Shown: positions 1 to 55,087 of the stretch, in pieces
Position numbering within the stretch: the first letter of the stretch is position 1
How the letters are laid out: every line of letters begins with the position of its first letter
IMG/VR virus record: IMGVR_UViG_3300046535_000965
Coordinates: 1-55,087 of that record
Strand: one strand, 5' to 3'
From: a virus
DNA length: 55,087 bases
Program-made: the position numbers and the translations under genes
The notes under the pieces: generated by a model
The model's database searches: none
Told to the model about the DNA's origin: nothing
The model's input: only the letters and a program-made list of their open reading frames with translations

Positions 1-325
1 CTTCAACTTCCTTGGTCTGTTCCGCAATGGCGCCAGGCAATTCACCCCAGATTGTGAGCTGGCCCTTGATTTCCGCCATGTTGTTGAGAGCCAATTGCCA
101 ACGCGAACCCATAAGAGAGTTGGCCAAGTTATAAACCGCAATCCGTTTGGCCTCCGAGTCAAAGCGTTTCGGGAACCCGCCGCCGTCAGCAACAAAGGCA
201 ATCACGCGGCGCAACTCTTGCGAATCGGTTGGGGCCAGCGCGCGGCTCTCACTCAGTGGGATTGCAGTGGGCGCGACTTCTTTCTTGGGCGCGGGCGTCT
301 CAGGGGCATCGTTCTGTGTTTCCAT
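1..325 (-). CDS. RecT-like single-strand annealing protein (3' end cut by window)
   Basis: The first 108 codons of a gene that runs off the left edge. The start ATG has a GGAGG Shine-Dalgarno six bases upstream. After a Pro/Ala/Lys-rich leader, residues about 45-105 carry a GGGFPKRF segment, an ALNNMAEIKGQ segment and IWGELPGA, which resemble the core of phage RecT/Bet-type annealing proteins ('alnnm.vikG...iwGd.pla'). Such proteins anneal ssDNA during phage recombination. It lies just after a RecE-like exonuclease gene, which supports a two-gene recombination pair. The family call is by motif memory on a partial protein, so it is tentative. Confidence 0.6.
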   Translation of the reverse strand, partial: METQNDAPETPAPKKEVAPTAIPLSESRALAPTDSQELRRVIAFVADGGGFPKRFDSEAKRIAVYNLANSLMGSRWQLALNNMAEIKGQLTIWGELPGAIAEQTKEVE

Positions 326-707
326 TTTTTCCTCCGTTAGTGGTTTTCTTGTGGTTGAAGTAAGCTCCTAAATTCAAATGCCGGTCCACGTGTGCCTCGA
401 ACTTTTCGAGGAATGCCGGGAACGTAATCACCATTTCAGCCTTCGCGTTGTGCTCGCGGAAGGCCAACTCCTGATACTTATGCCGGTGGGCATTCAGCCT
501 GGTGCTCGCGTTGCCATAAGCCTGGTTCTTCCAAAACAAGGCCAGGCCGCAACGGGCACAATTGATTTTTTGAATATTAAATTCTACTCGAGCGCACGAA
601 CAAATCGCCACGTTCACCCTGCGTTCGCGGGCCGTGGCCAAGTCGCCAATGTCCGGTGTCTCAAAGTTGGTGAGCCCCGCAGAGCGCAGGGCGAATGACA
701 TATTCAT
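300..707 (-). CDS. Small protein with Cys pairs
   Basis: 135 residues, starting at an ATG that overlaps the stop of the RecE-like gene (ATGA), so translation is probably coupled. The end overlaps the start of the RecT-like gene by 26 bases. It has a CSC pair and a CARC pair about 16 residues apart (residues about 37-54), compatible with a zinc ribbon, followed by a His/Lys-rich helical region. I do not recognise the family. Its position between recombination exonuclease and annealing protein suggests an accessory role in recombination, which is inference. Confidence 0.6.
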   Translation of the reverse strand: MNMSFALRSAGLTNFETPDIGDLATARERRVNVAICSCARVEFNIQKINCARCGLALFWKNQAYGNASTRLNAHRHKYQELAFREHNAKAEMVITFPAFLEKFEAHVDRHLNLGAYFNHKKTTNGGKNGNTERCP

Positions 708-1672
708 TTCTGATCCCGCCATTCAAAATTTGGAAAGGGCTCGTTGTGAATATAGTTAGGCATGTTGAGCATCTGGCCCTGCCCCTGTGCCGGTGGCCAA
801 TCATTATTCTTCACGCAACGAGAGAACACTTTAAGGCCATATTGGTACCATGCCCGGCCCAACTCCAGATCCTTATCGTTCATCCAGTAAACAGCCACGC
901 TATAGGGCGGCTTCTTGGTGAGCGCGATAAAGGCCGAAGCCTCCACCTGTTTGCCGGTGATCTGGGCAATGCCATCATGGTACATGGCAAGCTGAATAAA
1001 ATACTGGAGCTTGGCTACGTCCGTGGCGAACAACCCAATCTTCTCGTGCCGCGTGGTCTTGATGTCGATCACGTAGGTCTTATCTTCTTTATCCAGCGTC
1101 AGGTAGTCAGGACGAATGCGGCAGCGCACCTTGGTTTCAGGATGCGTAAACCGGCCCGTCACCTCGGGGCGCCCGTTGCGCAACAAACTCGATGCCTGGG
1201 GATGCTCCATGAGGGCCTCAACCATGTACGTTAGGTCGTGCAGTTCTTCCTGCGTGACCACCAAGGCGCCCGGCGCAAGGCTCTCGTACCATGTTTTGCG
1301 TTTGAGCTTACAGTCAGCGGACTGCGTGCTGGGCTTGCCCTCCTTTGTGAAGCCTGTGAACTCTGGCTCAATCAAATACATGTTCCTGAACTTTGCCGGT
1401 TCAAGGATCATCATGTGGGCTGCACTACCAAAACGGTAAGCGTCCTTCTCCTCCGTCTCATCGTCCTTCAAATATCCAGCGGCCTCGGCAATGAACGCGC
1501 GCGGATTGTCGAGCAGCTTGCGCACTCCTGAACTGCTGATGCAGGATTTGTCGCCCAGGTAGGACTCGAAAGATTCGTCGTAGTCCAGGGCGTCGGGTTT
1601 ATCCACCCCGATCTCGGGCAGCGAAAAGCTGCTGGTGCGCGCCCATTTGAACGGTGCATTTTGGTGTTCCAC
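704..1672 (-). CDS. RecE-like PD-(D/E)XK exonuclease
   Basis: 322 residues, GTG start behind a GGAGG. It resembles the C-terminal nuclease domain of RecE-type exodeoxyribonuclease VIII proteins found in phages (PDDEXK-like/DUF3799 type). Visible motifs are SSSGVRKLL near the N-terminus, RFGSAAHMMILEP at about 80-92 (the conserved His region), RIRPDYL at about 186-192 (the conserved Asp) and YVIDIKTT at about 200-207 (the D-x-K catalytic pair). The likely role is 5'-3' resection of dsDNA ends to feed the annealing protein encoded two genes downstream. Confidence 0.8.
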   Translation of the reverse strand: MEHQNAPFKWARTSSFSLPEIGVDKPDALDYDESFESYLGDKSCISSSGVRKLLDNPRAFIAEAAGYLKDDETEEKDAYRFGSAAHMMILEPAKFRNMYLIEPEFTGFTKEGKPSTQSADCKLKRKTWYESLAPGALVVTQEELHDLTYMVEALMEHPQASSLLRNGRPEVTGRFTHPETKVRCRIRPDYLTLDKEDKTYVIDIKTTRHEKIGLFATDVAKLQYFIQLAMYHDGIAQITGKQVEASAFIALTKKPPYSVAVYWMNDKDLELGRAWYQYGLKVFSRCVKNNDWPPAQGQGQMLNMPNYIHNEPFPNFEWRDQK

Positions 1673-1680
1673 ATTACCTC

Positions 1681-2121
1681 CTATTTTAGTAGCTGCTGAA
1701 AATCAGCGTGCCAGTTTAGTTTCATTGGTTTAAATCCAAGGGCCTTACACAGGTTGGCCATGGCTTCTAGGCAGGTTGAACCAAAGCCCGCGGCATTTTC
1801 TTGTAGGTTTACAAAATCACTTCTTGTGGCACAACATTGGTCTCCGTCTTTCGACAGAACGCAACCAATTCGGGTGGCGTAGACAACGGCATCGAGATCA
1901 TCACATTTCCATTTTTTGGCCAGCTCTTCCACTCTTTCAATCAAAGCGCCGGCAGCCAAAGATTCGACCAATAATGTCCATGCTGACTCTCGGCTTCCCT
2001 CTTCCATGGGCCAAAATGCCTTCACTAAATCGCTGTCTCTAAAATCGGCCACGCGGCCTTCATCGTATTTCTTGAAAATCAATTCACGATTTTCATGTAG
2101 GTAATAATAACCAACGATCAT
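1681..2121 (-). CDS. Hypothetical protein
   Basis: 146 residues, not recognised. The N-terminus is Tyr-rich (GYYYLHENRELIFKKYDEG), the middle is acidic and helical, and the C-terminal third has a CLEAMANLCKALGF helix. Spaced 8 bases before the RecE-like gene and directly after a small membrane protein gene, it belongs to the same early operon. No catalytic motif is visible. Confidence 0.65.
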   Translation of the reverse strand: MIVGYYYLHENRELIFKKYDEGRVADFRDSDLVKAFWPMEEGSRESAWTLLVESLAAGALIERVEELAKKWKCDDLDAVVYATRIGCVLSKDGDQCCATRSDFVNLQENAAGFGSTCLEAMANLCKALGFKPMKLNWHADFQQLLK

Positions 2122-2125
2122 AGGC

Positions 2126-2326
2126 TCACCACATTATTTTCTTAGGAACCAGCGTCCCATTCACCACGCAGTAGCACATGCTGGAGTAATGCCCCTGCTG
2201 AACCTGGCCCAAGGCTGGGGCGCAAAGCTCCGAGCATTTATCCACGCGGCGGTTGTAGATCAGCGCGCTCGCACCAATAATGGTGGCCACGAATATGAAT
2301 AAGAAAATCCATTCCCTAGAATTCAT
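2126..2326 (-). CDS. Small single-pass membrane protein
   Basis: 66 residues. A hydrophobic helix at about residues 5-24 (WIFLFIFVATIIGASALIY) is followed by a positively charged RR and a short domain with four Cys (C-x3-C, CYC). The orientation suggests the Cys-rich part could be either cytoplasmic or periplasmic. The start overlaps the upstream stop (ATGA). Function unknown. Confidence 0.65.
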   Translation of the reverse strand: MNSREWIFLFIFVATIIGASALIYNRRVDKCSELCAPALGQVQQGHYSSMCYCVVNGTLVPKKIMW

Positions 2327-2637
2327 GTGTCACCATCATCCGTGGGGGGCGGCAGCTCCGCTTTGATCACCCCTTCCATAAGCTCAACAATCAGCAGCAG
2401 GGCGGCGTTGAAACCCTCGTCATAAGGATTGGTTGAGCCGCGCACACGTATGTCCCACTCCTTGCGGATGTTCTCCATGAGCTTGTCACGGCGGGCGCAA
2501 CGCTTCCGCAGGATCTCGTGGGACTTGGCCAGGTCGCAAAGGTTCCGGTATACATCTTCGGCTGTGTGCCCCTCAGTAGGATCGTACTCGTTCACCATCA
2601 TGTTAACTTCTTCGTCGGACACAACTTCTCGGTTCAT
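2323..2637 (-). CDS. Hypothetical helical protein
   Basis: 104 residues, acidic N-terminus, basic central helix (HEILRKRCARRDKLMENIRKEW) and an NPYDEGFNAALLLIVELMEG motif that recalls small phage proteins of the 'GFNAAL' type. It overlaps both neighbours by four bases. Function unknown. Confidence 0.65.
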   Translation of the reverse strand: MNREVVSDEEVNMMVNEYDPTEGHTAEDVYRNLCDLAKSHEILRKRCARRDKLMENIRKEWDIRVRGSTNPYDEGFNAALLLIVELMEGVIKAELPPPTDDGDT

Positions 2638-2834
2638 GTCACAGCCTTTGGAAATTCGGCCTTCAGTTTGGCTATGGCTTCGAGTGCGCCTTGGTTGTGC
2701 GCGCGGCCTATTAAATTTCGCAAGAGCTTCACCATAATGGACGAATGATGGCTGGGCATATATTGGTAGAGCATTTTTTCAAACTCAGCCTGGGCTTCAT
2801 GGGCGGTTGGTGATGCCTGATCTGTGGTGCTCAT
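2634..2834 (-). CDS. Hypothetical protein
   Basis: 66 residues, start ATG behind TAGGAGGAAG. Helical, with an Ala/Glu-rich N-terminus and the segment RNLIGRAHNQGALEAIAKL. The stop overlaps the next start (ATGA). Not recognised. Confidence 0.6.
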   Translation of the reverse strand: MSTTDQASPTAHEAQAEFEKMLYQYMPSHHSSIMVKLLRNLIGRAHNQGALEAIAKLKAEFPKAVT

Positions 2835-2865
2835 GTGGTTCTTCCTCCTAGAATTGGTATGTGGT

Positions 2866-3081
2866 TCATAGGTCCCTCAATTCGCAACGCTTGTAGATGG
2901 TTGGTTCAATTGCGTAGTCGTGTGGGGCCGCACGATAGTGGTGCATGAGATTGCGGTAAACATCACCGCACTCGCCTGGGTCATCGAAGTGTTGTGTCCA
3001 CTTGCCCTCTCGCTGGAACAATGGATTGTCCTTCGGGGCGCGAACAAAATGAACGGTGATGGCGTATTCCTTGGCCCTCAT
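2866..3081 (-). CDS. Hypothetical protein
   Basis: 71 residues from the ATG that overlaps the preceding stop; an upstream in-frame start would overlap more. The N-terminal strand MRAKEYAITVHFVR and the CGDVYRNLMHHYRA helix are the visible elements. Not recognised. Confidence 0.55.
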   Translation of the reverse strand: MRAKEYAITVHFVRAPKDNPLFQREGKWTQHFDDPGECGDVYRNLMHHYRAAPHDYAIEPTIYKRCELRDL

Positions 3082-3380
3082 CTCCCACTCCGTTTCTCGA
3101 AAACAGCCCATCCAGTCCTATAAATTTCAATCATCAAATTTTGCATTTTTGAAGCACGGCTGCCGTCCATGAAATCGTTATTCAGTCCATTTCCAGGAAC
3201 CCAATCACCCGCTTGAGATACAAGGCCGCAAAGTTTAATTTCTTCTTCACTCGGATTAGCATCCTGCCACGCGGCTCCAGCCTTGAAGGCATTGATATGG
3301 CAAGGCTGATTTCTTCCGTCCCGTGCAAGGCGCTCAGCATATTCCTCAGCCGCTTTATCCAACTTCTCAGCGTCGGTCAT
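3078..3380 (-). CDS. Hypothetical protein, DAEKLD...AGAAW family
   Basis: 100 residues. Starts with TDAEKLDKAAEEYAERL and then AFKAGAAWQDANP. The same two motifs, similarly spaced, occur in the gene at 3893-4234, so the two are likely paralogues. Start overlaps the preceding stop (ATGA). The C-terminal half (MIEIYRTGWAVFEK) differs from the paralogue. Function unknown. Confidence 0.6.
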   Translation of the reverse strand: MTDAEKLDKAAEEYAERLARDGRNQPCHINAFKAGAAWQDANPSEEEIKLCGLVSQAGDWVPGNGLNNDFMDGSRASKMQNLMIEIYRTGWAVFEKRSGR

Positions 3381-3481
3381 AGATCACCGATCCAAATCAG
3401 ATGCTCATATTGAAGGTACATATCTAAATGTGATTCTATTACGAATATTTTATTTTCATCTGTGTCAAAGTATACGCTCAT
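3377..3481 (-). CDS. Micro-ORF, 34 residues
   Basis: ATG overlaps the upstream stop and TGA overlaps the downstream start (ATGA on both sides). An AAGGGG lies five bases before the ATG. The product starts MSVYFDTDENKIFVIESHL and is acidic/aromatic. The double overlap and the ribosome site are the main evidence that it is translated. Confidence 0.5.
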   Translation of the reverse strand: MSVYFDTDENKIFVIESHLDMYLQYEHLIWIGDL

Positions 3482-3648
3482 TCCAACCCCTTCCTAAACC
3501 TAAAAGTGTCTAGATGCCTTTTTGCCAGTTTTGCCTCAAGATCTTTGTTGTCTTTTCTTAGGCGCTTAACTTCTTCGCGAACCGCCGCCATTGAGAGTAG
3601 TACTGCATTACTGTTAACTAAATCGAGATTGCAGCGTGGACATTTCAT
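3478..3648 (-). CDS. Small CxxC coiled-coil protein, 56 residues
   Basis: Starts MKCPRCNLDL, a CxxC knuckle, followed by a basic coiled coil (REEVKRLRKDNKDLEAKLAK). The end (FRKGLE) and the DNA around the stop repeat the end of the preceding gene: AAGGGGTTGGAATGA is present at both junctions, serving as ribosome site, stop and next start. Confidence 0.55.
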   Translation of the reverse strand: MKCPRCNLDLVNSNAVLLSMAAVREEVKRLRKDNKDLEAKLAKRHLDTFRFRKGLE

Positions 3649-3896
3649 TCCAACCCCTTGCGAAATTCTCCGATGCGAATGAAGGCATCTTGAGCCTTTC
3701 GCGTGACACGTAAACTCATGATTGCATTGGGAGGTTCAATGAATTCTTGATAGTTTGATCTAAATTGATAAAAATTTATTGCCTTCTCCGCTGCCTCAAG
3801 CTCATTTCCAAGCCTGGCACAAAAATCCAGAACTTCCGTGTTTGGATAGGCGGTCAATTTCTTCGCTTGTTGTAAAATCAATTCTGTGAGGGTCAT
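3645..3896 (-). CDS. Hypothetical helical protein
   Basis: 83 residues, mainly helical (LTELILQQAKKLTAYPNTEVL), ending FRKGLE like its downstream neighbour. Starts at an ATGA overlap. Not recognised. Confidence 0.6.
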   Translation of the reverse strand: MTLTELILQQAKKLTAYPNTEVLDFCARLGNELEAAEKAINFYQFRSNYQEFIEPPNAIMSLRVTRKAQDAFIRIGEFRKGLE

Positions 3897-4234
3897 TTGT
3901 ACCCGCTCGTGGCCGACATAGCGTGGGCCAATTCACACACAGCACAATGGCAAGAGTCTCCGTGTAATTCATGGTGGCAATCCTTCAACACCTTTTTGCC
4001 AGCTTCGCGTAAATGGCCTATGGCTGCCAAAGCTGATTGGTGTGATTCCTCACGCGAATTCTTGTCCCACGCGGCTCCGGCCTCGAAGGCTTCATGTGCC
4101 GATCTATAGGTTTCTGAGCGCCCTTCGCGCACTAACTTTTCACGCTGTTCATCACTCAGGTAAGAAGTGAGTGACTTGAGTCTAGCCATTGCATTTTCGT
4201 GAGCCGCTCGGTCCAACTTCTCAGCGTCATTCAC
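3893..4234 (-). CDS. Hypothetical protein, DAEKLD...AGAAW family
   Basis: 113 residues from a GTG that overlaps the RuvC-like stop (GTGA). The N-terminus NDAEKLDRAAHENAMARL and the AFEAGAAWDKNSR segment match the protein at 3078-3380. The C-terminal part has a Cys/His cluster (DCHHELHGDSCHCAVC), which could bind a metal and is absent from the paralogue. Function unknown. Confidence 0.6.
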   Translation of the reverse strand: MNDAEKLDRAAHENAMARLKSLTSYLSDEQREKLVREGRSETYRSAHEAFEAGAAWDKNSREESHQSALAAIGHLREAGKKVLKDCHHELHGDSCHCAVCELAHAMSATSGYK

Positions 4235-4713
4235 ACAGTCCTCATTCCATAAAGGGCGATCAACCCCGCGTCCACCAGGCCCATGTCGGGAACCTTGCTC
4301 TTCATCGTGCGCCGGGCGTCCACCTCCGGGAAGATCCGTGAGAAGGCCATGCGGCTGCGCTCCTTGGGCTCCAGGCTGCGCGATATGCCCGCGTGAACAT
4401 TGGCCATCCAAACCTGGGGCCGCACGTCCACAACGGGAATCTTGTGGGCCACCAACAACGCCTCCAAGGCGCCATACACACGCCCAAATTTGAACATCGA
4501 AACCGATCCATTTTTTGGCATTGCGTGCACCTTCTCAAGATAGGCCACACGGATGTCGCGCGCATGGTCTCCAATGAAACGGTTCAGCGTTTGCAGATCA
4601 AGCTCGTTGCCGATTGTGGGCATTGGCTCAAGCAGCATCCCGTCCTTAGGATGGATGATGGCCAGGCCGCCGCCCAATCCAGGATCAACGCCAAGAATGC
4701 TAACTCCGCTCAT
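4231..4713 (-). CDS. RuvC-like Holliday junction resolvase
   Basis: 160 residues from the ATG behind AGGAGTAAAC. An RNase H-fold resolvase: ILGVDPGLGGGLAII at the N-terminus supplies the first catalytic Asp, AYLEKV at about 77-82 the Glu, and the C-terminal VDAGLIALYG block the last Asp. The length fits phage RuvC-like proteins (150-180 residues). The likely role is cutting branched DNA in replication or before packaging. A second resolvase of the unrelated RusA fold is encoded at 54041-54619. Confidence 0.82.
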   Translation of the reverse strand: MSGVSILGVDPGLGGGLAIIHPKDGMLLEPMPTIGNELDLQTLNRFIGDHARDIRVAYLEKVHAMPKNGSVSMFKFGRVYGALEALLVAHKIPVVDVRPQVWMANVHAGISRSLEPKERSRMAFSRIFPEVDARRTMKSKVPDMGLVDAGLIALYGMRTV

Positions 4714-4924
4714 GTTTACTCCTGTGCTCCAATTCAAGAATTAAATGCTCCGCGATATCCACCGAAGCTATGGCAATCCCGCGCGCCACTTCTACTTGAA
4801 GGACATTGGCCGAGCGATAAGGCCCGGCCACCAATGCTTGCATGGCCAACGCAGAAAAATATTCAATAATGGTGACGCCAGGAACTCCGTTTTTAGAATC
4901 TGGAAACGCCGAACAGTTTTTCAC
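4700..4924 (-). CDS. Hypothetical protein
   Basis: 74 residues, GTG start overlapping the upstream stop. Predicted helix-rich with IIEYFSALAMQALVAG and ASVDIAEHLILELEHR segments. The end overlaps the RuvC-like start by 14 bases. Not recognised. Confidence 0.6.
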   Translation of the reverse strand: MKNCSAFPDSKNGVPGVTIIEYFSALAMQALVAGPYRSANVLQVEVARGIAIASVDIAEHLILELEHRSKHERS

Positions 4925-5448
4925 TTCGGGTCCACCATGGAGTTCGCGCCCTTCTTGCTCGTCTCAAGTTTGTGCACTGATGCAATCTCCGCGTCCTTGT
5001 CGTCCTCAACAGCCTGATTCTTGGCCGGATATTTGGGCGCCATTTTTTGCCAGCGCTCCTTTGGCTTCTCGTTGCCTTTCTCCTTTGCGGCCTTCTCAGC
5101 CAACGTGAGCTGCCGGTCTTCGGGCTTCATCTCGATGGACTCCATGACCTGGCCCTCGAACCAAAATTCGATAATATTTGCGGCAAAATTCTTGACCGCC
5201 GTGCAAGTTACCGGGCGGCGCTCAACGCCTTCGTCTATCATGGCGAGCTGCTTATCGCGCTTCTCCGTGAGGATCTTGATCTTCTCATTGTGCGTGGCCA
5301 GGTCGCGCTTCTTGTTGGCTTCGGCGGCGTCAAGCTGGTTGTTCAGCTTGGCAGCCAACTCGCCCTTGCGGGCTAAATCTTCATCGTTTAGCTTGAAAGG
5401 AAGTGTCCTCTCGCATCGTTCGCCCTCTGGTGTTTTCTTCTTTGCCAT
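4921..5448 (-). CDS. Hypothetical coiled-coil protein
   Basis: 175 residues, highly charged. A long coiled coil spans about residues 25-75 (Glu/Lys/Ala-rich), followed by a short globular strand-helix part (TAVKNFAANIIEFWFEG) and a Lys/Glu-rich tail. It has AGGGAG upstream of the ATG. A heptad-rich first half followed by a small compact domain is typical of phage DNA-metabolism accessory proteins, but I cannot assign a function. Confidence 0.65.
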   Translation of the reverse strand: MAKKKTPEGERCERTLPFKLNDEDLARKGELAAKLNNQLDAAEANKKRDLATHNEKIKILTEKRDKQLAMIDEGVERRPVTCTAVKNFAANIIEFWFEGQVMESIEMKPEDRQLTLAEKAAKEKGNEKPKERWQKMAPKYPAKNQAVEDDKDAEIASVHKLETSKKGANSMVDPK

Positions 5449-5468
5449 TTAATTCTCCCTGTTGTTGG

Positions 5469-6179
5469 TTATTTGTTTGCGTCCGAAAAATCACTTACAG
5501 CTTTTAACATGTTCACCCCCACCTGAGTATGGTGAGCCAAAGCGTTAGCGCATTTTATTGCCATCTCGATCCTCTCCAGAGGAACCCGACTCACGCCCTC
5601 CTCCGACTTCTCCAAGTCCAAGTCCCTCACGGATTCTTGCATCAGCGCGAGCAACTTCATTTGTGATTGCCTCAACCGCATCAGCGAGCCCAACGCCGCC
5701 CGTTGCAAGAGAGCGGGCAATTCTTCTGATGACGCGCGCCGGGTTACGACGGTCTCTGCGGTGAGCTTCACGGGCTCGACATTGCTCAATGTTTTCGTCT
5801 CGCCACCGTTTGCTACCGGCTCTTGTTTTGGCGCGGTGTCGGCGGCTGTAATCAACTCGCTGGGCATTTTTTCGCTCCTTGTGGGTTTGGTAATAGGCTC
5901 TGTAGCGGGCACGTTTTTTCGCGAGTACTTCAGGGGCCAGGAAGCTTGAATTGCCCCGACGTAATTCTTTTTGTCGGAACTTTGGGTCTTCGTGATATTT
6001 TTTTCGCTTACGCTCACGGTCGTATGCGCGCCGTCGTTCGAGGTCTTCGGCTGATCGGCCCATTGTCTCTCCTGCCCGCATTTGAAATTGTGGTAAACGG
6101 TCTTGCTCCCCACGCTCACTTTGAACTTGATGCCGCATCCGGCGCAGGCACGCTCAATGAGTTCCACTTGCTGGCTCAT
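5469..6179 (-). CDS. Zinc-motif protein with long linker (outer gene of an overlapping pair)
   Basis: 236 residues from the ATG overlapping the DUF3850 stop (ATGA). The N-terminus has CAGCG and KCGQ, a possible zinc knuckle. Residues about 45-150 are low-complexity, Thr/Ser/Lys/Glu-rich, as in a disordered linker. The last 80 residues look like a real helical domain (LPALLQRAALGSLMRLRQSQ and onward). Its linker and helix DNA is also open in another frame with its own ribosome site (5545-6063). Function unknown. Confidence 0.6.
   Translation of the reverse strand: MSQQVELIERACAGCGIKFKVSVGSKTVYHNFKCGQERQWADQPKTSNDGAHTTVSVSEKNITKTQSSDKKNYVGAIQASWPLKYSRKNVPATEPITKPTRSEKMPSELITAADTAPKQEPVANGGETKTLSNVEPVKLTAETVVTRRASSEELPALLQRAALGSLMRLRQSQMKLLALMQESVRDLDLEKSEEGVSRVPLERIEMAIKCANALAHHTQVGVNMLKAVSDFSDANK
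5545..6063 (-). CDS. Nested Arg/Tyr-rich protein in a second frame
   Basis: 172 residues read in a different frame wholly inside the gene at 5469-6179. The ATG has a strong AGGAGAG five bases upstream. The product has the repetitive Arg/Lys/Tyr pattern (RAYDRERKRKKYHEDPKFRQ; ARYRAYYQTHKERKNAQR; RWRDENIEQCRAREAHRR) seen in small phage-encoded basic proteins, often DNA-associated. The compositional quality of this frame and the ribosome site argue for real translation. The alternative is that the outer frame is real here and this pattern is a shadow. Confidence 0.5.
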   Translation of the reverse strand: MGRSAEDLERRRAYDRERKRKKYHEDPKFRQKELRRGNSSFLAPEVLAKKRARYRAYYQTHKERKNAQRVDYSRRHRAKTRAGSKRWRDENIEQCRAREAHRRDRRNPARVIRRIARSLATGGVGLADAVEAITNEVARADARIREGLGLGEVGGGRESGSSGEDRDGNKMR

Positions 6180-6478
6180 AGCCATCCCAACTGCTGGATG
6201 CCCAGAATCACGTAGCCTTCTTTTACAAATCTAGAATCGTCCAAAACATAAGTGATGACCTTCTTGCAGAACCGGCCCGAATATGGATTGCGATCCAAAA
6301 CTTTGTCCATTCCTGATGGATCGTACTCGCGCAAATAAAGAACATCACTATACCTGTAGTCCCGGTCGGCCACCCGAACTTCAAATGGTTTGGCACCAGA
6401 ATTAACAGCATCAAAAAACTGAGGCGTAATCTTTAGCTCGTGCTCCATAGGCAGCCGCGCCGTCATGCTGAAACTCAT
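6176..6478 (-). CDS. DUF3850 (ASCH-like) protein
   Basis: 100 residues. The sequence ELKITPQFFDAVNSGAKPFEVR, with YSDVLYLREYDP, YSGR, ITYVLDD and EGYVILGI following in order, matches DUF3850, a small ASCH/PUA-like fold family common in phages and thought to bind RNA or modified bases. The start is the ATG that overlaps the upstream stop. The link to the modified-base operon nearby is speculative. Confidence 0.75.
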   Translation of the reverse strand: MSFSMTARLPMEHELKITPQFFDAVNSGAKPFEVRVADRDYRYSDVLYLREYDPSGMDKVLDRNPYSGRFCKKVITYVLDDSRFVKEGYVILGIQQLGWL

Positions 6479-6630
6479 AACCCCTTCTCCTGGCACTTCA
6501 CCATGTGGTCGCTCCAAACCGGGCGGCACTCAGGGCAGAGCCACACTGAATGCAGGTGCTTGAATGCGAAATAAATCCAGCCCCGGTTGTCGTTGGTTTC
6601 TTTGGCGCAGCCGCCGCACTTGTATTTCAT
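6475..6630 (-). CDS. Zinc-ribbon micro-protein, 51 residues
   Basis: Starts MKYKCGGCAKE and later has LCPECRPVW, two CxxC pairs 28 residues apart with aromatic residues between, the layout of a zinc ribbon. Both ends overlap neighbours (ATGA). Function unknown. Confidence 0.6.
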   Translation of the reverse strand: MKYKCGGCAKETNDNRGWIYFAFKHLHSVWLCPECRPVWSDHMVKCQEKGL

Positions 6631-6821
6631 TTGCGATACTCCAGCTTCTCAAGGCGGTCCTTGAAGGCTTCAACACGTTCATCCAACTCGCGCCCGCGCT
6701 TGGCCATGTCCGACCACTTCTTGCGGAATCGCGTGAGTTGGTAAACTGAGGCCAGGGACCAGCCCAGGCCGAACGTACAGAGCAGCATTGCGATGAAGAT
6801 ACCAAACGCCTCGTAACTCAT
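6627..6821 (-). CDS. Small membrane protein with coiled coil
   Basis: 64 residues. A transmembrane helix at about residues 5-27 (FGIFIAMLLCTFGLGWSLAS) is followed by a basic stretch and a coiled coil (GRELDERVEAFKDRLEKLEY). It overlaps both neighbours. Probably an inner-membrane protein with its coil in the cytoplasm. Function unknown. Confidence 0.6.
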   Translation of the reverse strand: MSYEAFGIFIAMLLCTFGLGWSLASVYQLTRFRKKWSDMAKRGRELDERVEAFKDRLEKLEYRK

Positions 6822-7069
6822 GGGTGTGCCTCCACGGGCCGCCTGGTTATTAATTTGGCCAATTCTGAAACCGTCGGCATGAAGTGCCTTTCCGTCGTGG
6901 CCCGGTAGCGCGCGAAGGCCGACTCAATTTCAGACGCGGTGAAGCCGAACTTGTCCAGCCCATCGAGCATGGCTGATGTGATCTCACGGTTCACCGGGCG
7001 CTGATAGTATTCACCAGCCAGTTCGATCAAGTGCCCGACGCGCTTGCGGTCATCCTGGTTTAGTTTCAT
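6818..7069 (-). CDS. Small helical protein, possible helicase-loader-like domain
   Basis: 83 residues. The pattern (helix, FGFTASEIESAFARYRA, then FMPTVSELAKLI) resembles the N-terminal helical domain of phage helicase loaders (G39P/gpP-like 'F....v..A...y......fP.p.ei...'). The gene at 7685-8257 shows the same pattern in longer form. Alternatively an unrelated small helical protein. It overlaps the preceding gene by 20 bases. Confidence 0.5.
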   Translation of the reverse strand: MKLNQDDRKRVGHLIELAGEYYQRPVNREITSAMLDGLDKFGFTASEIESAFARYRATTERHFMPTVSELAKLITRRPVEAHP

Positions 7070-7373
7070 TTGATTGCCTCCTCAGTTGGGCTATGGCTGC
7101 TTCAGCCTTCACGCAGTTAAAATACAGCGAATCTAAATCAACGCCTTCAGCTATGGCACCAAGTGGGTCGAGTTCAAAATCTCCATTCTTAGCGACTTTC
7201 CTAATTGCCCCATCGTACGCGGACCAGGCTTCAGCCAAGGCGGTAAACTTTTCTATGATCGGGCGGCTCTTGGCTTCAGCATCGAACAGGCCGCGCTCAC
7301 GCCCCTGCGCCCAGCCCGAGCAGGTTTGTTTGCATGGGTGGTCGAATCCGGCTGCGAGGATTTTTTTGCTCAT
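7050..7373 (-). CDS. Hypothetical protein
   Basis: 107 residues, start adjacent to the upstream stop. The N-terminal part has DHPCKQTCSGWAQGRERG, with two Cys and the frequently seen phage motif 'Cs.Wa.G.erG'. The remainder is helical. Function unknown. Confidence 0.6.
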   Translation of the reverse strand: MSKKILAAGFDHPCKQTCSGWAQGRERGLFDAEAKSRPIIEKFTALAEAWSAYDGAIRKVAKNGDFELDPLGAIAEGVDLDSLYFNCVKAEAAIAQLRRQSNETKPG

Positions 7374-7688
7374 TCAATGTTCCTCTGCGGCAATGTTCTT
7401 CTGAAATTCAATAAAGGCTTCCGACAGGCCCTCGCGAATATCTTCTATGTACTGATCCATAAATTCAGCTGCTTTGAAATTGTTGTCCAGGGAATCCATA
7501 ACCGCCGCATGAGCTGCAACCGTCTGAACGGTCAAGGCCGAAAGGGAAACCAATTTTATTCCTTGAAACCTCATTTGGTGTAACCCTGTGTTTTTTTGAA
7601 ATTGGTCACAAATCCGGTTTATGGAAGCATCCAATCGTTCGCTAAACTTTTCATCTTCGGTTGCCTGTTTTTCACGTTCCTGATTCAT
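7374..7688 (-). CDS. Hypothetical helical protein
   Basis: 104 residues, charged N-terminus (MNQEREKQATEDEKFSERL) and a helical C-terminal half. Starts at an ATGA overlap with the loader-like gene. Not recognised. Confidence 0.6.
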   Translation of the reverse strand: MNQEREKQATEDEKFSERLDASINRICDQFQKNTGLHQMRFQGIKLVSLSALTVQTVAAHAAVMDSLDNNFKAAEFMDQYIEDIREGLSEAFIEFQKNIAAEEH

Positions 7689-8257
7689 AATTCCTCCTTA
7701 GGCGGTTCAATGGCCTTCTTCTCGGCCAGGGTTTTGACAATGTCCAGAACGCGCGAAGCCTTCGCTTCGGGCAATCCGATTGGCTGATCGTGGATTCCGG
7801 CGGCTGCCAGGTTCTGAGTTGACTCACACAGGTCGCGTATCTGCGCCTGGAGCATTGTTGGCGGGGTAAGGCCGAATCCGTTGCCCGTGGTTTCACACAG
7901 CACCAGCCAGCCACCATGACGCTGAACCGCCATCCAACCAAGCTCGCCGATGTATTCCTTGGCTGCCGATCCATTCGGAGCACCGAACTTGGACAGAGCC
8001 GCAATCACTCGGCTGGCTGCCTCACGCGCCAAATCCTTCTGATCCGGTTTCTGCGGCAGGTAATCCTTCAAAATCGAGTGGGGCGGGATGGGGAATCGGG
8101 TGTTCTTGATGTCGCGCATATAGTCCTGGCCGGCACGCATGACCACAGTCTCTGGGAACTGCTGAAGGACGTTCACATACATTTCGAGTTGGCGTTTTTC
8201 CAGCTCGTAATTGTAGAACCGCGCCATGTTCAGCAGCATTTTTTCAATAGGAATCAT
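7685..8257 (-). CDS. Putative helicase loader / replisome accessory protein
   Basis: 190 residues. Residues about 1-75 (NMARFYNYELEKRQLEMYV, FPETVVMRAGQDYMRD, FPIPPHSILKDYLPQ) match the helical pattern of G39P-like or P-like helicase loaders. The middle segment YIGELGWMAVQRHGGW suits a compact DNA- or protein-binding part. Directly after the initiator-like gene and coupled to it by ATGA, as loader genes often are. It likely delivers a replicative helicase, which is not visible in this window, to the origin. Confidence 0.55.
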   Translation of the reverse strand: MIPIEKMLLNMARFYNYELEKRQLEMYVNVLQQFPETVVMRAGQDYMRDIKNTRFPIPPHSILKDYLPQKPDQKDLAREAASRVIAALSKFGAPNGSAAKEYIGELGWMAVQRHGGWLVLCETTGNGFGLTPPTMLQAQIRDLCESTQNLAAAGIHDQPIGLPEAKASRVLDIVKTLAEKKAIEPPKEEL

Positions 8258-9024
8258 CGTGGACCTCGTTCAATTAAATCCTGTTCAAGTCGATCAAGGG
8301 CGTCATAGGTTCTTGTCGCCCTTGTTGAAGCCGCGCCTTTGTGGTTGTCGTATTTGCCATCATTGACCTTGGCCCAAGTCTCCGGCTTCAACAGAAAGTC
8401 GAAATCAGCGCGCCAACCACGGTCATTGTTTCCGGTGCAGAAAGCACTTTCAGCTAAACGCTTCACCGTTGCCTGCCAGACCTCAGGTTCCTGTTCCTTC
8501 CAGCGCGCCTTGGCCCGTTCCAGACGTTTACCGGTACATGAAACAGCGGCTGGCAATTTGCCTCTGTTTTGGTTCCAGACTAATAACAAAGGATGCGGAG
8601 CGGCGGGGGCGGGGTCCAACGGAAGTTGGGCCTGAGCCCCGTTAGGGGCGATATCCTTTTTATGTGATGCCTTGTTAAGTAATGCATTGCCTTGCCTTGT
8701 AATGCATCTAAAGGGCTCAATTTTTTCGACTGTAAGTAACCGTAATTGCTCAAGCCGATTGAGTGCGCTTCGTGTTCGCAACGTGTTCGCACCGACTTGG
8801 CTTCGTAGTTGCTTTGATGTTGCTACCACTGTTGCTGAGGTCTCGTCCCCACACCGCAACAGTATTGCTATGTACAATAAACGGTCTTGCAACGTGGCTG
8901 CTGATATCTTTGGGTCATCGAAAAACCGGGTCGACAAAAATATATATTGGTGCCCGCGTTTTTTCTTGCCGTTGTGTTTGTCCCAGTTCAGGACCTTGAT
9001 CGTGTAAACTTCTTCCTTCGCCAA
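8254..9024 (-). CDS. Phage replication protein (winged-helix, DnaD/O-like)
   Basis: About 256 residues from a TTG with GGGGGG eight bases upstream; a second in-frame TTG at 9057 falls inside the terminator T-run and is less likely. The N-terminus (KVLNWDKHNG, YIFLSTRFFDDP) and the winged-helix-like region around residues 60-95 (TSKQLRSQVGANTLRTRSAL) fit phage replisome organisers. The C-terminal AFCTGNNDRGWRADFDFLLK block is the well-known C-terminal motif of phage replication initiator proteins. The neighbouring loader gene supports the role. Confidence 0.75.
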   Translation of the reverse strand: MAKEEVYTIKVLNWDKHNGKKKRGHQYIFLSTRFFDDPKISAATLQDRLLYIAILLRCGDETSATVVATSKQLRSQVGANTLRTRSALNRLEQLRLLTVEKIEPFRCITRQGNALLNKASHKKDIAPNGAQAQLPLDPAPAAPHPLLLVWNQNRGKLPAAVSCTGKRLERAKARWKEQEPEVWQATVKRLAESAFCTGNNDRGWRADFDFLLKPETWAKVNDGKYDNHKGAASTRATRTYDALDRLEQDLIERGPR

Positions 9025-9055
9025 AGATGACCCCCCATCAGTGATGCTAAAAGAC

Positions 9056-9102
9056 AAAAAAAAACGCGACCCCCTACTCAGATCCGAAGATCAGGGCCGC
9101 GC
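9056..9102 (-). terminator. Strong Rho-independent terminator with UUCG loop
   Basis: On the minus strand a GC-rich stem (GCGCGGCCC against GGGGGTCGCG, with an inner GATC/GATC pair) closes on a TTCG tetraloop and runs straight into nine Ts. It ends about 32 bases before the replication gene start, downstream of the glycosyltransferase gene. Its 3' inner arm can alternatively pair with an upstream segment (see the attenuator finding). Confidence 0.85.
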
Positions 9103-9244
9103 CTCAAACAACCGTTTGAATTTCCTTATAGCTATAAGGATCTGAGTTAGTGATTGCAACGCTGCCGCGAGATTCACAATCAGAAAAGTGAAAATGCTGC
9201 GCGTCTTACGCTGCCTCGCAGCGGTTTTACGTGGTTCCGAGTGG
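9103..9244. promoter_or_regulatory. Intergenic leader with 18-bp palindrome and possible antiterminator arm
   Basis: No gene. It holds the perfect palindrome TCCTTATAGCTATAAGGA at 9123-9140. GGATCTGAGT at 9138-9147 is the inverted complement of ACTCAGATCC at 9076-9085, within the terminator. The palindrome looks like a dimer operator; the complementary arms look like an attenuator. No clear -10/-35 pair was found. Confidence 0.5.
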
Positions 9245-9991
9245 TTAGGTTTTTAAGGCGCGCCATTTAATTTTGACGTCGGGGCGCCCGTCCTTCTTGA
9301 CGTGATGCTCGCATATGCCTGGCCACAGTTCGACCATCCGCTTTGACCAATGATTTTCCAGACCGGCTTTATACGCATCGTGAAGGCCGCCCTTGTTGCT
9401 CCCATTCTTGGGTGCGGAAAATGCGAACCGGCTCGCCCTGGCTGATTGTAGGCCCAACTGAAGGGCTTGCAGAACAAAGTCGCGATCCTCTTTGCAATTC
9501 TCCCGGTAGTTGATGGCCATGGTCCGGGGCACATTGATCAGGACCGCCACATCGCAATAACTGTTCATGGCATAATCCTTCTTCGAGGCCCAGGCATATT
9601 GGCCGTATTCAAGCGCGCCGATCCCAAGGTTGGGCAGGACGGTGAGGGCATCTTCGGCCCCTTTCAATACCACCGAGAAGGGCGCCCTGACGCATTTGTT
9701 CTCCTTCACCAGGAACATGCCGCTGACGTCGTCATCCATCATCCAGAACCAATGGAATTGACGTGCGCGGGCATATTGTAGACACGCGCGCCGGGCAAAG
9801 GTGATGCCTTTGTCGTTTTCAGTAAGGCCGATAAGGCGCTCTTGGAACTGGGTTTCTGGATAGGCAGCGGCATAGGTGGACATTTCTTGCGGCTCAACAA
9901 ACAAATAATGTTCAATTCGTTCATTGATCAGAGCCGTGATGGCTTTGCTTTGGCCCGCGCGCCCCTTGGTGGCGATCAAAACTGGATACAT
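9245..9991 (-). CDS. TET-associated DNA-base glycosyltransferase (TAGT-like)
   Basis: 248 residues from the ATG three bases after the dioxygenase stop, behind GGGAGAA. GT-A-like: it opens with PVLIATKGRAGQSKAI and has WMMDDDVSGMF at about 84-93, a DxD-type metal/nucleotide-sugar motif. EDRDFVLQAL and HDAYKAGLENHW follow towards the C-terminus. This layout matches the family found next to phage TET/JBP dioxygenases and believed to add a sugar to the hydroxymethylated base in DNA. The adjacent dioxygenase makes the call strong; the sugar and the base are not known. Confidence 0.8.
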   Translation of the reverse strand: MYPVLIATKGRAGQSKAITALINERIEHYLFVEPQEMSTYAAAYPETQFQERLIGLTENDKGITFARRACLQYARARQFHWFWMMDDDVSGMFLVKENKCVRAPFSVVLKGAEDALTVLPNLGIGALEYGQYAWASKKDYAMNSYCDVAVLINVPRTMAINYRENCKEDRDFVLQALQLGLQSARASRFAFSAPKNGSNKGGLHDAYKAGLENHWSKRMVELWPGICEHHVKKDGRPDVKIKWRALKT

Positions 9992-9993
9992 GG

Positions 9994-10869
9994 TTATTCT
10001 CCCGGGAAGAGCGAGTCCCCCTGCTTGCGGTTTTTGGCATAACTTAGCTCGGCTTCGGGGCTGGAACAAAGAGGCATCTTCTCGCGCATGTAGTAAACTA
10101 TGGAACAACGCTGCGCACCTGCGGTTAAAGCACAAATTTGTGTGTTTCCATGGAATTCGTGCGGGTCGAATAATATTAGGTCGCCCGTGTCCAATCCGGC
10201 CGCAACTCTGAAGTCCGGCAAAACCAAATTACCGCCCAGGTATTTGCCATCGCGGATGACCGTCATTGCGCTGAAGCCCTCCGGTAAGTCACCGGCATCT
10301 TTGTGGCAGCTCGTCCTGAAATTCTTGTTCACGGTGAGCGTGCTGAAGACGCTCTTCCCGATCAGCCAGGCTGGGTTAACGGTGTCGGCGATTGCTCTTT
10401 GGGCCGCCCAGCGCTCTGGGACATGCTCCTTGAAGTGCGCGTCCACCAATTCAACCAAAGGCAGCAGCCCATTGAAGAGCTCCGGGTGTTCAGCATTCCA
10501 TGAACAGGCATGGCAATATGGCATCCGTATGGTGCGTTCGAAAAATCCAATGATGCCGCTGCTGACTTCCCAGCCTTTCGGGGAACGGAGCACCTTACTT
10601 TTCGTGCCGTCTTCCTTGGTGCGGTACTCGCTCTTGATCCCGGTGGCAGAGCCGCGGTTCTCAGTTTTGGCATTGTAGTTTTTCAGTATGGACCAGGCTT
10701 GCAGGTTGAGGTCGAGAGGGATGGCGCCCTTGAGCAGCACCATGAGCGGTGAACCATCGGGCTTATAAACCGTGGCGTTCTCATTGAGCAAGGTGTCGTA
10801 GTCCTTCTCGTCAACAAAGCGCCGGGTCCAATCGCGCTCAGTCCTAGTGGTGAGATGTAAGTGCTGCAC
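9994..10869 (-). CDS. TET/JBP-family 2-oxoglutarate/Fe(II) dioxygenase acting on DNA bases
   Basis: 291 residues, GTG start behind GGGA, overlapping the ParB-like gene by 26 bases. The iron site is visible as H189-x-D191 (SCHKDAGDLPEG) and a distal His at 240 (DPHEFHGNT); R254 (AQRCSIVYYMRE) is placed to bind 2-oxoglutarate. GFFERTIRMPYC and LGGNLVLPDF are further family-type segments. TET/JBP enzymes hydroxylate the methyl of 5-methylcytosine or thymine in DNA. No methyltransferase gene is present in the window, so which base is oxidised is unresolved. It lies in one operon with a ParB-like protein and a glycosyltransferase. Confidence 0.88.
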   Translation of the reverse strand: MQHLHLTTRTERDWTRRFVDEKDYDTLLNENATVYKPDGSPLMVLLKGAIPLDLNLQAWSILKNYNAKTENRGSATGIKSEYRTKEDGTKSKVLRSPKGWEVSSGIIGFFERTIRMPYCHACSWNAEHPELFNGLLPLVELVDAHFKEHVPERWAAQRAIADTVNPAWLIGKSVFSTLTVNKNFRTSCHKDAGDLPEGFSAMTVIRDGKYLGGNLVLPDFRVAAGLDTGDLILFDPHEFHGNTQICALTAGAQRCSIVYYMREKMPLCSSPEAELSYAKNRKQGDSLFPGE

Positions 10870-11518
10870 GCATTCCCATGAGTACCGTGTCAGTTATATT
10901 TTCGGTCTTGTAAATCGAAGTCAGGTGATTTACCAGGTTCAAGAATTCCTCGTGCGACTTGGCATCGAAGAACAATTGGACCTGGCGAACGCCTTCGCTG
11001 CCGCTTGGTAAAACGCCAACTTGTGGAGGGGCGGTTGGCAGGTTCTCAGGGTTGATCTGGAACATGGCCCCGAACTTCTCCATGTTGATGTCCTGAAATT
11101 TGAATGTTGAAACGATGTTGTCCAACGGGATGTCGTTGACCTTGCAGAAATCGAAAAGGCTTTTCTCTGTCATGATGCCGTACTGTGAAGTGCCGGCCAG
11201 GACTTTGCGCTTGGCTGTGGCGAAGTCATCGGCATCCACAATGCTTACCGGGATCTCGGGAATAATGAAGTTCTCGGTTTCTTCCATCATCTTCAGGGCG
11301 GTGAGCCGCTGGTGCCCATCAATGATGTAGTTGTGGCCCTCGTGCTGCCAGATGTGCATGGTGAAACTGAACCCCAGATCAATCAGGCCCTTGCGCAGGG
11401 ACTCATATTCGGCCCGCTCAAGGCGCTTGAGATCCCCTTGGAAAGGCTCCAGTTTTGCCAATGGAACGGTCATTGCCCCGCGCACCGCAATCTTGATCGC
11501 CTGCCTAATTCCTTCCAT
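10844..11518 (-). CDS. ParB/sulfiredoxin-fold protein, modified-DNA operon partner
   Basis: 224 residues from the ATG behind GGGGG. A longer start at 11551 is unlikely because it sits inside the -10 of a good promoter. Residues about 17-75 form a ParB-like domain, with PLAKLEPFQGDLKR at the start and the signature IIDGHQRLTAL at about 65-75. The C-terminal half has FDFCKVNDIPLDNIV and a helical tail. ParB-like domains of this type recur next to phage base-modification genes and may act as nuclease, nucleotidase or DNA-binding partner. First gene of the operon. Confidence 0.8.
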   Translation of the reverse strand: MEGIRQAIKIAVRGAMTVPLAKLEPFQGDLKRLERAEYESLRKGLIDLGFSFTMHIWQHEGHNYIIDGHQRLTALKMMEETENFIIPEIPVSIVDADDFATAKRKVLAGTSQYGIMTEKSLFDFCKVNDIPLDNIVSTFKFQDINMEKFGAMFQINPENLPTAPPQVGVLPSGSEGVRQVQLFFDAKSHEEFLNLVNHLTSIYKTENITDTVLMGMRAALTSHH

Positions 11519-11546
11519 CGAGCCCCCAGTTTTTCGTTTCAAACCG

Positions 11547-11574
11547 ATCATATCGAAAAGGCTCGGCCTTGCAA
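11547..11574 (-). promoter_or_regulatory. Sigma70-type promoter for the ParB-TET-glycosyltransferase operon
   Basis: On the minus strand TTGCAA (11574-11569), a 16-base spacer, then TATGAT (11552-11547). The -10 matches 5 of 6 and the -35 4 of 6 consensus bases. Transcription would start about 20 bases before the ATG at 11518. Confidence 0.6.
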
Positions 11575-11695
11575 CCCCTCGTTAAGTTCGGGTAATTTGA
11601 GCCAAAAATACATGTAAATTCGCATTGGTTTAGCATTTCTTTTCTGCATGTTTAGAGGCATAATTAAAGTAGATTCAATAACTTAGGAGGAAACG
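11575..11695. promoter_or_regulatory. Divergent control region
   Basis: Separates the leftward early block from the rightward small-gene block. AT-rich. For the plus strand the best I see is CATAAT at 11659-11664 with a poor -35, followed by TTAGGAGGAAACG before the first ATG. No clear inverted repeat that would mark a repressor site. Confidence 0.4.
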
Positions 11696-11887
11696 ATGCT
11701 GTATAGAATCAAAGCCTTTTCTGGAAAAGGGTTAATTCACGGCTCGAGAACGATGCACCATTTGAACTCAAATGGGCCGTCCATTTGCGGCAAATATCCA
11801 GCGGGCGGTTGGGTTCAGGCTAATCGCATAGACGTCACCTGCCCGGCATGTTTACAAAAAATCAATAAAGATAAAGGCGCAAAATAA
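11696..11887 (+). CDS. Small protein with CPAC motif
   Basis: 63 residues behind a consensus TTAGGAGG. HHLNSNGPSICGKYPAGG and VTCPACLQKINK suggest a small Cys/His metal-binding protein, of the 'hl......iCg......vtCp.Clk' type common among phage proteins. First gene of the rightward block. Function unknown. Confidence 0.65.
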   Translation: MLYRIKAFSGKGLIHGSRTMHHLNSNGPSICGKYPAGGWVQANRIDVTCPACLQKINKDKGAK

Positions 11888-11888
11888 A

Positions 11889-12179
11889 ATGAGCCCGCGC
11901 ATCCAGGCATTCCGCGATCTCGAAAACCACCCAATATTTCGCGGAGCCATGAACCGTATGACTGCCCCCGAGCGCGCCTGGTGCGAGGAGTTCATCACCA
12001 AGCACGACCACCTAAATTATACGGCCTTCAGCGGGGAACTCCACCAATGGCATGTGGACACCCCGGCCCACCTGAAGCCGAAGAAGTTGAACACGATGTA
12101 CTCGTTGGTGATGGCAGCCAACGTGATTCCACCTGACTTCAAAACGCAACGTAAACTTTCCCAAGGAGGGAACAAATGA
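11889..12179 (+). CDS. Hypothetical protein
   Basis: 96 residues, starting two bases after the previous stop. Helical, Trp/His-containing (APERAWCEEFITKHDHL). Not recognised; no motif. Confidence 0.6.
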   Translation: MSPRIQAFRDLENHPIFRGAMNRMTAPERAWCEEFITKHDHLNYTAFSGELHQWHVDTPAHLKPKKLNTMYSLVMAANVIPPDFKTQRKLSQGGNK

Positions 12180-12670
12180 AGAACGTAATACTCGCTATTA
12201 TGGCGATTTCGATGATCGCTTGCGGTAAGGTTGGCCCGGCTGCATTGGTGGCCAATGACACCACGGGACCGACAGGACCCACCGGCCCACAGGGACCCAC
12301 GGGGCCAGCCGGCACTTCAGTCTCAAGTCAGAAGACCTGCATCTACTCAACAGGTGTTGGGGCTGCGAACCAAGTCTACAACTACCAGCGGACGAATTTC
12401 GCGGACGGCAGCCAGCTTATTTCCTGCAACTACAACCACACCATCTCCAACACCGAATTCGTTACGGCGGCGGGGGTTGTGGCAAACGGCGACGTCTGCG
12501 TTGTCGGCAATGAAATGGAATCGGTTGTGGGTTTCCCGCAGATGTTGTTTGAACCCAACGGCACGGGCGGCTTCCAGGTTTACAGTTACCCGGCTGGTGT
12601 ACAAACCACGGTCACGGGCGCGATGACCTGCAATGACACCACGACGACTGCTGTTGGATATCTATTTTAA
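12176..12670 (+). CDS. Collagen-like lipoprotein
   Basis: 164 residues, ATGA overlap and AAGGAGG upstream. It begins with a lipoprotein signal (MKNVILAIMAISMIACGK, lipobox IAC), so the mature protein should be lipid-anchored. A short collagen-type tract (TGPTGPTGPQGPTGPAG, about residues 37-53) is followed by a beta-rich domain of about 110 residues with three Cys. Collagen-like lipoproteins with a globular head are frequent in Bdellovibrio-type genomes. A surface role in the infected cell, such as superinfection exclusion or masking, is speculation. Confidence 0.7.
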   Translation: MKNVILAIMAISMIACGKVGPAALVANDTTGPTGPTGPQGPTGPAGTSVSSQKTCIYSTGVGAANQVYNYQRTNFADGSQLISCNYNHTISNTEFVTAAGVVANGDVCVVGNEMESVVGFPQMLFEPNGTGGFQVYSYPAGVQTTVTGAMTCNDTTTTAVGYLF

Positions 12671-12698
12671 TCAAATCAATTTCCCTAAGGAGGAAACA

Positions 12699-13076
12699 AT
12701 GAGTCCAGAAAAACGAGGTACCAAAAAATACGACCGCCAAACCCGCAAGGCGATCCAGAAACGCATACGAGCCCTTTACGCCGAGGGTGTCACAGACCGT
12801 GGCGAACTCGCGGAGAGGCTTAACCAGGAGGGCTTCTTGGCCCCATCAGGGGGCCCCATGAACCGTTCAACAGTTCAGGGCCAATGCAACAACATGGGGG
12901 GCCGGTTCAAGGAGCGCAAAGGTTACCGCCGCAGTTCGAGCAATGGCGAGCAGCTTGAACTGAACCCCAAGGTTTCCGCCGATGACCAGGAGGCGCTCCA
13001 GGATTTGGTGCTGGCTTCAGGTATGGATGACGCACGCAAGGTCAAGCTGTTGAGGGTGCTGCGGGAGGCAAAGTGA
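12699..13076 (+). CDS. HTH-like protein resembling the recombinase linker domain
   Basis: 125 residues behind AAGGAGGAAAC. RALYAEGVTDRGELAERLNQ, then GFLAPSGGPMNRSTVQGQ, resembles the 'Recombinase' domain linker of serine recombinases (la..Ln..G..tp.g..wt..tV), without a catalytic resolvase domain. A small DNA-binding regulator is plausible. Confidence 0.55.
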   Translation: MSPEKRGTKKYDRQTRKAIQKRIRALYAEGVTDRGELAERLNQEGFLAPSGGPMNRSTVQGQCNNMGGRFKERKGYRRSSSNGEQLELNPKVSADDQEALQDLVLASGMDDARKVKLLRVLREAK

Positions 13077-13174
13077 AGAAACGGATGAGCAAGAAAAACG
13101 AGCTACTCATCGAGGGCGTGATCATAGTGTTCACGCTTGCGGTGCTGGCCCTGAAGATCGGGGGGGTGCTGTGA
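13073..13174 (+). CDS. Micro-ORF, membrane peptide of 33 residues
   Basis: GTG start overlapping the previous stop (GTGA) and TGA overlapping the next GTG. Basic N-terminus MKKRMSKKNE followed by one transmembrane helix (LLIEGVIIVFTLAVLALKI). Function unknown. Confidence 0.5.
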   Translation: MKKRMSKKNELLIEGVIIVFTLAVLALKIGGVL

Positions 13175-13416
13175 AAGGCGTATACACGCTCACCGAATTT
13201 AAGGAGGAGTTGCGGGCGCAGATATCAGAGTCAAAGGACACAATCCGCCGCCTCAGCAAAACCGAATTTGAAGGCGTGGGTGCTTCTGGGCACTACGGTA
13301 AGACCGGCAAATTCGATATGCTGAACGACCTTAGAGCGCACGTGAATATTTTGAAGGAAGTTTTAGTCCTGGTCGGTCGCGTGAATGCGCTCAAGCGGAA
13401 ACGGAGGGCCGCGTGA
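13171..13416 (+). CDS. Hypothetical helical protein
   Basis: 81 residues, GTG start in a GTGA overlap. Helical and charged, with SKDTIRRLSKTEFEGVG and a basic C-terminus (KRKRRAA). Not recognised. Confidence 0.55.
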   Translation: MKGVYTLTEFKEELRAQISESKDTIRRLSKTEFEGVGASGHYGKTGKFDMLNDLRAHVNILKEVLVLVGRVNALKRKRRAA

Positions 13417-13595
13417 ACAAATATTTCGTAACCATCTATCAGGACAACCCAGCCATAGGAGACAGAATTTGGGATAGGCTCGAATTCAACACCATCTCAG
13501 GCGCCCTGAAATGCGCCAAATCTTTTCTCATTTTGGAAGGCTGCGAGGTCCGCATGTTCAAGAGCAGGATTCCGAAACCAAGGAGGAAGAAATGA
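13413..13595 (+). CDS. Hypothetical small basic protein
   Basis: 60 residues, GTG start in a GTGA overlap. The beta-alpha pattern YFVTIYQDNPAIGDRIWDRL and a basic tail (RIPKPRRKK) are the only visible features. Confidence 0.55.
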   Translation: MNKYFVTIYQDNPAIGDRIWDRLEFNTISGALKCAKSFLILEGCEVRMFKSRIPKPRRKK

Positions 13596-13801
13596 GGGGT
13601 GACGCCTTTTCTAAATGGTTGCGGCGTCGAATTCACGAAACAAAACGCGGAGCAAAACACCAAGAAAAGTTGGACAGAATCGAAGGTGTGCCCGGCGGTT
13701 ACACGGATCATTATCAAAATTTTCAACGCCTTTGGGCGGCCCATAATGAACTCAGTGGCGTTCTTACAACTTATCTTCAATGGAAAGGATGGAAAAAATG
13801 A
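13592..13801 (+). CDS. Hypothetical protein
   Basis: 69 residues, ATG within an ATGA overlap and preceded by AAGGAGGAAG. Basic N-terminal half (KWLRRRIHETKRGAKHQEK), aromatic C-terminus. Not recognised. Confidence 0.5.
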   Translation: MRGDAFSKWLRRRIHETKRGAKHQEKLDRIEGVPGGYTDHYQNFQRLWAAHNELSGVLTTYLQWKGWKK

Positions 13802-13989
13802 GCGTACCAAAACAACGCCTTGATGAGTTGCTTCTGGCTGCCGAGATCGTAATCAAGGCCGCCGCCGTCAGCAACAAATTCACGGGCGTACTCTTGCACA
13901 AAGAGTTGTTCGACTCGATCAGGCTGCTGGAAATCCATGTGGACAACATTAGAAAGGAGCAAGCCGATGAGCGTAAGATTAAGCCCTAA
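13798..13989 (+). CDS. Hypothetical helical protein
   Basis: 63 residues, ATGA overlap. Two predicted helices (RLDELLLAAEIVIKAAAVS; ELFDSIRLLEIHVDNIRKEQ). Not recognised. Confidence 0.5.
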   Translation: MSVPKQRLDELLLAAEIVIKAAAVSNKFTGVLLHKELFDSIRLLEIHVDNIRKEQADERKIKP

Positions 13990-14395
13990 GCACGGCGTGA
14001 ACGCGAGCATTGTGATTTGCCCTTGCTGTGGAAAGGAAGACGGCCTGGCCTTGCTGGGCCGCTTACCTGACGACGCCGAGGCGCAGAAGCACATCTATGG
14101 GCGGGAACCTTGCGAAGCCTGTGGCGCCCAGTTCACGGAGTACAAGAAAATTGGCTTCGTGATATTCGTGATCAAGGACGAGTTCGACTCGATCCGCCGT
14201 GATAAGCCGAAGACCCCGCCATGGCCCTTCTTCTACAGCGCCCACGTTCTTAAACAAGAGGCCGCCGAGCGCATATTCAAGGACGTGAACTTCGATTTAG
14301 GTTTCGCGTTCATGCCTCTTGCCGTGGCGAAGCAGACAGGGTTAGTTAACGAAGATGGCACCGTCCCAGAAGGAGTACTCAATGGCAAAACTTGA
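13967..14395 (+). CDS. Zinc-motif protein
   Basis: 142 residues behind AAAGGAG, overlapping the previous gene by 23 bases. ICPCCGKEDGLALLGR and, about 28 residues later, PCEACGAQF form two CxxC(G) knuckles, as in a zinc ribbon. The C-terminal part ends KQTGLVNEDGTVPEGVLNGK. A treble-clef or ribbon protein of unknown role. Confidence 0.6.
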   Translation: MSVRLSPKHGVNASIVICPCCGKEDGLALLGRLPDDAEAQKHIYGREPCEACGAQFTEYKKIGFVIFVIKDEFDSIRRDKPKTPPWPFFYSAHVLKQEAAERIFKDVNFDLGFAFMPLAVAKQTGLVNEDGTVPEGVLNGKT

Positions 14396-14582
14396 AAAGT
14401 TCTTACCAGTCCACGAAGACACCAAAACCCTACAGGGACCGATCCCGGCCGCAATGTGGGACAAGCTCGACGCCTACCGCGAAGAGCACAACCTGACATG
14501 GCCCGTGTTGCTCACAGCAATGACGAGCATGGCATTGGCGGACGCGGAAGAAGCCAAGCGCCGCAGAAAAGCGAGCAGCTGA
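14382..14582 (+). CDS. Small helical protein, possibly RHH-like
   Basis: 66 residues behind AAGGAG. IPAAMWDKLDAYREEHNLTWPVLLTAM reads like the helix-turn-helix half of a ribbon-helix-helix DNA-binding protein ('p..l...l......tw..lv...i...l'). The preceding strand is less clear. A small repressor is possible. Confidence 0.5.
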   Translation: MAKLEKFLPVHEDTKTLQGPIPAAMWDKLDAYREEHNLTWPVLLTAMTSMALADAEEAKRRRKASS

Positions 14583-15001
14583 TGGCGCCCAAATATAGAG
14601 TCTGGATCTCAAAGCAGTACCCAACTTGGCAATCGGCCCTCGGTAAGTGTCGTGAAGCTGTGTTGGCCATGGTGAAGGCATTCCCTGAACTGCGGAAGAC
14701 CAATGGCTTCGTCCACTTCCATGAGTTGAGCAGCGTTGAGCCGCGCGCGCACTGGTGGCTCAAGGACCGGGCCGGTAAAATAGTTGACCCCACGGCCCAT
14801 CAGTTCCCGGAGTACTGCGGGTTTCCGATCCTGCGCTACGAGGAGATTGACGACAGCCATGATGCTCGTAAGTTCGAGCAGGCGCGTTGCCATAACTGCG
14901 GGGACTATTATTACCTCAATCCTGAAATCAAACTAAAGGGCGTGATGCACAACGAAGATTGCAACCGGGCCTACGTAAACTATTTGAACGGAGTGGATTA
15001 A
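14582..15001 (+). CDS. Hypothetical protein
   Basis: 139 residues, TGATG overlap. It has an N-terminal segment (YRVWISKQYPTWQSALGKC), a HWWLKDRAGKIVDPTAHQFP segment that resembles a family seen in phages and plasmids (the 'H.WL......vDptadQF' pattern), and a C-terminal CHNCGDYYY...NEDC Cys cluster. Function not assigned. Confidence 0.55.
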   Translation: MAPKYRVWISKQYPTWQSALGKCREAVLAMVKAFPELRKTNGFVHFHELSSVEPRAHWWLKDRAGKIVDPTAHQFPEYCGFPILRYEEIDDSHDARKFEQARCHNCGDYYYLNPEIKLKGVMHNEDCNRAYVNYLNGVD

Positions 15002-15237
15002 TGAAAGAAGGGCCTTTCGATATTGATTTCAGCATTCCAAACAGGGTCATTGAGATCCACATGGACGATGGCAGCAAATCTCGCTTCGCAATTCAGTTAT
15101 CTCATGGAGGCTACTGGGGACAAAAATGGGAAGTGCGCGATGGCGTCGATATTAGAACATATCCAATTTGGAAAACTAAGCGGGCCGCCGAAAAAAAACT
15201 TCAAAAATTAATCGACAATGGCGAGGTTCATAAATGA
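15001..15237 (+). CDS. Hypothetical protein
   Basis: 78 residues, TAATG overlap. Beta-rich start (FDIDFSIPNRVIEIHMDDGS) and a basic C-terminus (KRAAEKKLQKLIDNG). Not recognised. Confidence 0.55.
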   Translation: MKEGPFDIDFSIPNRVIEIHMDDGSKSRFAIQLSHGGYWGQKWEVRDGVDIRTYPIWKTKRAAEKKLQKLIDNGEVHK

Positions 15238-15632
15238 GCACAAGAGAATGGACAATCACAATCGGCGATTCTCCAGCAGGATTTGGAGTTGGCTTGAGCG
15301 CAGCCGGGCCTTGGCCGGAAAGGCATGAGTTTAAGGGCATCAAAGTTGTAGAGAAATCCATCTACGATGCCGTGATTAAAGTGCGGGAAGCTGCACTTGA
15401 TTGTATGCAAAATAACGCAAGGGACTTATCCGAAACTCTTGAAGCTAGAAATAAACTCAAAGCCGAGAATGCGGAGTTAAAAGCAAGACTTAATCACCCA
15501 ACAAGTGAGCGCATGGGGCATTTGATTCGTGAGCGGGATGAAGCCCTCGCTGAAGTTGAGCGGCTTCATAGAACAATTGTCCATATGCAAATGGAAATCG
15601 ACAATCGCCTCAAGCCGGGACGTTTGACATGA
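15234..15632 (+). CDS. Hypothetical coiled-coil protein
   Basis: 132 residues, ATGA overlap. A small N-terminal domain (REWTITIGDSPAGFGVGLSA) is followed by a coiled coil from about residue 65 (ARNKLKAENAELKARLNHP, RERDEALAEVERLHR), as in many phage early proteins. Function unknown. Confidence 0.55.
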   Translation: MSTREWTITIGDSPAGFGVGLSAAGPWPERHEFKGIKVVEKSIYDAVIKVREAALDCMQNNARDLSETLEARNKLKAENAELKARLNHPTSERMGHLIRERDEALAEVERLHRTIVHMQMEIDNRLKPGRLT

Positions 15633-15865
15633 CCCCCTTTGGAAGATTGGAAAATAAAATTGATGGGCATAATTGCAGAGGATTTCTGCCAATGGGCCGA
15701 GAATACAATGGCCATCATGCGCATGGAGGGGCCATCAGCGACTGTTACGAATTGGAAAACGGGGCCTTCATTGTTAGCAACGACGAGTATTCGAGCCGCG
15801 TAAATTTCTGCCCTTTCTGTGGGGCCAAAGCTCCGCTGCAAGGCGTGGTTGATAAAGATGGTTAA
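15629..15865 (+). CDS. Small zinc-knuckle protein
   Basis: 78 residues, ATGA overlap. CRGFLPMGREYNGHHAHGG then NFCPFCGAKAP at the end: a C-terminal CxxCG knuckle typical of phage zinc-finger-like proteins. Function unknown. Confidence 0.55.
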   Translation: MTPFGRLENKIDGHNCRGFLPMGREYNGHHAHGGAISDCYELENGAFIVSNDEYSSRVNFCPFCGAKAPLQGVVDKDG

Positions 15866-16175
15866 TAAAACCCCCCGTCAGGTTGATAAAGAGGTTCTCG
15901 ACACCGTCCGCATGAACAACTGTGTGGTGTGCGGCGCGCGGCCCGTTGACGTGTCTCACATCAGGACCCGAGGTTCAGGTGGCCCCGACACCACATGGAA
16001 CTGTGTCGCAAAGTGTCGGCGCTGCCACGTTGAGTGGGGCCAGATCGGTTGGTCCCGCTTCATCGCCAAGTACCCGCCATTCGCCTTCTGGCTGCGTAGG
16101 AACGGTTGGTCTTGGGAAAACGGGCAACTGTGGCACCCAAGGCTCGCAGCGTTCAGGGTCGATCCTGAGACCTAA
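15858..16175 (+). CDS. HNH-type nuclease
   Basis: 105 residues. CVVCGARPVDVSHIRTRGSG, then CRRCHVEWGQIG: a Cys-x-x-Cys pair, the SHI/RTRGSGG segment that holds the catalytic His region, and a CxxCH pair, as in small phage HNH proteins similar to the DUF968/Ref type. It is the last gene of the rightward block. The likely role is nicking or host DNA degradation; recombination is also possible. Confidence 0.7.
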   Translation: MVNKTPRQVDKEVLDTVRMNNCVVCGARPVDVSHIRTRGSGGPDTTWNCVAKCRRCHVEWGQIGWSRFIAKYPPFAFWLRRNGWSWENGQLWHPRLAAFRVDPET

Positions 16176-16239
16176 AGTCCCCACCGGCAATCGCCGAACA
16201 GTTGGGTGACCTACCTTTCCCATTTTACCGTTCTACTGG

Positions 16240-16352
16240 GTTGTCGGCGCGCCTGGCGCCAGGAGCCGACGACCTGGACCTTTAAAATATATTTTAACCG
16301 ATGCGTGGGATATTCGAGATTTACCCTCTGTGGGGGTTAAAATATATTTTAA
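16240..16352. repeat. Convergent junction: stem-loop plus two identical 16-bp palindromes
   Basis: GTTGTCGGC (16240-16248) pairs with GCCGACGAC (16265-16273) around a perfect palindrome CCTGGCGCCAGG (16252-16263). Then TTAAAATATATTTTAA occurs at 16282-16297 and again at 16337-16352, the second overlapping the endolysin stop codon. The GC stem followed by T-poor sequence is not a typical terminator in either direction, although the place between convergent genes suggests one. Confidence 0.6.
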
Positions 16353-16897
16353 ACCAGAGAGCGCAGCCGGTCGGCCCGCGCCAACCAACCATTCAAAAAC
16401 TTCCTCTGTGAGGGCCGCTGTTCCGCCGTGGCTCTGAAACCTGTTTCAGCATAGGTTGTGAAACTATAAATGAATTCCTTCTTCGGCATGGCATTCAGGG
16501 CGATGATTGAGCTCGGCCCAATGTGACCGTCCACAACCAGCGCGTTGGCGCCGAGCTTGCGACAGACATTCTGGGCGCACTTTGCTGAAGCGAAGATTCC
16601 GCGCACAACCCCAATGTCGAACATCGCCGTGCTGATAGTAGAATCCACTATCAATTCGCACCCGAGGGGCGCCCAGTACCAGGCCTTGTAAATATCCTGC
16701 ATCTCTGCCGGCGTTAGGTTCTTGATGTCGTCCAACCCCGAAGGCCGCTGTCGCCACTTAGCCAGGGTGGCCAAGGTGATGCCCCACTTGGTTGGGCCGC
16801 CGCGGTCGAGCGGGTCATTGATGAAGCCCCCCTCGTTTTCGAGGGTATAACTCAGGGCGCGTTCGAAGTTTGTGATTTGACCACCGGCTGTATGCAC
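16349..16897 (-). CDS. Endolysin, GH108-type N-acetylmuramidase
   Basis: 182 residues, GTG start. LENEGGFINDPLDRGGPTKWGIT at about 19-41 is the GH108 catalytic signature with Glu in the ENEGG segment, and VVDGHIGPSSIIALNA at about 121-136 is the start of the PG_binding_3-type C-terminal domain. It cuts peptidoglycan glycan strands at lysis. No signal peptide, so it needs a holin, which fits its place after holin- and spanin-like genes. Confidence 0.88.
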   Translation of the reverse strand: MHTAGGQITNFERALSYTLENEGGFINDPLDRGGPTKWGITLATLAKWRQRPSGLDDIKNLTPAEMQDIYKAWYWAPLGCELIVDSTISTAMFDIGVVRGIFASAKCAQNVCRKLGANALVVDGHIGPSSIIALNAMPKKEFIYSFTTYAETGFRATAEQRPSQRKFLNGWLARADRLRSLV

Positions 16898-17226
16898 TTG
16901 CTCCCTGCCAGGTGGCAGAGTTGCTCAAGGGCGATTTGGCTTTTCGTGTAGTCTTCCCGGCTCTGGCAAATGGCTGCCCCGCGCGCGGGTATGTATAGTT
17001 CAGAATTTGGATCCGAAATTGAAGCCTGGGGTTCAAGGTATCGAACGAAGTCCACCTTGTTCATGAAGCGCACGGAGCCCTCACGGTCTACGCAAGCTGA
17101 CCCCATCTCGAGCGTCCCCGTCACTGTGCACGCTTCCTGGTTTGGAATCGTCACCACCGTCTTGCAACTCAGGCTCAACAGCGCCAAGCATACGGTGCAT
17201 ATCCTGAATACAGCGCGCCCTTTCAT
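16852..17226 (-). CDS. Putative o-spanin-like lipoprotein
   Basis: 124 residues from the ATG; an upstream in-frame start is possible. The lipoprotein signal (AVFRICTVCLALLSLSC) predicts an outer-membrane lipid anchor. The first 48 codons overlap, in another frame, the 3' end of the gene at 17081-17506, as in Rz/Rz1 pairs, and the end overlaps the endolysin start by 46 bases. Longer than typical Rz1. Spanin assignment is by position and lipobox. Confidence 0.55.
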   Translation of the reverse strand: MKGRAVFRICTVCLALLSLSCKTVVTIPNQEACTVTGTLEMGSACVDREGSVRFMNKVDFVRYLEPQASISDPNSELYIPARGAAICQSREDYTKSQIALEQLCHLAGSKCIQPVVKSQTSNAP

Positions 17227-17506
17227 CCTGGAACTCCTTTGAAGCCACACCCTTTTCCTCCCCGATGATCTTCAGGCGGACGCTGGATAGGGTGAACATT
17301 TTTCCAGCTGCTTCATTTTTGAACTGAATTTGCTTCAGGTCCAGTTGTTCTTTGGCTGCCGTATGCAGCTCACCGGCATAGCGTCGAATTAACCAGGCTG
17401 CAATCCAACCCTGCGGCCCCCAGCCAAGCCAAGGGTATCGAATAATAAGGCGGCTGGTGGCGATTATGGCAAATGCATTCCAGCCCAGCTCCTTGAACAG
17501 ATCCAT
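17081..17506 (-). CDS. Putative i-spanin-like membrane protein
   Basis: 141 residues. A hydrophobic N-terminus at about residues 9-40 (WNAFAIIATSRLII, WGPQGWIAAWLI) is followed by a helical charged region and a disordered tail. Its 3' end is overlapped in another frame by a lipoprotein gene, the Rz/Rz1 layout. Alternatively a small holin-like protein. Confidence 0.5.
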   Translation of the reverse strand: MDLFKELGWNAFAIIATSRLIIRYPWLGWGPQGWIAAWLIRRYAGELHTAAKEQLDLKQIQFKNEAAGKMFTLSSVRLKIIGEEKGVASKEFQDERARCIQDMHRMLGAVEPELQDGGDDSKPGSVHSDGDARDGVSLRRP

Positions 17507-17955
17507 CAGGCAGGCTTGATGGCGGGCGGTTCAGCGGGCTTCGCCGTGTATTGTTTCCAAATCTGGTGGCCAAAGACCATGATGGCGCTCAACGTGGTTG
17601 CGTGAATCAGGGCGGCCCCCAAAGTCAATCCGCCACCGGCGGGGGTCATCATGGCGATGACGCCGGCAACGAGCGTGAGCCCGGATACAAGGTTCAGCTT
17701 CATCATGCCGCTTGCGTCCTTCAAATACTCACCGGCCCATGGGGTGTAGAGGAACTTCATCAGGAGTTGAACAACCATGCCCGCGATGGCCAGGGCTCCG
17801 GCCCCCTTCATTCCGCCAAGCGAGGTCATTAGTGCGCCAATGAATTCGTCGTTGCTCACCGGCCCGGGATCAGGGGTGATCGCTTCAGCAGCGTTGGCAA
17901 TCGTCCACCAACAACAAAAAACCAGGGTCACATAAATGGCAACCAGGTACTTCAT
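17506..17955 (-). CDS. Holin-like membrane protein with signal sequence
   Basis: 149 residues. An N-terminal signal-like helix (YLVAIYVTLVFCCWWTIANA) with a cleavage-like AxA is followed by three hydrophobic helices at about 40-70, 88-105 and 107-130. The tail is Lys/Pro/Ala-rich. The position before spanin and endolysin genes fits a holin. The signal peptide plus several membrane helices is unusual for small holins. Confidence 0.55.
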   Translation of the reverse strand: MKYLVAIYVTLVFCCWWTIANAAEAITPDPGPVSNDEFIGALMTSLGGMKGAGALAIAGMVVQLLMKFLYTPWAGEYLKDASGMMKLNLVSGLTLVAGVIAMMTPAGGGLTLGAALIHATTLSAIMVFGHQIWKQYTAKPAEPPAIKPA

Positions 17956-17988
17956 CGGGGCCTCCTTGGTAGTTTTAATCCTAGTAAG

Positions 17989-18408
17989 TTATCCTGGGTT
18001 CCGCAAACCCTTGAAGATCCAGGTATTGCCGACCTTGACCACCTCGCCGTTCATCAGGGTGTGGCGGAAGTTACGCAATTCCTTTTCGGATTGTTCAATC
18101 GACTTCTCGACCTTCTGGACTAACTTGTTGATTTCAATGTTCTGTTGGCGAGTGCGTTCGCCCAAGAGTGAGATGGTTTCTCGGTGGGTGACAACGCCGC
18201 GGTTCAAGTCCGTGACCTGTTCTTCTTGCTTCTGAATCGTCTTACGAAGTTCAGATATGGCCTGTTGGAGGTTGTCGTTCTTGAGCCTGGCGATCTCCTT
18301 CTCAGCACTGGACCACCAGTTGATTACGAACTTTGCGGCCCCGGCCACTATGCCTGTGATTGTAAAACAGGCCAGAATAATTTGGATGACCGGAAGCCAG
18401 GTTGCCAA
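17989..18408 (-). CDS. Membrane-anchored coiled-coil protein
   Basis: 139 residues: an N-terminal transmembrane helix at about 5-30 (WLPVIQIILACFTITGIVAG), then a coiled coil from about 35 to 115. Type II membrane topology with a periplasmic coil resembles an i-spanin or a holin-associated protein. It stands at the start of the lysis cassette. Confidence 0.55.
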   Translation of the reverse strand: MATWLPVIQIILACFTITGIVAGAAKFVINWWSSAEKEIARLKNDNLQQAISELRKTIQKQEEQVTDLNRGVVTHRETISLLGERTRQQNIEINKLVQKVEKSIEQSEKELRNFRHTLMNGEVVKVGNTWIFKGLRNPG

Positions 18409-19497
18409 TTATCGCGCTCCTGTACAGATCCAATCAATTTGTTCCTGGTTCACAGATCCAGAAACCAAAGTCGTGTAAATCAATTGGCTTGTGCTGAGGG
18501 TTGTGACTTGCAAAGAATTTGTTAATCCGCCCCAACCGGCTTGTGCGCAAATAGGTCCGTTCCGCCATATGCCGCTCACGAAAGTGCAAGTGTATGTGGC
18601 GCTTCCGGTTCCGCTCGTCGAGCAGTTCCCGTTGATCGTATCCATCCCGGTTAATTCTGTGACGGTGCCATTGGATTGAACCCTGAATCCGGCAATACGC
18701 AAAGGAAAGGTCGAATTTGAAACCACTTCCGTTCGCTGATTGAATGGCGCCAGCTCAAGGCCGGTGGCGTTAGAAGCCCATGTTCCAGGGGTGGCTTCGT
18801 TGGCAAGGAATCTGCCTATTAGTCTGAAGCCCACGCTGGAGCGCCCGGTTGTCGAGTACATGACCGTTTCATCGTTGCCACCAGATATGGAAGTGGTTGA
18901 AACGTTGAAGGCGCCACCGCTTATGTAATCCCCAGTGGTGTTGAACTGGGTCATTGAAACCGCAAGTTCAACGGTGCCAGCGTTGTCTATTCCGTAAACA
19001 TAAAAATACCTGTCGGGCGGCGCCGATCCGGCACCCAAGGCCGTGCCACTTGGAATCACCAAGGTTAGAGAGGCCGTCACGCTGCGGACGTTGTACCCGC
19101 CGGTCGTGACTGTGGAAGAACGAATCGGTATTTTGCAGGCCGCGCTGCCGGTTGAACAAACTGAAGCGCCATCGGATTGGGTCAGCGTGATGGTCAGGGC
19201 GTTGCTGGATACAGAGGTCTTGAATCCCACGTTTGTGAGCGACTGATAAACGCTGACCGCCTGGTTGAACTCGTTATACGCGCTGCCGTCGTCCGAGTAT
19301 TCCATCTTGGAGGAACTGTTATTATACCGGAAGCCGGGCTGATCAGCCGCGGTGCCAATTCTGAACTTCATCGTCTTATTGGCAGCCGAGGGCCTGCCGA
19401 AATCCAGGATGTCAGTTTTGAACTTGGTTGCGCCGGTATCCGCTGCGAAGGCATTCACCGCGAACAATAAGGCCAATAAAAGTTTACATTTACTCAT
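18409..19497 (-). CDS. Secreted adhesin- or fibre-like protein
   Basis: 362 residues with a clear Sec signal (MSKCKLLLALLFAVNAFAAD). The mature part is Ser/Thr/Gly-rich and beta-structured, like a receptor-binding fibre head, with paired Cys (CSTGSAACK; NGNCSTSGTGSATYTC). Placed between tail fibre and lysis genes where receptor-binding proteins usually lie. A signal peptide on a virion protein would be odd. It may instead be made to be exported by the infected cell. Confidence 0.55.
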   Translation of the reverse strand: MSKCKLLLALLFAVNAFAADTGATKFKTDILDFGRPSAANKTMKFRIGTAADQPGFRYNNSSSKMEYSDDGSAYNEFNQAVSVYQSLTNVGFKTSVSSNALTITLTQSDGASVCSTGSAACKIPIRSSTVTTGGYNVRSVTASLTLVIPSGTALGAGSAPPDRYFYVYGIDNAGTVELAVSMTQFNTTGDYISGGAFNVSTTSISGGNDETVMYSTTGRSSVGFRLIGRFLANEATPGTWASNATGLELAPFNQRTEVVSNSTFPLRIAGFRVQSNGTVTELTGMDTINGNCSTSGTGSATYTCTFVSGIWRNGPICAQAGWGGLTNSLQVTTLSTSQLIYTTLVSGSVNQEQIDWICTGAR

Positions 19498-19511
19498 AAA
19501 ACCCCCGATGT

Positions 19512-20453
19512 TTATTGGCTAATTACGCCCACCAATTGTGACGTCTCATGCGCATCAACTACGTTAGAATCGTTGTTACTGAACCGAGTTCCAAAAACCT
19601 GGCAATAATCCGCCGTGATGCTTATGGCCTTATCCCCGCCCGCCGAGAATCCATTAATCAACCCGCCAGAAAAGCCAATGCCGTTCGCGCTGAATATGAA
19701 TCCTGTCGTTGCCGAGCCCTTGTCGTATTGCACGTTCGGATCACATTCTATTCTAATATCAGACACATTGATGTCGATGGGCGTGTCTAGGGTTTCTCCA
19801 CCTGGAGAAGCCACGCGAATAATGTCGCCCGGCACAGCCACAGCAATTGCATCAGCTAATGTGCGATGGGTTGCATATCGGAAGTTGCCGACAATATATT
19901 TAGCCCGGCGCAGGGTGTTGAGTTCCGCGAACTTACCCACCAGCTCACACATAGTGTGGTCAACGTCCGTGATATTGCTTCCATTTGAGACAACCCCGAA
20001 AAGAATTACGTCGCCACTGGTTTTTGCCGGGTAGTTCCCGCCTGAACCTGCAATGGCCACCACGTCGCAGGTTTGAATTGTATCCAAGGCCACGGTGTCA
20101 AATGGTGCCATGGGCCTGGTGATATCAACATCGTTTTCAATTCTGGGTCTGGCGACTATTAAAGACTTCTTATTTGCCAACACGGCGAGGGGTACCGTTT
20201 GACTTGAAAGAAGTTCACCCTGTGTTCCAAGCGCAATCCCATCACTCCACACAATGCCCAAGCCCGAGGAGCTCACATAGTTGAAGCCCTTGAGAACCCC
20301 GCCCGCGTTGTACGGACCAGAGCACTGAACCAGGCCGCGCATCAAACTCGCCGGGTACCCAAACACATTCTCTTGAAAGGTTTCAAAATCCACAGGGTTC
20401 CACTTGTAGCGCCGGTAAAAGTAGAAACGCTTGAGTGAGTACAGCAAGTTCAT
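19512..20453 (-). CDS. Tail fibre / beta-helix receptor-binding protein
   Basis: 313 residues. The N-terminal ~110 residues (FETFQENVFGYPASLMRG, GVLKGFNYVSSSGLGI) look like a baseplate-attachment domain. From about 190 a short-turn repeat pattern (TLADAIAVAVPGDIIRV, NVSDIRIECDPN, ISITADYCQVFGTRF) indicates a right-handed parallel beta-helix as in tailspikes. It directly follows the gp48-like gene, the usual fibre position. Confidence 0.65.
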   Translation of the reverse strand: MNLLYSLKRFYFYRRYKWNPVDFETFQENVFGYPASLMRGLVQCSGPYNAGGVLKGFNYVSSSGLGIVWSDGIALGTQGELLSSQTVPLAVLANKKSLIVARPRIENDVDITRPMAPFDTVALDTIQTCDVVAIAGSGGNYPAKTSGDVILFGVVSNGSNITDVDHTMCELVGKFAELNTLRRAKYIVGNFRYATHRTLADAIAVAVPGDIIRVASPGGETLDTPIDINVSDIRIECDPNVQYDKGSATTGFIFSANGIGFSGGLINGFSAGGDKAISITADYCQVFGTRFSNNDSNVVDAHETSQLVGVISQ

Positions 20454-21170
20454 TTAAGTCTCCCCATCTAATGTGTCCGCCGGGTCCAAGTTGTCAGTTA
20501 TGACATGGGCGGCCCGAGCTGGTTCATATTTTTTCAATTCAGCATCCATCAAATTCCGCTCGTCATCCGTGAGCGTGTAGCCGAAAATGCATACTTCATA
20601 GGTGTAGGCAGTCTCCTGCAGTTCAGCCAAGTAGAAGTCGCTGCTCAATATCGGGTCCGTGTCGTCCGACAGGTCACACAGATCAAGGCCAGGGAAAACA
20701 CCAGGAGTAATGTCCACCAGCCGCGCGCCCGCCAAGTAGGTGTCTATGCCAAGCTGGCTGATTCCGAGCAGCCACACGCCACCGTCGCAACCCCAAGGGC
20801 GGATCTCAACCGTCTTGTCCTGCCCAATGATGGACAGAACCACGGCCTTCATATCGCTGGTTGTAATTCCCGGCCGCAACCTGAAGCGATCCAAAATCTT
20901 GGTGCGCCTTTCAGCCAGTGTGAGGCTGCCGGGCAGGTACCGCCCGAAGGCATAGAGTTCCCAATCGAATATGCGCTCATCGGCAAGCTGCGGATATTGG
21001 TTGTCATACACGCGGGCCATGTTGTCGTAGGCAGTCTTCAAAAGCATGGACTTCGCGCGCACAGAGGCCGTGCTGAATGAACCGGTGGCGGAGCCGTCGA
21101 AATAAACGCCCTCTGGCAACTCACGCTGCCACATGCGGTAAATTTCATCTGTGCTCAAAAACTTGGCCAT
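20454..21170 (-). CDS. Baseplate/tail-wedge protein, Mu gp48-like (DUF2313)
   Basis: 238 residues, TAATG overlap with the baseplate J-like gene. SLTLAERRTKILDRFRLRPG, TSDMKAVVLSIIG and the C-terminal KYEPARAAHV are the usual landmarks of the YmfQ/gp48 family, which links the baseplate to the fibres. It follows gpJ, as in Mu. Confidence 0.75.
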   Translation of the reverse strand: MAKFLSTDEIYRMWQRELPEGVYFDGSATGSFSTASVRAKSMLLKTAYDNMARVYDNQYPQLADERIFDWELYAFGRYLPGSLTLAERRTKILDRFRLRPGITTSDMKAVVLSIIGQDKTVEIRPWGCDGGVWLLGISQLGIDTYLAGARLVDITPGVFPGLDLCDLSDDTDPILSSDFYLAELQETAYTYEVCIFGYTLTDDERNLMDAELKKYEPARAAHVITDNLDPADTLDGET

Positions 21171-22366
21171 TACAGATCCTCAATAATAGTGATGGTCCCC
21201 GGCTCAACCATTTGGTTGGGCAGGATCATCAAGTTCGAGCCCGTTGCGGAAAGGTCCTCAAGCTGCCGGTCCACCAAAATTTGGGCATATTTCCCAACGG
21301 TGTAAGGCGCCGAAGACAATCCAAGGTCAACGACCTCTTCAAGCTCAGAGAGCACGACAAACCCGTTGTCGCCAAACTGCCGGCCACCGGGCGGGGTTTT
21401 GTATATGCCGCGCTTGATCTCGCGCTGCACGAGTTCCCCCTGTGTAAGCCCGAAGGCTTCGAGCACAGTATTCTGATCCCCGTTGGCGAATCGCACATGG
21501 GCGTTAACGTCCATCGTAAGAACCTGCGGCCCAAGGACGGTCACGCAATCGGTGGCCACGGCCTTTGTGTCCACATATTCTTGAACCGTCTCTACCAGCA
21601 CATCCGAAGGAACACGCACCACGGGAATACCGTTGTCCAAGGCGCCATCAATGTCCGTGGTCCCGGCGCTAATTACGATGCCGAGAGTTCCGAGCCCTGC
21701 GATATAGCGGATCACGTTGGCTTCAACCACGCTTGGGTCGGCTTCTTGAGCGAACCGTTTGTAGTCAGCCACGGTGCCTCCGGCAGGAGGTTGGCGAACA
21801 AAATCAAGCACAGCCTGGGCGGCTTCTGCTGTGGACTCAATGTCCCTTCCATCAGCGAGCGGCCCCACGGTTACGGCGCCAGAATTCAATCCACTCGGGG
21901 GCGATGAAATCGTCAGTGGCGCCCCGGTTAAAAGGTTCTGCACCTGCCCGGTTCCAACTGACTGCACTGGCACCACGCCGGTTGCTGCGTCGAGAGTCAC
22001 TTCTTCCGTGCTCTGATATGTATTCCCATTTGGCAAATAGATGAATTCGGTGGCCGATGGAATGACGGTCCCCATGGTCCCAGTGACTCCGGCGTTCCCA
22101 TGTGAAGGAGTGGCTGGGTTGAAGTCCCTGTCCAGATACCAATTCAAATGTTTTTGCATGGCCTCACGGCGCGCGGACTGCGGAAAGGCGTCGTCTGCAA
22201 TCTTGCGCTGATCGCCGTACACGCCTGAAAGAACGCCGCCCTGAACCTGCGCGCGAATCCACCAATCTGAATCGGTCTTCGATGTGTCCACCTCGGGCTT
22301 GAAGCTCTTGAGGTTGGTGAGATATTCTGTGGCGAGTAAGCCTGGTGATGGATAAATCAATGACAT
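21170..22366 (-). CDS. Baseplate J-like protein (Mu gp47-like)
   Basis: 398 residues. Large wedge protein: long N-terminal region with QARREAMQKHLNWYLDRD-like helices, then beta-rich domains, PPAGGTVADYKRFAQEADPS at about 198-217 (the strongly conserved gpJ block), and TVQEYVDTKAVATDCVTVLG. It forms the outer baseplate wedge. Position between gp46-like and gp48-like genes supports it. Confidence 0.88.
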   Translation of the reverse strand: MSLIYPSPGLLATEYLTNLKSFKPEVDTSKTDSDWWIRAQVQGGVLSGVYGDQRKIADDAFPQSARREAMQKHLNWYLDRDFNPATPSHGNAGVTGTMGTVIPSATEFIYLPNGNTYQSTEEVTLDAATGVVPVQSVGTGQVQNLLTGAPLTISSPPSGLNSGAVTVGPLADGRDIESTAEAAQAVLDFVRQPPAGGTVADYKRFAQEADPSVVEANVIRYIAGLGTLGIVISAGTTDIDGALDNGIPVVRVPSDVLVETVQEYVDTKAVATDCVTVLGPQVLTMDVNAHVRFANGDQNTVLEAFGLTQGELVQREIKRGIYKTPPGGRQFGDNGFVVLSELEEVVDLGLSSAPYTVGKYAQILVDRQLEDLSATGSNLMILPNQMVEPGTITIIEDL

Positions 22367-22734
22367 TAAAAGATCCCCTTGAACGTAGTTTGCTCAACTT
22401 GCCCCGATGCGTCCACAATCACTGTGTCCATAGCTGCGCCGTTGCGCGTGTTCTCCGTCACGTTGGCCGTGACCTGTTGAGCCCGCCCATCGTCTACCAA
22501 TGGCTGGAGGGCCTTGATCGCCACACCCTCAAGGCGCTGGTTGCCGTTCTCAGACGGGCGCTTGGCTATGGTGTAGAAATCACTGCCATAATTCTTATCG
22601 GGCGCGTACATCCATTTGGTGCGCTTGATCTTCATTCGGAAATAGGCCGGGACCTGTAGGCTATTGGTCTGCTCCGGCGCCCCGCTGTCCATAACGTAAT
22701 CACCAATTGTTGGGTCCATTTGCCAAGTCTGCAT
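22366..22734 (-). CDS. Baseplate wedge protein, Mu gp46/gpW-like
   Basis: 122 residues from the internal ATG, after the preceding stop. DPTIGDYVMDSGAP at the start is the 'd...gDlvl..G' motif of gp46/GPW_gp25-type proteins, and it continues with RLEGVAIKALQPLVDDGRAQ. A small wedge subunit that bridges to gpJ. Confidence 0.75.
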   Translation of the reverse strand: MQTWQMDPTIGDYVMDSGAPEQTNSLQVPAYFRMKIKRTKWMYAPDKNYGSDFYTIAKRPSENGNQRLEGVAIKALQPLVDDGRAQQVTANVTENTRNGAAMDTVIVDASGQVEQTTFKGIF

Positions 22735-22736
22735 AA

Positions 22737-22934
22737 TTACTCCACGTCCGTGCTGGTGTTTGAGCCGCCCTGTGCATCCGAAGTGGTGATGACCATGGCT
22801 GCCTTTATGTGGTCGATGATGCCTTTGCAAAATGCCTCAAGGACATCAGTGCGTAAATAAACTGGGTCGGCGTCAGTAATTGCTGCCAGGTTCGCTTTGA
22901 TCAAGGCAGCCATGGCAGACTTATCCATTGCCAT
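22737..22934 (-). CDS. Small baseplate-region helical protein
   Basis: 65 residues, one transcription unit between the spike and gp46-like genes. Predicted helices (AMAALIKANLAAITDA; VLEAFCKGIIDHIKAAMVI) and a Ser/Thr/Gly-rich tail. Small genes at this place occur in other Mu-like myophages. Function unknown. Confidence 0.55.
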   Translation of the reverse strand: MAMDKSAMAALIKANLAAITDADPVYLRTDVLEAFCKGIIDHIKAAMVITTSDAQGGSNTSTDVE

Positions 22935-23491
22935 TAGAATCTCCCGCCGTCTTTGGCCAATATCTTGCTGTTCGTAAGGTTCTCGGCCTTTGCCTCATTG
23001 AAGTCCGCGACATTGATAGGAGGGCTGGTTGGCACGCCCAAGTTGCCAGTGTGCGTGTGGGCAACTATCAAATCCAGCAGGAGCTTCAGGAACGTGTTTA
23101 GCTGGTCGCCAACGACCATATGCTCAAGGGTTCCATTTTTCCCAACGAATATTGCGCCATTTTTCACGAAAACCTGGTATCCGCCGGAGCTGTACTGAAC
23201 GCTCTCGCCCTCGTCCATGTCGGGCCGATCCTTCGCCCTATGCCCCAGCGTGACCCGGTTGCCTGGGTGCTCACCCTGCTGGGCCACCACGCTGATGGTG
23301 TTCGCTGGCGCGCGCGAGGCGAAGCCATATGGGTGCATCACGGGCCGGTTGGGAATGGCTGGCATCCCAGGGTAAAGTTCGTTGATGGTTTCGGTGGTTG
23401 AAGTGTTGTCGCCAGCCGCCCCGCTGGTGATTATTTTCACCTGCCGCTGGATCTCCTTCACGATGAAGTGCTTGAGTTCGGATTCGTTCAC
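22934..23491 (-). CDS. Baseplate spike, Mu gp45 / P2 gpV-like
   Basis: 185 residues. An OB-fold-like N-terminus (PYGFASRAPANTISVVAQQG), GHRAKDRPDMDEGESVQYSS in the middle and a C-terminal AHTHTGNLG motif. The His-x-His at the tip of such spikes binds iron. It punctures the outer membrane when the tail contracts. Confidence 0.85.
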   Translation of the reverse strand: MNESELKHFIVKEIQRQVKIITSGAAGDNTSTTETINELYPGMPAIPNRPVMHPYGFASRAPANTISVVAQQGEHPGNRVTLGHRAKDRPDMDEGESVQYSSGGYQVFVKNGAIFVGKNGTLEHMVVGDQLNTFLKLLLDLIVAHTHTGNLGVPTSPPINVADFNEAKAENLTNSKILAKDGGRF

Positions 23492-24771
23492 AGCGCCCTC
23501 ACATCAGACACCAAGGCCGTGGGCTTGCAGAACATGGCGCGGGTCATCGGGCCGGTGTGCTCGTCCATGGTGTATTCAACTTCATAAAGGTACATCTGCT
23601 GGTCGATGTCGTCGGCCTCATATTGAATTCTGTATACGGAATCAATCAACAGCGGCGCGGCACTATCGTTGTAGTGCCCAACCATTGTGACGCGCACCTT
23701 GAGTTCGTTGAGGTTCGCGCGCGCCATTTCGCGTTTACCATAAGCCTGTAACAGGTTACTTGAACCGGGTTTGATTTTGTTTTGTTGAGCGGCGTTTTGG
23801 TTGGCCACGGAAAGGGCGTTGAGATCTGCCAAATCCTGCGGAGCACTACCCTCCGGCGGGCTAACGACAACGGCCTTAGGAACGCGATGGCCGAAATTTA
23901 ACAGCCGCGCGGGACCGGCGGCTCCGTTGTAAATGGCCTTCTCGGGCTTAATCCGATCCTGAATAGTTTCTTGCCCGCCCCAAATGGGCACGATGATGTT
24001 CGGAATCTGGGTGGAGGCGCGGGTTGATCCCATTGCAATCACGTTCGTGGCGCGACTGGTGCTCTTCATAAACAACGTTCCGGCCGGACCGTCCCTAACC
24101 CCAAACACATCTGGGCGGCCCACGATCAATGAGCCTGAGCCATCCATCCAAAAATAGATTCCCAGTGGTTCACAGTAGCGCTGCATGGAAGAGAGCTTTG
24201 TCTCTCCCGGCTGCGTGGCGAACATATATGGCCGTCCCGGGGTGTCGCGTTTGATCAGCCGCTTAGGATCGAGTCTTGTATTCACAGCCAGTGAGGCGAC
24301 CATTTGATCCACGTTGGCCTGGTTGAACCAAACTATTTTGCTGTCAATCGTAACCGAGTCCTGATCCTGCCATTGGCCAAGAAGATCGCGCCCCTGGAGC
24401 TGGAGCTTGGTTCCTTCAAGCGTGGTCTCCATATCGACCTGATCAAGAATTCCCGTACAAACTGGAACGCCATTGGCGCGCAGAACGCAAATGTCACCGT
24501 CAGCTGGCTTCCGCTGATCAGGCTGAGGCTTGTAAAATACCTCCATGCTGAAGCTGTCGGCCGGGACCAGAATGCTGCTCTGGAAGCGGTAGCTCATGAA
24601 CTGGGTGATGCTGATCTCTTGGCTCAAATCCTCGATTGAAAATATTGAAAGGCTGATCGGCGGGGTGCGCCCATTTTGTTGCATGTACTCAAGGAGCGCG
24701 CCCGGCCTGGTCGGAATCGTCTTTGGCTCTGTGCCCCTGGCTGAGAACTTGCGTACCTGCGTGGTTTTCAA
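23488..24771 (-). CDS. Baseplate hub protein, Mu gp44 / P2 gpD-like
   Basis: 427 residues. It has the domain order of tail hub proteins: N-terminal beta domain (SYRFQSSILVPADSFSMEVF), LQLQGRDLLGQWQDQ (the conserved G-R-D block), and a C-terminal part (YDSVYRIQYEADDIDQQ-like) after a linker. It overlaps the spike gene by four bases, as in Mu. Confidence 0.8.
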   Translation of the reverse strand: MKTTQVRKFSARGTEPKTIPTRPGALLEYMQQNGRTPPISLSIFSIEDLSQEISITQFMSYRFQSSILVPADSFSMEVFYKPQPDQRKPADGDICVLRANGVPVCTGILDQVDMETTLEGTKLQLQGRDLLGQWQDQDSVTIDSKIVWFNQANVDQMVASLAVNTRLDPKRLIKRDTPGRPYMFATQPGETKLSSMQRYCEPLGIYFWMDGSGSLIVGRPDVFGVRDGPAGTLFMKSTSRATNVIAMGSTRASTQIPNIIVPIWGGQETIQDRIKPEKAIYNGAAGPARLLNFGHRVPKAVVVSPPEGSAPQDLADLNALSVANQNAAQQNKIKPGSSNLLQAYGKREMARANLNELKVRVTMVGHYNDSAAPLLIDSVYRIQYEADDIDQQMYLYEVEYTMDEHTGPMTRAMFCKPTALVSDVRAL

Positions 24772-25997
24772 GTGATGCCCACCATCAGGACCGTGCCCTT
24801 GGGAATGAAGTTGATGCTCTCAAGCTCAGGGTTCAACAATGCTATTTGGGAGCTGTCGTTGGGAGTGATCCCATTAGAAAACCCCACCTCGCGGATCGAC
24901 ATCACCCGCGGCGTTGTATATTTAATCACGCGCACCTGGCTGGACTTCTTCCCGGCTTCAAAGGCTGCCTGAAGGTCGTTCGCCGTTTCGCGCAGGGAAA
25001 CAATGTTGTCGTGGAACTCCAGCGAGCCCACACCATCACCCGAATCCGCCATATCGGAAATGGATGCCTTGACCGCGTCGCGGGTTTTGCCCACATCCTT
25101 TTCAATCTGTGAAATGGCCAGGGCTGTTTGCAGAGCCGTGGACAACAGGTTGGCCGGGGTGTTTTGCAATGGATCAGCGGGCGAAACGGCAATGGTGGTT
25201 GAGTTGGAAACGATGGCGCCAGTCGCACTTTGGAGTCCGCCATTCTGCACGGGCAATAGCGCGGGGATGTGTCCACCCGGATTGAAGGTGGCGTTCATGT
25301 TGCCGGCGACCTTGGCGAAGGCGTTTTGGTAATCCTGAAGCCCCTGCACAATCTGGTTCTTCACCGACTGCACCAAGAACACGGCGCCCTGAACTGCATT
25401 GATCGCGTTCTCGATCTTCTTGAAGGCATTGGTCAATTGAGATAGGCGGCTCGGCGCGGACTTGCCGTCATCGAGCAATTGAATGGCTTCAAGCGAATGC
25501 TCGGTCATGTTCAAGCGGATCGCCACGGCCTTGCGCTGGGTCTCCTGGTGGATGACCTCATAGGTGTCCATGCCACAAGTGATGGGGCCGCGTATGGGAT
25601 GGATCAAAGTGCCCGGCGTGGGCTCGTTCAGAATACGCATCAGGTTGTTGAAGGCGGTCAGGTAATTATTCCCATGCAGCACGATCTCTATGGAGAAGGT
25701 TTCTGCCCGGCGGCCCATGTCCTCAAGGAGCTGGCCATCCACATAGGGGAACTCGAACTTGGCTTTGCGCCGCCCGCCCCCATCAGTGATCTGAGAAACC
25801 GCCCCGCCGTAATCCTGCGAAGAGCGGAACACATGAAAGATGACCTCGTTGTTGGGGTTCACGCCGCTCTGGTAGGAACTTTCCTCAATGGTCCAAGCGG
25901 AGTTACCGCGGCCCGTGAAGGTCTGAAGTATGCCAGCGCCGAAGCTGTTGGTGGCGCGCGCGAAGTCGGCTGCGTTGTTTAGGTCAAATTTACCCAT
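24768..25997 (-). CDS. DNA circularisation-domain baseplate protein (Mu gp43-like)
   Basis: 409 residues. The N-terminal 170 residues match the DNA_circ_N family (Mu gp43/gpN): IEESSYQSGVNPNNEVIFHV, FEFPYVDGQLLEDMGRRAET and TPGTLIHPIRGPITCG. The C-terminal half is helical and linker-like. It sits after the tape measure, the place of gp43. It connects tube to hub. Confidence 0.82.
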   Translation of the reverse strand: MGKFDLNNAADFARATNSFGAGILQTFTGRGNSAWTIEESSYQSGVNPNNEVIFHVFRSSQDYGGAVSQITDGGGRRKAKFEFPYVDGQLLEDMGRRAETFSIEIVLHGNNYLTAFNNLMRILNEPTPGTLIHPIRGPITCGMDTYEVIHQETQRKAVAIRLNMTEHSLEAIQLLDDGKSAPSRLSQLTNAFKKIENAINAVQGAVFLVQSVKNQIVQGLQDYQNAFAKVAGNMNATFNPGGHIPALLPVQNGGLQSATGAIVSNSTTIAVSPADPLQNTPANLLSTALQTALAISQIEKDVGKTRDAVKASISDMADSGDGVGSLEFHDNIVSLRETANDLQAAFEAGKKSSQVRVIKYTTPRVMSIREVGFSNGITPNDSSQIALLNPELESINFIPKGTVLMVGIT

Positions 25998-26283
25998 TCT
26001 TATTCTCCGTCCAATCAGGCAGTTCGACCGTTTGACCGGCTAATTCATGTGTGCTGTCGTTCAAAAACTGGATCCTGCCTTCAGTTACGAATGAATGGCA
26101 CACAGGTCCAGTGGGGTTCAACTGTCCACGATTGACTAAAATGCTTGGTTTAATGGTGGGCAATATTTCGCTTTGATTCCATTCCCAGCATACAGCCGGG
26201 TCTCCGTTCACACTTACATGATGCGAACGCTTGCAGCCGGGGCACATAAATAACAGACTGTCTCTAAGAAGATGTGCTTTCAA
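25990..26283 (-). CDS. DUF6527-like zinc-binding protein
   Basis: 97 residues. FMCPGCKRSHHVSVNG, CWEWNQSEILPTIKPSILV, VCHSFVTEGRIQFLNDSTH and LAGQTVELPDW follow the DUF6527 pattern, with CxxC and a CHSFV Cys/His. Proteins of this family are small metal-binding and frequent in phages. Inserted between tape measure and gp43-like genes, overlapping both; its role there is unknown. Confidence 0.7.
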   Translation of the reverse strand: MKAHLLRDSLLFMCPGCKRSHHVSVNGDPAVCWEWNQSEILPTIKPSILVNRGQLNPTGPVCHSFVTEGRIQFLNDSTHELAGQTVELPDWTENKNG

Positions 26284-27977
26284 AATGGCACTCCTCTTTT
26301 GGGCTGCGTCGTGGCCTTCAGGTGCGGCTCGGTGGTTTGTATAACAACTTTCATGTGCTGATCCCGCGTGCCAGAGAGCTTGTAACCGAGGCCCTTATCC
26401 AATTTGTACATCATGCGCTCGACCATGTTGCCCTCATATTGGCCGTCGTCAGATTTGCCCTGCGTGAATTTATCAAGGACCGGATTGACCAGATATTTAC
26501 CGGCCGCAAATCCTACGGCCCCAGCGGCCCCAACGAGACCAGCCTTACCTAAGCCGCCGAGCATCCCACCACCGTGAGCCGCGGCACCTTCCGCTGCGAT
26601 CTCAGCCGCGTTCGTGACGAACACGTTCTGCACTTTCTCGCCGGTTACTTCTTCAGTGGCCTTTTTCTGGGCCTCGCCAAAGAGGAACCCGCCAATGCCC
26701 TTGAGCCCTCCGCTGGCCAACAGGGCTGCCAATACGGCGCCGCCGCCCGCGACTACCGCAGAGCCACCTGTGCTGCCAATTTGTGATGTCATGAAGTCGG
26801 TCGCGGTTTGGCCTGCGCCCTCGGCCAGGTCATCAAGGCGGCTCTTCAATGTGTTGAGCGTGCCCTTGAATGAATCGGCCAAACCAAGGCTGCGCTCGTA
26901 TGCCTCCACGTTGTCGCGGGTGGCCCCATCGAGGGCCTTCAGATTATCCTTCACCCGATCTGATTGTTCGGCCAATCTAACTAATCCTTCGGCGGCCTCT
27001 TCGCTGAACCCGGCAGTCTGCAATGACTTGCGCGCATCCCCGCCGACGCGCCCCTTGGTGCTGTCGACAAAACCTTTCAGGGCCTTGAAGTCTATGTTCC
27101 CGCCCTTACCGAATATGTTGAAGCCTTGCATCTCCATGGGCATACGCTCGATCTTGCCCTTGGAAAGGTATTCCTGGATGGCTTTGGTGGCGCCTGGGCC
27201 AATCGTGGCTGCCATGGTTGCCATCTGGGCCATTGCTTCGGGTGTGACCTTACCGCGAAGCCCCTTGTCCATGCCGCTGAACATCTGATCCATGGTGCTG
27301 AGAATTTCTGATGCCGATTTGCCGGTGGCCTGAACCGCCGCGGTGACTTCACCGATCATGGCCTTCTGCCGGCCAAGATCATTCACATCCCCACCGGTGG
27401 CCTGCATGGCCTTGCCCAATAGACCGGCCACACCCTTCTCATTGCCCTTTTCACCACTCATGCCAGCCAATGTGACGGCCCCTGTGGCCAATGACTTCAC
27501 GCTCTCCCCACCCTTCACGCCCATGCCGGTGAGCCCTTCGAGTGCGCGCGCGGCTGCATCAGAGCCCGCGCCTATATCGCCAAGGCCCCTGGTAATCTCG
27601 GACTGGAACTTGCCGAACTGGTCCCGAGCAATATCAAAGCTCCGGCCTACTCGGCGGATGGTGTCGCTAAGTTCAATGCTCTCGGTAATGGAGCCCGAGA
27701 ACTGGCTGGACAATTTGAGGGCCCCCGATAGGGCATTCAACGAGAACAGGGCCTTGAAGTCAGACGTGAGTTGGCCAGCGAGCTTGCGGAGGGCGCCGCC
27801 GGTCTGCTTGATGCCGTCTTCGGTTTTCTTACGGGTTTTGTCGAGGGTGTCCTGGGTGTTCTTGCCGAGCTTGCCGAGTTCTTGATTGCCCTGCTCAAAG
27901 CCCTCGCGCATCTTCTTCAGTGATTGGAAGATTGAATCCAGTTCGGCTTTGCCGACCAGTACGACTTCATTGGCCAT
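26280..27977 (-). CDS. Tail tape measure protein
   Basis: 565 residues: an N-terminal coiled coil (about 5-70), a long helical core, then Gly/Ala-rich hydrophobic stretches (VVAGGGAVLAALLASGGLKG; GLVGAAGAVGFAAGKYLV) typical of the membrane-active part of tape measures. It sits after chaperone and tube genes. The short length fits a short contractile tail. It fixes tail length and is injected. Confidence 0.82.
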   Translation of the reverse strand: MANEVVLVGKAELDSIFQSLKKMREGFEQGNQELGKLGKNTQDTLDKTRKKTEDGIKQTGGALRKLAGQLTSDFKALFSLNALSGALKLSSQFSGSITESIELSDTIRRVGRSFDIARDQFGKFQSEITRGLGDIGAGSDAAARALEGLTGMGVKGGESVKSLATGAVTLAGMSGEKGNEKGVAGLLGKAMQATGGDVNDLGRQKAMIGEVTAAVQATGKSASEILSTMDQMFSGMDKGLRGKVTPEAMAQMATMAATIGPGATKAIQEYLSKGKIERMPMEMQGFNIFGKGGNIDFKALKGFVDSTKGRVGGDARKSLQTAGFSEEAAEGLVRLAEQSDRVKDNLKALDGATRDNVEAYERSLGLADSFKGTLNTLKSRLDDLAEGAGQTATDFMTSQIGSTGGSAVVAGGGAVLAALLASGGLKGIGGFLFGEAQKKATEEVTGEKVQNVFVTNAAEIAAEGAAAHGGGMLGGLGKAGLVGAAGAVGFAAGKYLVNPVLDKFTQGKSDDGQYEGNMVERMMYKLDKGLGYKLSGTRDQHMKVVIQTTEPHLKATTQPKRGVPF

Positions 27978-28067
27978 TTCCTGAACCCTCTTTTCGCTGT
28001 CGGCGTTCGATTTTTAATCTCCCGCACGCAACAGCGTGAACAACCCACCAGGTCGCTTGACCTCGTG

Positions 28068-28565
28068 TCAGTCGTTTTTGGTCAGTAAATAATGCACCAG
28101 ACTCACCAAGTGCCCAAAAGATAGCTGTGTCAGTTGATAGCGTAGGTCCTTGGGAGGATTTTTTTTTACGCTCTCCACCAATTCTTCCAACTTATCCATC
28201 GGCGTATTCTCAAGAGCCGGGTTCACCCGATCACAAACCGCCTGCCATTCCTTGTAGAGATACATGATCTCGTCGGTGGTCATTTGGTCCAACATGGGAT
28301 CGGTAATGCCAGGGGCGTAATGTTCAAACGGGCTGCTGGCCTTCTTCAGGAACTCGCGGGCCATGGCATTGTCTTCAACGAACTTTGTCCTGCGCGATGC
28401 GGGAATCTGATTGATGTACTCGGAAACGTTCCCATAGCACTCCATCACTTCGCCGTCCGCCAGGGGCCGGAGTATAACTTTAAAGTTACGGAGAGCGATG
28501 GCGAACTTGTACTCGACACCCATTCGCATCGCCGCAACTTGTTCAACCAGCTCGTTCGCTTGCAT
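28068..28565 (-). CDS. Tail assembly chaperone (Mu gp41-like position)
   Basis: 165 residues, helical, following the tube gene by one base and preceding the tape measure gene. SYKFAIALRNFKVILRPLAD-like and MTTDEIMYLYKEWQAVCDRV segments fit the tail assembly chaperone group by position. The frame -1 after the final codons stays open for about 35 codons to just inside the tape measure start, so a frameshift product is possible, but no canonical slippery heptamer is seen. Confidence 0.6.
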   Translation of the reverse strand: MQANELVEQVAAMRMGVEYKFAIALRNFKVILRPLADGEVMECYGNVSEYINQIPASRRTKFVEDNAMAREFLKKASSPFEHYAPGITDPMLDQMTTDEIMYLYKEWQAVCDRVNPALENTPMDKLEELVESVKKNPPKDLRYQLTQLSFGHLVSLVHYLLTKND

Positions 28566-28566
28566 A

Positions 28567-28983
28567 TTACAGTGTTAGATTGAACAGCGCCGAATTGCCA
28601 ACAGAATCGACGAGCTTCAGAGCCCCAAGGTTGTAGGTTGCTTTGACCTGATCGCCCACGCCGCCCGCGTTGTCTTCCACGTCCTTCAGGAAAACCCCGG
28701 TGGCTACGAAGATTTCGGCCCCGCAAACGAATGTGATTTGCACGTCGCTGGCTTCGTAATCAATGGCTTCGAGCTTGGGCCGCGCGAGCTTGTTCTGCAC
28801 CGCGAGGGCCATGGTGATGTCGATGTCTTTATTCCCCTGAACAAAACCCCGGTTGAAACCGTCCGGTGTCATGCTGGGAACGACCTTAGCATTTTGGTTT
28901 TGCTTCAGGCTGGCACTTTCGATGTCAGCCAGGCGGGTTCCGTTTACGCTCAGGAACGCGCGATCTGCATATTTCTGCGACAT
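28567..28983 (-). CDS. Tail tube protein (Mu gp40-like)
   Basis: 138 residues of beta-rich sequence. FLSVNGTRLADIESASLKQN, then MTPDGFNRGFVQGNKDIDIT, is the characteristic start of Mu-like tube proteins. The position right after the sheath gene confirms it. It polymerises to the inner tube. Confidence 0.78.
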   Translation of the reverse strand: MSQKYADRAFLSVNGTRLADIESASLKQNQNAKVVPSMTPDGFNRGFVQGNKDIDITMALAVQNKLARPKLEAIDYEASDVQITFVCGAEIFVATGVFLKDVEDNAGGVGDQVKATYNLGALKLVDSVGNSALFNLTL

Positions 28984-28994
28984 GAATCACTCCC

Positions 28995-30179
28995 TTAAAT
29001 GCTAAGTTCGTCGAATTGGGTTGTAGCCTCGATATTGCTTGCGATCACATGCAGGCCGGGGATCACGTTGACCGGCGTCTTAATGTTGAAACGGTGGCGA
29101 TCGCTTGACGAGCGCTCCACAACAAACTGCTTGGACAATTGGGCCACGGCCTGGAACATGCCTTGGTCTTCAAACAATGAAGCCAAACGAATGGCCTCCG
29201 CACGAATTTCGCGCGCGGCTTCTGCCGATGCCTTACGGCGTTTGAAGTCCGGCTGGCTGAAGCGCGTGTACAAAGTTTTGCGCCACAGATACAGCACGTT
29301 GAAATCCTGAACATCATAATAAGCCTGAACCACAGGCGTGCCGGAACCATCATTGCTGATGCGGCCCGTGACCGTGCGAACGAAGGCCACCTCACCATTG
29401 GGTTTCACCTTGAGCGGTGTCCATCCCTGGTTGAGTGCGGATTCAGATTCTTTGCCCAAGCCCACCGTCGGCCAATCGGTGTCGTCGGCAGGAGCGTCAA
29501 CACCGTTGATCGTCACGTCATCCAGCGGGTTGAAGGGTGCGCCGTTGCCGGCCATCTTCGCAGCGCAAGCGGCTGCCATTTCGCCAATGCTCTTATCGGG
29601 TGTGCCGCTGTCGGGCAACCACAGGCCGATGATTGCCTTGGTGTCAAACTTATCCAAGCTGCTGGGGTCGGCTTCATCGCGGTTGAACACCACGCCGAAG
29701 GTTCCGAATTGGTTGTTGGACGGATTGTGTGGGCCGGACATTGCCAGCGCCGAAGCCTTCAAGGCATCGCGCAAGGTGCTGTCCTGACCGTTATAGGGGC
29801 TCACCACATATTCAGCCTTCACGCGCTCAACGGCGGTGAGGGTCTGTTCCAAATCAGTGGCCGTGCTCGTGAGGGCGATGGCCTTCAGGGCAACAAAGTG
29901 GCCGTCGTCTTGGTTGGCTTTGATCGCAGCCTGTACCATTTTGGTCAGTTCAGAATCGGCACCCCAAAGGGCAGTTGTCTCAGCAAGAGCCGCAACGGCG
30001 TCCCCTGAGTTATTGATGGTGCGTACCACACCGAGACCGCTCGCAGCGGTTCCAGCCGCGGCGTGACCGATCAGTAAGACCTCTTGGTTGGCAGACGGCA
30101 CTCCGGTTTCGGCAGCAAAGTTCAATTCAACAGGGCGCGCAGGGGTCTTTTGATCCGGTAAATTACTGACTGGCGGCAT
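28995..30179 (-). CDS. Tail sheath protein (Mu gpL-like)
   Basis: 394 residues. PGLHVIASNIEATTQFDE at the C-terminus, an N-terminal PVELNFAAETGVPSANQEVL segment and VSPYNGQDSTLRDALKASAL in the middle fit contractile sheath proteins (gpL/gpFI group), which are split into a variable and a conserved polymerisation domain. Order sheath-tube-chaperone-tape is Mu-like. Confidence 0.85.
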   Translation of the reverse strand: MPPVSNLPDQKTPARPVELNFAAETGVPSANQEVLLIGHAAAGTAASGLGVVRTINNSGDAVAALAETTALWGADSELTKMVQAAIKANQDDGHFVALKAIALTSTATDLEQTLTAVERVKAEYVVSPYNGQDSTLRDALKASALAMSGPHNPSNNQFGTFGVVFNRDEADPSSLDKFDTKAIIGLWLPDSGTPDKSIGEMAAACAAKMAGNGAPFNPLDDVTINGVDAPADDTDWPTVGLGKESESALNQGWTPLKVKPNGEVAFVRTVTGRISNDGSGTPVVQAYYDVQDFNVLYLWRKTLYTRFSQPDFKRRKASAEAAREIRAEAIRLASLFEDQGMFQAVAQLSKQFVVERSSSDRHRFNIKTPVNVIPGLHVIASNIEATTQFDELSI

Positions 30180-30182
30180 GCT

Positions 30183-30893
30183 CTATTCTCCCGTGGTTTT
30201 TAGATCTTGATCAATCCCGAGTGTTACTTCGGCATTATCGCTGTCTTCTTTTAGCCCCTGAATGGTTGTGGCCAGATTCTCAAGATTGCCCAAAATCGCC
30301 TCAAAGGGACTGTCCTTCGTGCGATCAGTTTGCTCCAGGTAATCGTCCCACACCCTTAAGTCGAGCCTAAAATTTATGCGTATCCGTGTCAACGGGACCA
30401 AGCCATCTCCCCACTCAAGGCCCAAGGCTTTGTCCACGCTGAACGATTTGCCCAATTGGTTCAAACCGGGAACGCGCGTTGCCATTGTATCAAAAAATGT
30501 CGGGCGCCTGAATTGCTGCAACAGCGCCATGGAGAGCGTGTCCTGTATCTGCTGAAGGTCGTTCCGTCTTACGTAGGCGGGTAAAATGATCTCAGCAAAA
30601 ATGTCGCCGTCGATAAACCAGCTCTCGAACTCTTTGCGCGCCTCATCGTTGTAGACCCGCATCGCCGGCAGATTCCGGTACTCGTAATCCATGCGCTTGT
30701 AGGGGTCTATGAAATCACCAAAGATTTTGGCCCATTGGGGCACCTGCTTGAGCTGTCGACAGATCTCCTGAACCAGGAACTCGGCCGGGCCACTGATGAA
30801 GGGCTCATTGGCAATCTGAGCACCATCATTGGGGCCGCCGGTGTCTTCCTTCTCGTACTTGAGGTTGTCAAAACGCTCTTCGACTTCAGCCAA
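30183..30893 (-). CDS. Tail terminator / head-tail joining protein (Mu gp37-like position)
   Basis: 236 residues. Mixed alpha/beta with ILPAYVRRNDLQQIQDTLSM and LTRIRINFRLDLRVWDDYLE. It lies between the gpG-like gene and the sheath gene, where gp37/tail terminator sits in Mu. Assigned by synteny rather than motif. Confidence 0.55.
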   Translation of the reverse strand: MAEVEERFDNLKYEKEDTGGPNDGAQIANEPFISGPAEFLVQEICRQLKQVPQWAKIFGDFIDPYKRMDYEYRNLPAMRVYNDEARKEFESWFIDGDIFAEIILPAYVRRNDLQQIQDTLSMALLQQFRRPTFFDTMATRVPGLNQLGKSFSVDKALGLEWGDGLVPLTRIRINFRLDLRVWDDYLEQTDRTKDSPFEAILGNLENLATTIQGLKEDSDNAEVTLGIDQDLKTTGE

Positions 30894-31503
30894 CTCTGTC
30901 CCCTCGGCTCAACAGCTCGCCAATATAATTGGCCACAGTATCGCACCATTCCTGCTCGTCTTGGGCAGTAATTTCATCCATGGGCCGGGCAGGAATCTTT
31001 ACCCATTTCCTGAATATGAAGTTTTTGTTGTCTATACGCACCGCGCCCATGTCGTGTTTGACCGCCCGAGATTTGGTCCCCTGCATCTTGGCCAACTCAC
31101 CTGGGTTGATTGGTATCTTGAGCGCCTGGGCATTCACGGGCCGCAAAACCCCGCCGGGCATCTTCGTTGTGCCATCGTTCATGAGCCGCGCATACCCCAA
31201 GCTGGTGCCAATGGTGGCGTTCTCCCCGGTGATCCGCACCACGCTGCCGGGGCCGTGACCTGGCTTATTGCCATCGTTGGGTGGGGCAAAGGACTTACGC
31301 AAGGTGCCGGTGTCCTGAAGAATTCTGCCGCGGCGGAACTTCAATGGCGCCCACTTGGGCTTGCCGTTGTCCGCGCCTTCCTTATCGAACATCATGGCCC
31401 GGTTGGTCTGCATGGCAGCAGCAAGGACCAGCATTATTTCATTTTGGTGGACCTTAAAGGTCTCATCGAGCTTGGGGAACTTGAGCTCTAACTTTATGTT
31501 CAT
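30886..31503 (-). CDS. Virion morphogenesis protein (Mu gpG-like, tail completion)
   Basis: 205 residues. ILQDTGTLRKSFAPP and YARLMNDGTTKMPGG, with KIPARPMDE near the end, are the landmarks of the phage virion morphogenesis family (PF05069; 'l..tG.L..s......g..vgt...YA..hq.G......PaR.f'). It completes the head-tail connection. Confidence 0.8.
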   Translation of the reverse strand: MNIKLELKFPKLDETFKVHQNEIMLVLAAAMQTNRAMMFDKEGADNGKPKWAPLKFRRGRILQDTGTLRKSFAPPNDGNKPGHGPGSVVRITGENATIGTSLGYARLMNDGTTKMPGGVLRPVNAQALKIPINPGELAKMQGTKSRAVKHDMGAVRIDNKNFIFRKWVKIPARPMDEITAQDEQEWCDTVANYIGELLSRGDRVG

Positions 31504-32099
31504 GAATCAATTGTGCTCTTGTCGGCAGGATCATCCACCACGCCATTCCAGAAGGTCTCAGAGGGGTCGTTGATTTGTTGGGCCGGGTAATCGCCATCGC
31601 CACTGCTGGTGACGTGGACCATACCTATATACCCATCATCCGCATAGCGGTTGAAGTAATTCTTCATCAGGAAAGGCAGCGGGGGGAAAGCCCATTGAAT
31701 ACCGGATCCACCGCCCTCGCGCTTGGCCAAAATCTTGTCGTTGATGATGCTGTCGTACCGCTTCTCAAGAGACTGAACGTACTTACTGGCGTCCACGTTG
31801 GAGCCTGAACCGAAGTCGTCCTCAAGTATAAGAATGCACGCACGTATGGTGCACAGGCGGCGGATGATGTTCTTGGTTGGGCGATCCGGCAGGTCCTTAA
31901 ACTTGCCGGTCTCGCTGTGGACAAATGGTGCTTGGAACCTGGGGCTCAAATCCTGCTCCACATTACCCTCGGCCTCGTTGATCAGCTCAATTGCCAAACT
32001 ACGGGGCATCAGGTTGTTGTCGCTGTCGTCATCGGAGAACTTAACCTTCCCGGCCAATCTCTCTTTGACGTCCTCGAATGTGATGTAGGCAGGATTCAT
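31500..32099 (-). CDS. Head-tail connector (Mu gp36-like)
   Basis: 199 residues. ITFEDVKERLAGKVKFSDDD, then AIELINEAEGNVEQDLSPRF and NIIRRLCTIRACILILEDDF, is the DUF1320/gp36-type helical adaptor pattern. Four-base overlap with the gpG-like gene. It binds the capsid vertex below the portal. Confidence 0.7.
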   Translation of the reverse strand: MNPAYITFEDVKERLAGKVKFSDDDSDNNLMPRSLAIELINEAEGNVEQDLSPRFQAPFVHSETGKFKDLPDRPTKNIIRRLCTIRACILILEDDFGSGSNVDASKYVQSLEKRYDSIINDKILAKREGGGSGIQWAFPPLPFLMKNYFNRYADDGYIGMVHVTSSGDGDYPAQQINDPSETFWNGVVDDPADKSTIDS

Positions 32100-32108
32100 C
32101 AGCCCCCC

Positions 32109-32384
32109 TTAGGCGACCCGTGTGGCGCGCGAGAACTTGTTCACGGCCAAAGGATTGGGCAAGCCACCCAACAGTGGGCCCACTTCAGGCATGTGGCCGT
32201 AGAACGGGTAGTAGCCGGGCATCTCTTTGCAGAGCATCTCGGCCTGTTCGGCATCGACCATGTGTGTTGTGCCAGCTTTGCAAATCTTACCATTCACGCG
32301 GGCGTCCCTCCGCAGAAGGATCTTGATGTTCTTGGGAGCGGCGGCCTCTTCAGCAGCGGCTGTTTCCTTGGGCTCTTTAGCCAT
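32109..32384 (-). CDS. Small acidic/basic protein between capsid and connector
   Basis: 91 residues. An Ala/Glu-rich N-terminus (residues about 3-19) then IKILLRRDARVNGKICKAGT. Resembles the small gp35-type proteins found after Mu capsid genes; they carry a short beta domain ('vkvl...r..g.iy.aG..v.v....A..l...g'). Confidence 0.55.
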   Translation of the reverse strand: MAKEPKETAAAEEAAAPKNIKILLRRDARVNGKICKAGTTHMVDAEQAEMLCKEMPGYYPFYGHMPEVGPLLGGLPNPLAVNKFSRATRVA

Positions 32385-32454
32385 GTTGTAACCTCCAATA
32401 AGAAGGGGGCATCATAGCCCCCAACTTCATATCAATTCTATTGTGGGCCGCTTA

Positions 32455-33540
32455 TCAAGTGCCGACGAAGGCCGTCAACACATCAAAACTGCGCTGCAAG
32501 TTCACGCCGCCGTAAACGCCTGCAATCAGGTCCATGTACGGGTTGCCGGGGCCACCCTTTGTGCCGGGGGCCAAGTTGTCGTCAATCACGAAGAACTTGC
32601 CAGAGCCGGGGGCTTCAATAGAACCAGAGGCCAAGTGCGCGCCCTGAACGAACTCACCAATCTTGTCGCCACCCGGTAAGGTGGTTTCAAAGTGGATATA
32701 GCCATCAGGGATGAAATACAGAGCATCTCCCACGGTCACTTTGCTGCCGACAATTGTCTCAGCCTGATACCAGCCGTTGTAAATCTCAACGGGCGGGCAA
32801 CCGGGAATGGCGAACTTCAACACCTTCTCCAAGGAGAATCCATCCGCGAAGGCCGGGTTGGCACCCAAGCTCTCAACAAAGGCGCGAGTATTCGAGTTGT
32901 CCAAGATCCAACGAGCGGTGTTGCCGTTCATATTGATCTTGGTCACTTTGTACTTGCGGAAGTGCGATAAGCCACCGTTCGTCCAATAACGAAGGTCAAT
33001 GAGCGGGTCAGCGCTGTTGCTGGCCTCAACGTTGTCCGTAGACCATGCGGCACCCAAGGGGAGCACGCGGTTGGCGTTCGGGATTCCGTACGAGAACGTA
33101 GCGCCCATCCAAGTGAATGCACCTCCGAAGATGGCATCCCAACGCAGCTTTTCGATGCGGGCCTCAAGACGGCGGTTCAGCCGGTCCGAGTCCAAGTCGA
33201 TGCGCTGCTTGATTCCACGCTTGCTGGGGTCGTTGTTGCCCAACTCGCGGAGATACAAAATGTCGGCTTCGTTGTAATGGATCGCTTCTTTATATTCAGG
33301 AGCCACGAACTCTTGCACCCTGCTGCCGAATGACTGGATGTACTTCGGGCTGGTCCCGGGCACATGTTCATTGGTCAGGCCGCCTGACGCTTCGATCACT
33401 TCGTTGCGGATCTTGCGCATAGGCAATGAAACTGATGGGAGGAGTCGTGAGCCCATGTAGGTGCTCGGGTCATTCACGATCTCCATGATCAACTTCTGAA
33501 TGACCGCCGTTTGTTCGTCGGTTACAAATTCATTACTCAT
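32455..33540 (-). CDS. Major capsid protein
   Basis: 361 residues. A gpE-like HK97-fold capsid: FVTDEQTAVIQKLIMEIVND, VEYKEAIHYNEADILYLREL-type segments, IDLRYWTNGGLSHF, TARWILDNSNTRAFVE and the C-terminal APGTKGGPGNPYMDLIAG. Length (340-360) fits the family (PF03864). It follows decoration and protease/scaffold genes. Confidence 0.82.
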   Translation of the reverse strand: MSNEFVTDEQTAVIQKLIMEIVNDPSTYMGSRLLPSVSLPMRKIRNEVIEASGGLTNEHVPGTSPKYIQSFGSRVQEFVAPEYKEAIHYNEADILYLRELGNNDPSKRGIKQRIDLDSDRLNRRLEARIEKLRWDAIFGGAFTWMGATFSYGIPNANRVLPLGAAWSTDNVEASNSADPLIDLRYWTNGGLSHFRKYKVTKINMNGNTARWILDNSNTRAFVESLGANPAFADGFSLEKVLKFAIPGCPPVEIYNGWYQAETIVGSKVTVGDALYFIPDGYIHFETTLPGGDKIGEFVQGAHLASGSIEAPGSGKFFVIDDNLAPGTKGGPGNPYMDLIAGVYGGVNLQRSFDVLTAFVGT

Positions 33541-33554
33541 TAAAAGTCCCCCCG

Positions 33555-33956
33555 TTAGAACTTCAGAACATCGACGCCGTCAGCGCCGGTGATGGTTCGT
33601 GCACCCAAATCAGTGATGGCATTGGCATCCAAGCCCGTGAGCTTGGCTTTGAACAATTCGCCCCCAACAACCATGCGAGCCAAGGCCGAGCCAGTTGCGC
33701 TCGGAAATGACTCAACCGGTACGTCCTCCATGAGAACGCCCAAAGCAACTCCGACCCCTGCCGGGCTGTTGCCGTCATCATAAGCCTGGTGCTCTCCGGT
33801 TGAGGTCACTTTGCCCAAAACCAAACCGGCCAGATAGCCGTCTGAATCGTAGGCCAAACGCACAGGAATGATGGTCGCCAGGTGCCGATTCATAGCGATG
33901 ATGATCGGGTGGTCCTTGCGAAAAATTTCGTTGTTTACTTTTGCGTCGAGATTCAT
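33555..33956 (-). CDS. Head decoration-like protein (lambda gpD position)
   Basis: 133 residues, beta-rich (PIIIAMNRHLATIIPVRLAY, GVGVALGVLMEDVPVESFPS, ARMVVGGELFKAKL). Resembles head decoration/gpD-like proteins that stabilise the capsid; it sits directly upstream of the capsid gene, as in lambda and many Mu-like phages. Confidence 0.7.
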   Translation of the reverse strand: MNLDAKVNNEIFRKDHPIIIAMNRHLATIIPVRLAYDSDGYLAGLVLGKVTSTGEHQAYDDGNSPAGVGVALGVLMEDVPVESFPSATGSALARMVVGGELFKAKLTGLDANAITDLGARTITGADGVDVLKF

Positions 33957-33969
33957 CTCTTACCCCTTG

Positions 33970-35892
33970 TTATTTCAGTTCCTCTGCGGTGGCACCGAAG
34001 GCCGGTGCTGCCAGTTTGACGATCTCTTCAAAGTCAGCTTGCATCTTTTTCATGTCCTCTGCAAGCGCCGACATTTCGGCGGTCTGGTCCACTATCGAAC
34101 CGCCACCGGCTGTTTGGGTCAACCAAAACTTACGCAGAGCCTCTTTGGCTTCGGCGGGTTTCTTGTCGGCCATCAACTTGGTCACCTGGGCGAAGGTTTC
34201 ATCAAAGGACTTCACATCGTCAGCGGCAGGGCCGAGGTCGGCCAATTGGGCCACGATTGTGGTTTCCTCTTTCTTCAATGCTTCCATCTGCTTGAGGGCG
34301 CCTTCGCGCTTCATGGGCATGTTCATACGGGTTTCGGTTTCGAGCTTCTCCATATTGATGGCCTGAAGGCGGGTGTTCAACTGGCCAAGGTTCATGGCCT
34401 TGGTGGAACCGTGGAGGCCAACGTCGATCACTGGCTCACGCTTTTCGTAAGACGCAATCACGGCATCAATTGCCTCATCACCCTTGCCGGCCAATTCATC
34501 AATATTGAGAGCCTTGATTTCGGCGGGGGTGCACTTCATTCGGGCAGCCAAGCCGCTTAGGCGGACCTTGATGCCTGTCTTACGGGCAGCCATGCGAACC
34601 TTTTCGTTTGCGGCGCGCGCACTCTTGCTCAGGGCAATCAGCTTGGCCTTTTCGTCCTTCTGTGAAGCCATGCGCTTCATCTCGGCGTCCTTCTTGGCAA
34701 CTTCTTCGGCTGCCAGTTTTTGGTCCTTTTCGTCCTGCTCGGCAGCCATTTTCTTCACGTCGTCGTCCGTGTGGTTGGCCATGCGCTCTTCAGCAGCCTC
34801 TTCGGACAGTTGCTCTTTGTCCATGAGGTGCTTCTTGCACTTTTCGTACTGCGCCATTTTTTCCTTGGTCTCTTTGTAACCCACGGTTTCGTCTCCTTCT
34901 GTAAGACGTTTAAGATTTTGGTCCAGATCGGCGAATTTTGTGAACTTAGAAAGGTCGGTTCCATCCCAGGTGGCAGCCACAGTGTGGTATTCGAACTCGT
35001 TATATATTGTGCAGGAGCGCACATTGGGGTTCTTCTTGCACATCTTGAGGAACTCTTCGGCATCGGATTTATTCTTGAAGCGCGCGGCCCCGAGACCAAC
35101 GAAATTGTTTATCTCAGAGGCACCGGCGGCTTTGGCCTCACGGCTCCAATTCTTGTAGATGGACAGGCGGCCTAATGTGTTTGGCCTCGTGTCGATTTGT
35201 TTCATGGCCTTGGCTTTGCCGTCGCCCTCACCGCTACATTTTCCACCGAATAAATAGTGTTCATGTTTATAGACGTTCCAATACATTTGGCCTTCGTCCA
35301 CGATCAGTCCTATTTCGAAGCCCTTATAGGCTTTGTAAATATCCTGATTCTCATATTCTTGTTCTGGTGAAACTGCACCCATGCGTGCTCCTAACATGCT
35401 CGCATCAGCAGCGGCCGGAAATGGTGTGATGGTCAGCTCGCTCAATTTGTGGTTCTCAAGATCGGCACCCATGCTCAGGTGGGTCCAACGACCGTCCTTA
35501 ATCTTCTCGACGTTCTCGGCGCCAAGAATTCGCATGTTGCCATAAAGGGCCTTCACCGGGCCTTCTTCGGTTTCATGAACGCCAACTGAAAGGTTTCCGC
35601 GTAGGCGCCCGACTGTGTCCTTGGCGCTGGTGCTGTGATCCAACTGAATCGGCGGGTTGTGCTTCACCTGAACTTCACCGCCGGCAAGGCGGCTCAACTT
35701 GGCCAGCATCCCATTGTGGTTGGCAGCCAGGGCCTCAACATCTTCGTCTTTGACTTCGACCGGGCCGTCCATTGATTCGAACTTGCCGGTGTAAACGATC
35801 ATGCACTTCTTGTCGATATAGGAGCCATCTTCGGCGAGCTGCTCGGTTTTTTCATCAAGGGAACCGCTCAATAATCGGACGTGCCTGGCCAT
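33970..35892 (-). CDS. Prohead protease-scaffold fusion with inserted domain
   Basis: 640 residues. Residues about 1-165 look like the Mu gpI-type prohead protease: LDHSTSAKDTVGRLRG (His86) and WTHLSMGADLE (Ser140) are candidate catalytic residues, followed by LTITPFPA. Residues about 180-325 form an extra Tyr/Lys/Cys-containing domain I do not recognise. From about 350 on it is a long coiled-coil scaffold (EMKRMASQKDEKAK and similar). Protease and scaffold would be cleaved after capsid assembly. Confidence 0.75.
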   Translation of the reverse strand: MARHVRLLSGSLDEKTEQLAEDGSYIDKKCMIVYTGKFESMDGPVEVKDEDVEALAANHNGMLAKLSRLAGGEVQVKHNPPIQLDHSTSAKDTVGRLRGNLSVGVHETEEGPVKALYGNMRILGAENVEKIKDGRWTHLSMGADLENHKLSELTITPFPAAADASMLGARMGAVSPEQEYENQDIYKAYKGFEIGLIVDEGQMYWNVYKHEHYLFGGKCSGEGDGKAKAMKQIDTRPNTLGRLSIYKNWSREAKAAGASEINNFVGLGAARFKNKSDAEEFLKMCKKNPNVRSCTIYNEFEYHTVAATWDGTDLSKFTKFADLDQNLKRLTEGDETVGYKETKEKMAQYEKCKKHLMDKEQLSEEAAEERMANHTDDDVKKMAAEQDEKDQKLAAEEVAKKDAEMKRMASQKDEKAKLIALSKSARAANEKVRMAARKTGIKVRLSGLAARMKCTPAEIKALNIDELAGKGDEAIDAVIASYEKREPVIDVGLHGSTKAMNLGQLNTRLQAINMEKLETETRMNMPMKREGALKQMEALKKEETTIVAQLADLGPAADDVKSFDETFAQVTKLMADKKPAEAKEALRKFWLTQTAGGGSIVDQTAEMSALAEDMKKMQADFEEIVKLAAPAFGATAEELK

Positions 35893-35901
35893 GATCTTCC
35901 T

Positions 35902-36795
35902 TTAAGCAGCCCAGCCCGGAGGCAGTGGGTGACATACATTGTTTCGGCGCCAAAGGCTCTCATCTTGAATCAGCCTCAAATGCCTGGGGTTGTACGGCGA
36001 TAGTGGAACCATTTCAGATCGACAGTTCCAGTGACATGCGGGCGTTTCCTTCTGCGTGATCGGGTCGCTCTTATCGTAGACCAGACCATGACGCCCCCGC
36101 TTCCCGCGCACAACCTTATCTGTACACCATACTGTGGTCCCCTGGTCGCGGATGGCAAGAAATAAGTAATGCGTGACGGCGTCCGACTGGTCGTAAATCT
36201 CGCGGCGCGTGTCGTTATAGAAATTGGTGGTTGAGGTCCGCACAATGGTTTGTGCGCGGCTCTGGACCACGTCGGCGGCGTCCTTAATCTTGCGTAAGAC
36301 GTTGTGTTGGTTGAACTCGTCACCGGCCCTGAAGTCCTCGCTGTACTTCTTCCAAACCGATTGCACCTTGTTCAGGTAAAGATCGCGGAGTTTGTCGGCC
36401 TGTTTCTTGAGGGCCTTGGGCACCTTTCCAGTGGTGCGGTATCGGTCGTAAATTTGGCGGATTTGTTTGAAGCTCAATGGCAATCGAGCGAGGCGTTTTT
36501 CTTCTGGAAGAACCACCTCCATCTCGTCATGGTATGAGTCCATCGCCAGTCCGGCGGTCTCAATGTAGTGGCGCAGGAAGAACTCTATGAAGGGCTTGCG
36601 CGGGATATCAATAGTGCCTTTGCTCGTTATGGATTCGCCTAGAGCATGGAGCACCCCTTTGTGTAATTCCATCACCTCGGCTTGCCACTTGTTCTCCAGC
36701 TTGTCCTGACGGGTGGCTAATCGGATCACCACGCGGGCATGCTCCCTTCCAATCAAGCGGACGGCTCGGGCTAGATTCTTTTGGTTAACTGGCAT
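35902..36795 (-). CDS. Minor head / head morphogenesis protein (Mu gpF-like)
   Basis: 297 residues. It ends in the MuF domain: VQSRAQTIVRTSTTNFYNDT, LFLAIRDQGTTVWCTDKVVR and ETPACHWNCRSEMVPLSP at about 260-278 (the conserved 'HpnCr' block). It is packaged in small copy number and linked to the portal. It follows the small gene 36796-37056 directly (TAG-ATG). Confidence 0.82.
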   Translation of the reverse strand: MPVNQKNLARAVRLIGREHARVVIRLATRQDKLENKWQAEVMELHKGVLHALGESITSKGTIDIPRKPFIEFFLRHYIETAGLAMDSYHDEMEVVLPEEKRLARLPLSFKQIRQIYDRYRTTGKVPKALKKQADKLRDLYLNKVQSVWKKYSEDFRAGDEFNQHNVLRKIKDAADVVQSRAQTIVRTSTTNFYNDTRREIYDQSDAVTHYLFLAIRDQGTTVWCTDKVVRGKRGRHGLVYDKSDPITQKETPACHWNCRSEMVPLSPYNPRHLRLIQDESLWRRNNVCHPLPPGWAA

Positions 36796-37056
36796 CTACA
36801 GGAGTCCCGCCTTCTTGGCCTGCACCGTGGAGGTCACCAATATTCGGTAGGCCGACAAGTGGGCGTCGTCAATGGGCGACCAGAACCAACTGCACTTTGA
36901 TGCGTTCCAGTATATAGGTTCAAAACCTATGAGGTCAGGATTTGTCTTGGCCCAAGCCTTCATTAGCGGCTGGCTTATCTTTTCGAACATCGTCAGGCTG
37001 AGGGCCATCTTTGGACCCAGTTTTAGGCTCAGTTTGTGACTTATTTGGATCTTCAT
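36796..37056 (-). CDS. Small protein overlapping the Nudix tail
   Basis: About 86 residues. It begins within the Nudix gene in another frame (ATG 12 bases after GGAGG; ATGs at 37008 and 36990 are alternatives) and runs on to the MuF start. The part outside the Nudix gene reads well as protein (PDLIGFEPIYWNASKCSWFW; DDAHLSAYRILVTSTV), so the gene is likely real. The start is not certain. Not recognised. Confidence 0.5.
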   Translation of the reverse strand: MKIQISHKLSLKLGPKMALSLTMFEKISQPLMKAWAKTNPDLIGFEPIYWNASKCSWFWSPIDDAHLSAYRILVTSTVQAKKAGLL

Positions 37057-37723
37057 CTTCGAGGATCTCCTCCGGGTCTTGCTGCATTTCCTGGGGGGTC
37101 TTCGCCTTGGGCTCGGGGAACGTGGGGCTTTGCTCTGGATCTTTGGGCGCGGGCTTCGGCTTTTCATCGAGGTTCGCCTTCTGCAAATCATCGCTGACCT
37201 GCTTCATCGTGCGGCCCTTGTCCTTTGGATCTTCGCCGAACCTTGCCATCTTACGCATTTTGGCCTCCTTTGGCCACACACCCAGGTGCATGAGAACGAA
37301 GTCTTGCTTGGCGTGCCTGGCTTCAGGCTTCAACTCGGGGGTGTTTTTGTCAATCGGCACCCAACGCCACTCGCTGATTTCCTTGTCGGGGTCGTTCTTG
37401 GCTGTGGCGCGGGAACGCTCAACCTTGGCCAGGAATGCGAACACGACGAAGTCCTTGCCTGTGCGATGGCTCTTCACGCGCTCCGCTTTGATCAATTCCA
37501 ATTGGTCGTTGGTGACTTCAATGCCAGATTCTTCCATGACCTCACGGCGCGCGGCTTCGAGGATGGTTTCGTTGGCATCCCTATGGCCCCCAGGTGATGT
37601 CCAAAGTTTATTGTCCCGGCGCTGTCCGGTGAGCATGTAGCCGTCATGACTGACCACGCCCACAGTGCATATTTGTGGGCCATTGAAGTTGGCTAAGTCG
37701 CGGGCCTTCTTGTATTCACTCAT
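36935..37723 (-). CDS. Nudix hydrolase with disordered tail
   Basis: 262 residues. The Nudix box is complete at residues 46-68 (G46, E52, R60-E61, E64-E65, G67), so the enzyme should hydrolyse a nucleoside-diphosphate-X substrate. Residues about 160-262 are a Pro/Lys/Glu/Gln-rich disordered tail. It stands directly before the head genes and might be packaged with the head or clean the nucleotide pool, perhaps of modified nucleotides or NDP-sugars. Both ideas are inference. Confidence 0.85.
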   Translation of the reverse strand: MSEYKKARDLANFNGPQICTVGVVSHDGYMLTGQRRDNKLWTSPGGHRDANETILEAARREVMEESGIEVTNDQLELIKAERVKSHRTGKDFVVFAFLAKVERSRATAKNDPDKEISEWRWVPIDKNTPELKPEARHAKQDFVLMHLGVWPKEAKMRKMARFGEDPKDKGRTMKQVSDDLQKANLDEKPKPAPKDPEQSPTFPEPKAKTPQEMQQDPEEILEDEDPNKSQTEPKTGSKDGPQPDDVRKDKPAANEGLGQDKS

Positions 37724-37932
37724 TGTTTACCCTCAATGACTCGCCATTGGCCTTTAACTAAATCACGCTCATAAAGCCATGCGCTGGCTTCAATTTCAGA
37801 ATTGAACTCAAGCGGAAAGCTGCTTTCTCCATGCGTCCATTCAGTTAACCAGAATGGCCAAAACCAACGCCAAAATTGAATTCGGTATTTTTCAGTGGCT
37901 ACGCAATGAATGATTCTACTATGTGCTCTCAC
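37720..37932 (-). CDS. Hypothetical Trp-rich small protein
   Basis: 70 residues, GTG in a GTGA overlap. Very aromatic N-terminal half (KYRIQFWRWFWPFWLTEW) and an EFNSEIEASAWLYERDLVKG helix. Could be a membrane-surface peptide. Function unknown. Confidence 0.55.
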   Translation of the reverse strand: MRAHSRIIHCVATEKYRIQFWRWFWPFWLTEWTHGESSFPLEFNSEIEASAWLYERDLVKGQWRVIEGKQ

Positions 37933-38075
37933 TTATCCACCTCTTTAAAATCAATCACAAACAGGGTCAGCATAATCGGCAGGGTCCATTTCGGCATGTC
38001 GAACAGCCACATTGAAATGTAGGTCAACGAGACGCATATGAGCATTCTGATAACCTCAGAAACAACGCGCTTCAT
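37929..38075 (-). CDS. Small membrane peptide, 48 residues
   Basis: ATG overlaps the upstream stop, TGA overlaps the downstream GTG. VIRMLICVSLTYISMWLF and LPIMLTLFVI are two hydrophobic helices, giving a possible hairpin in the membrane. Function unknown. Confidence 0.55.
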   Translation of the reverse strand: MKRVVSEVIRMLICVSLTYISMWLFDMPKWTLPIMLTLFVIDFKEVDK

Positions 38076-38425
38076 GGCTTCACCTTAAAGCAATCGGCCT
38101 TGGGGTACAACTTGCGGGCCGCCGCCCATATCTTATCGGCCACTTCGGCCAGGTCCTTGCCCTCGACCTCTTCGGCCCAGCCGCGGTAAGCGCAACCGCC
38201 CACAAAGCCATGCCATCCCTCGCCCTGGTGGCACCAAACCTTGCAGTTTATCCCGGCATCGAACAGGCGTTGGAGCCGGAACAAACGCTCATAATGGATC
38301 TCTTCCACGCACACGACCTCCTGCTTTGGCTCAAGGAGGGGACCTTCAACCTTGGTGAGGGAATAGTCTTTGCCGGGCTGTTTCTTCCATCCAATCTTCC
38401 ATTTCGGTGGATTGGGGCGCTTCAC
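38072..38425 (-). CDS. Hypothetical protein
   Basis: 117 residues from GTG in a GTGA overlap (a longer start exists). VCVEEIHYERLFRLQRLFDAG, KVWCHQGEGWHGFVGG and GKDLAEVADKIWAAARKLYP look like a small alpha/beta domain of the type found in many phages. Function unknown. Confidence 0.55.
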   Translation of the reverse strand: MKRPNPPKWKIGWKKQPGKDYSLTKVEGPLLEPKQEVVCVEEIHYERLFRLQRLFDAGINCKVWCHQGEGWHGFVGGCAYRGWAEEVEGKDLAEVADKIWAAARKLYPKADCFKVKP

Positions 38426-38598
38426 ATGCGCTCTTTCCAGGTGCATTGCTTTTCAAAGTTGTGCACACATTGGCGCGTTCGGCCTTCAGCTTTGCAACTG
38501 GTGTCGTCTTTGGCGACGGTGCACTGATATTCCGTTTGCGATCCATCGCACCGGCTAACCATAAACACCACCAGCAACACGAAGATGATGTGGTTCAA
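38422..38598 (-). CDS. Small secreted or membrane-anchored Cys protein, 58 residues
   Basis: TTG start in a TTGA overlap. Hydrophobic N-terminus (NHIIFVLLVVFMVSRC) and then five Cys (QYQCTVAKDDTSCKAEG-type spacing). Probably exported or membrane anchored. Function unknown. Confidence 0.5.
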   Translation of the reverse strand: MNHIIFVLLVVFMVSRCDGSQTEYQCTVAKDDTSCKAEGRTRQCVHNFEKQCTWKERM

Positions 38599-38825
38599 TG
38601 CTGCCTCGCCTTGCAGAATGGCTTATCGTGGGCTTGGAACCCGGTTATCTTGCACAAAACGCAATGGCCGTAATTGAAGGTCCAAATGTGTGAATCCGGG
38701 CAGTCATCGCAGCAAACAATATTGTCGTCATCGTCCAGGTAGAAGTGCCTGGGGTCATGCGAGCCACAGCGGGTGCAGATCAGTCGGTCGTTGTGGCTTG
38801 GGGGGTTCATGACCAGGGTTTGCAT
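38595..38825 (-). CDS. Zinc-finger-like small protein
   Basis: 76 residues. LICTRCGSHDPRHFYLDDDD, VCCDDCPDSH, HCVLCKITGF: three CxxC pairs, so probably two zinc sites. It follows the S74 fibre gene. Function unknown. Confidence 0.6.
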   Translation of the reverse strand: MQTLVMNPPSHNDRLICTRCGSHDPRHFYLDDDDNIVCCDDCPDSHIWTFNYGHCVLCKITGFQAHDKPFCKARQH

Positions 38826-38830
38826 TTGCC

Positions 38831-40282
38831 TTATTTTTTTTTGAACTTCAGCACTGGCTTTGGTTTAACCGGGGCTTGCCATATGGCCTTCTGCGCGATG
38901 GTCTTCTTGGCTGCCGGCGCCTTGGTTTCAAGGGCCTCAAGCCGCGCGCGCAACTCGTTTATCGCGTTGGTTTGCACAGCGATGATGGCCCAATAGTCGA
39001 GCTGGCGCATGCCATCTGAGCCAATGCGAACTGCTTCGGAGATGGATTTCTCTACATTTTGCGCGGAAAATCCCGAGTGCTCGATGCCCAAATCCTTCGG
39101 GTCCTTAAACTGGTAGCTGATTGGTTTGATGTCCTTGAGGGCTTCCAATCCGCGCTCGAAGGGCACGATGTTTTTCTTGAGCCGCTCATCTGATGCAGTA
39201 CAACCAACCACGTCGCTTGCGTTGGTTGTGAGTGCCGTACAGCTCGTGTAGCCGGGCAGGGTTACGTCATTTATGAGAGCGCCTATGTAAACTTGGCCAC
39301 CCTGAAAGTTTAACTTCAGTGGAGCCACATCATTAATTGCTCCGTTAACAGCCTGTAACGCAAAAATGTCGGATGAGAGAGTGATAAATTGCAGGGCACC
39401 ATTGCCAGCACCAGGCCCCAAGAAAAGAGTATTGATTGCGTTAGAACCAGACTGAACTTGTAGGACTTCATTCACAAATTGAGCATTTCCACTATTGCCA
39501 ATACCAACGACATCCGGCCCAACTGGATCGATATATGCTCCCGTACTTCCTGCGGTTGTCCATTGGCTTGAACCACCACCAGATCCATTCGCAGCTAAGG
39601 TTATGCGCCCCTGCTGATCCACTGTGATGTTCGCACTCGTATACGAACCAGGTGTGACTGCGGTATTAGCCAAATTTAAAGTGCCTGTGGCCGTAATCGG
39701 CCCACCGGTCAATCCGGTTCCAGCCGTCACGCTGGTCACTGCGGAACCATTGGCTGCCGATGTTAAGCGACCCTGGGCATCGACTGTGATGTTGGCCTTG
39801 GTATATGAGCCCGCCGTGACCGCCGTATTGGCCAGGCTTAAAGTTCCAGCACCAGTGATTGGTCCGCCACTGAGGCCGGTCCCTGAGGACACGCTGGTCA
39901 CAGTTCCGGTTCCGCCCCCGCCGGTCACAATGATTCGACCCGTGCCATCAGTGAGAATCGGGACGAAGGCGCCACCGGAAGTCAAACCTACTAGGGGTGC
40001 AGATCGCACCCCTATTCCATCTCCTGTGTCCACCATTACTGAGGCCGTGGACTTCACTTTGGTTTGCGTAGATACGAGCGAGAGAGCGGTATCAGAGCCA
40101 ACTATCGGCAACCGGCCTGTGACATCCACCCTCAAGGGGGCGTAGTACCCACCGCTGGTGAGACCAACCGCTGGCAAGAACTGGGTGTTGTCTTGGATCA
40201 ACCTTCCCGAGCTGGTCTTGATCATGTCTCCGTGCGCAAAACTGGTCAAAATGAACAGTATTGGCAGTAAAAACGTCTTCAT
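38831..40282 (-). CDS. Signal-peptide-bearing fibre with S74 chaperone domain
   Basis: 483 residues behind GGAGGCCCC. It begins with a Sec signal (MKTFLLPILFILTSFAHG), followed by repeats of the type 'VTSVTAGTGLTGGPITATG' and 'ANITVDAQGRLTSAANG', a trimeric shaft, and ends in the intramolecular chaperone S74 domain (about residues 365-465: SDERLKKNIVPFERGLEALK; PISYQFKDP; HSGFSAQNVE; LDYWAIIAVQ). S74 drives trimerisation and cleaves itself off at a Ser in the SDERLK segment. The build matches phage-derived exported adhesive fibres of Bdellovibrionota more than a classic virion fibre. Confidence 0.82.
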   Translation of the reverse strand: MKTFLLPILFILTSFAHGDMIKTSSGRLIQDNTQFLPAVGLTSGGYYAPLRVDVTGRLPIVGSDTALSLVSTQTKVKSTASVMVDTGDGIGVRSAPLVGLTSGGAFVPILTDGTGRIIVTGGGGTGTVTSVSSGTGLSGGPITGAGTLSLANTAVTAGSYTKANITVDAQGRLTSAANGSAVTSVTAGTGLTGGPITATGTLNLANTAVTPGSYTSANITVDQQGRITLAANGSGGGSSQWTTAGSTGAYIDPVGPDVVGIGNSGNAQFVNEVLQVQSGSNAINTLFLGPGAGNGALQFITLSSDIFALQAVNGAINDVAPLKLNFQGGQVYIGALINDVTLPGYTSCTALTTNASDVVGCTASDERLKKNIVPFERGLEALKDIKPISYQFKDPKDLGIEHSGFSAQNVEKSISEAVRIGSDGMRQLDYWAIIAVQTNAINELRARLEALETKAPAAKKTIAQKAIWQAPVKPKPVLKFKKK

Positions 40283-40330
40283 GGGGCCTCCAAAGTGTGC
40301 AATTTGTACAGTTAAGCCAATCCTCACACG

Positions 40331-41053
40331 CTACAGCGGGTCGCGCAACGGCGGAAGCGGTTCCTTGAATGATCCGCCGGCATCCCAGGACTTAACCCTT
40401 TGCTCGAAAAGGCCAAAGTTTGATGCGTTACAGGCGTCCTTCATCTTCCTGATGTCAGGGGCATAGCTGTCATCGCCCATATGGTTGGCCTTGAGTCCAG
40501 GGATGTAGAAGGAACTGAACCCGGCGCGATTGACGCGCTCGTTAAAATCATAGTCCTCGCCATATCGGTCAAAGCTCTCCGGGAACAGACCCACGGCATC
40601 GACCACCTCGCGTTTGAACATCAAGGGTCCATAAACGCGGTTCAACTTCTCGTTGCACCAATTGGCTTTGAAACCAAACTTCTCGGTTAAAGGGGGCGTC
40701 ATCCATGCAGCCCATTCGGCACCGCAGATGCCAGGCTTGGGGACCTTGTCCAACCATTGCCGGTAAATGGTCCCCCAATTCGCTGGCCACATTATATCGT
40801 TCGACATCAAAGCTATGTAATCGCCCTCCGCGCGCAGGAACAGTTGGTTGAAGGACTTGCCGATGCCTTCGTTGATTTTGTTCTTGCGGAAGTAGGCTGG
40901 CTTCTGGGCCTCCAGGAAGCTCACAACAGGCGCCTCCGAGCCCTGATCACACACCAACAGTTCATACGGCTCTCGGCATTCGCGCAGATTGTTGGGCAGC
41001 GTGGCCTTCAACATGTCATATCGGTGCCATGACAGCATCAGGATGGAGATCAT
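40331..41053 (-). CDS. GT-A family 2 glycosyltransferase
   Basis: 240 residues, TAATG overlap. SILMLSWHRYDMLKATLPNN is a GT2 start; GIGKSFNQLFLRAEGDYIAL with SNDIMWP carries the metal-binding D-x region; FDRYGEDYDFNERVNRAGFS is the GT2 acceptor/catalytic block. It transfers a sugar from a nucleotide sugar. In this place it could modify host surface glycans, or virion proteins or DNA. Confidence 0.8.
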   Translation of the reverse strand: MISILMLSWHRYDMLKATLPNNLRECREPYELLVCDQGSEAPVVSFLEAQKPAYFRKNKINEGIGKSFNQLFLRAEGDYIALMSNDIMWPANWGTIYRQWLDKVPKPGICGAEWAAWMTPPLTEKFGFKANWCNEKLNRVYGPLMFKREVVDAVGLFPESFDRYGEDYDFNERVNRAGFSSFYIPGLKANHMGDDSYAPDIRKMKDACNASNFGLFEQRVKSWDAGGSFKEPLPPLRDPL

Positions 41054-41310
41054 TATTTGCCCCTTGGCTTCAGGATTAAATGTTTCGGGTTGCAGCATGT
41101 CCTTGAATGGCAGGCTTGTTTGACGTGGAGGCCGCCCAGTATTGGGCCGCGGTGGTGTTCATAACTGAATCGGGCCGCGCGCACCTTCTTGCCATCCAGC
41201 CCAGTGAAGTAGGGCATGCTGTCTTGGTCCGTGTTGCCAACCCAGCCCCAGCACTCATCAGGCGGGCCTTGGATGCGGATGTTCTGAGCGAAGATTTCGA
41301 AAGTGGTCAT
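41053..41310 (-). CDS. HNH-like protein, first His replaced
   Basis: 85 residues. CWGWVGN..., FSYEHHRGPILGGLHVKQAC and CCNPKHLILKP match HNH_3-type small homing endonucleases. The usual His in 'V.H.C' is Gln here (VKQAC), so cleavage may be lost or altered. Between a metallo-hydrolase and a glycosyltransferase gene, fitting a mobile or degenerate homing gene. Confidence 0.65.
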   Translation of the reverse strand: MTTFEIFAQNIRIQGPPDECWGWVGNTDQDSMPYFTGLDGKKVRAARFSYEHHRGPILGGLHVKQACHSRTCCNPKHLILKPRGK

Positions 41311-41316
41311 GTTACC

Positions 41317-42534
41317 TCACAGGTAGGTATTGATGAACTCGAACACCTTGAGGTTATAAACATTGGGCTCGCGGTGGCAAATAAATCTGCGGGTTCCGAT
41401 GGCCTGTTCGAGCGTGATCTGCCCGTGAATCCACTTCATGAACTCCTTGGCAGCGAAGGCGAATTTGGTGTAGGGCGGCTTCGGGTCTACAGTTGTATAC
41501 ACTTGTAAACTGTTGAGGTCGATGGCCACGTTGTTCACGATCACCAGGTGGTCCTCGTTGATGGAGCGGGCGCTGCGGATCTTCTGCTTGATGTACCCCA
41601 GGAAGTGCTCCGCAATGCGCGTTTTGTTTTGAAGGGGCGGCTGCTTCTTACGCTCCAGGAATCTATACAGGGCATTCTGGTAATCAATTGGCCCGGCAAA
41701 GGGCGGCTGGCTGGTGAACGCATGGCTGGCCACCTCGTCGCCCTTGATGTGGTAGTCCCCTGCGAACATGGGCACAGAGCCATGGCCCAGGTCCCAAGGA
41801 TCGGCCACTGAGTAATTCAGCGGGCTCTCGGCGCTGTCCGCATAGAACAATGAAGATCCGGCCGGGATGGACAGCTTGGGTCGGAACACTGAGATCATAT
41901 CGCGGGCCTGTTGAAGGCTCTGCTGCTTGAGGCGCATAGCTTCTTCTCCCCGCTCCTGCTCTGTCAGAGAGTGCAGCAGATGAGGGTACCAATGGATAAA
42001 AGCATAGGGGATGAAAGCCACATCAAGTTTACCCAGTTGAGTACGTGCTCTATTGAGGACTTTGGCATCAAGGAAGTTGTCATTGCCGTGGTAGACACAG
42101 AATGCATCTGAACGGATGAAGGTGGAGCTGTCAATCGTGTTGAAGGCGTGCGGCAGGAACATGAATTCAACGCCTGGTATATTATTATGCCACCTGTGGG
42201 CGCTGTACTGCTGCACCTTACAGAACTTGCGGAGCCTGTTGTACAGCGGGGGCCGGTCGCCAAGGATGTGCACCTGGCATTGCACCCTAGAGAGAATGCT
42301 CTCGCACACGTGGTCCTCATGAATGTGGCTGATGAACACGCCCTCAAGGCGGTCTAAAATGGCATCGCAGTTCACTTGCTTGGGGAAGAAGGTCCAATAT
42401 TCCCCATATGGTTCATGGTCCCACACGGGGTCAAAGGCGAATAAGCGTCCGCCTAAGCGTACAATCGCAGATGCATGGCCAGGGTAAAACACCCCATCCC
42501 CAGGCAGGGACAGGAATTCATCGAGCCTGTTCAC
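41317..42534 (-). CDS. Metallo-beta-lactamase-fold hydrolase
   Basis: 405 residues, GTG start. ISHIHEDHVCES at about 69-80 is the HxHxDH metal motif; FFAFDPVWDHEP-like and FHGNDNFLDAK (Asp in the HGNDNF segment) follow, then FIPYAFIHWYP. The layout is UlaG-like or like the N-acetylneuraminate-hydroxylase/lipid-sugar-related branch. A C-terminal ~100-residue domain (FLGYIKQKIRSARSIN) is extra. Probable substrate: a sugar or phospholipid derivative, perhaps linked with the LpxA-like neighbour, which is inference. Confidence 0.75.
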   Translation of the reverse strand: MNRLDEFLSLPGDGVFYPGHASAIVRLGGRLFAFDPVWDHEPYGEYWTFFPKQVNCDAILDRLEGVFISHIHEDHVCESILSRVQCQVHILGDRPPLYNRLRKFCKVQQYSAHRWHNNIPGVEFMFLPHAFNTIDSSTFIRSDAFCVYHGNDNFLDAKVLNRARTQLGKLDVAFIPYAFIHWYPHLLHSLTEQERGEEAMRLKQQSLQQARDMISVFRPKLSIPAGSSLFYADSAESPLNYSVADPWDLGHGSVPMFAGDYHIKGDEVASHAFTSQPPFAGPIDYQNALYRFLERKKQPPLQNKTRIAEHFLGYIKQKIRSARSINEDHLVIVNNVAIDLNSLQVYTTVDPKPPYTKFAFAAKEFMKWIHGQITLEQAIGTRRFICHREPNVYNLKVFEFINTYL

Positions 42535-42730
42535 TGTGTCTGGTGCCGCGGTCGCGGTGCTTCTGGAAATGGATCTCGTCCCGGTCGATTGAGAAGTTCT
42601 TCGAGCCCGTGAATAGCAGCTTGACCTGCTGGTGGCGCTCGTTAATTTCGTTGACCTCGATCACCAGCTGCTCGCCGGCAATCTCGATTATGATTGCCTG
42701 GCCAACTTTGCGGTTCAATACCAGCGCCAT
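42518..42730 (-). CDS. csrA: CsrA-family translational regulator
   Basis: 70 residues behind AAGGAGTAAAG. MALVLNRKVGQAIIIE followed by VNEINERHQQVKLLF and FSIDRDEIHFQKH matches the five-strand CsrA/RsmA dimer: the N-terminal 'L.L.RK.G' strand and the RDEI segment at about 50-53 (the RNA-binding Arg region) are visible. CsrA binds GGA loops in mRNA leaders. It lies between LpxA/lipoprotein and hydrolase genes. The last 10 residues exceed the usual C-terminus. Confidence 0.85.
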   Translation of the reverse strand: MALVLNRKVGQAIIIEIAGEQLVIEVNEINERHQQVKLLFTGSKNFSIDRDEIHFQKHRDRGTRHSEQAR

Positions 42731-42733
42731 TCT

Positions 42734-42940
42734 TTACTCCTTCAGCAATTGGATACAGGCGTGGTCCTTCTTCATTTCAGGGTGCCTGCACAGTTGTCTC
42801 AATGACTTATCGAAGTTGTGGATCTCGTCCACGATCTGGCCATGGGTCTTTGCGATTTCCCTCTCAAGTGGGGTCGGCTCGGGGGGTTGCGTTGAGCATC
42901 CGGCCAATACCATTAATAGTATGAAAAACATACTATTCAC
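42734..42940 (-). CDS. Small lipoprotein
   Basis: 68 residues, GTG start in a GTGA overlap with the LpxA-like gene; MFF three codons later is the alternative. MFFILLMVLAGCSTQPP is a lipoprotein signal with lipobox LAGC. The mature part is charged and helical, with a Cys pair. Could anchor in host membranes. Function unknown. Confidence 0.7.
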   Translation of the reverse strand: MNSMFFILLMVLAGCSTQPPEPTPLEREIAKTHGQIVDEIHNFDKSLRQLCRHPEMKKDHACIQLLKE

Positions 42941-43575
42941 CGTCGCCTCAGCGTGCGGAAGCGCTCTATCTCGAACGCCATTTGTTCAGTGCCCAGGCCC
43001 GAGCGATAGATGCCCACTGAGTTTTGCTTAATGAACTTAGCAGGGTTGCCAACCCAAATGCCACCAGGCACGACATCAACGGTTCTCGTAACAACAGCTC
43101 CCATGCCGAGCATACAAGCTGTCCCAATGAGCTGGTGCTGGTGGATGATGGCGCCAAGGCCAAGGTTCGCGTACCGCATAATGTGAGTGTGCCCGCCAAT
43201 GAGCACAGAGCAACTGACCGTGACGTGGTCTTCCAGAAGGCTGTCATGACTGAGATGGCTCCCTCGGAGCATGATGCAGTTGTTTCCCATCCTAGTAACG
43301 CTCTCAGCAACCGTGGGTGCGTTGATCGTAACAAACTCGCGGATCACATTGTGGCTGCCTATTTCAACTGGCCCATCATGGAAGAAGTGAGCGGCGTGCT
43401 CGGCTGGGGTGCCAATGCTGGCATGCCCTTGAATGTAATTGTTGTCGCCTATCTTAACATTGGGGCCGACGTAGGTGAATGGCCCTATGAAATTATTTTG
43501 CCCCAGGCGGGCGCCGTGCTCCACCACCGCCGTTTGGTGTACCCGGTTGCTTGGGTGTAGGTCCATCGCCACCAT
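42937..43575 (-). CDS. LpxA-like acyltransferase (left-handed beta-helix)
   Basis: About 212 residues; the ATG used here has GGGAG nine bases upstream, another ATG follows at 43566. Hexapeptide repeats (IGPFTYVGPNVKIGDNNYI) lead to VIREFVTINAPT, GSHLSHDSLLEDHVTVS (catalytic His region of UDP-GlcNAc acyltransferase) and VPGGIWVGNPAKFIKQNSVG. It would transfer an acyl chain to UDP-GlcNAc in lipid A synthesis, but it is shorter than normal LpxA (about 260). The gene overlaps the end of the portal gene by 83 bases. Confidence 0.82.
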   Translation of the reverse strand: MVAMDLHPSNRVHQTAVVEHGARLGQNNFIGPFTYVGPNVKIGDNNYIQGHASIGTPAEHAAHFFHDGPVEIGSHNVIREFVTINAPTVAESVTRMGNNCIMLRGSHLSHDSLLEDHVTVSCSVLIGGHTHIMRYANLGLGAIIHQHQLIGTACMLGMGAVVTRTVDVVPGGIWVGNPAKFIKQNSVGIYRSGLGTEQMAFEIERFRTLRRR

Positions 43576-45205
43576 CTTCTTCGTCTCCCGTTTCTCCATC
43601 AATGCCCAACAGGTCGGGCTGCGGAATAGGCTCTGTTCTTGCCTTGAAACCAGCTATGTCGCGCACCTTATTCAAGTCGTCCAGGTCGTTGATGTCAATG
43701 GCACCCATGGTGACGGCTGTCTGCACGCAAGTCATTTCCTTCTCGCGCTCATCGACTGACATCTCGCGGTCTGCGAACTCGCCTAACCCATGCTCTTCCC
43801 AGGCTTCGCGGGGGAAGTTGTAGGCAATGATTTCTTTAATGAATGGCATGAGCGTTTGTTTGAGACCGGCGAGGAACCCATCGAGTATTTTGTCGAAGGT
43901 CTTGGCATGCTCCTGTCCCAAGGCGTAACTGCCGGCGCCGTCTCCAGAACTGAACACGAGCGGAGGAAGTAGAAGAGCGCGCATAATGCGAGTATCGAGA
44001 TAATTGAGGGCGGCAATGAAATCCTGAGCGTTCGATTGTTGATTGATAAAGTCATGTTCAACGAATTGTCCTTTCTTCCCGGGCATGATGATCACGGAGT
44101 CGTTGTGTACGCGGCTTAGGGCCTTCTTCACAGCGTCCTGCGCGCGGATGCCGATGTTCATGTTCTGGAGGTCTTTGCCGGCCACGTATTTGTCGGAGTC
44201 GATGAAGGTGGCTGCCGGGTCCACGTACCAAACCTGAAGCGGGGTGCCCTTGCGGTCCAATGCCACAGCCATCATCTGGAGCACAGTGTCCTTCAAGACC
44301 CAGTGCTTGTAGGCGCGGCGTAACAGTGAACGGCCATATGGGTTGCCGAACTTGCCCGAGCAATCGAATGAGTAGTGGATGCATTTACGTACAGGAATAC
44401 GTACGGACATGTAGCTGAACATGTTCGGGGTGCGGAGCGGGAAGGGGTAATCACCCATCTTGGCATACAGATCAGGTCTCCAATTGGGCGAGCCCGATGT
44501 GGTGGCCGTCGAGAATCCGAACAGGTAATTGGTGCCGCTGCCGAAAAGGGCCGGGTTGTAGTTGCGCTGGTACTGGAGGATGCCGTCTATGGTAAGCTCA
44601 CCAGTACGGTCCGTTTCAAACAAGAGCGTGCCCGGAGGAAGCTGCACGATCTTTTTGGGCACGAAGCCATCATTGGTGTTGGCCCACACCTTTTCACCTA
44701 CCGAGAAGCCCGCCCACGAGGCACTGAGCATCTCCTTGACCGCGTTCGTCCATCCGCCCTGAATCTCATTGAGGGCCTTGTTGACGAACTTGGCCACCTC
44801 TTCCGAAGGATGTGTGTATAGCCCAAGGCGCGCAGCCAAGCAGGTTGTGAGGAAATCGACGCCAGAGCCCACGGTTTCATCCGTGTCCACCATGCGCTTG
44901 AAGGTCTCAACGCTGACGGTAGAGGGGTTCTGAATGAACCGGTACACCTGGTTGTAAAGAGCAGGAATATTAGTGCCGCGCTGGGTGGCGAGATCATCCA
45001 GGCTCTTGATCTCCGCATGGCGGGCATAGAGCATTTCGTCCATGTCGCGCTGGTCTTCACTGTAGTCGTCCTTGTATGAGGCCGGTGATTCCGAAGGCTT
45101 TGGTGTGGAGCCGCCGCCGGTGCCGCCGGACTTCAATTCGGTCTTCTCCCCAGGGTTGAAGCTGTGCGGAAGGAAACCTGCTGGCTTTGGCTTATCAACG
45201 TCCAC
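43493..45205 (-). CDS. Portal protein (DUF935, Mu gp29-like)
   Basis: 570 residues from GTG behind GGAGAG; an ATG at 45226 would overlap more. HAEIKSLDDLATQRGTNIPA, LYNQVYRFIQ, SASWAGFSVGEKVWANTNDG, CIHYSFDCSGKFGNPYGRSL and LGQEHAKTFDKILDGFLAGL are DUF935 landmarks. It forms the ring through which DNA is packed. The C-terminal ~60 residues are Gly/Pro/Asp-rich. Its 3' end overlaps the LpxA gene in another frame. Confidence 0.85.
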   Translation of the reverse strand: MDVDKPKPAGFLPHSFNPGEKTELKSGGTGGGSTPKPSESPASYKDDYSEDQRDMDEMLYARHAEIKSLDDLATQRGTNIPALYNQVYRFIQNPSTVSVETFKRMVDTDETVGSGVDFLTTCLAARLGLYTHPSEEVAKFVNKALNEIQGGWTNAVKEMLSASWAGFSVGEKVWANTNDGFVPKKIVQLPPGTLLFETDRTGELTIDGILQYQRNYNPALFGSGTNYLFGFSTATTSGSPNWRPDLYAKMGDYPFPLRTPNMFSYMSVRIPVRKCIHYSFDCSGKFGNPYGRSLLRRAYKHWVLKDTVLQMMAVALDRKGTPLQVWYVDPAATFIDSDKYVAGKDLQNMNIGIRAQDAVKKALSRVHNDSVIIMPGKKGQFVEHDFINQQSNAQDFIAALNYLDTRIMRALLLPPLVFSSGDGAGSYALGQEHAKTFDKILDGFLAGLKQTLMPFIKEIIAYNFPREAWEEHGLGEFADREMSVDEREKEMTCVQTAVTMGAIDINDLDDLNKVRDIAGFKARTEPIPQPDLLGIDGETGDEEDGGDGPTPKQPGTPNGGGGARRPPGAK

Positions 45206-45746
45206 GATTGCTCTCCAACCATTCAAGGGCCGGTGGCAAGGTCATGTCCCTGGTGGACATAAATGCGTTGCTCACGCTGGGCCAAGTGATTCCAACATCA
45301 GGATCAAGTGCTTGCACACCGCAATCAGATTCTTTGTCCCAAAGCGTTGTGCATTTACAGTAAACAACCGAATCAGGCTCCATGGCAAGAAACCCATGGG
45401 CTGTGCCAGGCGGGCAGTACATTGCCCTCGCTCCACTGAGCAACTCGCCGTGCCATTTGAAGAACGTGGGGCTGTCCCTTCTCAGGTCCAGACAGACATT
45501 CCATACAGCGCCGGCAATACAGCGGACCAGTCTTCCCTGAGGGTTGTTGGTCTGAAGGTGAAGCCCGCGTAGGACGTTCTTTTTGCTGTTGATGATGTTG
45601 TCCTGAGCCCATTCGGTGGGCAAACCAGAGAGCCAAAAATCACGCTGACTCCATGTCTCAACGAAGTTCCCGCGCGTGTCCTCGAACAGCGTGGTCTCAA
45701 TGGCCCTGCAATCGTGGACCTTTGTTTCCCAGTGGAGAAAGGCCAT
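45195..45746 (-). CDS. RmlC-like dTDP-4-dehydrorhamnose 3,5-epimerase
   Basis: 183 residues. Typical RmlC cupin: FEDTRGNFVETW, NVLRGLHLQ (His63, catalytic base), GRLVRCIAGAVWNVCLDLRR, CPPGTAHGFL and LDPDVGITWP. It makes the precursor of dTDP-L-rhamnose. The residues where the catalytic Tyr is normally expected (about 135-136) read Leu-Trp here. This could mean altered activity, but the alignment is by eye. It is inserted between small genes and the portal gene. Confidence 0.85.
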   Translation of the reverse strand: MAFLHWETKVHDCRAIETTLFEDTRGNFVETWSQRDFWLSGLPTEWAQDNIINSKKNVLRGLHLQTNNPQGRLVRCIAGAVWNVCLDLRRDSPTFFKWHGELLSGARAMYCPPGTAHGFLAMEPDSVVYCKCTTLWDKESDCGVQALDPDVGITWPSVSNAFMSTRDMTLPPALEWLESNRGR

Positions 45747-45956
45747 TTACTTTCCCCTGTATTTCAATTTAAGGGCCTTCACAGCGGCCTTCTTTTCTTT
45801 GCGAGGCAATGACCTAATGTGGGCCAGCTCTTCAGGAGTAAACTCTGGTCCGTCCTTTGGCTTTATTTTGGTCTGCATTGGCCCCATCTTGAGGTCTGCC
45901 GCATTGGCCATCACGGCAAATAGAGTCGCCAAACGCATAGCCCCGCCGTTCTTCAT
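45747..45956 (-). CDS. Hypothetical protein
   Basis: 69 residues from the ATG after the preceding stop; a longer in-frame start exists. RLATLFAVMANAADLKMGPM then FTPEELAHIRSLPRKEKKAA and a basic tail. Predicted helical. Not recognised. Confidence 0.55.
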   Translation of the reverse strand: MKNGGAMRLATLFAVMANAADLKMGPMQTKIKPKDGPEFTPEELAHIRSLPRKEKKAAVKALKLKYRGK

Positions 45957-45957
45957 T

Positions 45958-46134
45958 TTATCTTCGTCCACCCTTGGGCGCGGCTGTCGGCTTCTTACCA
46001 ACCTGTTGCGCTTTGCTATAGGGCTGGAACTTGGTCACCACATTCGTGTTGTCCATCGGCTTGATCAGGCGCGTGCGCGTGCTGCCCTGGCCCGCCTTGA
46101 CGCCATCTTCCTTCTTTGACTTCTTGTTAGCCAT
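45958..46134 (-). CDS. Small basic protein
   Basis: 58 residues from ATG behind GGGAAGG, overlapping the preceding gene by 70 bases. Almost entirely Lys/Arg/Gly/Pro, low complexity (MANKKSKKEDGVKAGQGSTR). Probably disordered or nucleic-acid binding. Confidence 0.5.
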   Translation of the reverse strand: MANKKSKKEDGVKAGQGSTRTRLIKPMDNTNVVTKFQPYSKAQQVGKKPTAAPKGGRR

Positions 46135-46361
46135 ACGACCTTCCCATCTAGGTAATAAACCGGAGGCCGCTGGCCTGGGAACTTCTTCGCCCAATCCAGC
46201 AGCTTGTGAATGTTTGCGTGCAAGAAGAATTCAACCTGGGCTTGGGCGTCTTCAAAGTCGCCTTTGTCCTTAACTCGGTCCATGCCCCGGACGATCAACT
46301 CGGTCATCTTCACGATGAGCCCGGTGATGCTTACGTCCAAGGTTTTGCCCCCAAGTTCCAT
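46065..46361 (-). CDS. Hypothetical protein with basic C-terminus
   Basis: 98 residues. An N-terminal amphipathic helix (VSITGLIVKMTELIVRGMDR), then YYLDGKVVWLTRSQRRKMAS and an Arg/Ala-rich tail. The end overlaps the next gene. Not recognised. Confidence 0.55.
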   Translation of the reverse strand: MELGGKTLDVSITGLIVKMTELIVRGMDRVKDKGDFEDAQAQVEFFLHANIHKLLDWAKKFPGQRPPVYYLDGKVVWLTRSQRRKMASRRARAARARA

Positions 46362-46367
46362 GAGGAA

Positions 46368-46583
46368 CTAAACGCCGGGCGGCAGGCTGTGCGTGGCGCC
46401 TTCTCTTTGGGTCATGCCAACACCTGAGCGGCGGGCCACTTCAAGCATCACGCGCTCGGCTTCTGACTGCCACATCATGGCCTCTTGGAGCTTGGTGATG
46501 ACGAGGCTGTTCTCGCGCCCATTCTGCTCGGTGCGTGCTTGGGCTATGCATTTGGCTATCATTTCATTGAGACTGGTGGGCAT
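46368..46583 (-). CDS. Small helical protein, possibly Acb2/Tad1-like
   Basis: 71 residues behind GGAGG. GRENSLVITKLQEAMMWQSE recalls the helical hairpin of phage cyclic-dinucleotide sponges (Acb2/Tad1 domain, '..re.SlalTkLeEA.mWa..a'). No other motif. Being short and unaligned, the assignment is tentative. It could equally be a packaging-related small protein, as it follows terL. Confidence 0.5.
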   Translation of the reverse strand: MPTSLNEMIAKCIAQARTEQNGRENSLVITKLQEAMMWQSEAERVMLEVARRSGVGMTQREGATHSLPPGV

Positions 46584-46634
46584 GTGAACCTCCGTTAAAT
46601 CAAACAGAGCATTCAGCGTAAGACGAAGGCAAGG

Positions 46635-46675
46635 AAAAAACAGAGCCCCTCGGAGAGTCCACTTTCCGGGGGCTC
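46635..46675 (-). terminator. Rho-independent terminator after terL
   Basis: On the minus strand GAGCCCC (46675-46669) pairs with GGGGCTC (46649-46643), with inner CGGA/TCCG extension, followed by TGTTTTTT. It is placed 40 bases after the terL stop and splits packaging from head genes. Confidence 0.85.
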
Positions 46676-46714
46676 ATAACAAACACCGCAACGTAAGGAA
46701 CCATGCAACCACCA

Positions 46715-48136
46715 TCATAAGGCGCCGCGGATCTCTTGTAAATTGGGACTAGCCAAAGAAGAGCCAACAAATGTGCGGTAATTGGGTGGGAAGATTTTGA
46801 ACACCGCGTAACCAGCCCCATCCGATGCGTGGGTGAGCTGTAGGTTGCCCCCGTTGTCCAGCTTTGCCCGGCCCATCAGCACTGTTGGCTTCCATCCGAC
46901 CATCTTCATATCGCTGTGGAAAAGTGGACAAGTATGTGGATTGTAGGTTTGGTATGTTTCGCCCATGGCATTGCGCCCCAGCCGGTTCATGTTCTCAACG
47001 CGGTCCTTGATCTGTGGGTTGCTCTGGTCGGCATCAATGGTGAACCCCGCCCTGGCTGAATACATCACCTCTGCGATTTGGGCATAGTCATGTCGGCCGG
47101 CATTTGAAGTGGTGCCCCGATTGCCAGATGAGTCCCCGTAGATCCGGTAGAAGAAGTTGGGGTATCGGTTGATCAGCATGGCGGTCATTTCGGGGGTGCT
47201 CTTTTCGACCCCGCTGATCTCACTGAACCAGTGGATGTGGCGCCCCCAGAAGTGCCCATTGGGCCCGTAAAGTGCCGGTCCAATCTGACCCACCATCCAA
47301 ACGCATGGGCTGGGTGTGTAGTTGAAGTCGCAGCCAATGATCAGGGGCCGCGCTGGATCTGGAGTGGACGAACCCCAGGGGGCAATCATGTTCTCGTTCC
47401 ATGGCCCAAATGAATAATATGCACGTCCGCCACGCACATTGACGTGAAGCGCATCAAGCTCCTGCATGGCCATGAGCTCCGTGTAGCTGGAGCGGAGCAG
47501 GTTGTAGTACTGCTGGGAGAGGATGCCTTTGTCGACTGCGATCTGGGTGGGCACATGCATGGCCCCGTAGAGGTGCTGCCCCTTGCGCAGGTTTTGGACG
47601 AAGCGTTTGTAGGCCCAGTCTTCCCCATTGGTGGTGCTGGTGATCAAGCCGCGGCGGAAGGTTTTCGATTCCCGCATCCGCGAGAGGACCACGTCATGGG
47701 TGTTTTCGGGCGTGTCCCTGGTTTCATCCAGCCAGTACCAGGCGAACTCAATACCGCGCAAAGGGTTGGGCGCGCTCATGATGCGTGTGAAGGCATGGGT
47801 CCACAGCTTGGGCCGCTTCTTGGTCCTTATGCTGAGCACGTTCTGGTAGGTTTTGAACTTCTTGGCTTCTCCGGCCGGGCGGCAGTCGATCTCATAATCG
47901 TACTTGTACTCGTCGAGCCAATAGATCAGTTCCCGCATGGCAGCTTGGGAGAGCTGATCGTGATTGTTGGAGCCGATCAACCCGGTGAGCTCGGGCTGGG
48001 ACTCCATGCACTGGAGGACGAAATTGGCGCCGGTGAATGTCTTCCCAACCGCAACGCCCCCGAAGAATGCCATATGCTCAAATGGGCTGAAGATGGCTGC
48101 GGCCTGGTAGTCCTTCATGTCGGCGGCGGCGCCCAT
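46715..48136 (-). CDS. Terminase large subunit
   Basis: 473 residues behind AGGAAC. Walker A at 26-33 (GGVAVGKT), Walker B at 134-138 (YWLDE), the motor coupling segment GLITSTTNGEDWAYKRF, and the nuclease domain with IIGCDFNYTPSPCV (first Asp), YGDSSGNRG (second Asp) and the C-terminal LTHASDGAGYAV (third Asp). Packs DNA into the prohead and cuts it. Confidence 0.9.
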   Translation of the reverse strand: MGAAADMKDYQAAAIFSPFEHMAFFGGVAVGKTFTGANFVLQCMESQPELTGLIGSNNHDQLSQAAMRELIYWLDEYKYDYEIDCRPAGEAKKFKTYQNVLSIRTKKRPKLWTHAFTRIMSAPNPLRGIEFAWYWLDETRDTPENTHDVVLSRMRESKTFRRGLITSTTNGEDWAYKRFVQNLRKGQHLYGAMHVPTQIAVDKGILSQQYYNLLRSSYTELMAMQELDALHVNVRGGRAYYSFGPWNENMIAPWGSSTPDPARPLIIGCDFNYTPSPCVWMVGQIGPALYGPNGHFWGRHIHWFSEISGVEKSTPEMTAMLINRYPNFFYRIYGDSSGNRGTTSNAGRHDYAQIAEVMYSARAGFTIDADQSNPQIKDRVENMNRLGRNAMGETYQTYNPHTCPLFHSDMKMVGWKPTVLMGRAKLDNGGNLQLTHASDGAGYAVFKIFPPNYRTFVGSSLASPNLQEIRGAL

Positions 48137-48315
48137 CAGTTCCTACTCGTGGTTACTAGAGTTGCACTTTTCGCCAACCGAAATGATGCATGATTACGCA
48201 TGCTTATGCTTTCGGTAGATTGATCTATCAATTTCGGTAGTTCTATCTACCGGCTTTGCGTACCCGATAAGGTATGAAACTGCACTTTTTGTGCACTTTG
48301 GTACCCGATCGGGTG
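48137..48315. repeat. Repeat-rich terS-terL gap
   Basis: Contains TTGATCTATCAA, CGGTAG-TTCTAT-CTACCG, TGCAC-TTTTT-GTGCA, and two GTACCCGAT copies (one in TACCCGATCGGGT). Dense short inverted repeats with no proven gene. A candidate for packaging or regulatory signals; the packaging signal of many phages lies close to terS. Confidence 0.5.
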
Positions 48316-48319
48316 TCAT
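48194..48319 (-). CDS. Micro-ORF in the terS-terL gap, 41 residues
   Basis: ATG overlaps the stop of the small terminase candidate (ATGA). The product starts MTPDRVPKCTKSAVSYLIGY and ends RSIYRKHKHA, basic. The DNA is repeat-rich (see finding), so the ORF may be incidental to a DNA signal. Plausible only by coupling and length. Confidence 0.35.
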   Translation of the reverse strand: MTPDRVPKCTKSAVSYLIGYAKPVDRTTEIDRSIYRKHKHA

Positions 48320-49038
48320 GTGACCTCTTTTGGTGGTGTTTCCGGTTCTTCTATGGCCGGCACATCCTGTGGCTTGTCGTGCCATTTGTCGAACCAGCCT
48401 TGGAGTTGTTCCATGGTGAGCTCGCCCTTGCCTTCCACGGTGAGCATGGGGCCGCGTTCGGCTTCGGTCTCACCACCGGGCTCCTTCATGTCTTCAGAGG
48501 GGATGTCCAATTTAGAGATGGCCCACTTGTCGAGCATGAGGGCTTTGAGCTTGGCCTCGGTGAGTTCCTTCACGGCCTTCGCCATCATGCTGATGTCCAT
48601 GGGGCTGACGTGCTCCCAAGGGTGCTTGCGCCGCATGCCCTTGTACATGGTTTGATTCGGGTCCTTCTTCCACGTCTGCCAGTCTTTGAACATTTCTGAC
48701 AGCTCGAACATTTTGGCCTGCGCGAGAGCCTTGGCTTGGTCAATGAACTCTGGGTAATCGTCCAGGGTTTTGATGACCGAATGGGTCCACTTGAACCGGC
48801 GCTCGAATATCAGGCCGGATAGGATCTCCATCTGTGCGGATGCCAGCTTGTCGCGTTTGTTCTTCTGCCATGTGGCCACTGGGAAATCGACGCGGCTGCG
48901 TAACGGGTCCCAACCCTGATCCTCGGCAAACCTCGTCCAATCAAGGAACGCGCTGGACATGAAGAGTGCTTCAACCGCTTCTTTGTCAATGTGCCCAGTC
49001 GCCGGGTCCTTGGGGAACGGCGTGGGGTTCTTCTTCAT
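48316..49038 (-). CDS. Putative terminase small subunit
   Basis: 240 residues. Not matched by a strong motif, but in the standard place before terL and within the late operon. FMSSAFLDWTRFAEDQGWDP and PVATWQKNKRDKLASAQMEI at residues about 27-75 could be a DNA-binding helical start, SELAEAKLKALMLDKW-like coil follows, then an acidic Glu/Pro-rich tail. Role by context only. Confidence 0.6.
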   Translation of the reverse strand: MKKNPTPFPKDPATGHIDKEAVEALFMSSAFLDWTRFAEDQGWDPLRSRVDFPVATWQKNKRDKLASAQMEILSGLIFERRFKWTHSVIKTLDDYPEFIDQAKALAQAKMFELSEMFKDWQTWKKDPNQTMYKGMRRKHPWEHVSPMDISMMAKAVKELTEAKLKALMLDKWAISKLDIPSEDMKEPGGETEAERGPMLTVEGKGELTMEQLQGWFDKWHDKPQDVPAIEEPETPPKEVT

Positions 49039-49253
49039 GGCTGCGGTTTATAGTCCTTGGGGAGGAGGCGGATGCACTGCCTTAGGTATTCGGGCAGCGT
49101 GGTGCCGTGCACCTTGCAGAGCCGGTCGGCCTCAAAGCGCTCATCATCATTCACGCGGAAGGTGAACGTGCCCATGGCAGCTCTTTCTTCCTTCTGCGTG
49201 GGTTCCGTGGCTGCCATCGCCAGGGCATGGTGAACCGTTGTCAACTCGTCCAT
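49035..49253 (-). CDS. RHH-like DNA-binding small protein
   Basis: 72 residues from the ATG behind ACGGAGG; a longer start in frame is unlikely. TFTFRVNDDERFEADRLCKV then TTLPEYLRQCIRLLPKDY is the ribbon-helix-helix/RelB-like layout. It stands right before terS and could regulate late transcription or aid packaging. Confidence 0.6.
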   Translation of the reverse strand: MDELTTVHHALAMAATEPTQKEERAAMGTFTFRVNDDERFEADRLCKVHGTTLPEYLRQCIRLLPKDYKPQP

Positions 49254-49398
49254 TGGTACCTCCGTAAGACGTTTGCCCCAAGGATAGGCACAGGTTCGTC
49301 TTACGTGGAAGGCCAAATGTTGTTGGGTGATAAAATAATGCCCCGGACGGGCCTCCAGGGCAGATAGGCAGACGTGTGCTGGTTAGTTAAAAACCTAA
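49254..49398. promoter_or_regulatory. Leader with 9-bp inverted repeat CGTAAGACG...CGTCTTACG
   Basis: CGTAAGACG at 49263-49271 and CGTCTTACG at 49297-49305 form a 9-bp inverted repeat around a 25-base loop just upstream of the RHH-like gene; the inner copy touches its ribosome site. A site where this or another phage protein could bind. Confidence 0.45.
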
Positions 49399-49686
49399 CT
49401 ATTCCTTGGGTTCGGTATCGGTCTCAGGAACTTCTTCGGCAAAAACAGGCTGAGCGGCTTCCACCTTTTCAGGTTCTGCGGCCGGGACCGGTGCTGCGAT
49501 TGCAGCTTGGGCCGCTGGCTCTGGAAGTGCTTGGGCAATGGGCGATACTTCTCTGGTCTTCACTTCGGGTTCTGGCAGTTCATAGTCAATCATGGCATCC
49601 CAAACGGACTTCTGGAGTTGGCGTTGTTCGTCTTCTTTGAATGCATTCATGATATTGAGTTTGAACCGCGCGTCTCTATTGTTCAT
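49399..49686 (-). CDS. Hypothetical acidic protein
   Basis: 95 residues behind GAGGAG. Residues about 1-35 form a helix (NNRDARFKLNIMNAFKEDEQ), then an Ala/Pro/Glu-rich acidic tail (residues about 45-95). Not recognised. First gene after the large gap. Confidence 0.6.
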   Translation of the reverse strand: MNNRDARFKLNIMNAFKEDEQRQLQKSVWDAMIDYELPEPEVKTREVSPIAQALPEPAAQAAIAAPVPAAEPEKVEAAQPVFAEEVPETDTEPKE

Positions 49687-50024
49687 AAAGGCTCCTCGCG
49701 GTGATGCAGCACGTCCACTTTAGCTATCGGCACCTGGCCGGAGGACTTGAATGGCCAGAAAACCGGCAACAAAATTACCTATTTTAGGTGCTTTTCGCCG
49801 GTTGGGATCGGCAGGAACATCGGCAATCAGATGAAGTTCAGACGCGCAAATATGTGTAAATTGGACATAATTGCTTGTTGCTTTTCAGCAGCAACAAAAT
49901 TGCAGAAATCAGCAATAATTATTTCCATGTTTGGCCGGTGGCCCGAAGGCAACGCTACCCGTAGGGTTATAGAACTATAAGAAGCACCGCGCATATTTAG
50001 GCCAATTTATGCCAAGGACTAAAT
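49687..50024. promoter_or_regulatory. Structured non-coding region upstream of the packaging operon
   Basis: About 320 bases without a convincing gene. It holds TTATAG-AA-CTATAA (49967-49980), an 8-bp stem TTGTTGCT/AGCAACAA (49875-49897), and a two-part stem-loop with AACCGGC/GCCGGTT (49761-49803) enclosing ACCTA/TAGGT. The larger AT-rich part, upstream of the small terminase genes, is the best place for a late promoter; I do not see a clear sigma70 consensus. Confidence 0.5.
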
Positions 50025-50567
50025 TTAGCAGGGCCGGTCGATGATGTTGAACAGCCCTGTGAACAGCTTGTACTTGGTGTCGCCGGCAATCCGAACCTTC
50101 ATCTCAAGGTCCTCGCTGCCTAAAACCTTGGTTTCATCCTCATTCAAATGCACCTGGCACTTGCCCCACTGTGATGGGGTTAGGATGGTGAGGGCGCCAA
50201 CGATCAGGGCCACGGCTGTTCCGTTGGCTGTGGCGGGCGCGGAGATCTGAATCACACCCGTGGCTGTGGGGGTGGTTGTACTCTCGGGCGTCTTGAGGAC
50301 CGTGGCTCCAGCCGGGATGCCGGTGCCCGCGATTTGCTGGCCTTCTTTAATGTCCTTCGTGACAGCAATGTTTGAGATCAAATCTGAATCCAGAACCGTG
50401 TCGCCCAGCAAGGGAATGTACTGCTTGAAGATTTTGTTGTCGTCCTTGTCGATCATTTTGGCTTGGAGGACTTCAACGTTTGAAAAATCAATCGGGTCAT
50501 CGTTCTCGTCCCTCAACTTCACAGTGAAGGTTAAGTCCTGTCCCCGGATCACGTTCAAGCGTTTCAT
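50025..50567 (-). CDS. Virion protein with BppU-like N-terminal domain
   Basis: 180 residues. LNVIRGQDLTFTVKLRDEND and PIDFSNVEVLQAKMIDKDDN resemble the N-terminal beta domain of baseplate upper proteins. The C-terminal half has an Ala/Thr-rich insert and ends DTKYKLFTGLFNIIDRP. It overlaps the 622-residue protein gene by four bases, so the two are likely co-assembled. Confidence 0.6.
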   Translation of the reverse strand: MKRLNVIRGQDLTFTVKLRDENDDPIDFSNVEVLQAKMIDKDDNKIFKQYIPLLGDTVLDSDLISNIAVTKDIKEGQQIAGTGIPAGATVLKTPESTTTPTATGVIQISAPATANGTAVALIVGALTILTPSQWGKCQVHLNEDETKVLGSEDLEMKVRIAGDTKYKLFTGLFNIIDRPC

Positions 50568-52432
50568 ATGGACCCCCCAAGGTCGTTGTTGTTGATCACT
50601 GTGCCTTCGATCACTATTTCTTCTTCCAACACCCCGGCCACATCCGCTATGGCTTGGCCCTTAACGGAAGAGATCGGGGCATCAATAAACTCACCGAAGC
50701 TGCCCGAAGGCTGTGCCCCAATGCGCGCCCGCTGCCAAACGGCATCGGCTATAGCAGCCGGGTCGCCCCCGCCGCCGCCTCCAGATTGTACGGCCTCACC
50801 TGTGGTGCCCGCCGTCATATGCCCGGCAACAGGCTCATCCCAGATTTTATCCACCAGAGTGTTCTTGTCCGCGTTCGTGAGCGCCACGCCACCGTCAAGA
50901 CTTCCTATGATGTATGCTATTTGATCATAAAGAAAACGACCCCATGAGCCAGCCGTTAAGGCAAATGTTGAAGCCCAAACAGCAGCACCTATTGAGGTGC
51001 GCTCCCCGCTAGTCAATGTCATGGCGGCACCGGTGGCTGCTGGTGATGCAGGGAGATTGTCAGTCTTAGTCTTCACATCCGAAACCTTGGCGTCCAAGTT
51101 ATTGAGCCGTGAATCGCTTGTTAACAACGGATTGGTTGGGATTGAACTCACAGCCACATTGATGCCGTTCACAGTGGTTTGAACCGTAGCCACAGCGGTG
51201 CCGACCGTGGTCACATCGCCTTGGCTGGCCGGTATGGTTGGCAAGTTGTCGGTCTTAGCCTTGATCGCCGTGATGTTTGAAGTCGGTATGTCTGCCGGGG
51301 CCGCGCGCGAACCTATGTTGGTGTCCACATTGTCAGCCAACCGCTTGCCGATTGAGCCAACCGTTGTCAGAGCTGAGGTCAATGTGTTCCAAATCACACC
51401 GGTGAGTGTTGTGCGCTCTCCAGATGTCAGAGTCATCGCGTCGCCAGTCGCAGCCGGAGCGGCCGGAAGATTGTCGGTCTTCGCTTTGATGCTCGAAATT
51501 GCGGCGTCCACCTTATCCACCAACAACTTGCCAATCGAACCTGACGTTGTGAGAGCTGAAGTCAGCACACTCCATACGGCGGTTGCAATTGTGGAAGCGC
51601 TCGGTATGTCGCCGGTCGCAGCCGGGGCCGCTGGTAAGTTGTCCGTTTTGGCCTTGATGGCAGTAATGGCTGCTGTGTTGTCCGTTGTCGGAATGGACGC
51701 AATGCCATCCGTCTCAGCTTCAACTTCAGCTATGTCAGCAGCAATGCTCACTGCCGGCGTTCCAATAATGGTGTCGAAGTGGCTGGTGGTTACTAAAGTG
51801 GAAAGAACCGCGTTGACATTAGTCACAAGGAGTTTGCCTATCGAACCCGTTGTTGTAAGGGCACTGGTCAGGGCGTCCCAAACAGCCTGTGCGATAGTGG
51901 CTGCACTCGGAGGAGCGGTATATCCACTGGTTGCGAGTCGCGAACTTATTGTTGAATCAATGTTCGTGACCAATAATTTACCAATCGAATTGACAGTCGT
52001 TAGGGCTGAAGTGAGGGCATCCCAAATTGCTTGAACTGAACCTGCGGTGATGGTGACGGCTGCGGTTACTGAACCGACTGCCCCGGTGACAGATCCAACA
52101 GCGCCTGTTACGGAGCCAACCGCACCGGTCACACTCGCGACAGTGTCGCCCGGCAAATCAGTAACCACCTCATGATTGTCGTCCCAAGGATCAGCGCCCG
52201 TTGCTGTGGCGTGAATGAGAAACATTCCTTTGTTGGCCAAATCGGTACCATTCGCAGCAAGTTGATACCAGCCATTCCCTATCTCAGAAACCGCGCCTGC
52301 GGGCGCACCGAATGAGCCAGTGTTCTTATATATTGTGGCCGTGGGGCTCAAACCTGTCTTGCCTGAATTGCTGTCGGTCGAGTCGCGCATAAAGAATGGC
52401 ACGTTCGTGGTTGAACCTTGTTTCAGTTGCAT
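50564..52432 (-). CDS. Repetitive tail/virion protein
   Basis: 622 residues. The N-terminal ~100 residues (LKQGSTTNVPFFMRDSTDSN; GNGWYQLAANGTDLANKG) look like a small beta domain. Then a VTGAVGS tandem repeat and several copies of 'VWDALTSALTTxGSIGKLL' and 'AIKAKTDNLPAAPAATGD' form a fibre-like shaft. The C-terminal ~130 residues include a Gly-run and a helix-turn. Such repeats are typical of long virion tail or whisker proteins. Starts one base before the next stop. Confidence 0.65.
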   Translation of the reverse strand: MQLKQGSTTNVPFFMRDSTDSNSGKTGLSPTATIYKNTGSFGAPAGAVSEIGNGWYQLAANGTDLANKGMFLIHATATGADPWDDNHEVVTDLPGDTVASVTGAVGSVTGAVGSVTGAVGSVTAAVTITAGSVQAIWDALTSALTTVNSIGKLLVTNIDSTISSRLATSGYTAPPSAATIAQAVWDALTSALTTTGSIGKLLVTNVNAVLSTLVTTSHFDTIIGTPAVSIAADIAEVEAETDGIASIPTTDNTAAITAIKAKTDNLPAAPAATGDIPSASTIATAVWSVLTSALTTSGSIGKLLVDKVDAAISSIKAKTDNLPAAPAATGDAMTLTSGERTTLTGVIWNTLTSALTTVGSIGKRLADNVDTNIGSRAAPADIPTSNITAIKAKTDNLPTIPASQGDVTTVGTAVATVQTTVNGINVAVSSIPTNPLLTSDSRLNNLDAKVSDVKTKTDNLPASPAATGAAMTLTSGERTSIGAAVWASTFALTAGSWGRFLYDQIAYIIGSLDGGVALTNADKNTLVDKIWDEPVAGHMTAGTTGEAVQSGGGGGGDPAAIADAVWQRARIGAQPSGSFGEFIDAPISSVKGQAIADVAGVLEEEIVIEGTVINNNDLGGSI

Positions 52433-54039
52433 TAGTGTCCCACCGATCTTCCGTATTCATGTCTCTGCGCCGCGCCTATGTCCAAATATCCAGTCGTAAG
52501 ACCACCTTGAAATGCCCCAGGAAGGCCCTTCGATTTTAATGCCGTCCCAATTGCGAAGTTCCGCCCGGTGGTCACCTGATAATGGATGTTCGTCCCCGAG
52601 CCGCCGGGCGCTGAATCTAAAGTAATGGTGGTGGTTGTGTGGGAAGTGATCAGATATTGCCCAGCCGTGGCGCCGGTGCCGCTGACGATGTAAACAAAAT
52701 CTTGGTTGTTGACCACGTTGCCGAAGTTAGCTGCCGCATCAGTAATGACGGAGCCGCTGATGCTCCCGGCGGTTCCTGTGACTTGGGCTAAATTCGCAAA
52801 TGCTGGATTGACCGCAACGGCCCCTATGCCTTTGACCCAACCAGAAACGTCCGCCGTGTTGTTGAAATAATCATTGTAGCCGTCAAATGATGCCGTCAGA
52901 ACGTCGGCGGAACTGATGCCGGTCGTGAACCCGTAAATTATATTGTTCATGATTCTTAAATTTCTGGTGCCCGTCGCAAGGCTTATTCCGAGTCCAGTTT
53001 TGTTCTCGCCTCCATAAAGAGTGTTGCCCTCGATGACTGAGTTTGTGGTCAGAGTGCCCGTGAGAATGATCGCGTCCGTTACATTGCTCTCAATAATATT
53101 GTTTATTATTTGAACGCCACCCGTGCTGGTGTTTGAGATGCCGTTGTTTGAATCATGGAGATAAGAACCAATCACAGCGATTGACGTAGATGCACCGATG
53201 GCGTTTCCCCTGTAGGAAGCTAACTCGCAATCAATAACTGCGCCGTCAGTGGTCATAGAAATAGCATTTCGGTTCGTTGAGGTGCTGGTATTTATGGCCT
53301 TGACGTTAGAAATCATTCCATTGATTCCACCTGAAATCACGCTGGTAGACTGGCCCGTTAATCTTATATTTTTCAAAACATTGAAACTGCCGAGCGTGAG
53401 GATGTTCGAGCCCATAGTTATCAACGGACGATTTGATCCAGTCGGATTGTCATTGCGGCTTCCATTATACCCTGCAATTTTGATTGAAGTGGTCGCAGCG
53501 ATACCTGAAGGGAATAGCAATCCACCGCCCGCTGTGTAGCTTCCATTCTTTATCCAGACGGTATTTCCTGGTGAGAGCGTGGCAGCCCAGGTTGTATCAG
53601 CCGCCGAATTCAATACCAACGCCCCACCCTCGGCCCAAGTGCCGCCGCTGGTTGAAGCGCCGGAAGCGCAAGCCTTATCCAGGGTGGCGTTGTTTCCGCT
53701 CGTTGAGGCAATCTCATACCAGCCCGCCGTGAAAGTGCCGCCTGAAATAATATGGATGAAGTTGCCGTTGTCGCTTGAAACAAAGTTGTGCGTGCCGCTG
53801 CTCACAACGCAAGGGTTGGTGGTCCCATTTGAAGTTGACAGAGTTGAGCCCGAGAATTGTGCATTGTCCTGAAGAGTGTAGTCGGTTCCGGCTGATGCAA
53901 CGCTGGAGTCATAACCCCCACCATTATTGGTCGCGCCGCCGGTGGCCGTGTCCCTGAGCTCCCAAACTGTGGCAGCGCCCGCCGCGGCGTACACCTGCCC
54001 GGAGAAGATCAGCATGATGGCTAGAATCAGTTTTATCAT
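52432..54039 (-). CDS. Signal-peptide-bearing parallel beta-helix protein
   Basis: 535 residues from the internal ATG (MIKLILAIMLIFSGQVYAAA, a Sec signal) one base after the RusA-like stop; an upstream in-frame start would put a long spurious leader in front. Many short-turn repeats (TTSIKIAGYNGSRNDNPTGS; NIIESNVTDAIILTGTLTTN) indicate a right-handed beta-helix, likely a polysaccharide-binding or cleaving surface protein. No catalytic residues assigned. Confidence 0.65.
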   Translation of the reverse strand: MIKLILAIMLIFSGQVYAAAGAATVWELRDTATGGATNNGGGYDSSVASAGTDYTLQDNAQFSGSTLSTSNGTTNPCVVSSGTHNFVSSDNGNFIHIISGGTFTAGWYEIASTSGNNATLDKACASGASTSGGTWAEGGALVLNSAADTTWAATLSPGNTVWIKNGSYTAGGGLLFPSGIAATTSIKIAGYNGSRNDNPTGSNRPLITMGSNILTLGSFNVLKNIRLTGQSTSVISGGINGMISNVKAINTSTSTNRNAISMTTDGAVIDCELASYRGNAIGASTSIAVIGSYLHDSNNGISNTSTGGVQIINNIIESNVTDAIILTGTLTTNSVIEGNTLYGGENKTGLGISLATGTRNLRIMNNIIYGFTTGISSADVLTASFDGYNDYFNNTADVSGWVKGIGAVAVNPAFANLAQVTGTAGSISGSVITDAAANFGNVVNNQDFVYIVSGTGATAGQYLITSHTTTTITLDSAPGGSGTNIHYQVTTGRNFAIGTALKSKGLPGAFQGGLTTGYLDIGAAQRHEYGRSVGH

Positions 54040-54040
54040 T

Positions 54041-54619
54041 TCAGTAGTAATATTCGGCCAGGTCCCCAAGATCGTAAAGGCATATTGTGGTCCTGATCCG
54101 TTTTGAGAGGACCTTGAAAACGTACAACTGCCAGTGCAGCTCATCTGGAATGTCCGTGGCATGTTGTACTGCGTCCAAGGCGGGCTTGGTTTTGTTGTCC
54201 ACGTCCATCTCCCGGACCTCGCGCTTCTGCGTAAGCCAAAGGGGTGTCTCAAATAAGATCAGGGCCGCCGTCACACCGGTGGGCTTCCACTTGAACCGGT
54301 CTTCGCCCATGGCCTCCATGACCACCACACGCCAATCAATAACCTCCGGCCGTAACTCATGGCTGCGCTTGCGCCATCGTCCTGCCTTATCCTGGAATGC
54401 GCCAGGGGCATCCGGCTGGCAGAACGCAAGTCCGTCTTTGTACATGTGGTTGAGGGAAATGGGTGTGCCGTCCACGCGGAACCTGAGGTGCACCAGGCCG
54501 CGCTCGTTACATTTCTTTTCGTGGTGGTGCATGAGTAGCTGGGCCTCTTCGGGCCAAACCTTGCCCAGCTCGCCAGCCATCTTGACGCGGATTTGTTTCT
54601 TCCATTTTGTAGGGCGCAC
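54041..54619 (-). CDS. RusA-like Holliday junction resolvase
   Basis: 192 residues, GTG start. RFRVDGTPISLNHMYK at about 46-61, and REMDVDNKTKPALDAVQHAT with PDELHW at about 134-160: the DVDNxxK and D/E pair are the RusA catalytic signature. RusA resolves branched DNA before packaging. It sits directly ahead of a beta-helix gene in the late operon. Confidence 0.8.
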   Translation of the reverse strand: MRPTKWKKQIRVKMAGELGKVWPEEAQLLMHHHEKKCNERGLVHLRFRVDGTPISLNHMYKDGLAFCQPDAPGAFQDKAGRWRKRSHELRPEVIDWRVVVMEAMGEDRFKWKPTGVTAALILFETPLWLTQKREVREMDVDNKTKPALDAVQHATDIPDELHWQLYVFKVLSKRIRTTICLYDLGDLAEYYY

Positions 54620-54625
54620 TTGCGT

Positions 54626-55087
54626 TCACCCCCTGAGGTCGTTGCTGCTCCCCAGGTTCATGATATCACAGATGATCTTTGCGCGGGCTTCGTTGACCTT
54701 TTCTAACCGAAGGTTGTCCATAATGTAGGTCCAGCTCGCCTCACAGGTCTTCGTCACGTCAATCTTGCCACTCAATACGGCCTCCATGGCGGTCACAAAC
54801 TGGGCATCGTTCTCGTAGGTCAGGATGCCAGGCCTGTTCCATTCATCCCAAGCGGGCGCCACAGTGACAGCCCCGGCGAAGGTGGCCTCAATCCAAGCGA
54901 TGTTGGATTTGCAGTGGTTGAACATGCTCCCGAACAACGGAACCATCATCACCGAGGGCTTCAGATCGTGAATGTATTGGTGGTAATCCAGCACGTCCAA
55001 CCCATCGCTCACGACCGTGTTCTCGCGCTCCATTGTGTCCGTCAGGAACCAAAGGTTGTCCCCCATGAACCGCCAAATCCAATCCTT
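54626..55087 (-). CDS. GT-B glycosyltransferase, C-terminal part (cut by window)
   Basis: The reading frame is open past the right edge (no start in the window is required). LDVLDYHQYIHDLKPSVMMV, FNHCKSNIAWIEATFAGAVT and NRPGILTYENDAQFVTAMEA look like the C-terminal Rossmann domain of GT-B glycosyltransferases of family 1/4 type. Likely transfers a sugar, target unknown. Confidence 0.7.
   Translation of the reverse strand, partial: KDWIWRFMGDNLWFLTDTMERENTVVSDGLDVLDYHQYIHDLKPSVMMVPLFGSMFNHCKSNIAWIEATFAGAVTVAPAWDEWNRPGILTYENDAQFVTAMEAVLSGKIDVTKTCEASWTYIMDNLRLEKVNEARAKIICDIMNLGSSNDLRG

Follow-up and report, generated by a model that had tools for sequence, protein, structure and literature searches.

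A ParB–TET–TAGT gene cluster in a tailed phage record

The stretch of DNA analyzed here (the window) is the whole 55,087-base virus record IMGVR_UViG_3300046535_000965, whose recognizable sheath, baseplate, major head protein, portal and terminase genes identify its source as a tailed phage with a predicted contractile tail. The record has no end repeats, so a gene for a C5-cytosine methyltransferase (C5-MTase) could sit beyond its ends. Its minus strand encodes, in order of transcription, a ParB-like protein, a TET/JBP dioxygenase and a TET-associated glycosyltransferase (TAGT), and we recovered as minus-strand open reading frames all three of the coupled genes that the initial annotation had described.

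10844–11551, minus strand: ParB-like gene, 235 aa (open reading frame; PHROGs, leave-one-out profile, AlphaFold, Foldseek)
9994–10869, minus strand: TET/JBP Fe(II)/2-oxoglutarate dioxygenase, 291 aa, GTG start (PF12851; AlphaFold; Foldseek)
9245–9991, minus strand: TAGT, 248 aa (PF20691; 37% identity to a P12024L protein)
8254–9057, minus strand: replication-initiation-like gene, neighbor of the operon
11547–11574, minus strand: sigma70-like TTGCAA-16-TATGAT (sequence match; not above chance)

The 3′ end of the ParB frame overlaps the start of TET by 26 nt, and the TAGT ATG sits 2 nt past the TET stop; such tight packing implies a single transcript and probably translational coupling. Because the genes upstream lie on the opposite strand, the operon begins in a divergent intergenic region. 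The sigma70-like promoter proposed earlier is present as a string of letters, but a 3-kb stretch holds three sites of this type where chance alone would give 2.8, and we therefore rejected it as evidence for the operon. Its TATGAT hexamer overlaps the ParB ATG at 11551; were the promoter real, translation would have to begin downstream, for example at the ATG at 11518, which yields a 224-aa protein. On the plus strand, positions 12176–12670 encode a small, lipoprotein-like product carrying a GPTGPTGPQGPTGPAG repeat of the collagen type.

The dioxygenase and glycosyltransferase have intact active-site motifs

The dioxygenase matched Pfam family PF12851 far above the cut-off (E = 1.9e-23), and a phage-TET profile matched human TET2 by sequence (9e-8). 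With an AlphaFold model built from the family alignment (pLDDT 93), the best Foldseek matches in the PDB were CcTet (1e-13), NgTet1 (7e-13), TET2 (TMq up to 0.69) and CMD1. FTO, an RNA/DNA demethylase, was also among the fold matches, ranked far below the DNA-acting TETs. The relevant residues of the two enzymes map as follows.

10297–10305, minus strand: H189-K-D191, iron ligands of TET (sequence; alignments)
10150–10152, minus strand: H240, iron ligand of TET (sequence; alignments)
10108–10110, minus strand: R254, 2-oxoglutarate-binding arginine of TET (sequence; alignments)
10084–10086, minus strand: R262 of TET, in the column of TET2 His1904 (alignment)
9728–9736, minus strand: DDD motif of TAGT, residues 86–88 (sequence; alignment)

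H189, D191, H240 and R254, which the initial annotation had named with exactly these residue numbers, were invariant in a first alignment of 11 phage homologues. In larger sets, H189-x-D191 was found in 113 of 114 TETs of the window's family (hereafter the ParB family) and in 68/68 TETs of the C5-methyltransferase-linked control family introduced below (C5-MT-type), while H240 and R254 were each present in all 114 ParB-family TETs, R254 aligning with the arginine of the TET2 motif R-I-S-L-V-F-Y. The protein thus has the H-x-D...H site, the 2-oxoglutarate-binding arginine, the Tet_JBP match and the beta-helix oxygenase fold by which TET/JBP enzymes are recognized. The glycosyltransferase matched PF20691, again far above the cut-off (E = 8.3e-19), and shares 37% identity along its entire length with the TET-adjoining protein of Nonlabens phage P12024L; besides this profile match it has the expected linkage to TET, as TAGTs do at about 30 other loci. 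The DDD motif reported for it withstood comparison, with D87 conserved in 31 and D88 in 30 of the 32 TAGTs aligned. Profile searches could have placed these two proteins outside the TET/JBP and TAGT families and instead returned PF12851 and PF20691.

The upstream protein adopts a predicted ParB-CTPase fold

Of the three gene products, the ParB-like protein, which the initial annotation named without discussing it, proves the most telling. Its N domain has a ParB-CTPase fold with a Box-II-like G-H-Q-R-L-T-A (G79, R82), and its conserved C-terminal helical pair, V-x-V-Q-L-F-F-D...T-D-T-V-L, is common to TET-linked ParBs. The earlier assignment to the ParB fold was borne out by matches to PHROG ParB families (2.8e-8), by a profile of TET-linked ParBs built without the window protein (3.7e-17) and by an AlphaFold model from the family alignment (pLDDT 82), whose best Foldseek matches were ParB, Noc and PadC. 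We assign it to the ParB-CTPase fold by the predicted structure of the N domain and the near-invariant Box-II/P-motif arginine R82, its match to Pfam ParB_N being below threshold. In other ParB-fold proteins, mutation of the Box-II arginine abolishes NTP binding (PMC12704722). The same survey describes phage ParB-fold proteins as common, functionally diverse and often fused to DUF3850, and its main text makes no mention of dioxygenases. A DUF3850/ASCH-like protein (4.1e-25) is encoded free-standing in the window at 6179–6529 on the minus strand.

ParB and C5-cytosine methyltransferase appear to be alternatives upstream of phage TETs

Searches of viral contigs identified at least 578 relatives of the window TET, of which the best 80 and further loci were read; a search of bacterial genomes gave only seven loci, some of them phage-like. 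We then recorded the preceding gene at the 97 related loci where 900 bases or more of sequence before TET were available. A TET-type ParB stood directly upstream on the same strand in 85 of them (21 of 24 clusters at 65% identity), and a C5-MTase in none. The control was a different TET family, to which the enzyme of Methylophilales phage Melnitz belongs; there the slot before TET held a C5-MTase at 62 of the 63 testable loci and ParB at none. Given these opposite occupancies, ParB and C5-MTase appear to be alternatives in the slot before TET, although the control is a single clade in the tree and the contrast therefore goes back to a small number of evolutionary events rather than to 160 independent cases. 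The C5-MT-type, actinophage and T4-like TETs each formed one group in this tree, and the window TET branched deeply within the ParB-family radiation.

Across whole records, PF00145 was found in 15/15 C5-MT-type contigs versus 1/50 ParB-family contigs. The single positive contig, L076, has no ParB gene; its positions 4179–6435 encode a ParB-less TET–TAGT pair and, downstream, a short C5-methyltransferase-like protein with PPC and VENV motifs. On the L001 contig, a PF00145 protein lies about 11 kb from TET. A profile search of the window's entire 55-kb record, which may be partial, found no PF00145 protein, so that the initial annotation's statement that the window lacks a DNA methyltransferase holds as to the C5 type. 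C5-MTases were also absent from ten complete isolate genomes that carry ParB-family, T4-like or actinophage TETs and come from hosts including Pelagibacter and Actinobacteria, namely P12024L, HTVC112P, DLP_6, Cr30, S-CBWM1 and C48C1 and the actinophages PRodriguez, Wooper, MementoMori and MO526.

The genes after TET varied from locus to locus and included FkbM-type methyltransferase, TAGT, PIG-L deacetylase, GT1 and radical SAM genes. A constant ParB–TET pair with changeable sugar chemistry would have the look of DNA decoration under host-defense selection. Most of the ParB-less exceptions belonged to a P12024L-like subgroup with TET and TAGT, often with a small nuclease-like protein between them, and the T4-like large phages DLP_6, Cr30, S-CBWM1 and C48C1 (loci L006, L007, L009 and L010) encode a longer TET with Arg262 and no adjoining ParB. 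A seeming natural ParB–TET fusion at locus L211 was discarded, its two frames being run together by what looks like a frameshift when set against near-identical loci.

The TET base pocket differs between groups

Position 262 of the window TET aligns with TET2 His1904, the H of R-I-S-L-V-F-Y-Q-H, which contacts the base in TET2. The window TET has Arg here and so lacks the Asp typical of the C5-MT-type group. Arg occupied this position in 114/114 ParB-family TETs and in all four T4-like TETs, whose genomes are without a C5-MTase; Asp was found in 64 of the 68 control TETs, and Leu in 4/4 actinophage TETs, together with Asn at position 194. The split implies that the base pocket differs between TET groups. 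We do not claim Arg262 as a code for thymine: the L076 TET carries it alongside a C5-MTase, and the Leu262/Asn194 combination of the actinophage TETs makes Arg262 a clade marker rather than a proven thymine code. Asp194 is the counterpart of NgTet1 Asp234 and TET2 Asn1387, which contact the 4-amino group of methylcytosine. Kept in both ParB-family and C5-MT-type TETs, this residue would by its chemistry suit cytosine, and among structural points it speaks most strongly against thymine.

Comparison with known modification systems

Phage cytosine hypermodification by C5-MT–TET–glycosyltransferase systems was reportedly described by Burke et al. in PNAS in 2021, a paper cited in PMC12730594. Such characterized systems likewise have a TET/JBP enzyme followed by glycosyltransferases and sugar-tailoring enzymes; the window differs in having ParB in the C5-methyltransferase slot, Arg rather than Asp at the base contact, and no C5-MTase with its TET anywhere in a record that is possibly partial.

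Nearer in layout are several isolates. Mycobacterium phage PRodriguez encodes ParB, TET and TAGT in the window's order, followed by PIG-L and a P-loop kinase, whereas Gordonia phage Wooper and Rhodococcus phage Tonitrus have ParB before TET as in the window and then aGPT-Pplase2 and a 5hmU DNA kinase. Amino acid:DNA transferases and P-loop kinases are thymidine-hypermodification enzymes. These actinophage cassettes differ from the window in their TET (only ~26% identical, with Asn194/Leu262), in their place before the terminase gene and in an additional kinase plus a deacetylase or amino acid:DNA transferase. Pelagibacter phage HTVC112P has ParB–TET in the same order (TET 37% identical), with an FkbM methyltransferase in place of TAGT; P12024L has TET–TAGT in the same order (35% and 37% identical), followed by an N6/N4 methyltransferase, but lacks ParB.

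Base J synthesis in kinetoplastids (JBP1/JBP2 and JGT) likewise pairs a TET/JBP hydroxylase with a glycosyltransferase and needs no methyltransferase. JBP1 places its hydroxylase by means of a separate DNA-binding domain (PMC10276184, PMC8616854). That J-DNA-binding domain is fused, whereas the window encodes a separate ParB-fold protein, and the thymine activity of the window enzyme is putative. Pre-replicative 5hmdU/5hmC phages of the SPO1 and T4 types rely on a hydroxymethylase of the thymidylate-synthase family (PF00303), which was found neither in the window nor in 19 of 20 relatives. Supply of hydroxymethyl-dNTPs by that route is thus unlikely, and we set aside a hydroxymethylated nucleotide pool as the source of the modification.

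A candidate post-replicative hypermodification operon

We consider it highly likely that the operon serves DNA hypermodification; its enzymes would very probably oxidize a methylated base in DNA and then add a sugar. The TET/JBP enzyme would act on a pyrimidine after its incorporation into DNA, hydroxylating the 5-methyl group, and TAGT would then move a sugar from a nucleotide sugar onto the new hydroxymethyl group, the likeliest product being a glycosylated 5-hydroxymethyluracil resembling base J. The ParB-like protein, a putative DNA-loading protein with an NTP-binding fold on the same transcript, would most likely bring TET to the DNA and set where and how much of it is modified. The modified base would probably shield the genome from restriction or another DNA-targeting defense. 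Taken as a whole, we hold this account to have a somewhat better than even chance of being right. A dTDP-4-dehydrorhamnose 3,5-epimerase-like protein (45198–45746, minus strand; PF00908, 3.9e-50), a family-2 glycosyltransferase (40334–41098) and a glycosyltransferase-like protein (54629–55066) are also encoded in the window and could be a source of sugar for DNA or for surface glycans.

The initial annotation had left the choice between 5-methylcytosine and thymine open. It is now narrower, since the control TETs nearly always have a C5-MTase and the ParB family has none linked, and thymine is favored without being proven. A ParB-like protein in the usual place of a cytosine methyltransferase points to thymine rather than methylcytosine, and we judge thymine the somewhat more probable substrate. 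Of the 5-methylpyrimidines it alone requires no methyltransferase, and none was found; in hosts of very different kinds the family has no linked C5-MTase; and distant ParB-TETs, as in Wooper, have an amino acid:DNA transferase and P-loop kinase as neighbors. In addition, the same gene order in Tonitrus has been annotated as a thymine system (PMC11955845). An unlikely, though by no means negligible, alternative is that TET acts on 5-methylcytosine made by a methyltransferase of the host, or by one that the phage encodes beyond the contig, giving glycosylated 5-hydroxymethylcytosine. The structurally matched TET2, NgTet1, CcTet and CMD1 all act on 5-methylcytosine, Asp194 is retained as in C5-MT-type TETs, the contig may be incomplete, and PF00145 proteins occur on the L001 and L076 contigs. 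Against these points stand the 0/97 linked C5-MTases and their absence from the ten complete genomes, whose unrelated hosts make dependence on host-derived 5-methylcytosine improbable.

The part played by ParB can be weighed separately. Its most economical role would be that of a DNA-loading or targeting partner replacing the specificity otherwise supplied by a methyltransferase, by analogy with the J-binding domain that positions the JBP1 hydroxylase (PMC8616854). That ParB instead stands outside the chemistry, as a co-transcribed regulator, partition or anti-defense protein while TET and TAGT modify DNA, seems doubtful to us. About one-eighth of the family does without ParB, as do the C5-MT-type and T4-like TETs, and the diversity of phage ParB-fold proteins (PMC12704722) would accommodate such a bystander; yet ParB adjoins TET at 85 of the 97 loci and again at the distant actinophage TETs, its frame overlaps that of TET in the window, and TET-linked ParBs have a C-terminal signature in common. 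We regard it as very improbable that the dioxygenase targets RNA or free nucleotides rather than phage DNA: FTO is among its fold matches and several records name TET a tRNA enzyme, but the DNA-acting TETs rank far higher, and the linkage is to TAGT, amino acid:DNA transferase and ParB.

ParB-type modules as a variant of phage TET systems

The initial annotation was correct on both the genes and the kind of system. By its predicted chemistry the operon belongs with the known TET/TAGT hypermodification systems, among which the ParB type, lacking a methyltransferase, stands as a variant of its own. TET/JBP enzymes are thought to be phage-derived. ParB–TET neighbors have already been annotated here and there in actinophages; the literature searched contained neither a description of them as a class nor a report of a phage TET that oxidizes thymine. 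We tentatively suggest, as an idea rather more apt to fail than to hold, that phage TET modules come in two types: in one, TET follows a C5-methyltransferase that produces 5-methylcytosine and determines sequence specificity; in the other, it follows a ParB-fold NTP switch that loads it onto DNA as a thymine hydroxylase. If so, the ParB type would amount to a prokaryotic version of base J synthesis, gated by a nucleotide and guided by a clamp, that spans marine, soil and actinobacterial phages. It would also offer a concrete, testable role for many orphan phage ParB-fold proteins, and possibly a new enzyme with which modifications of thymine could be written or read. A single virus collection holds more than 570 relatives, and distant members occur in Mycobacterium smegmatis and Gordonia phages that can be cultivated, which makes thymine oxidation directly testable. 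Phage TETs in public deposits (L005, L006, L007, L009, L193 and relatives) carry misleading names, among them SNF2 DNA repair protein, DnaJ chaperone, queuine tRNA-ribosyltransferase and DpdA-like transglycosylase.
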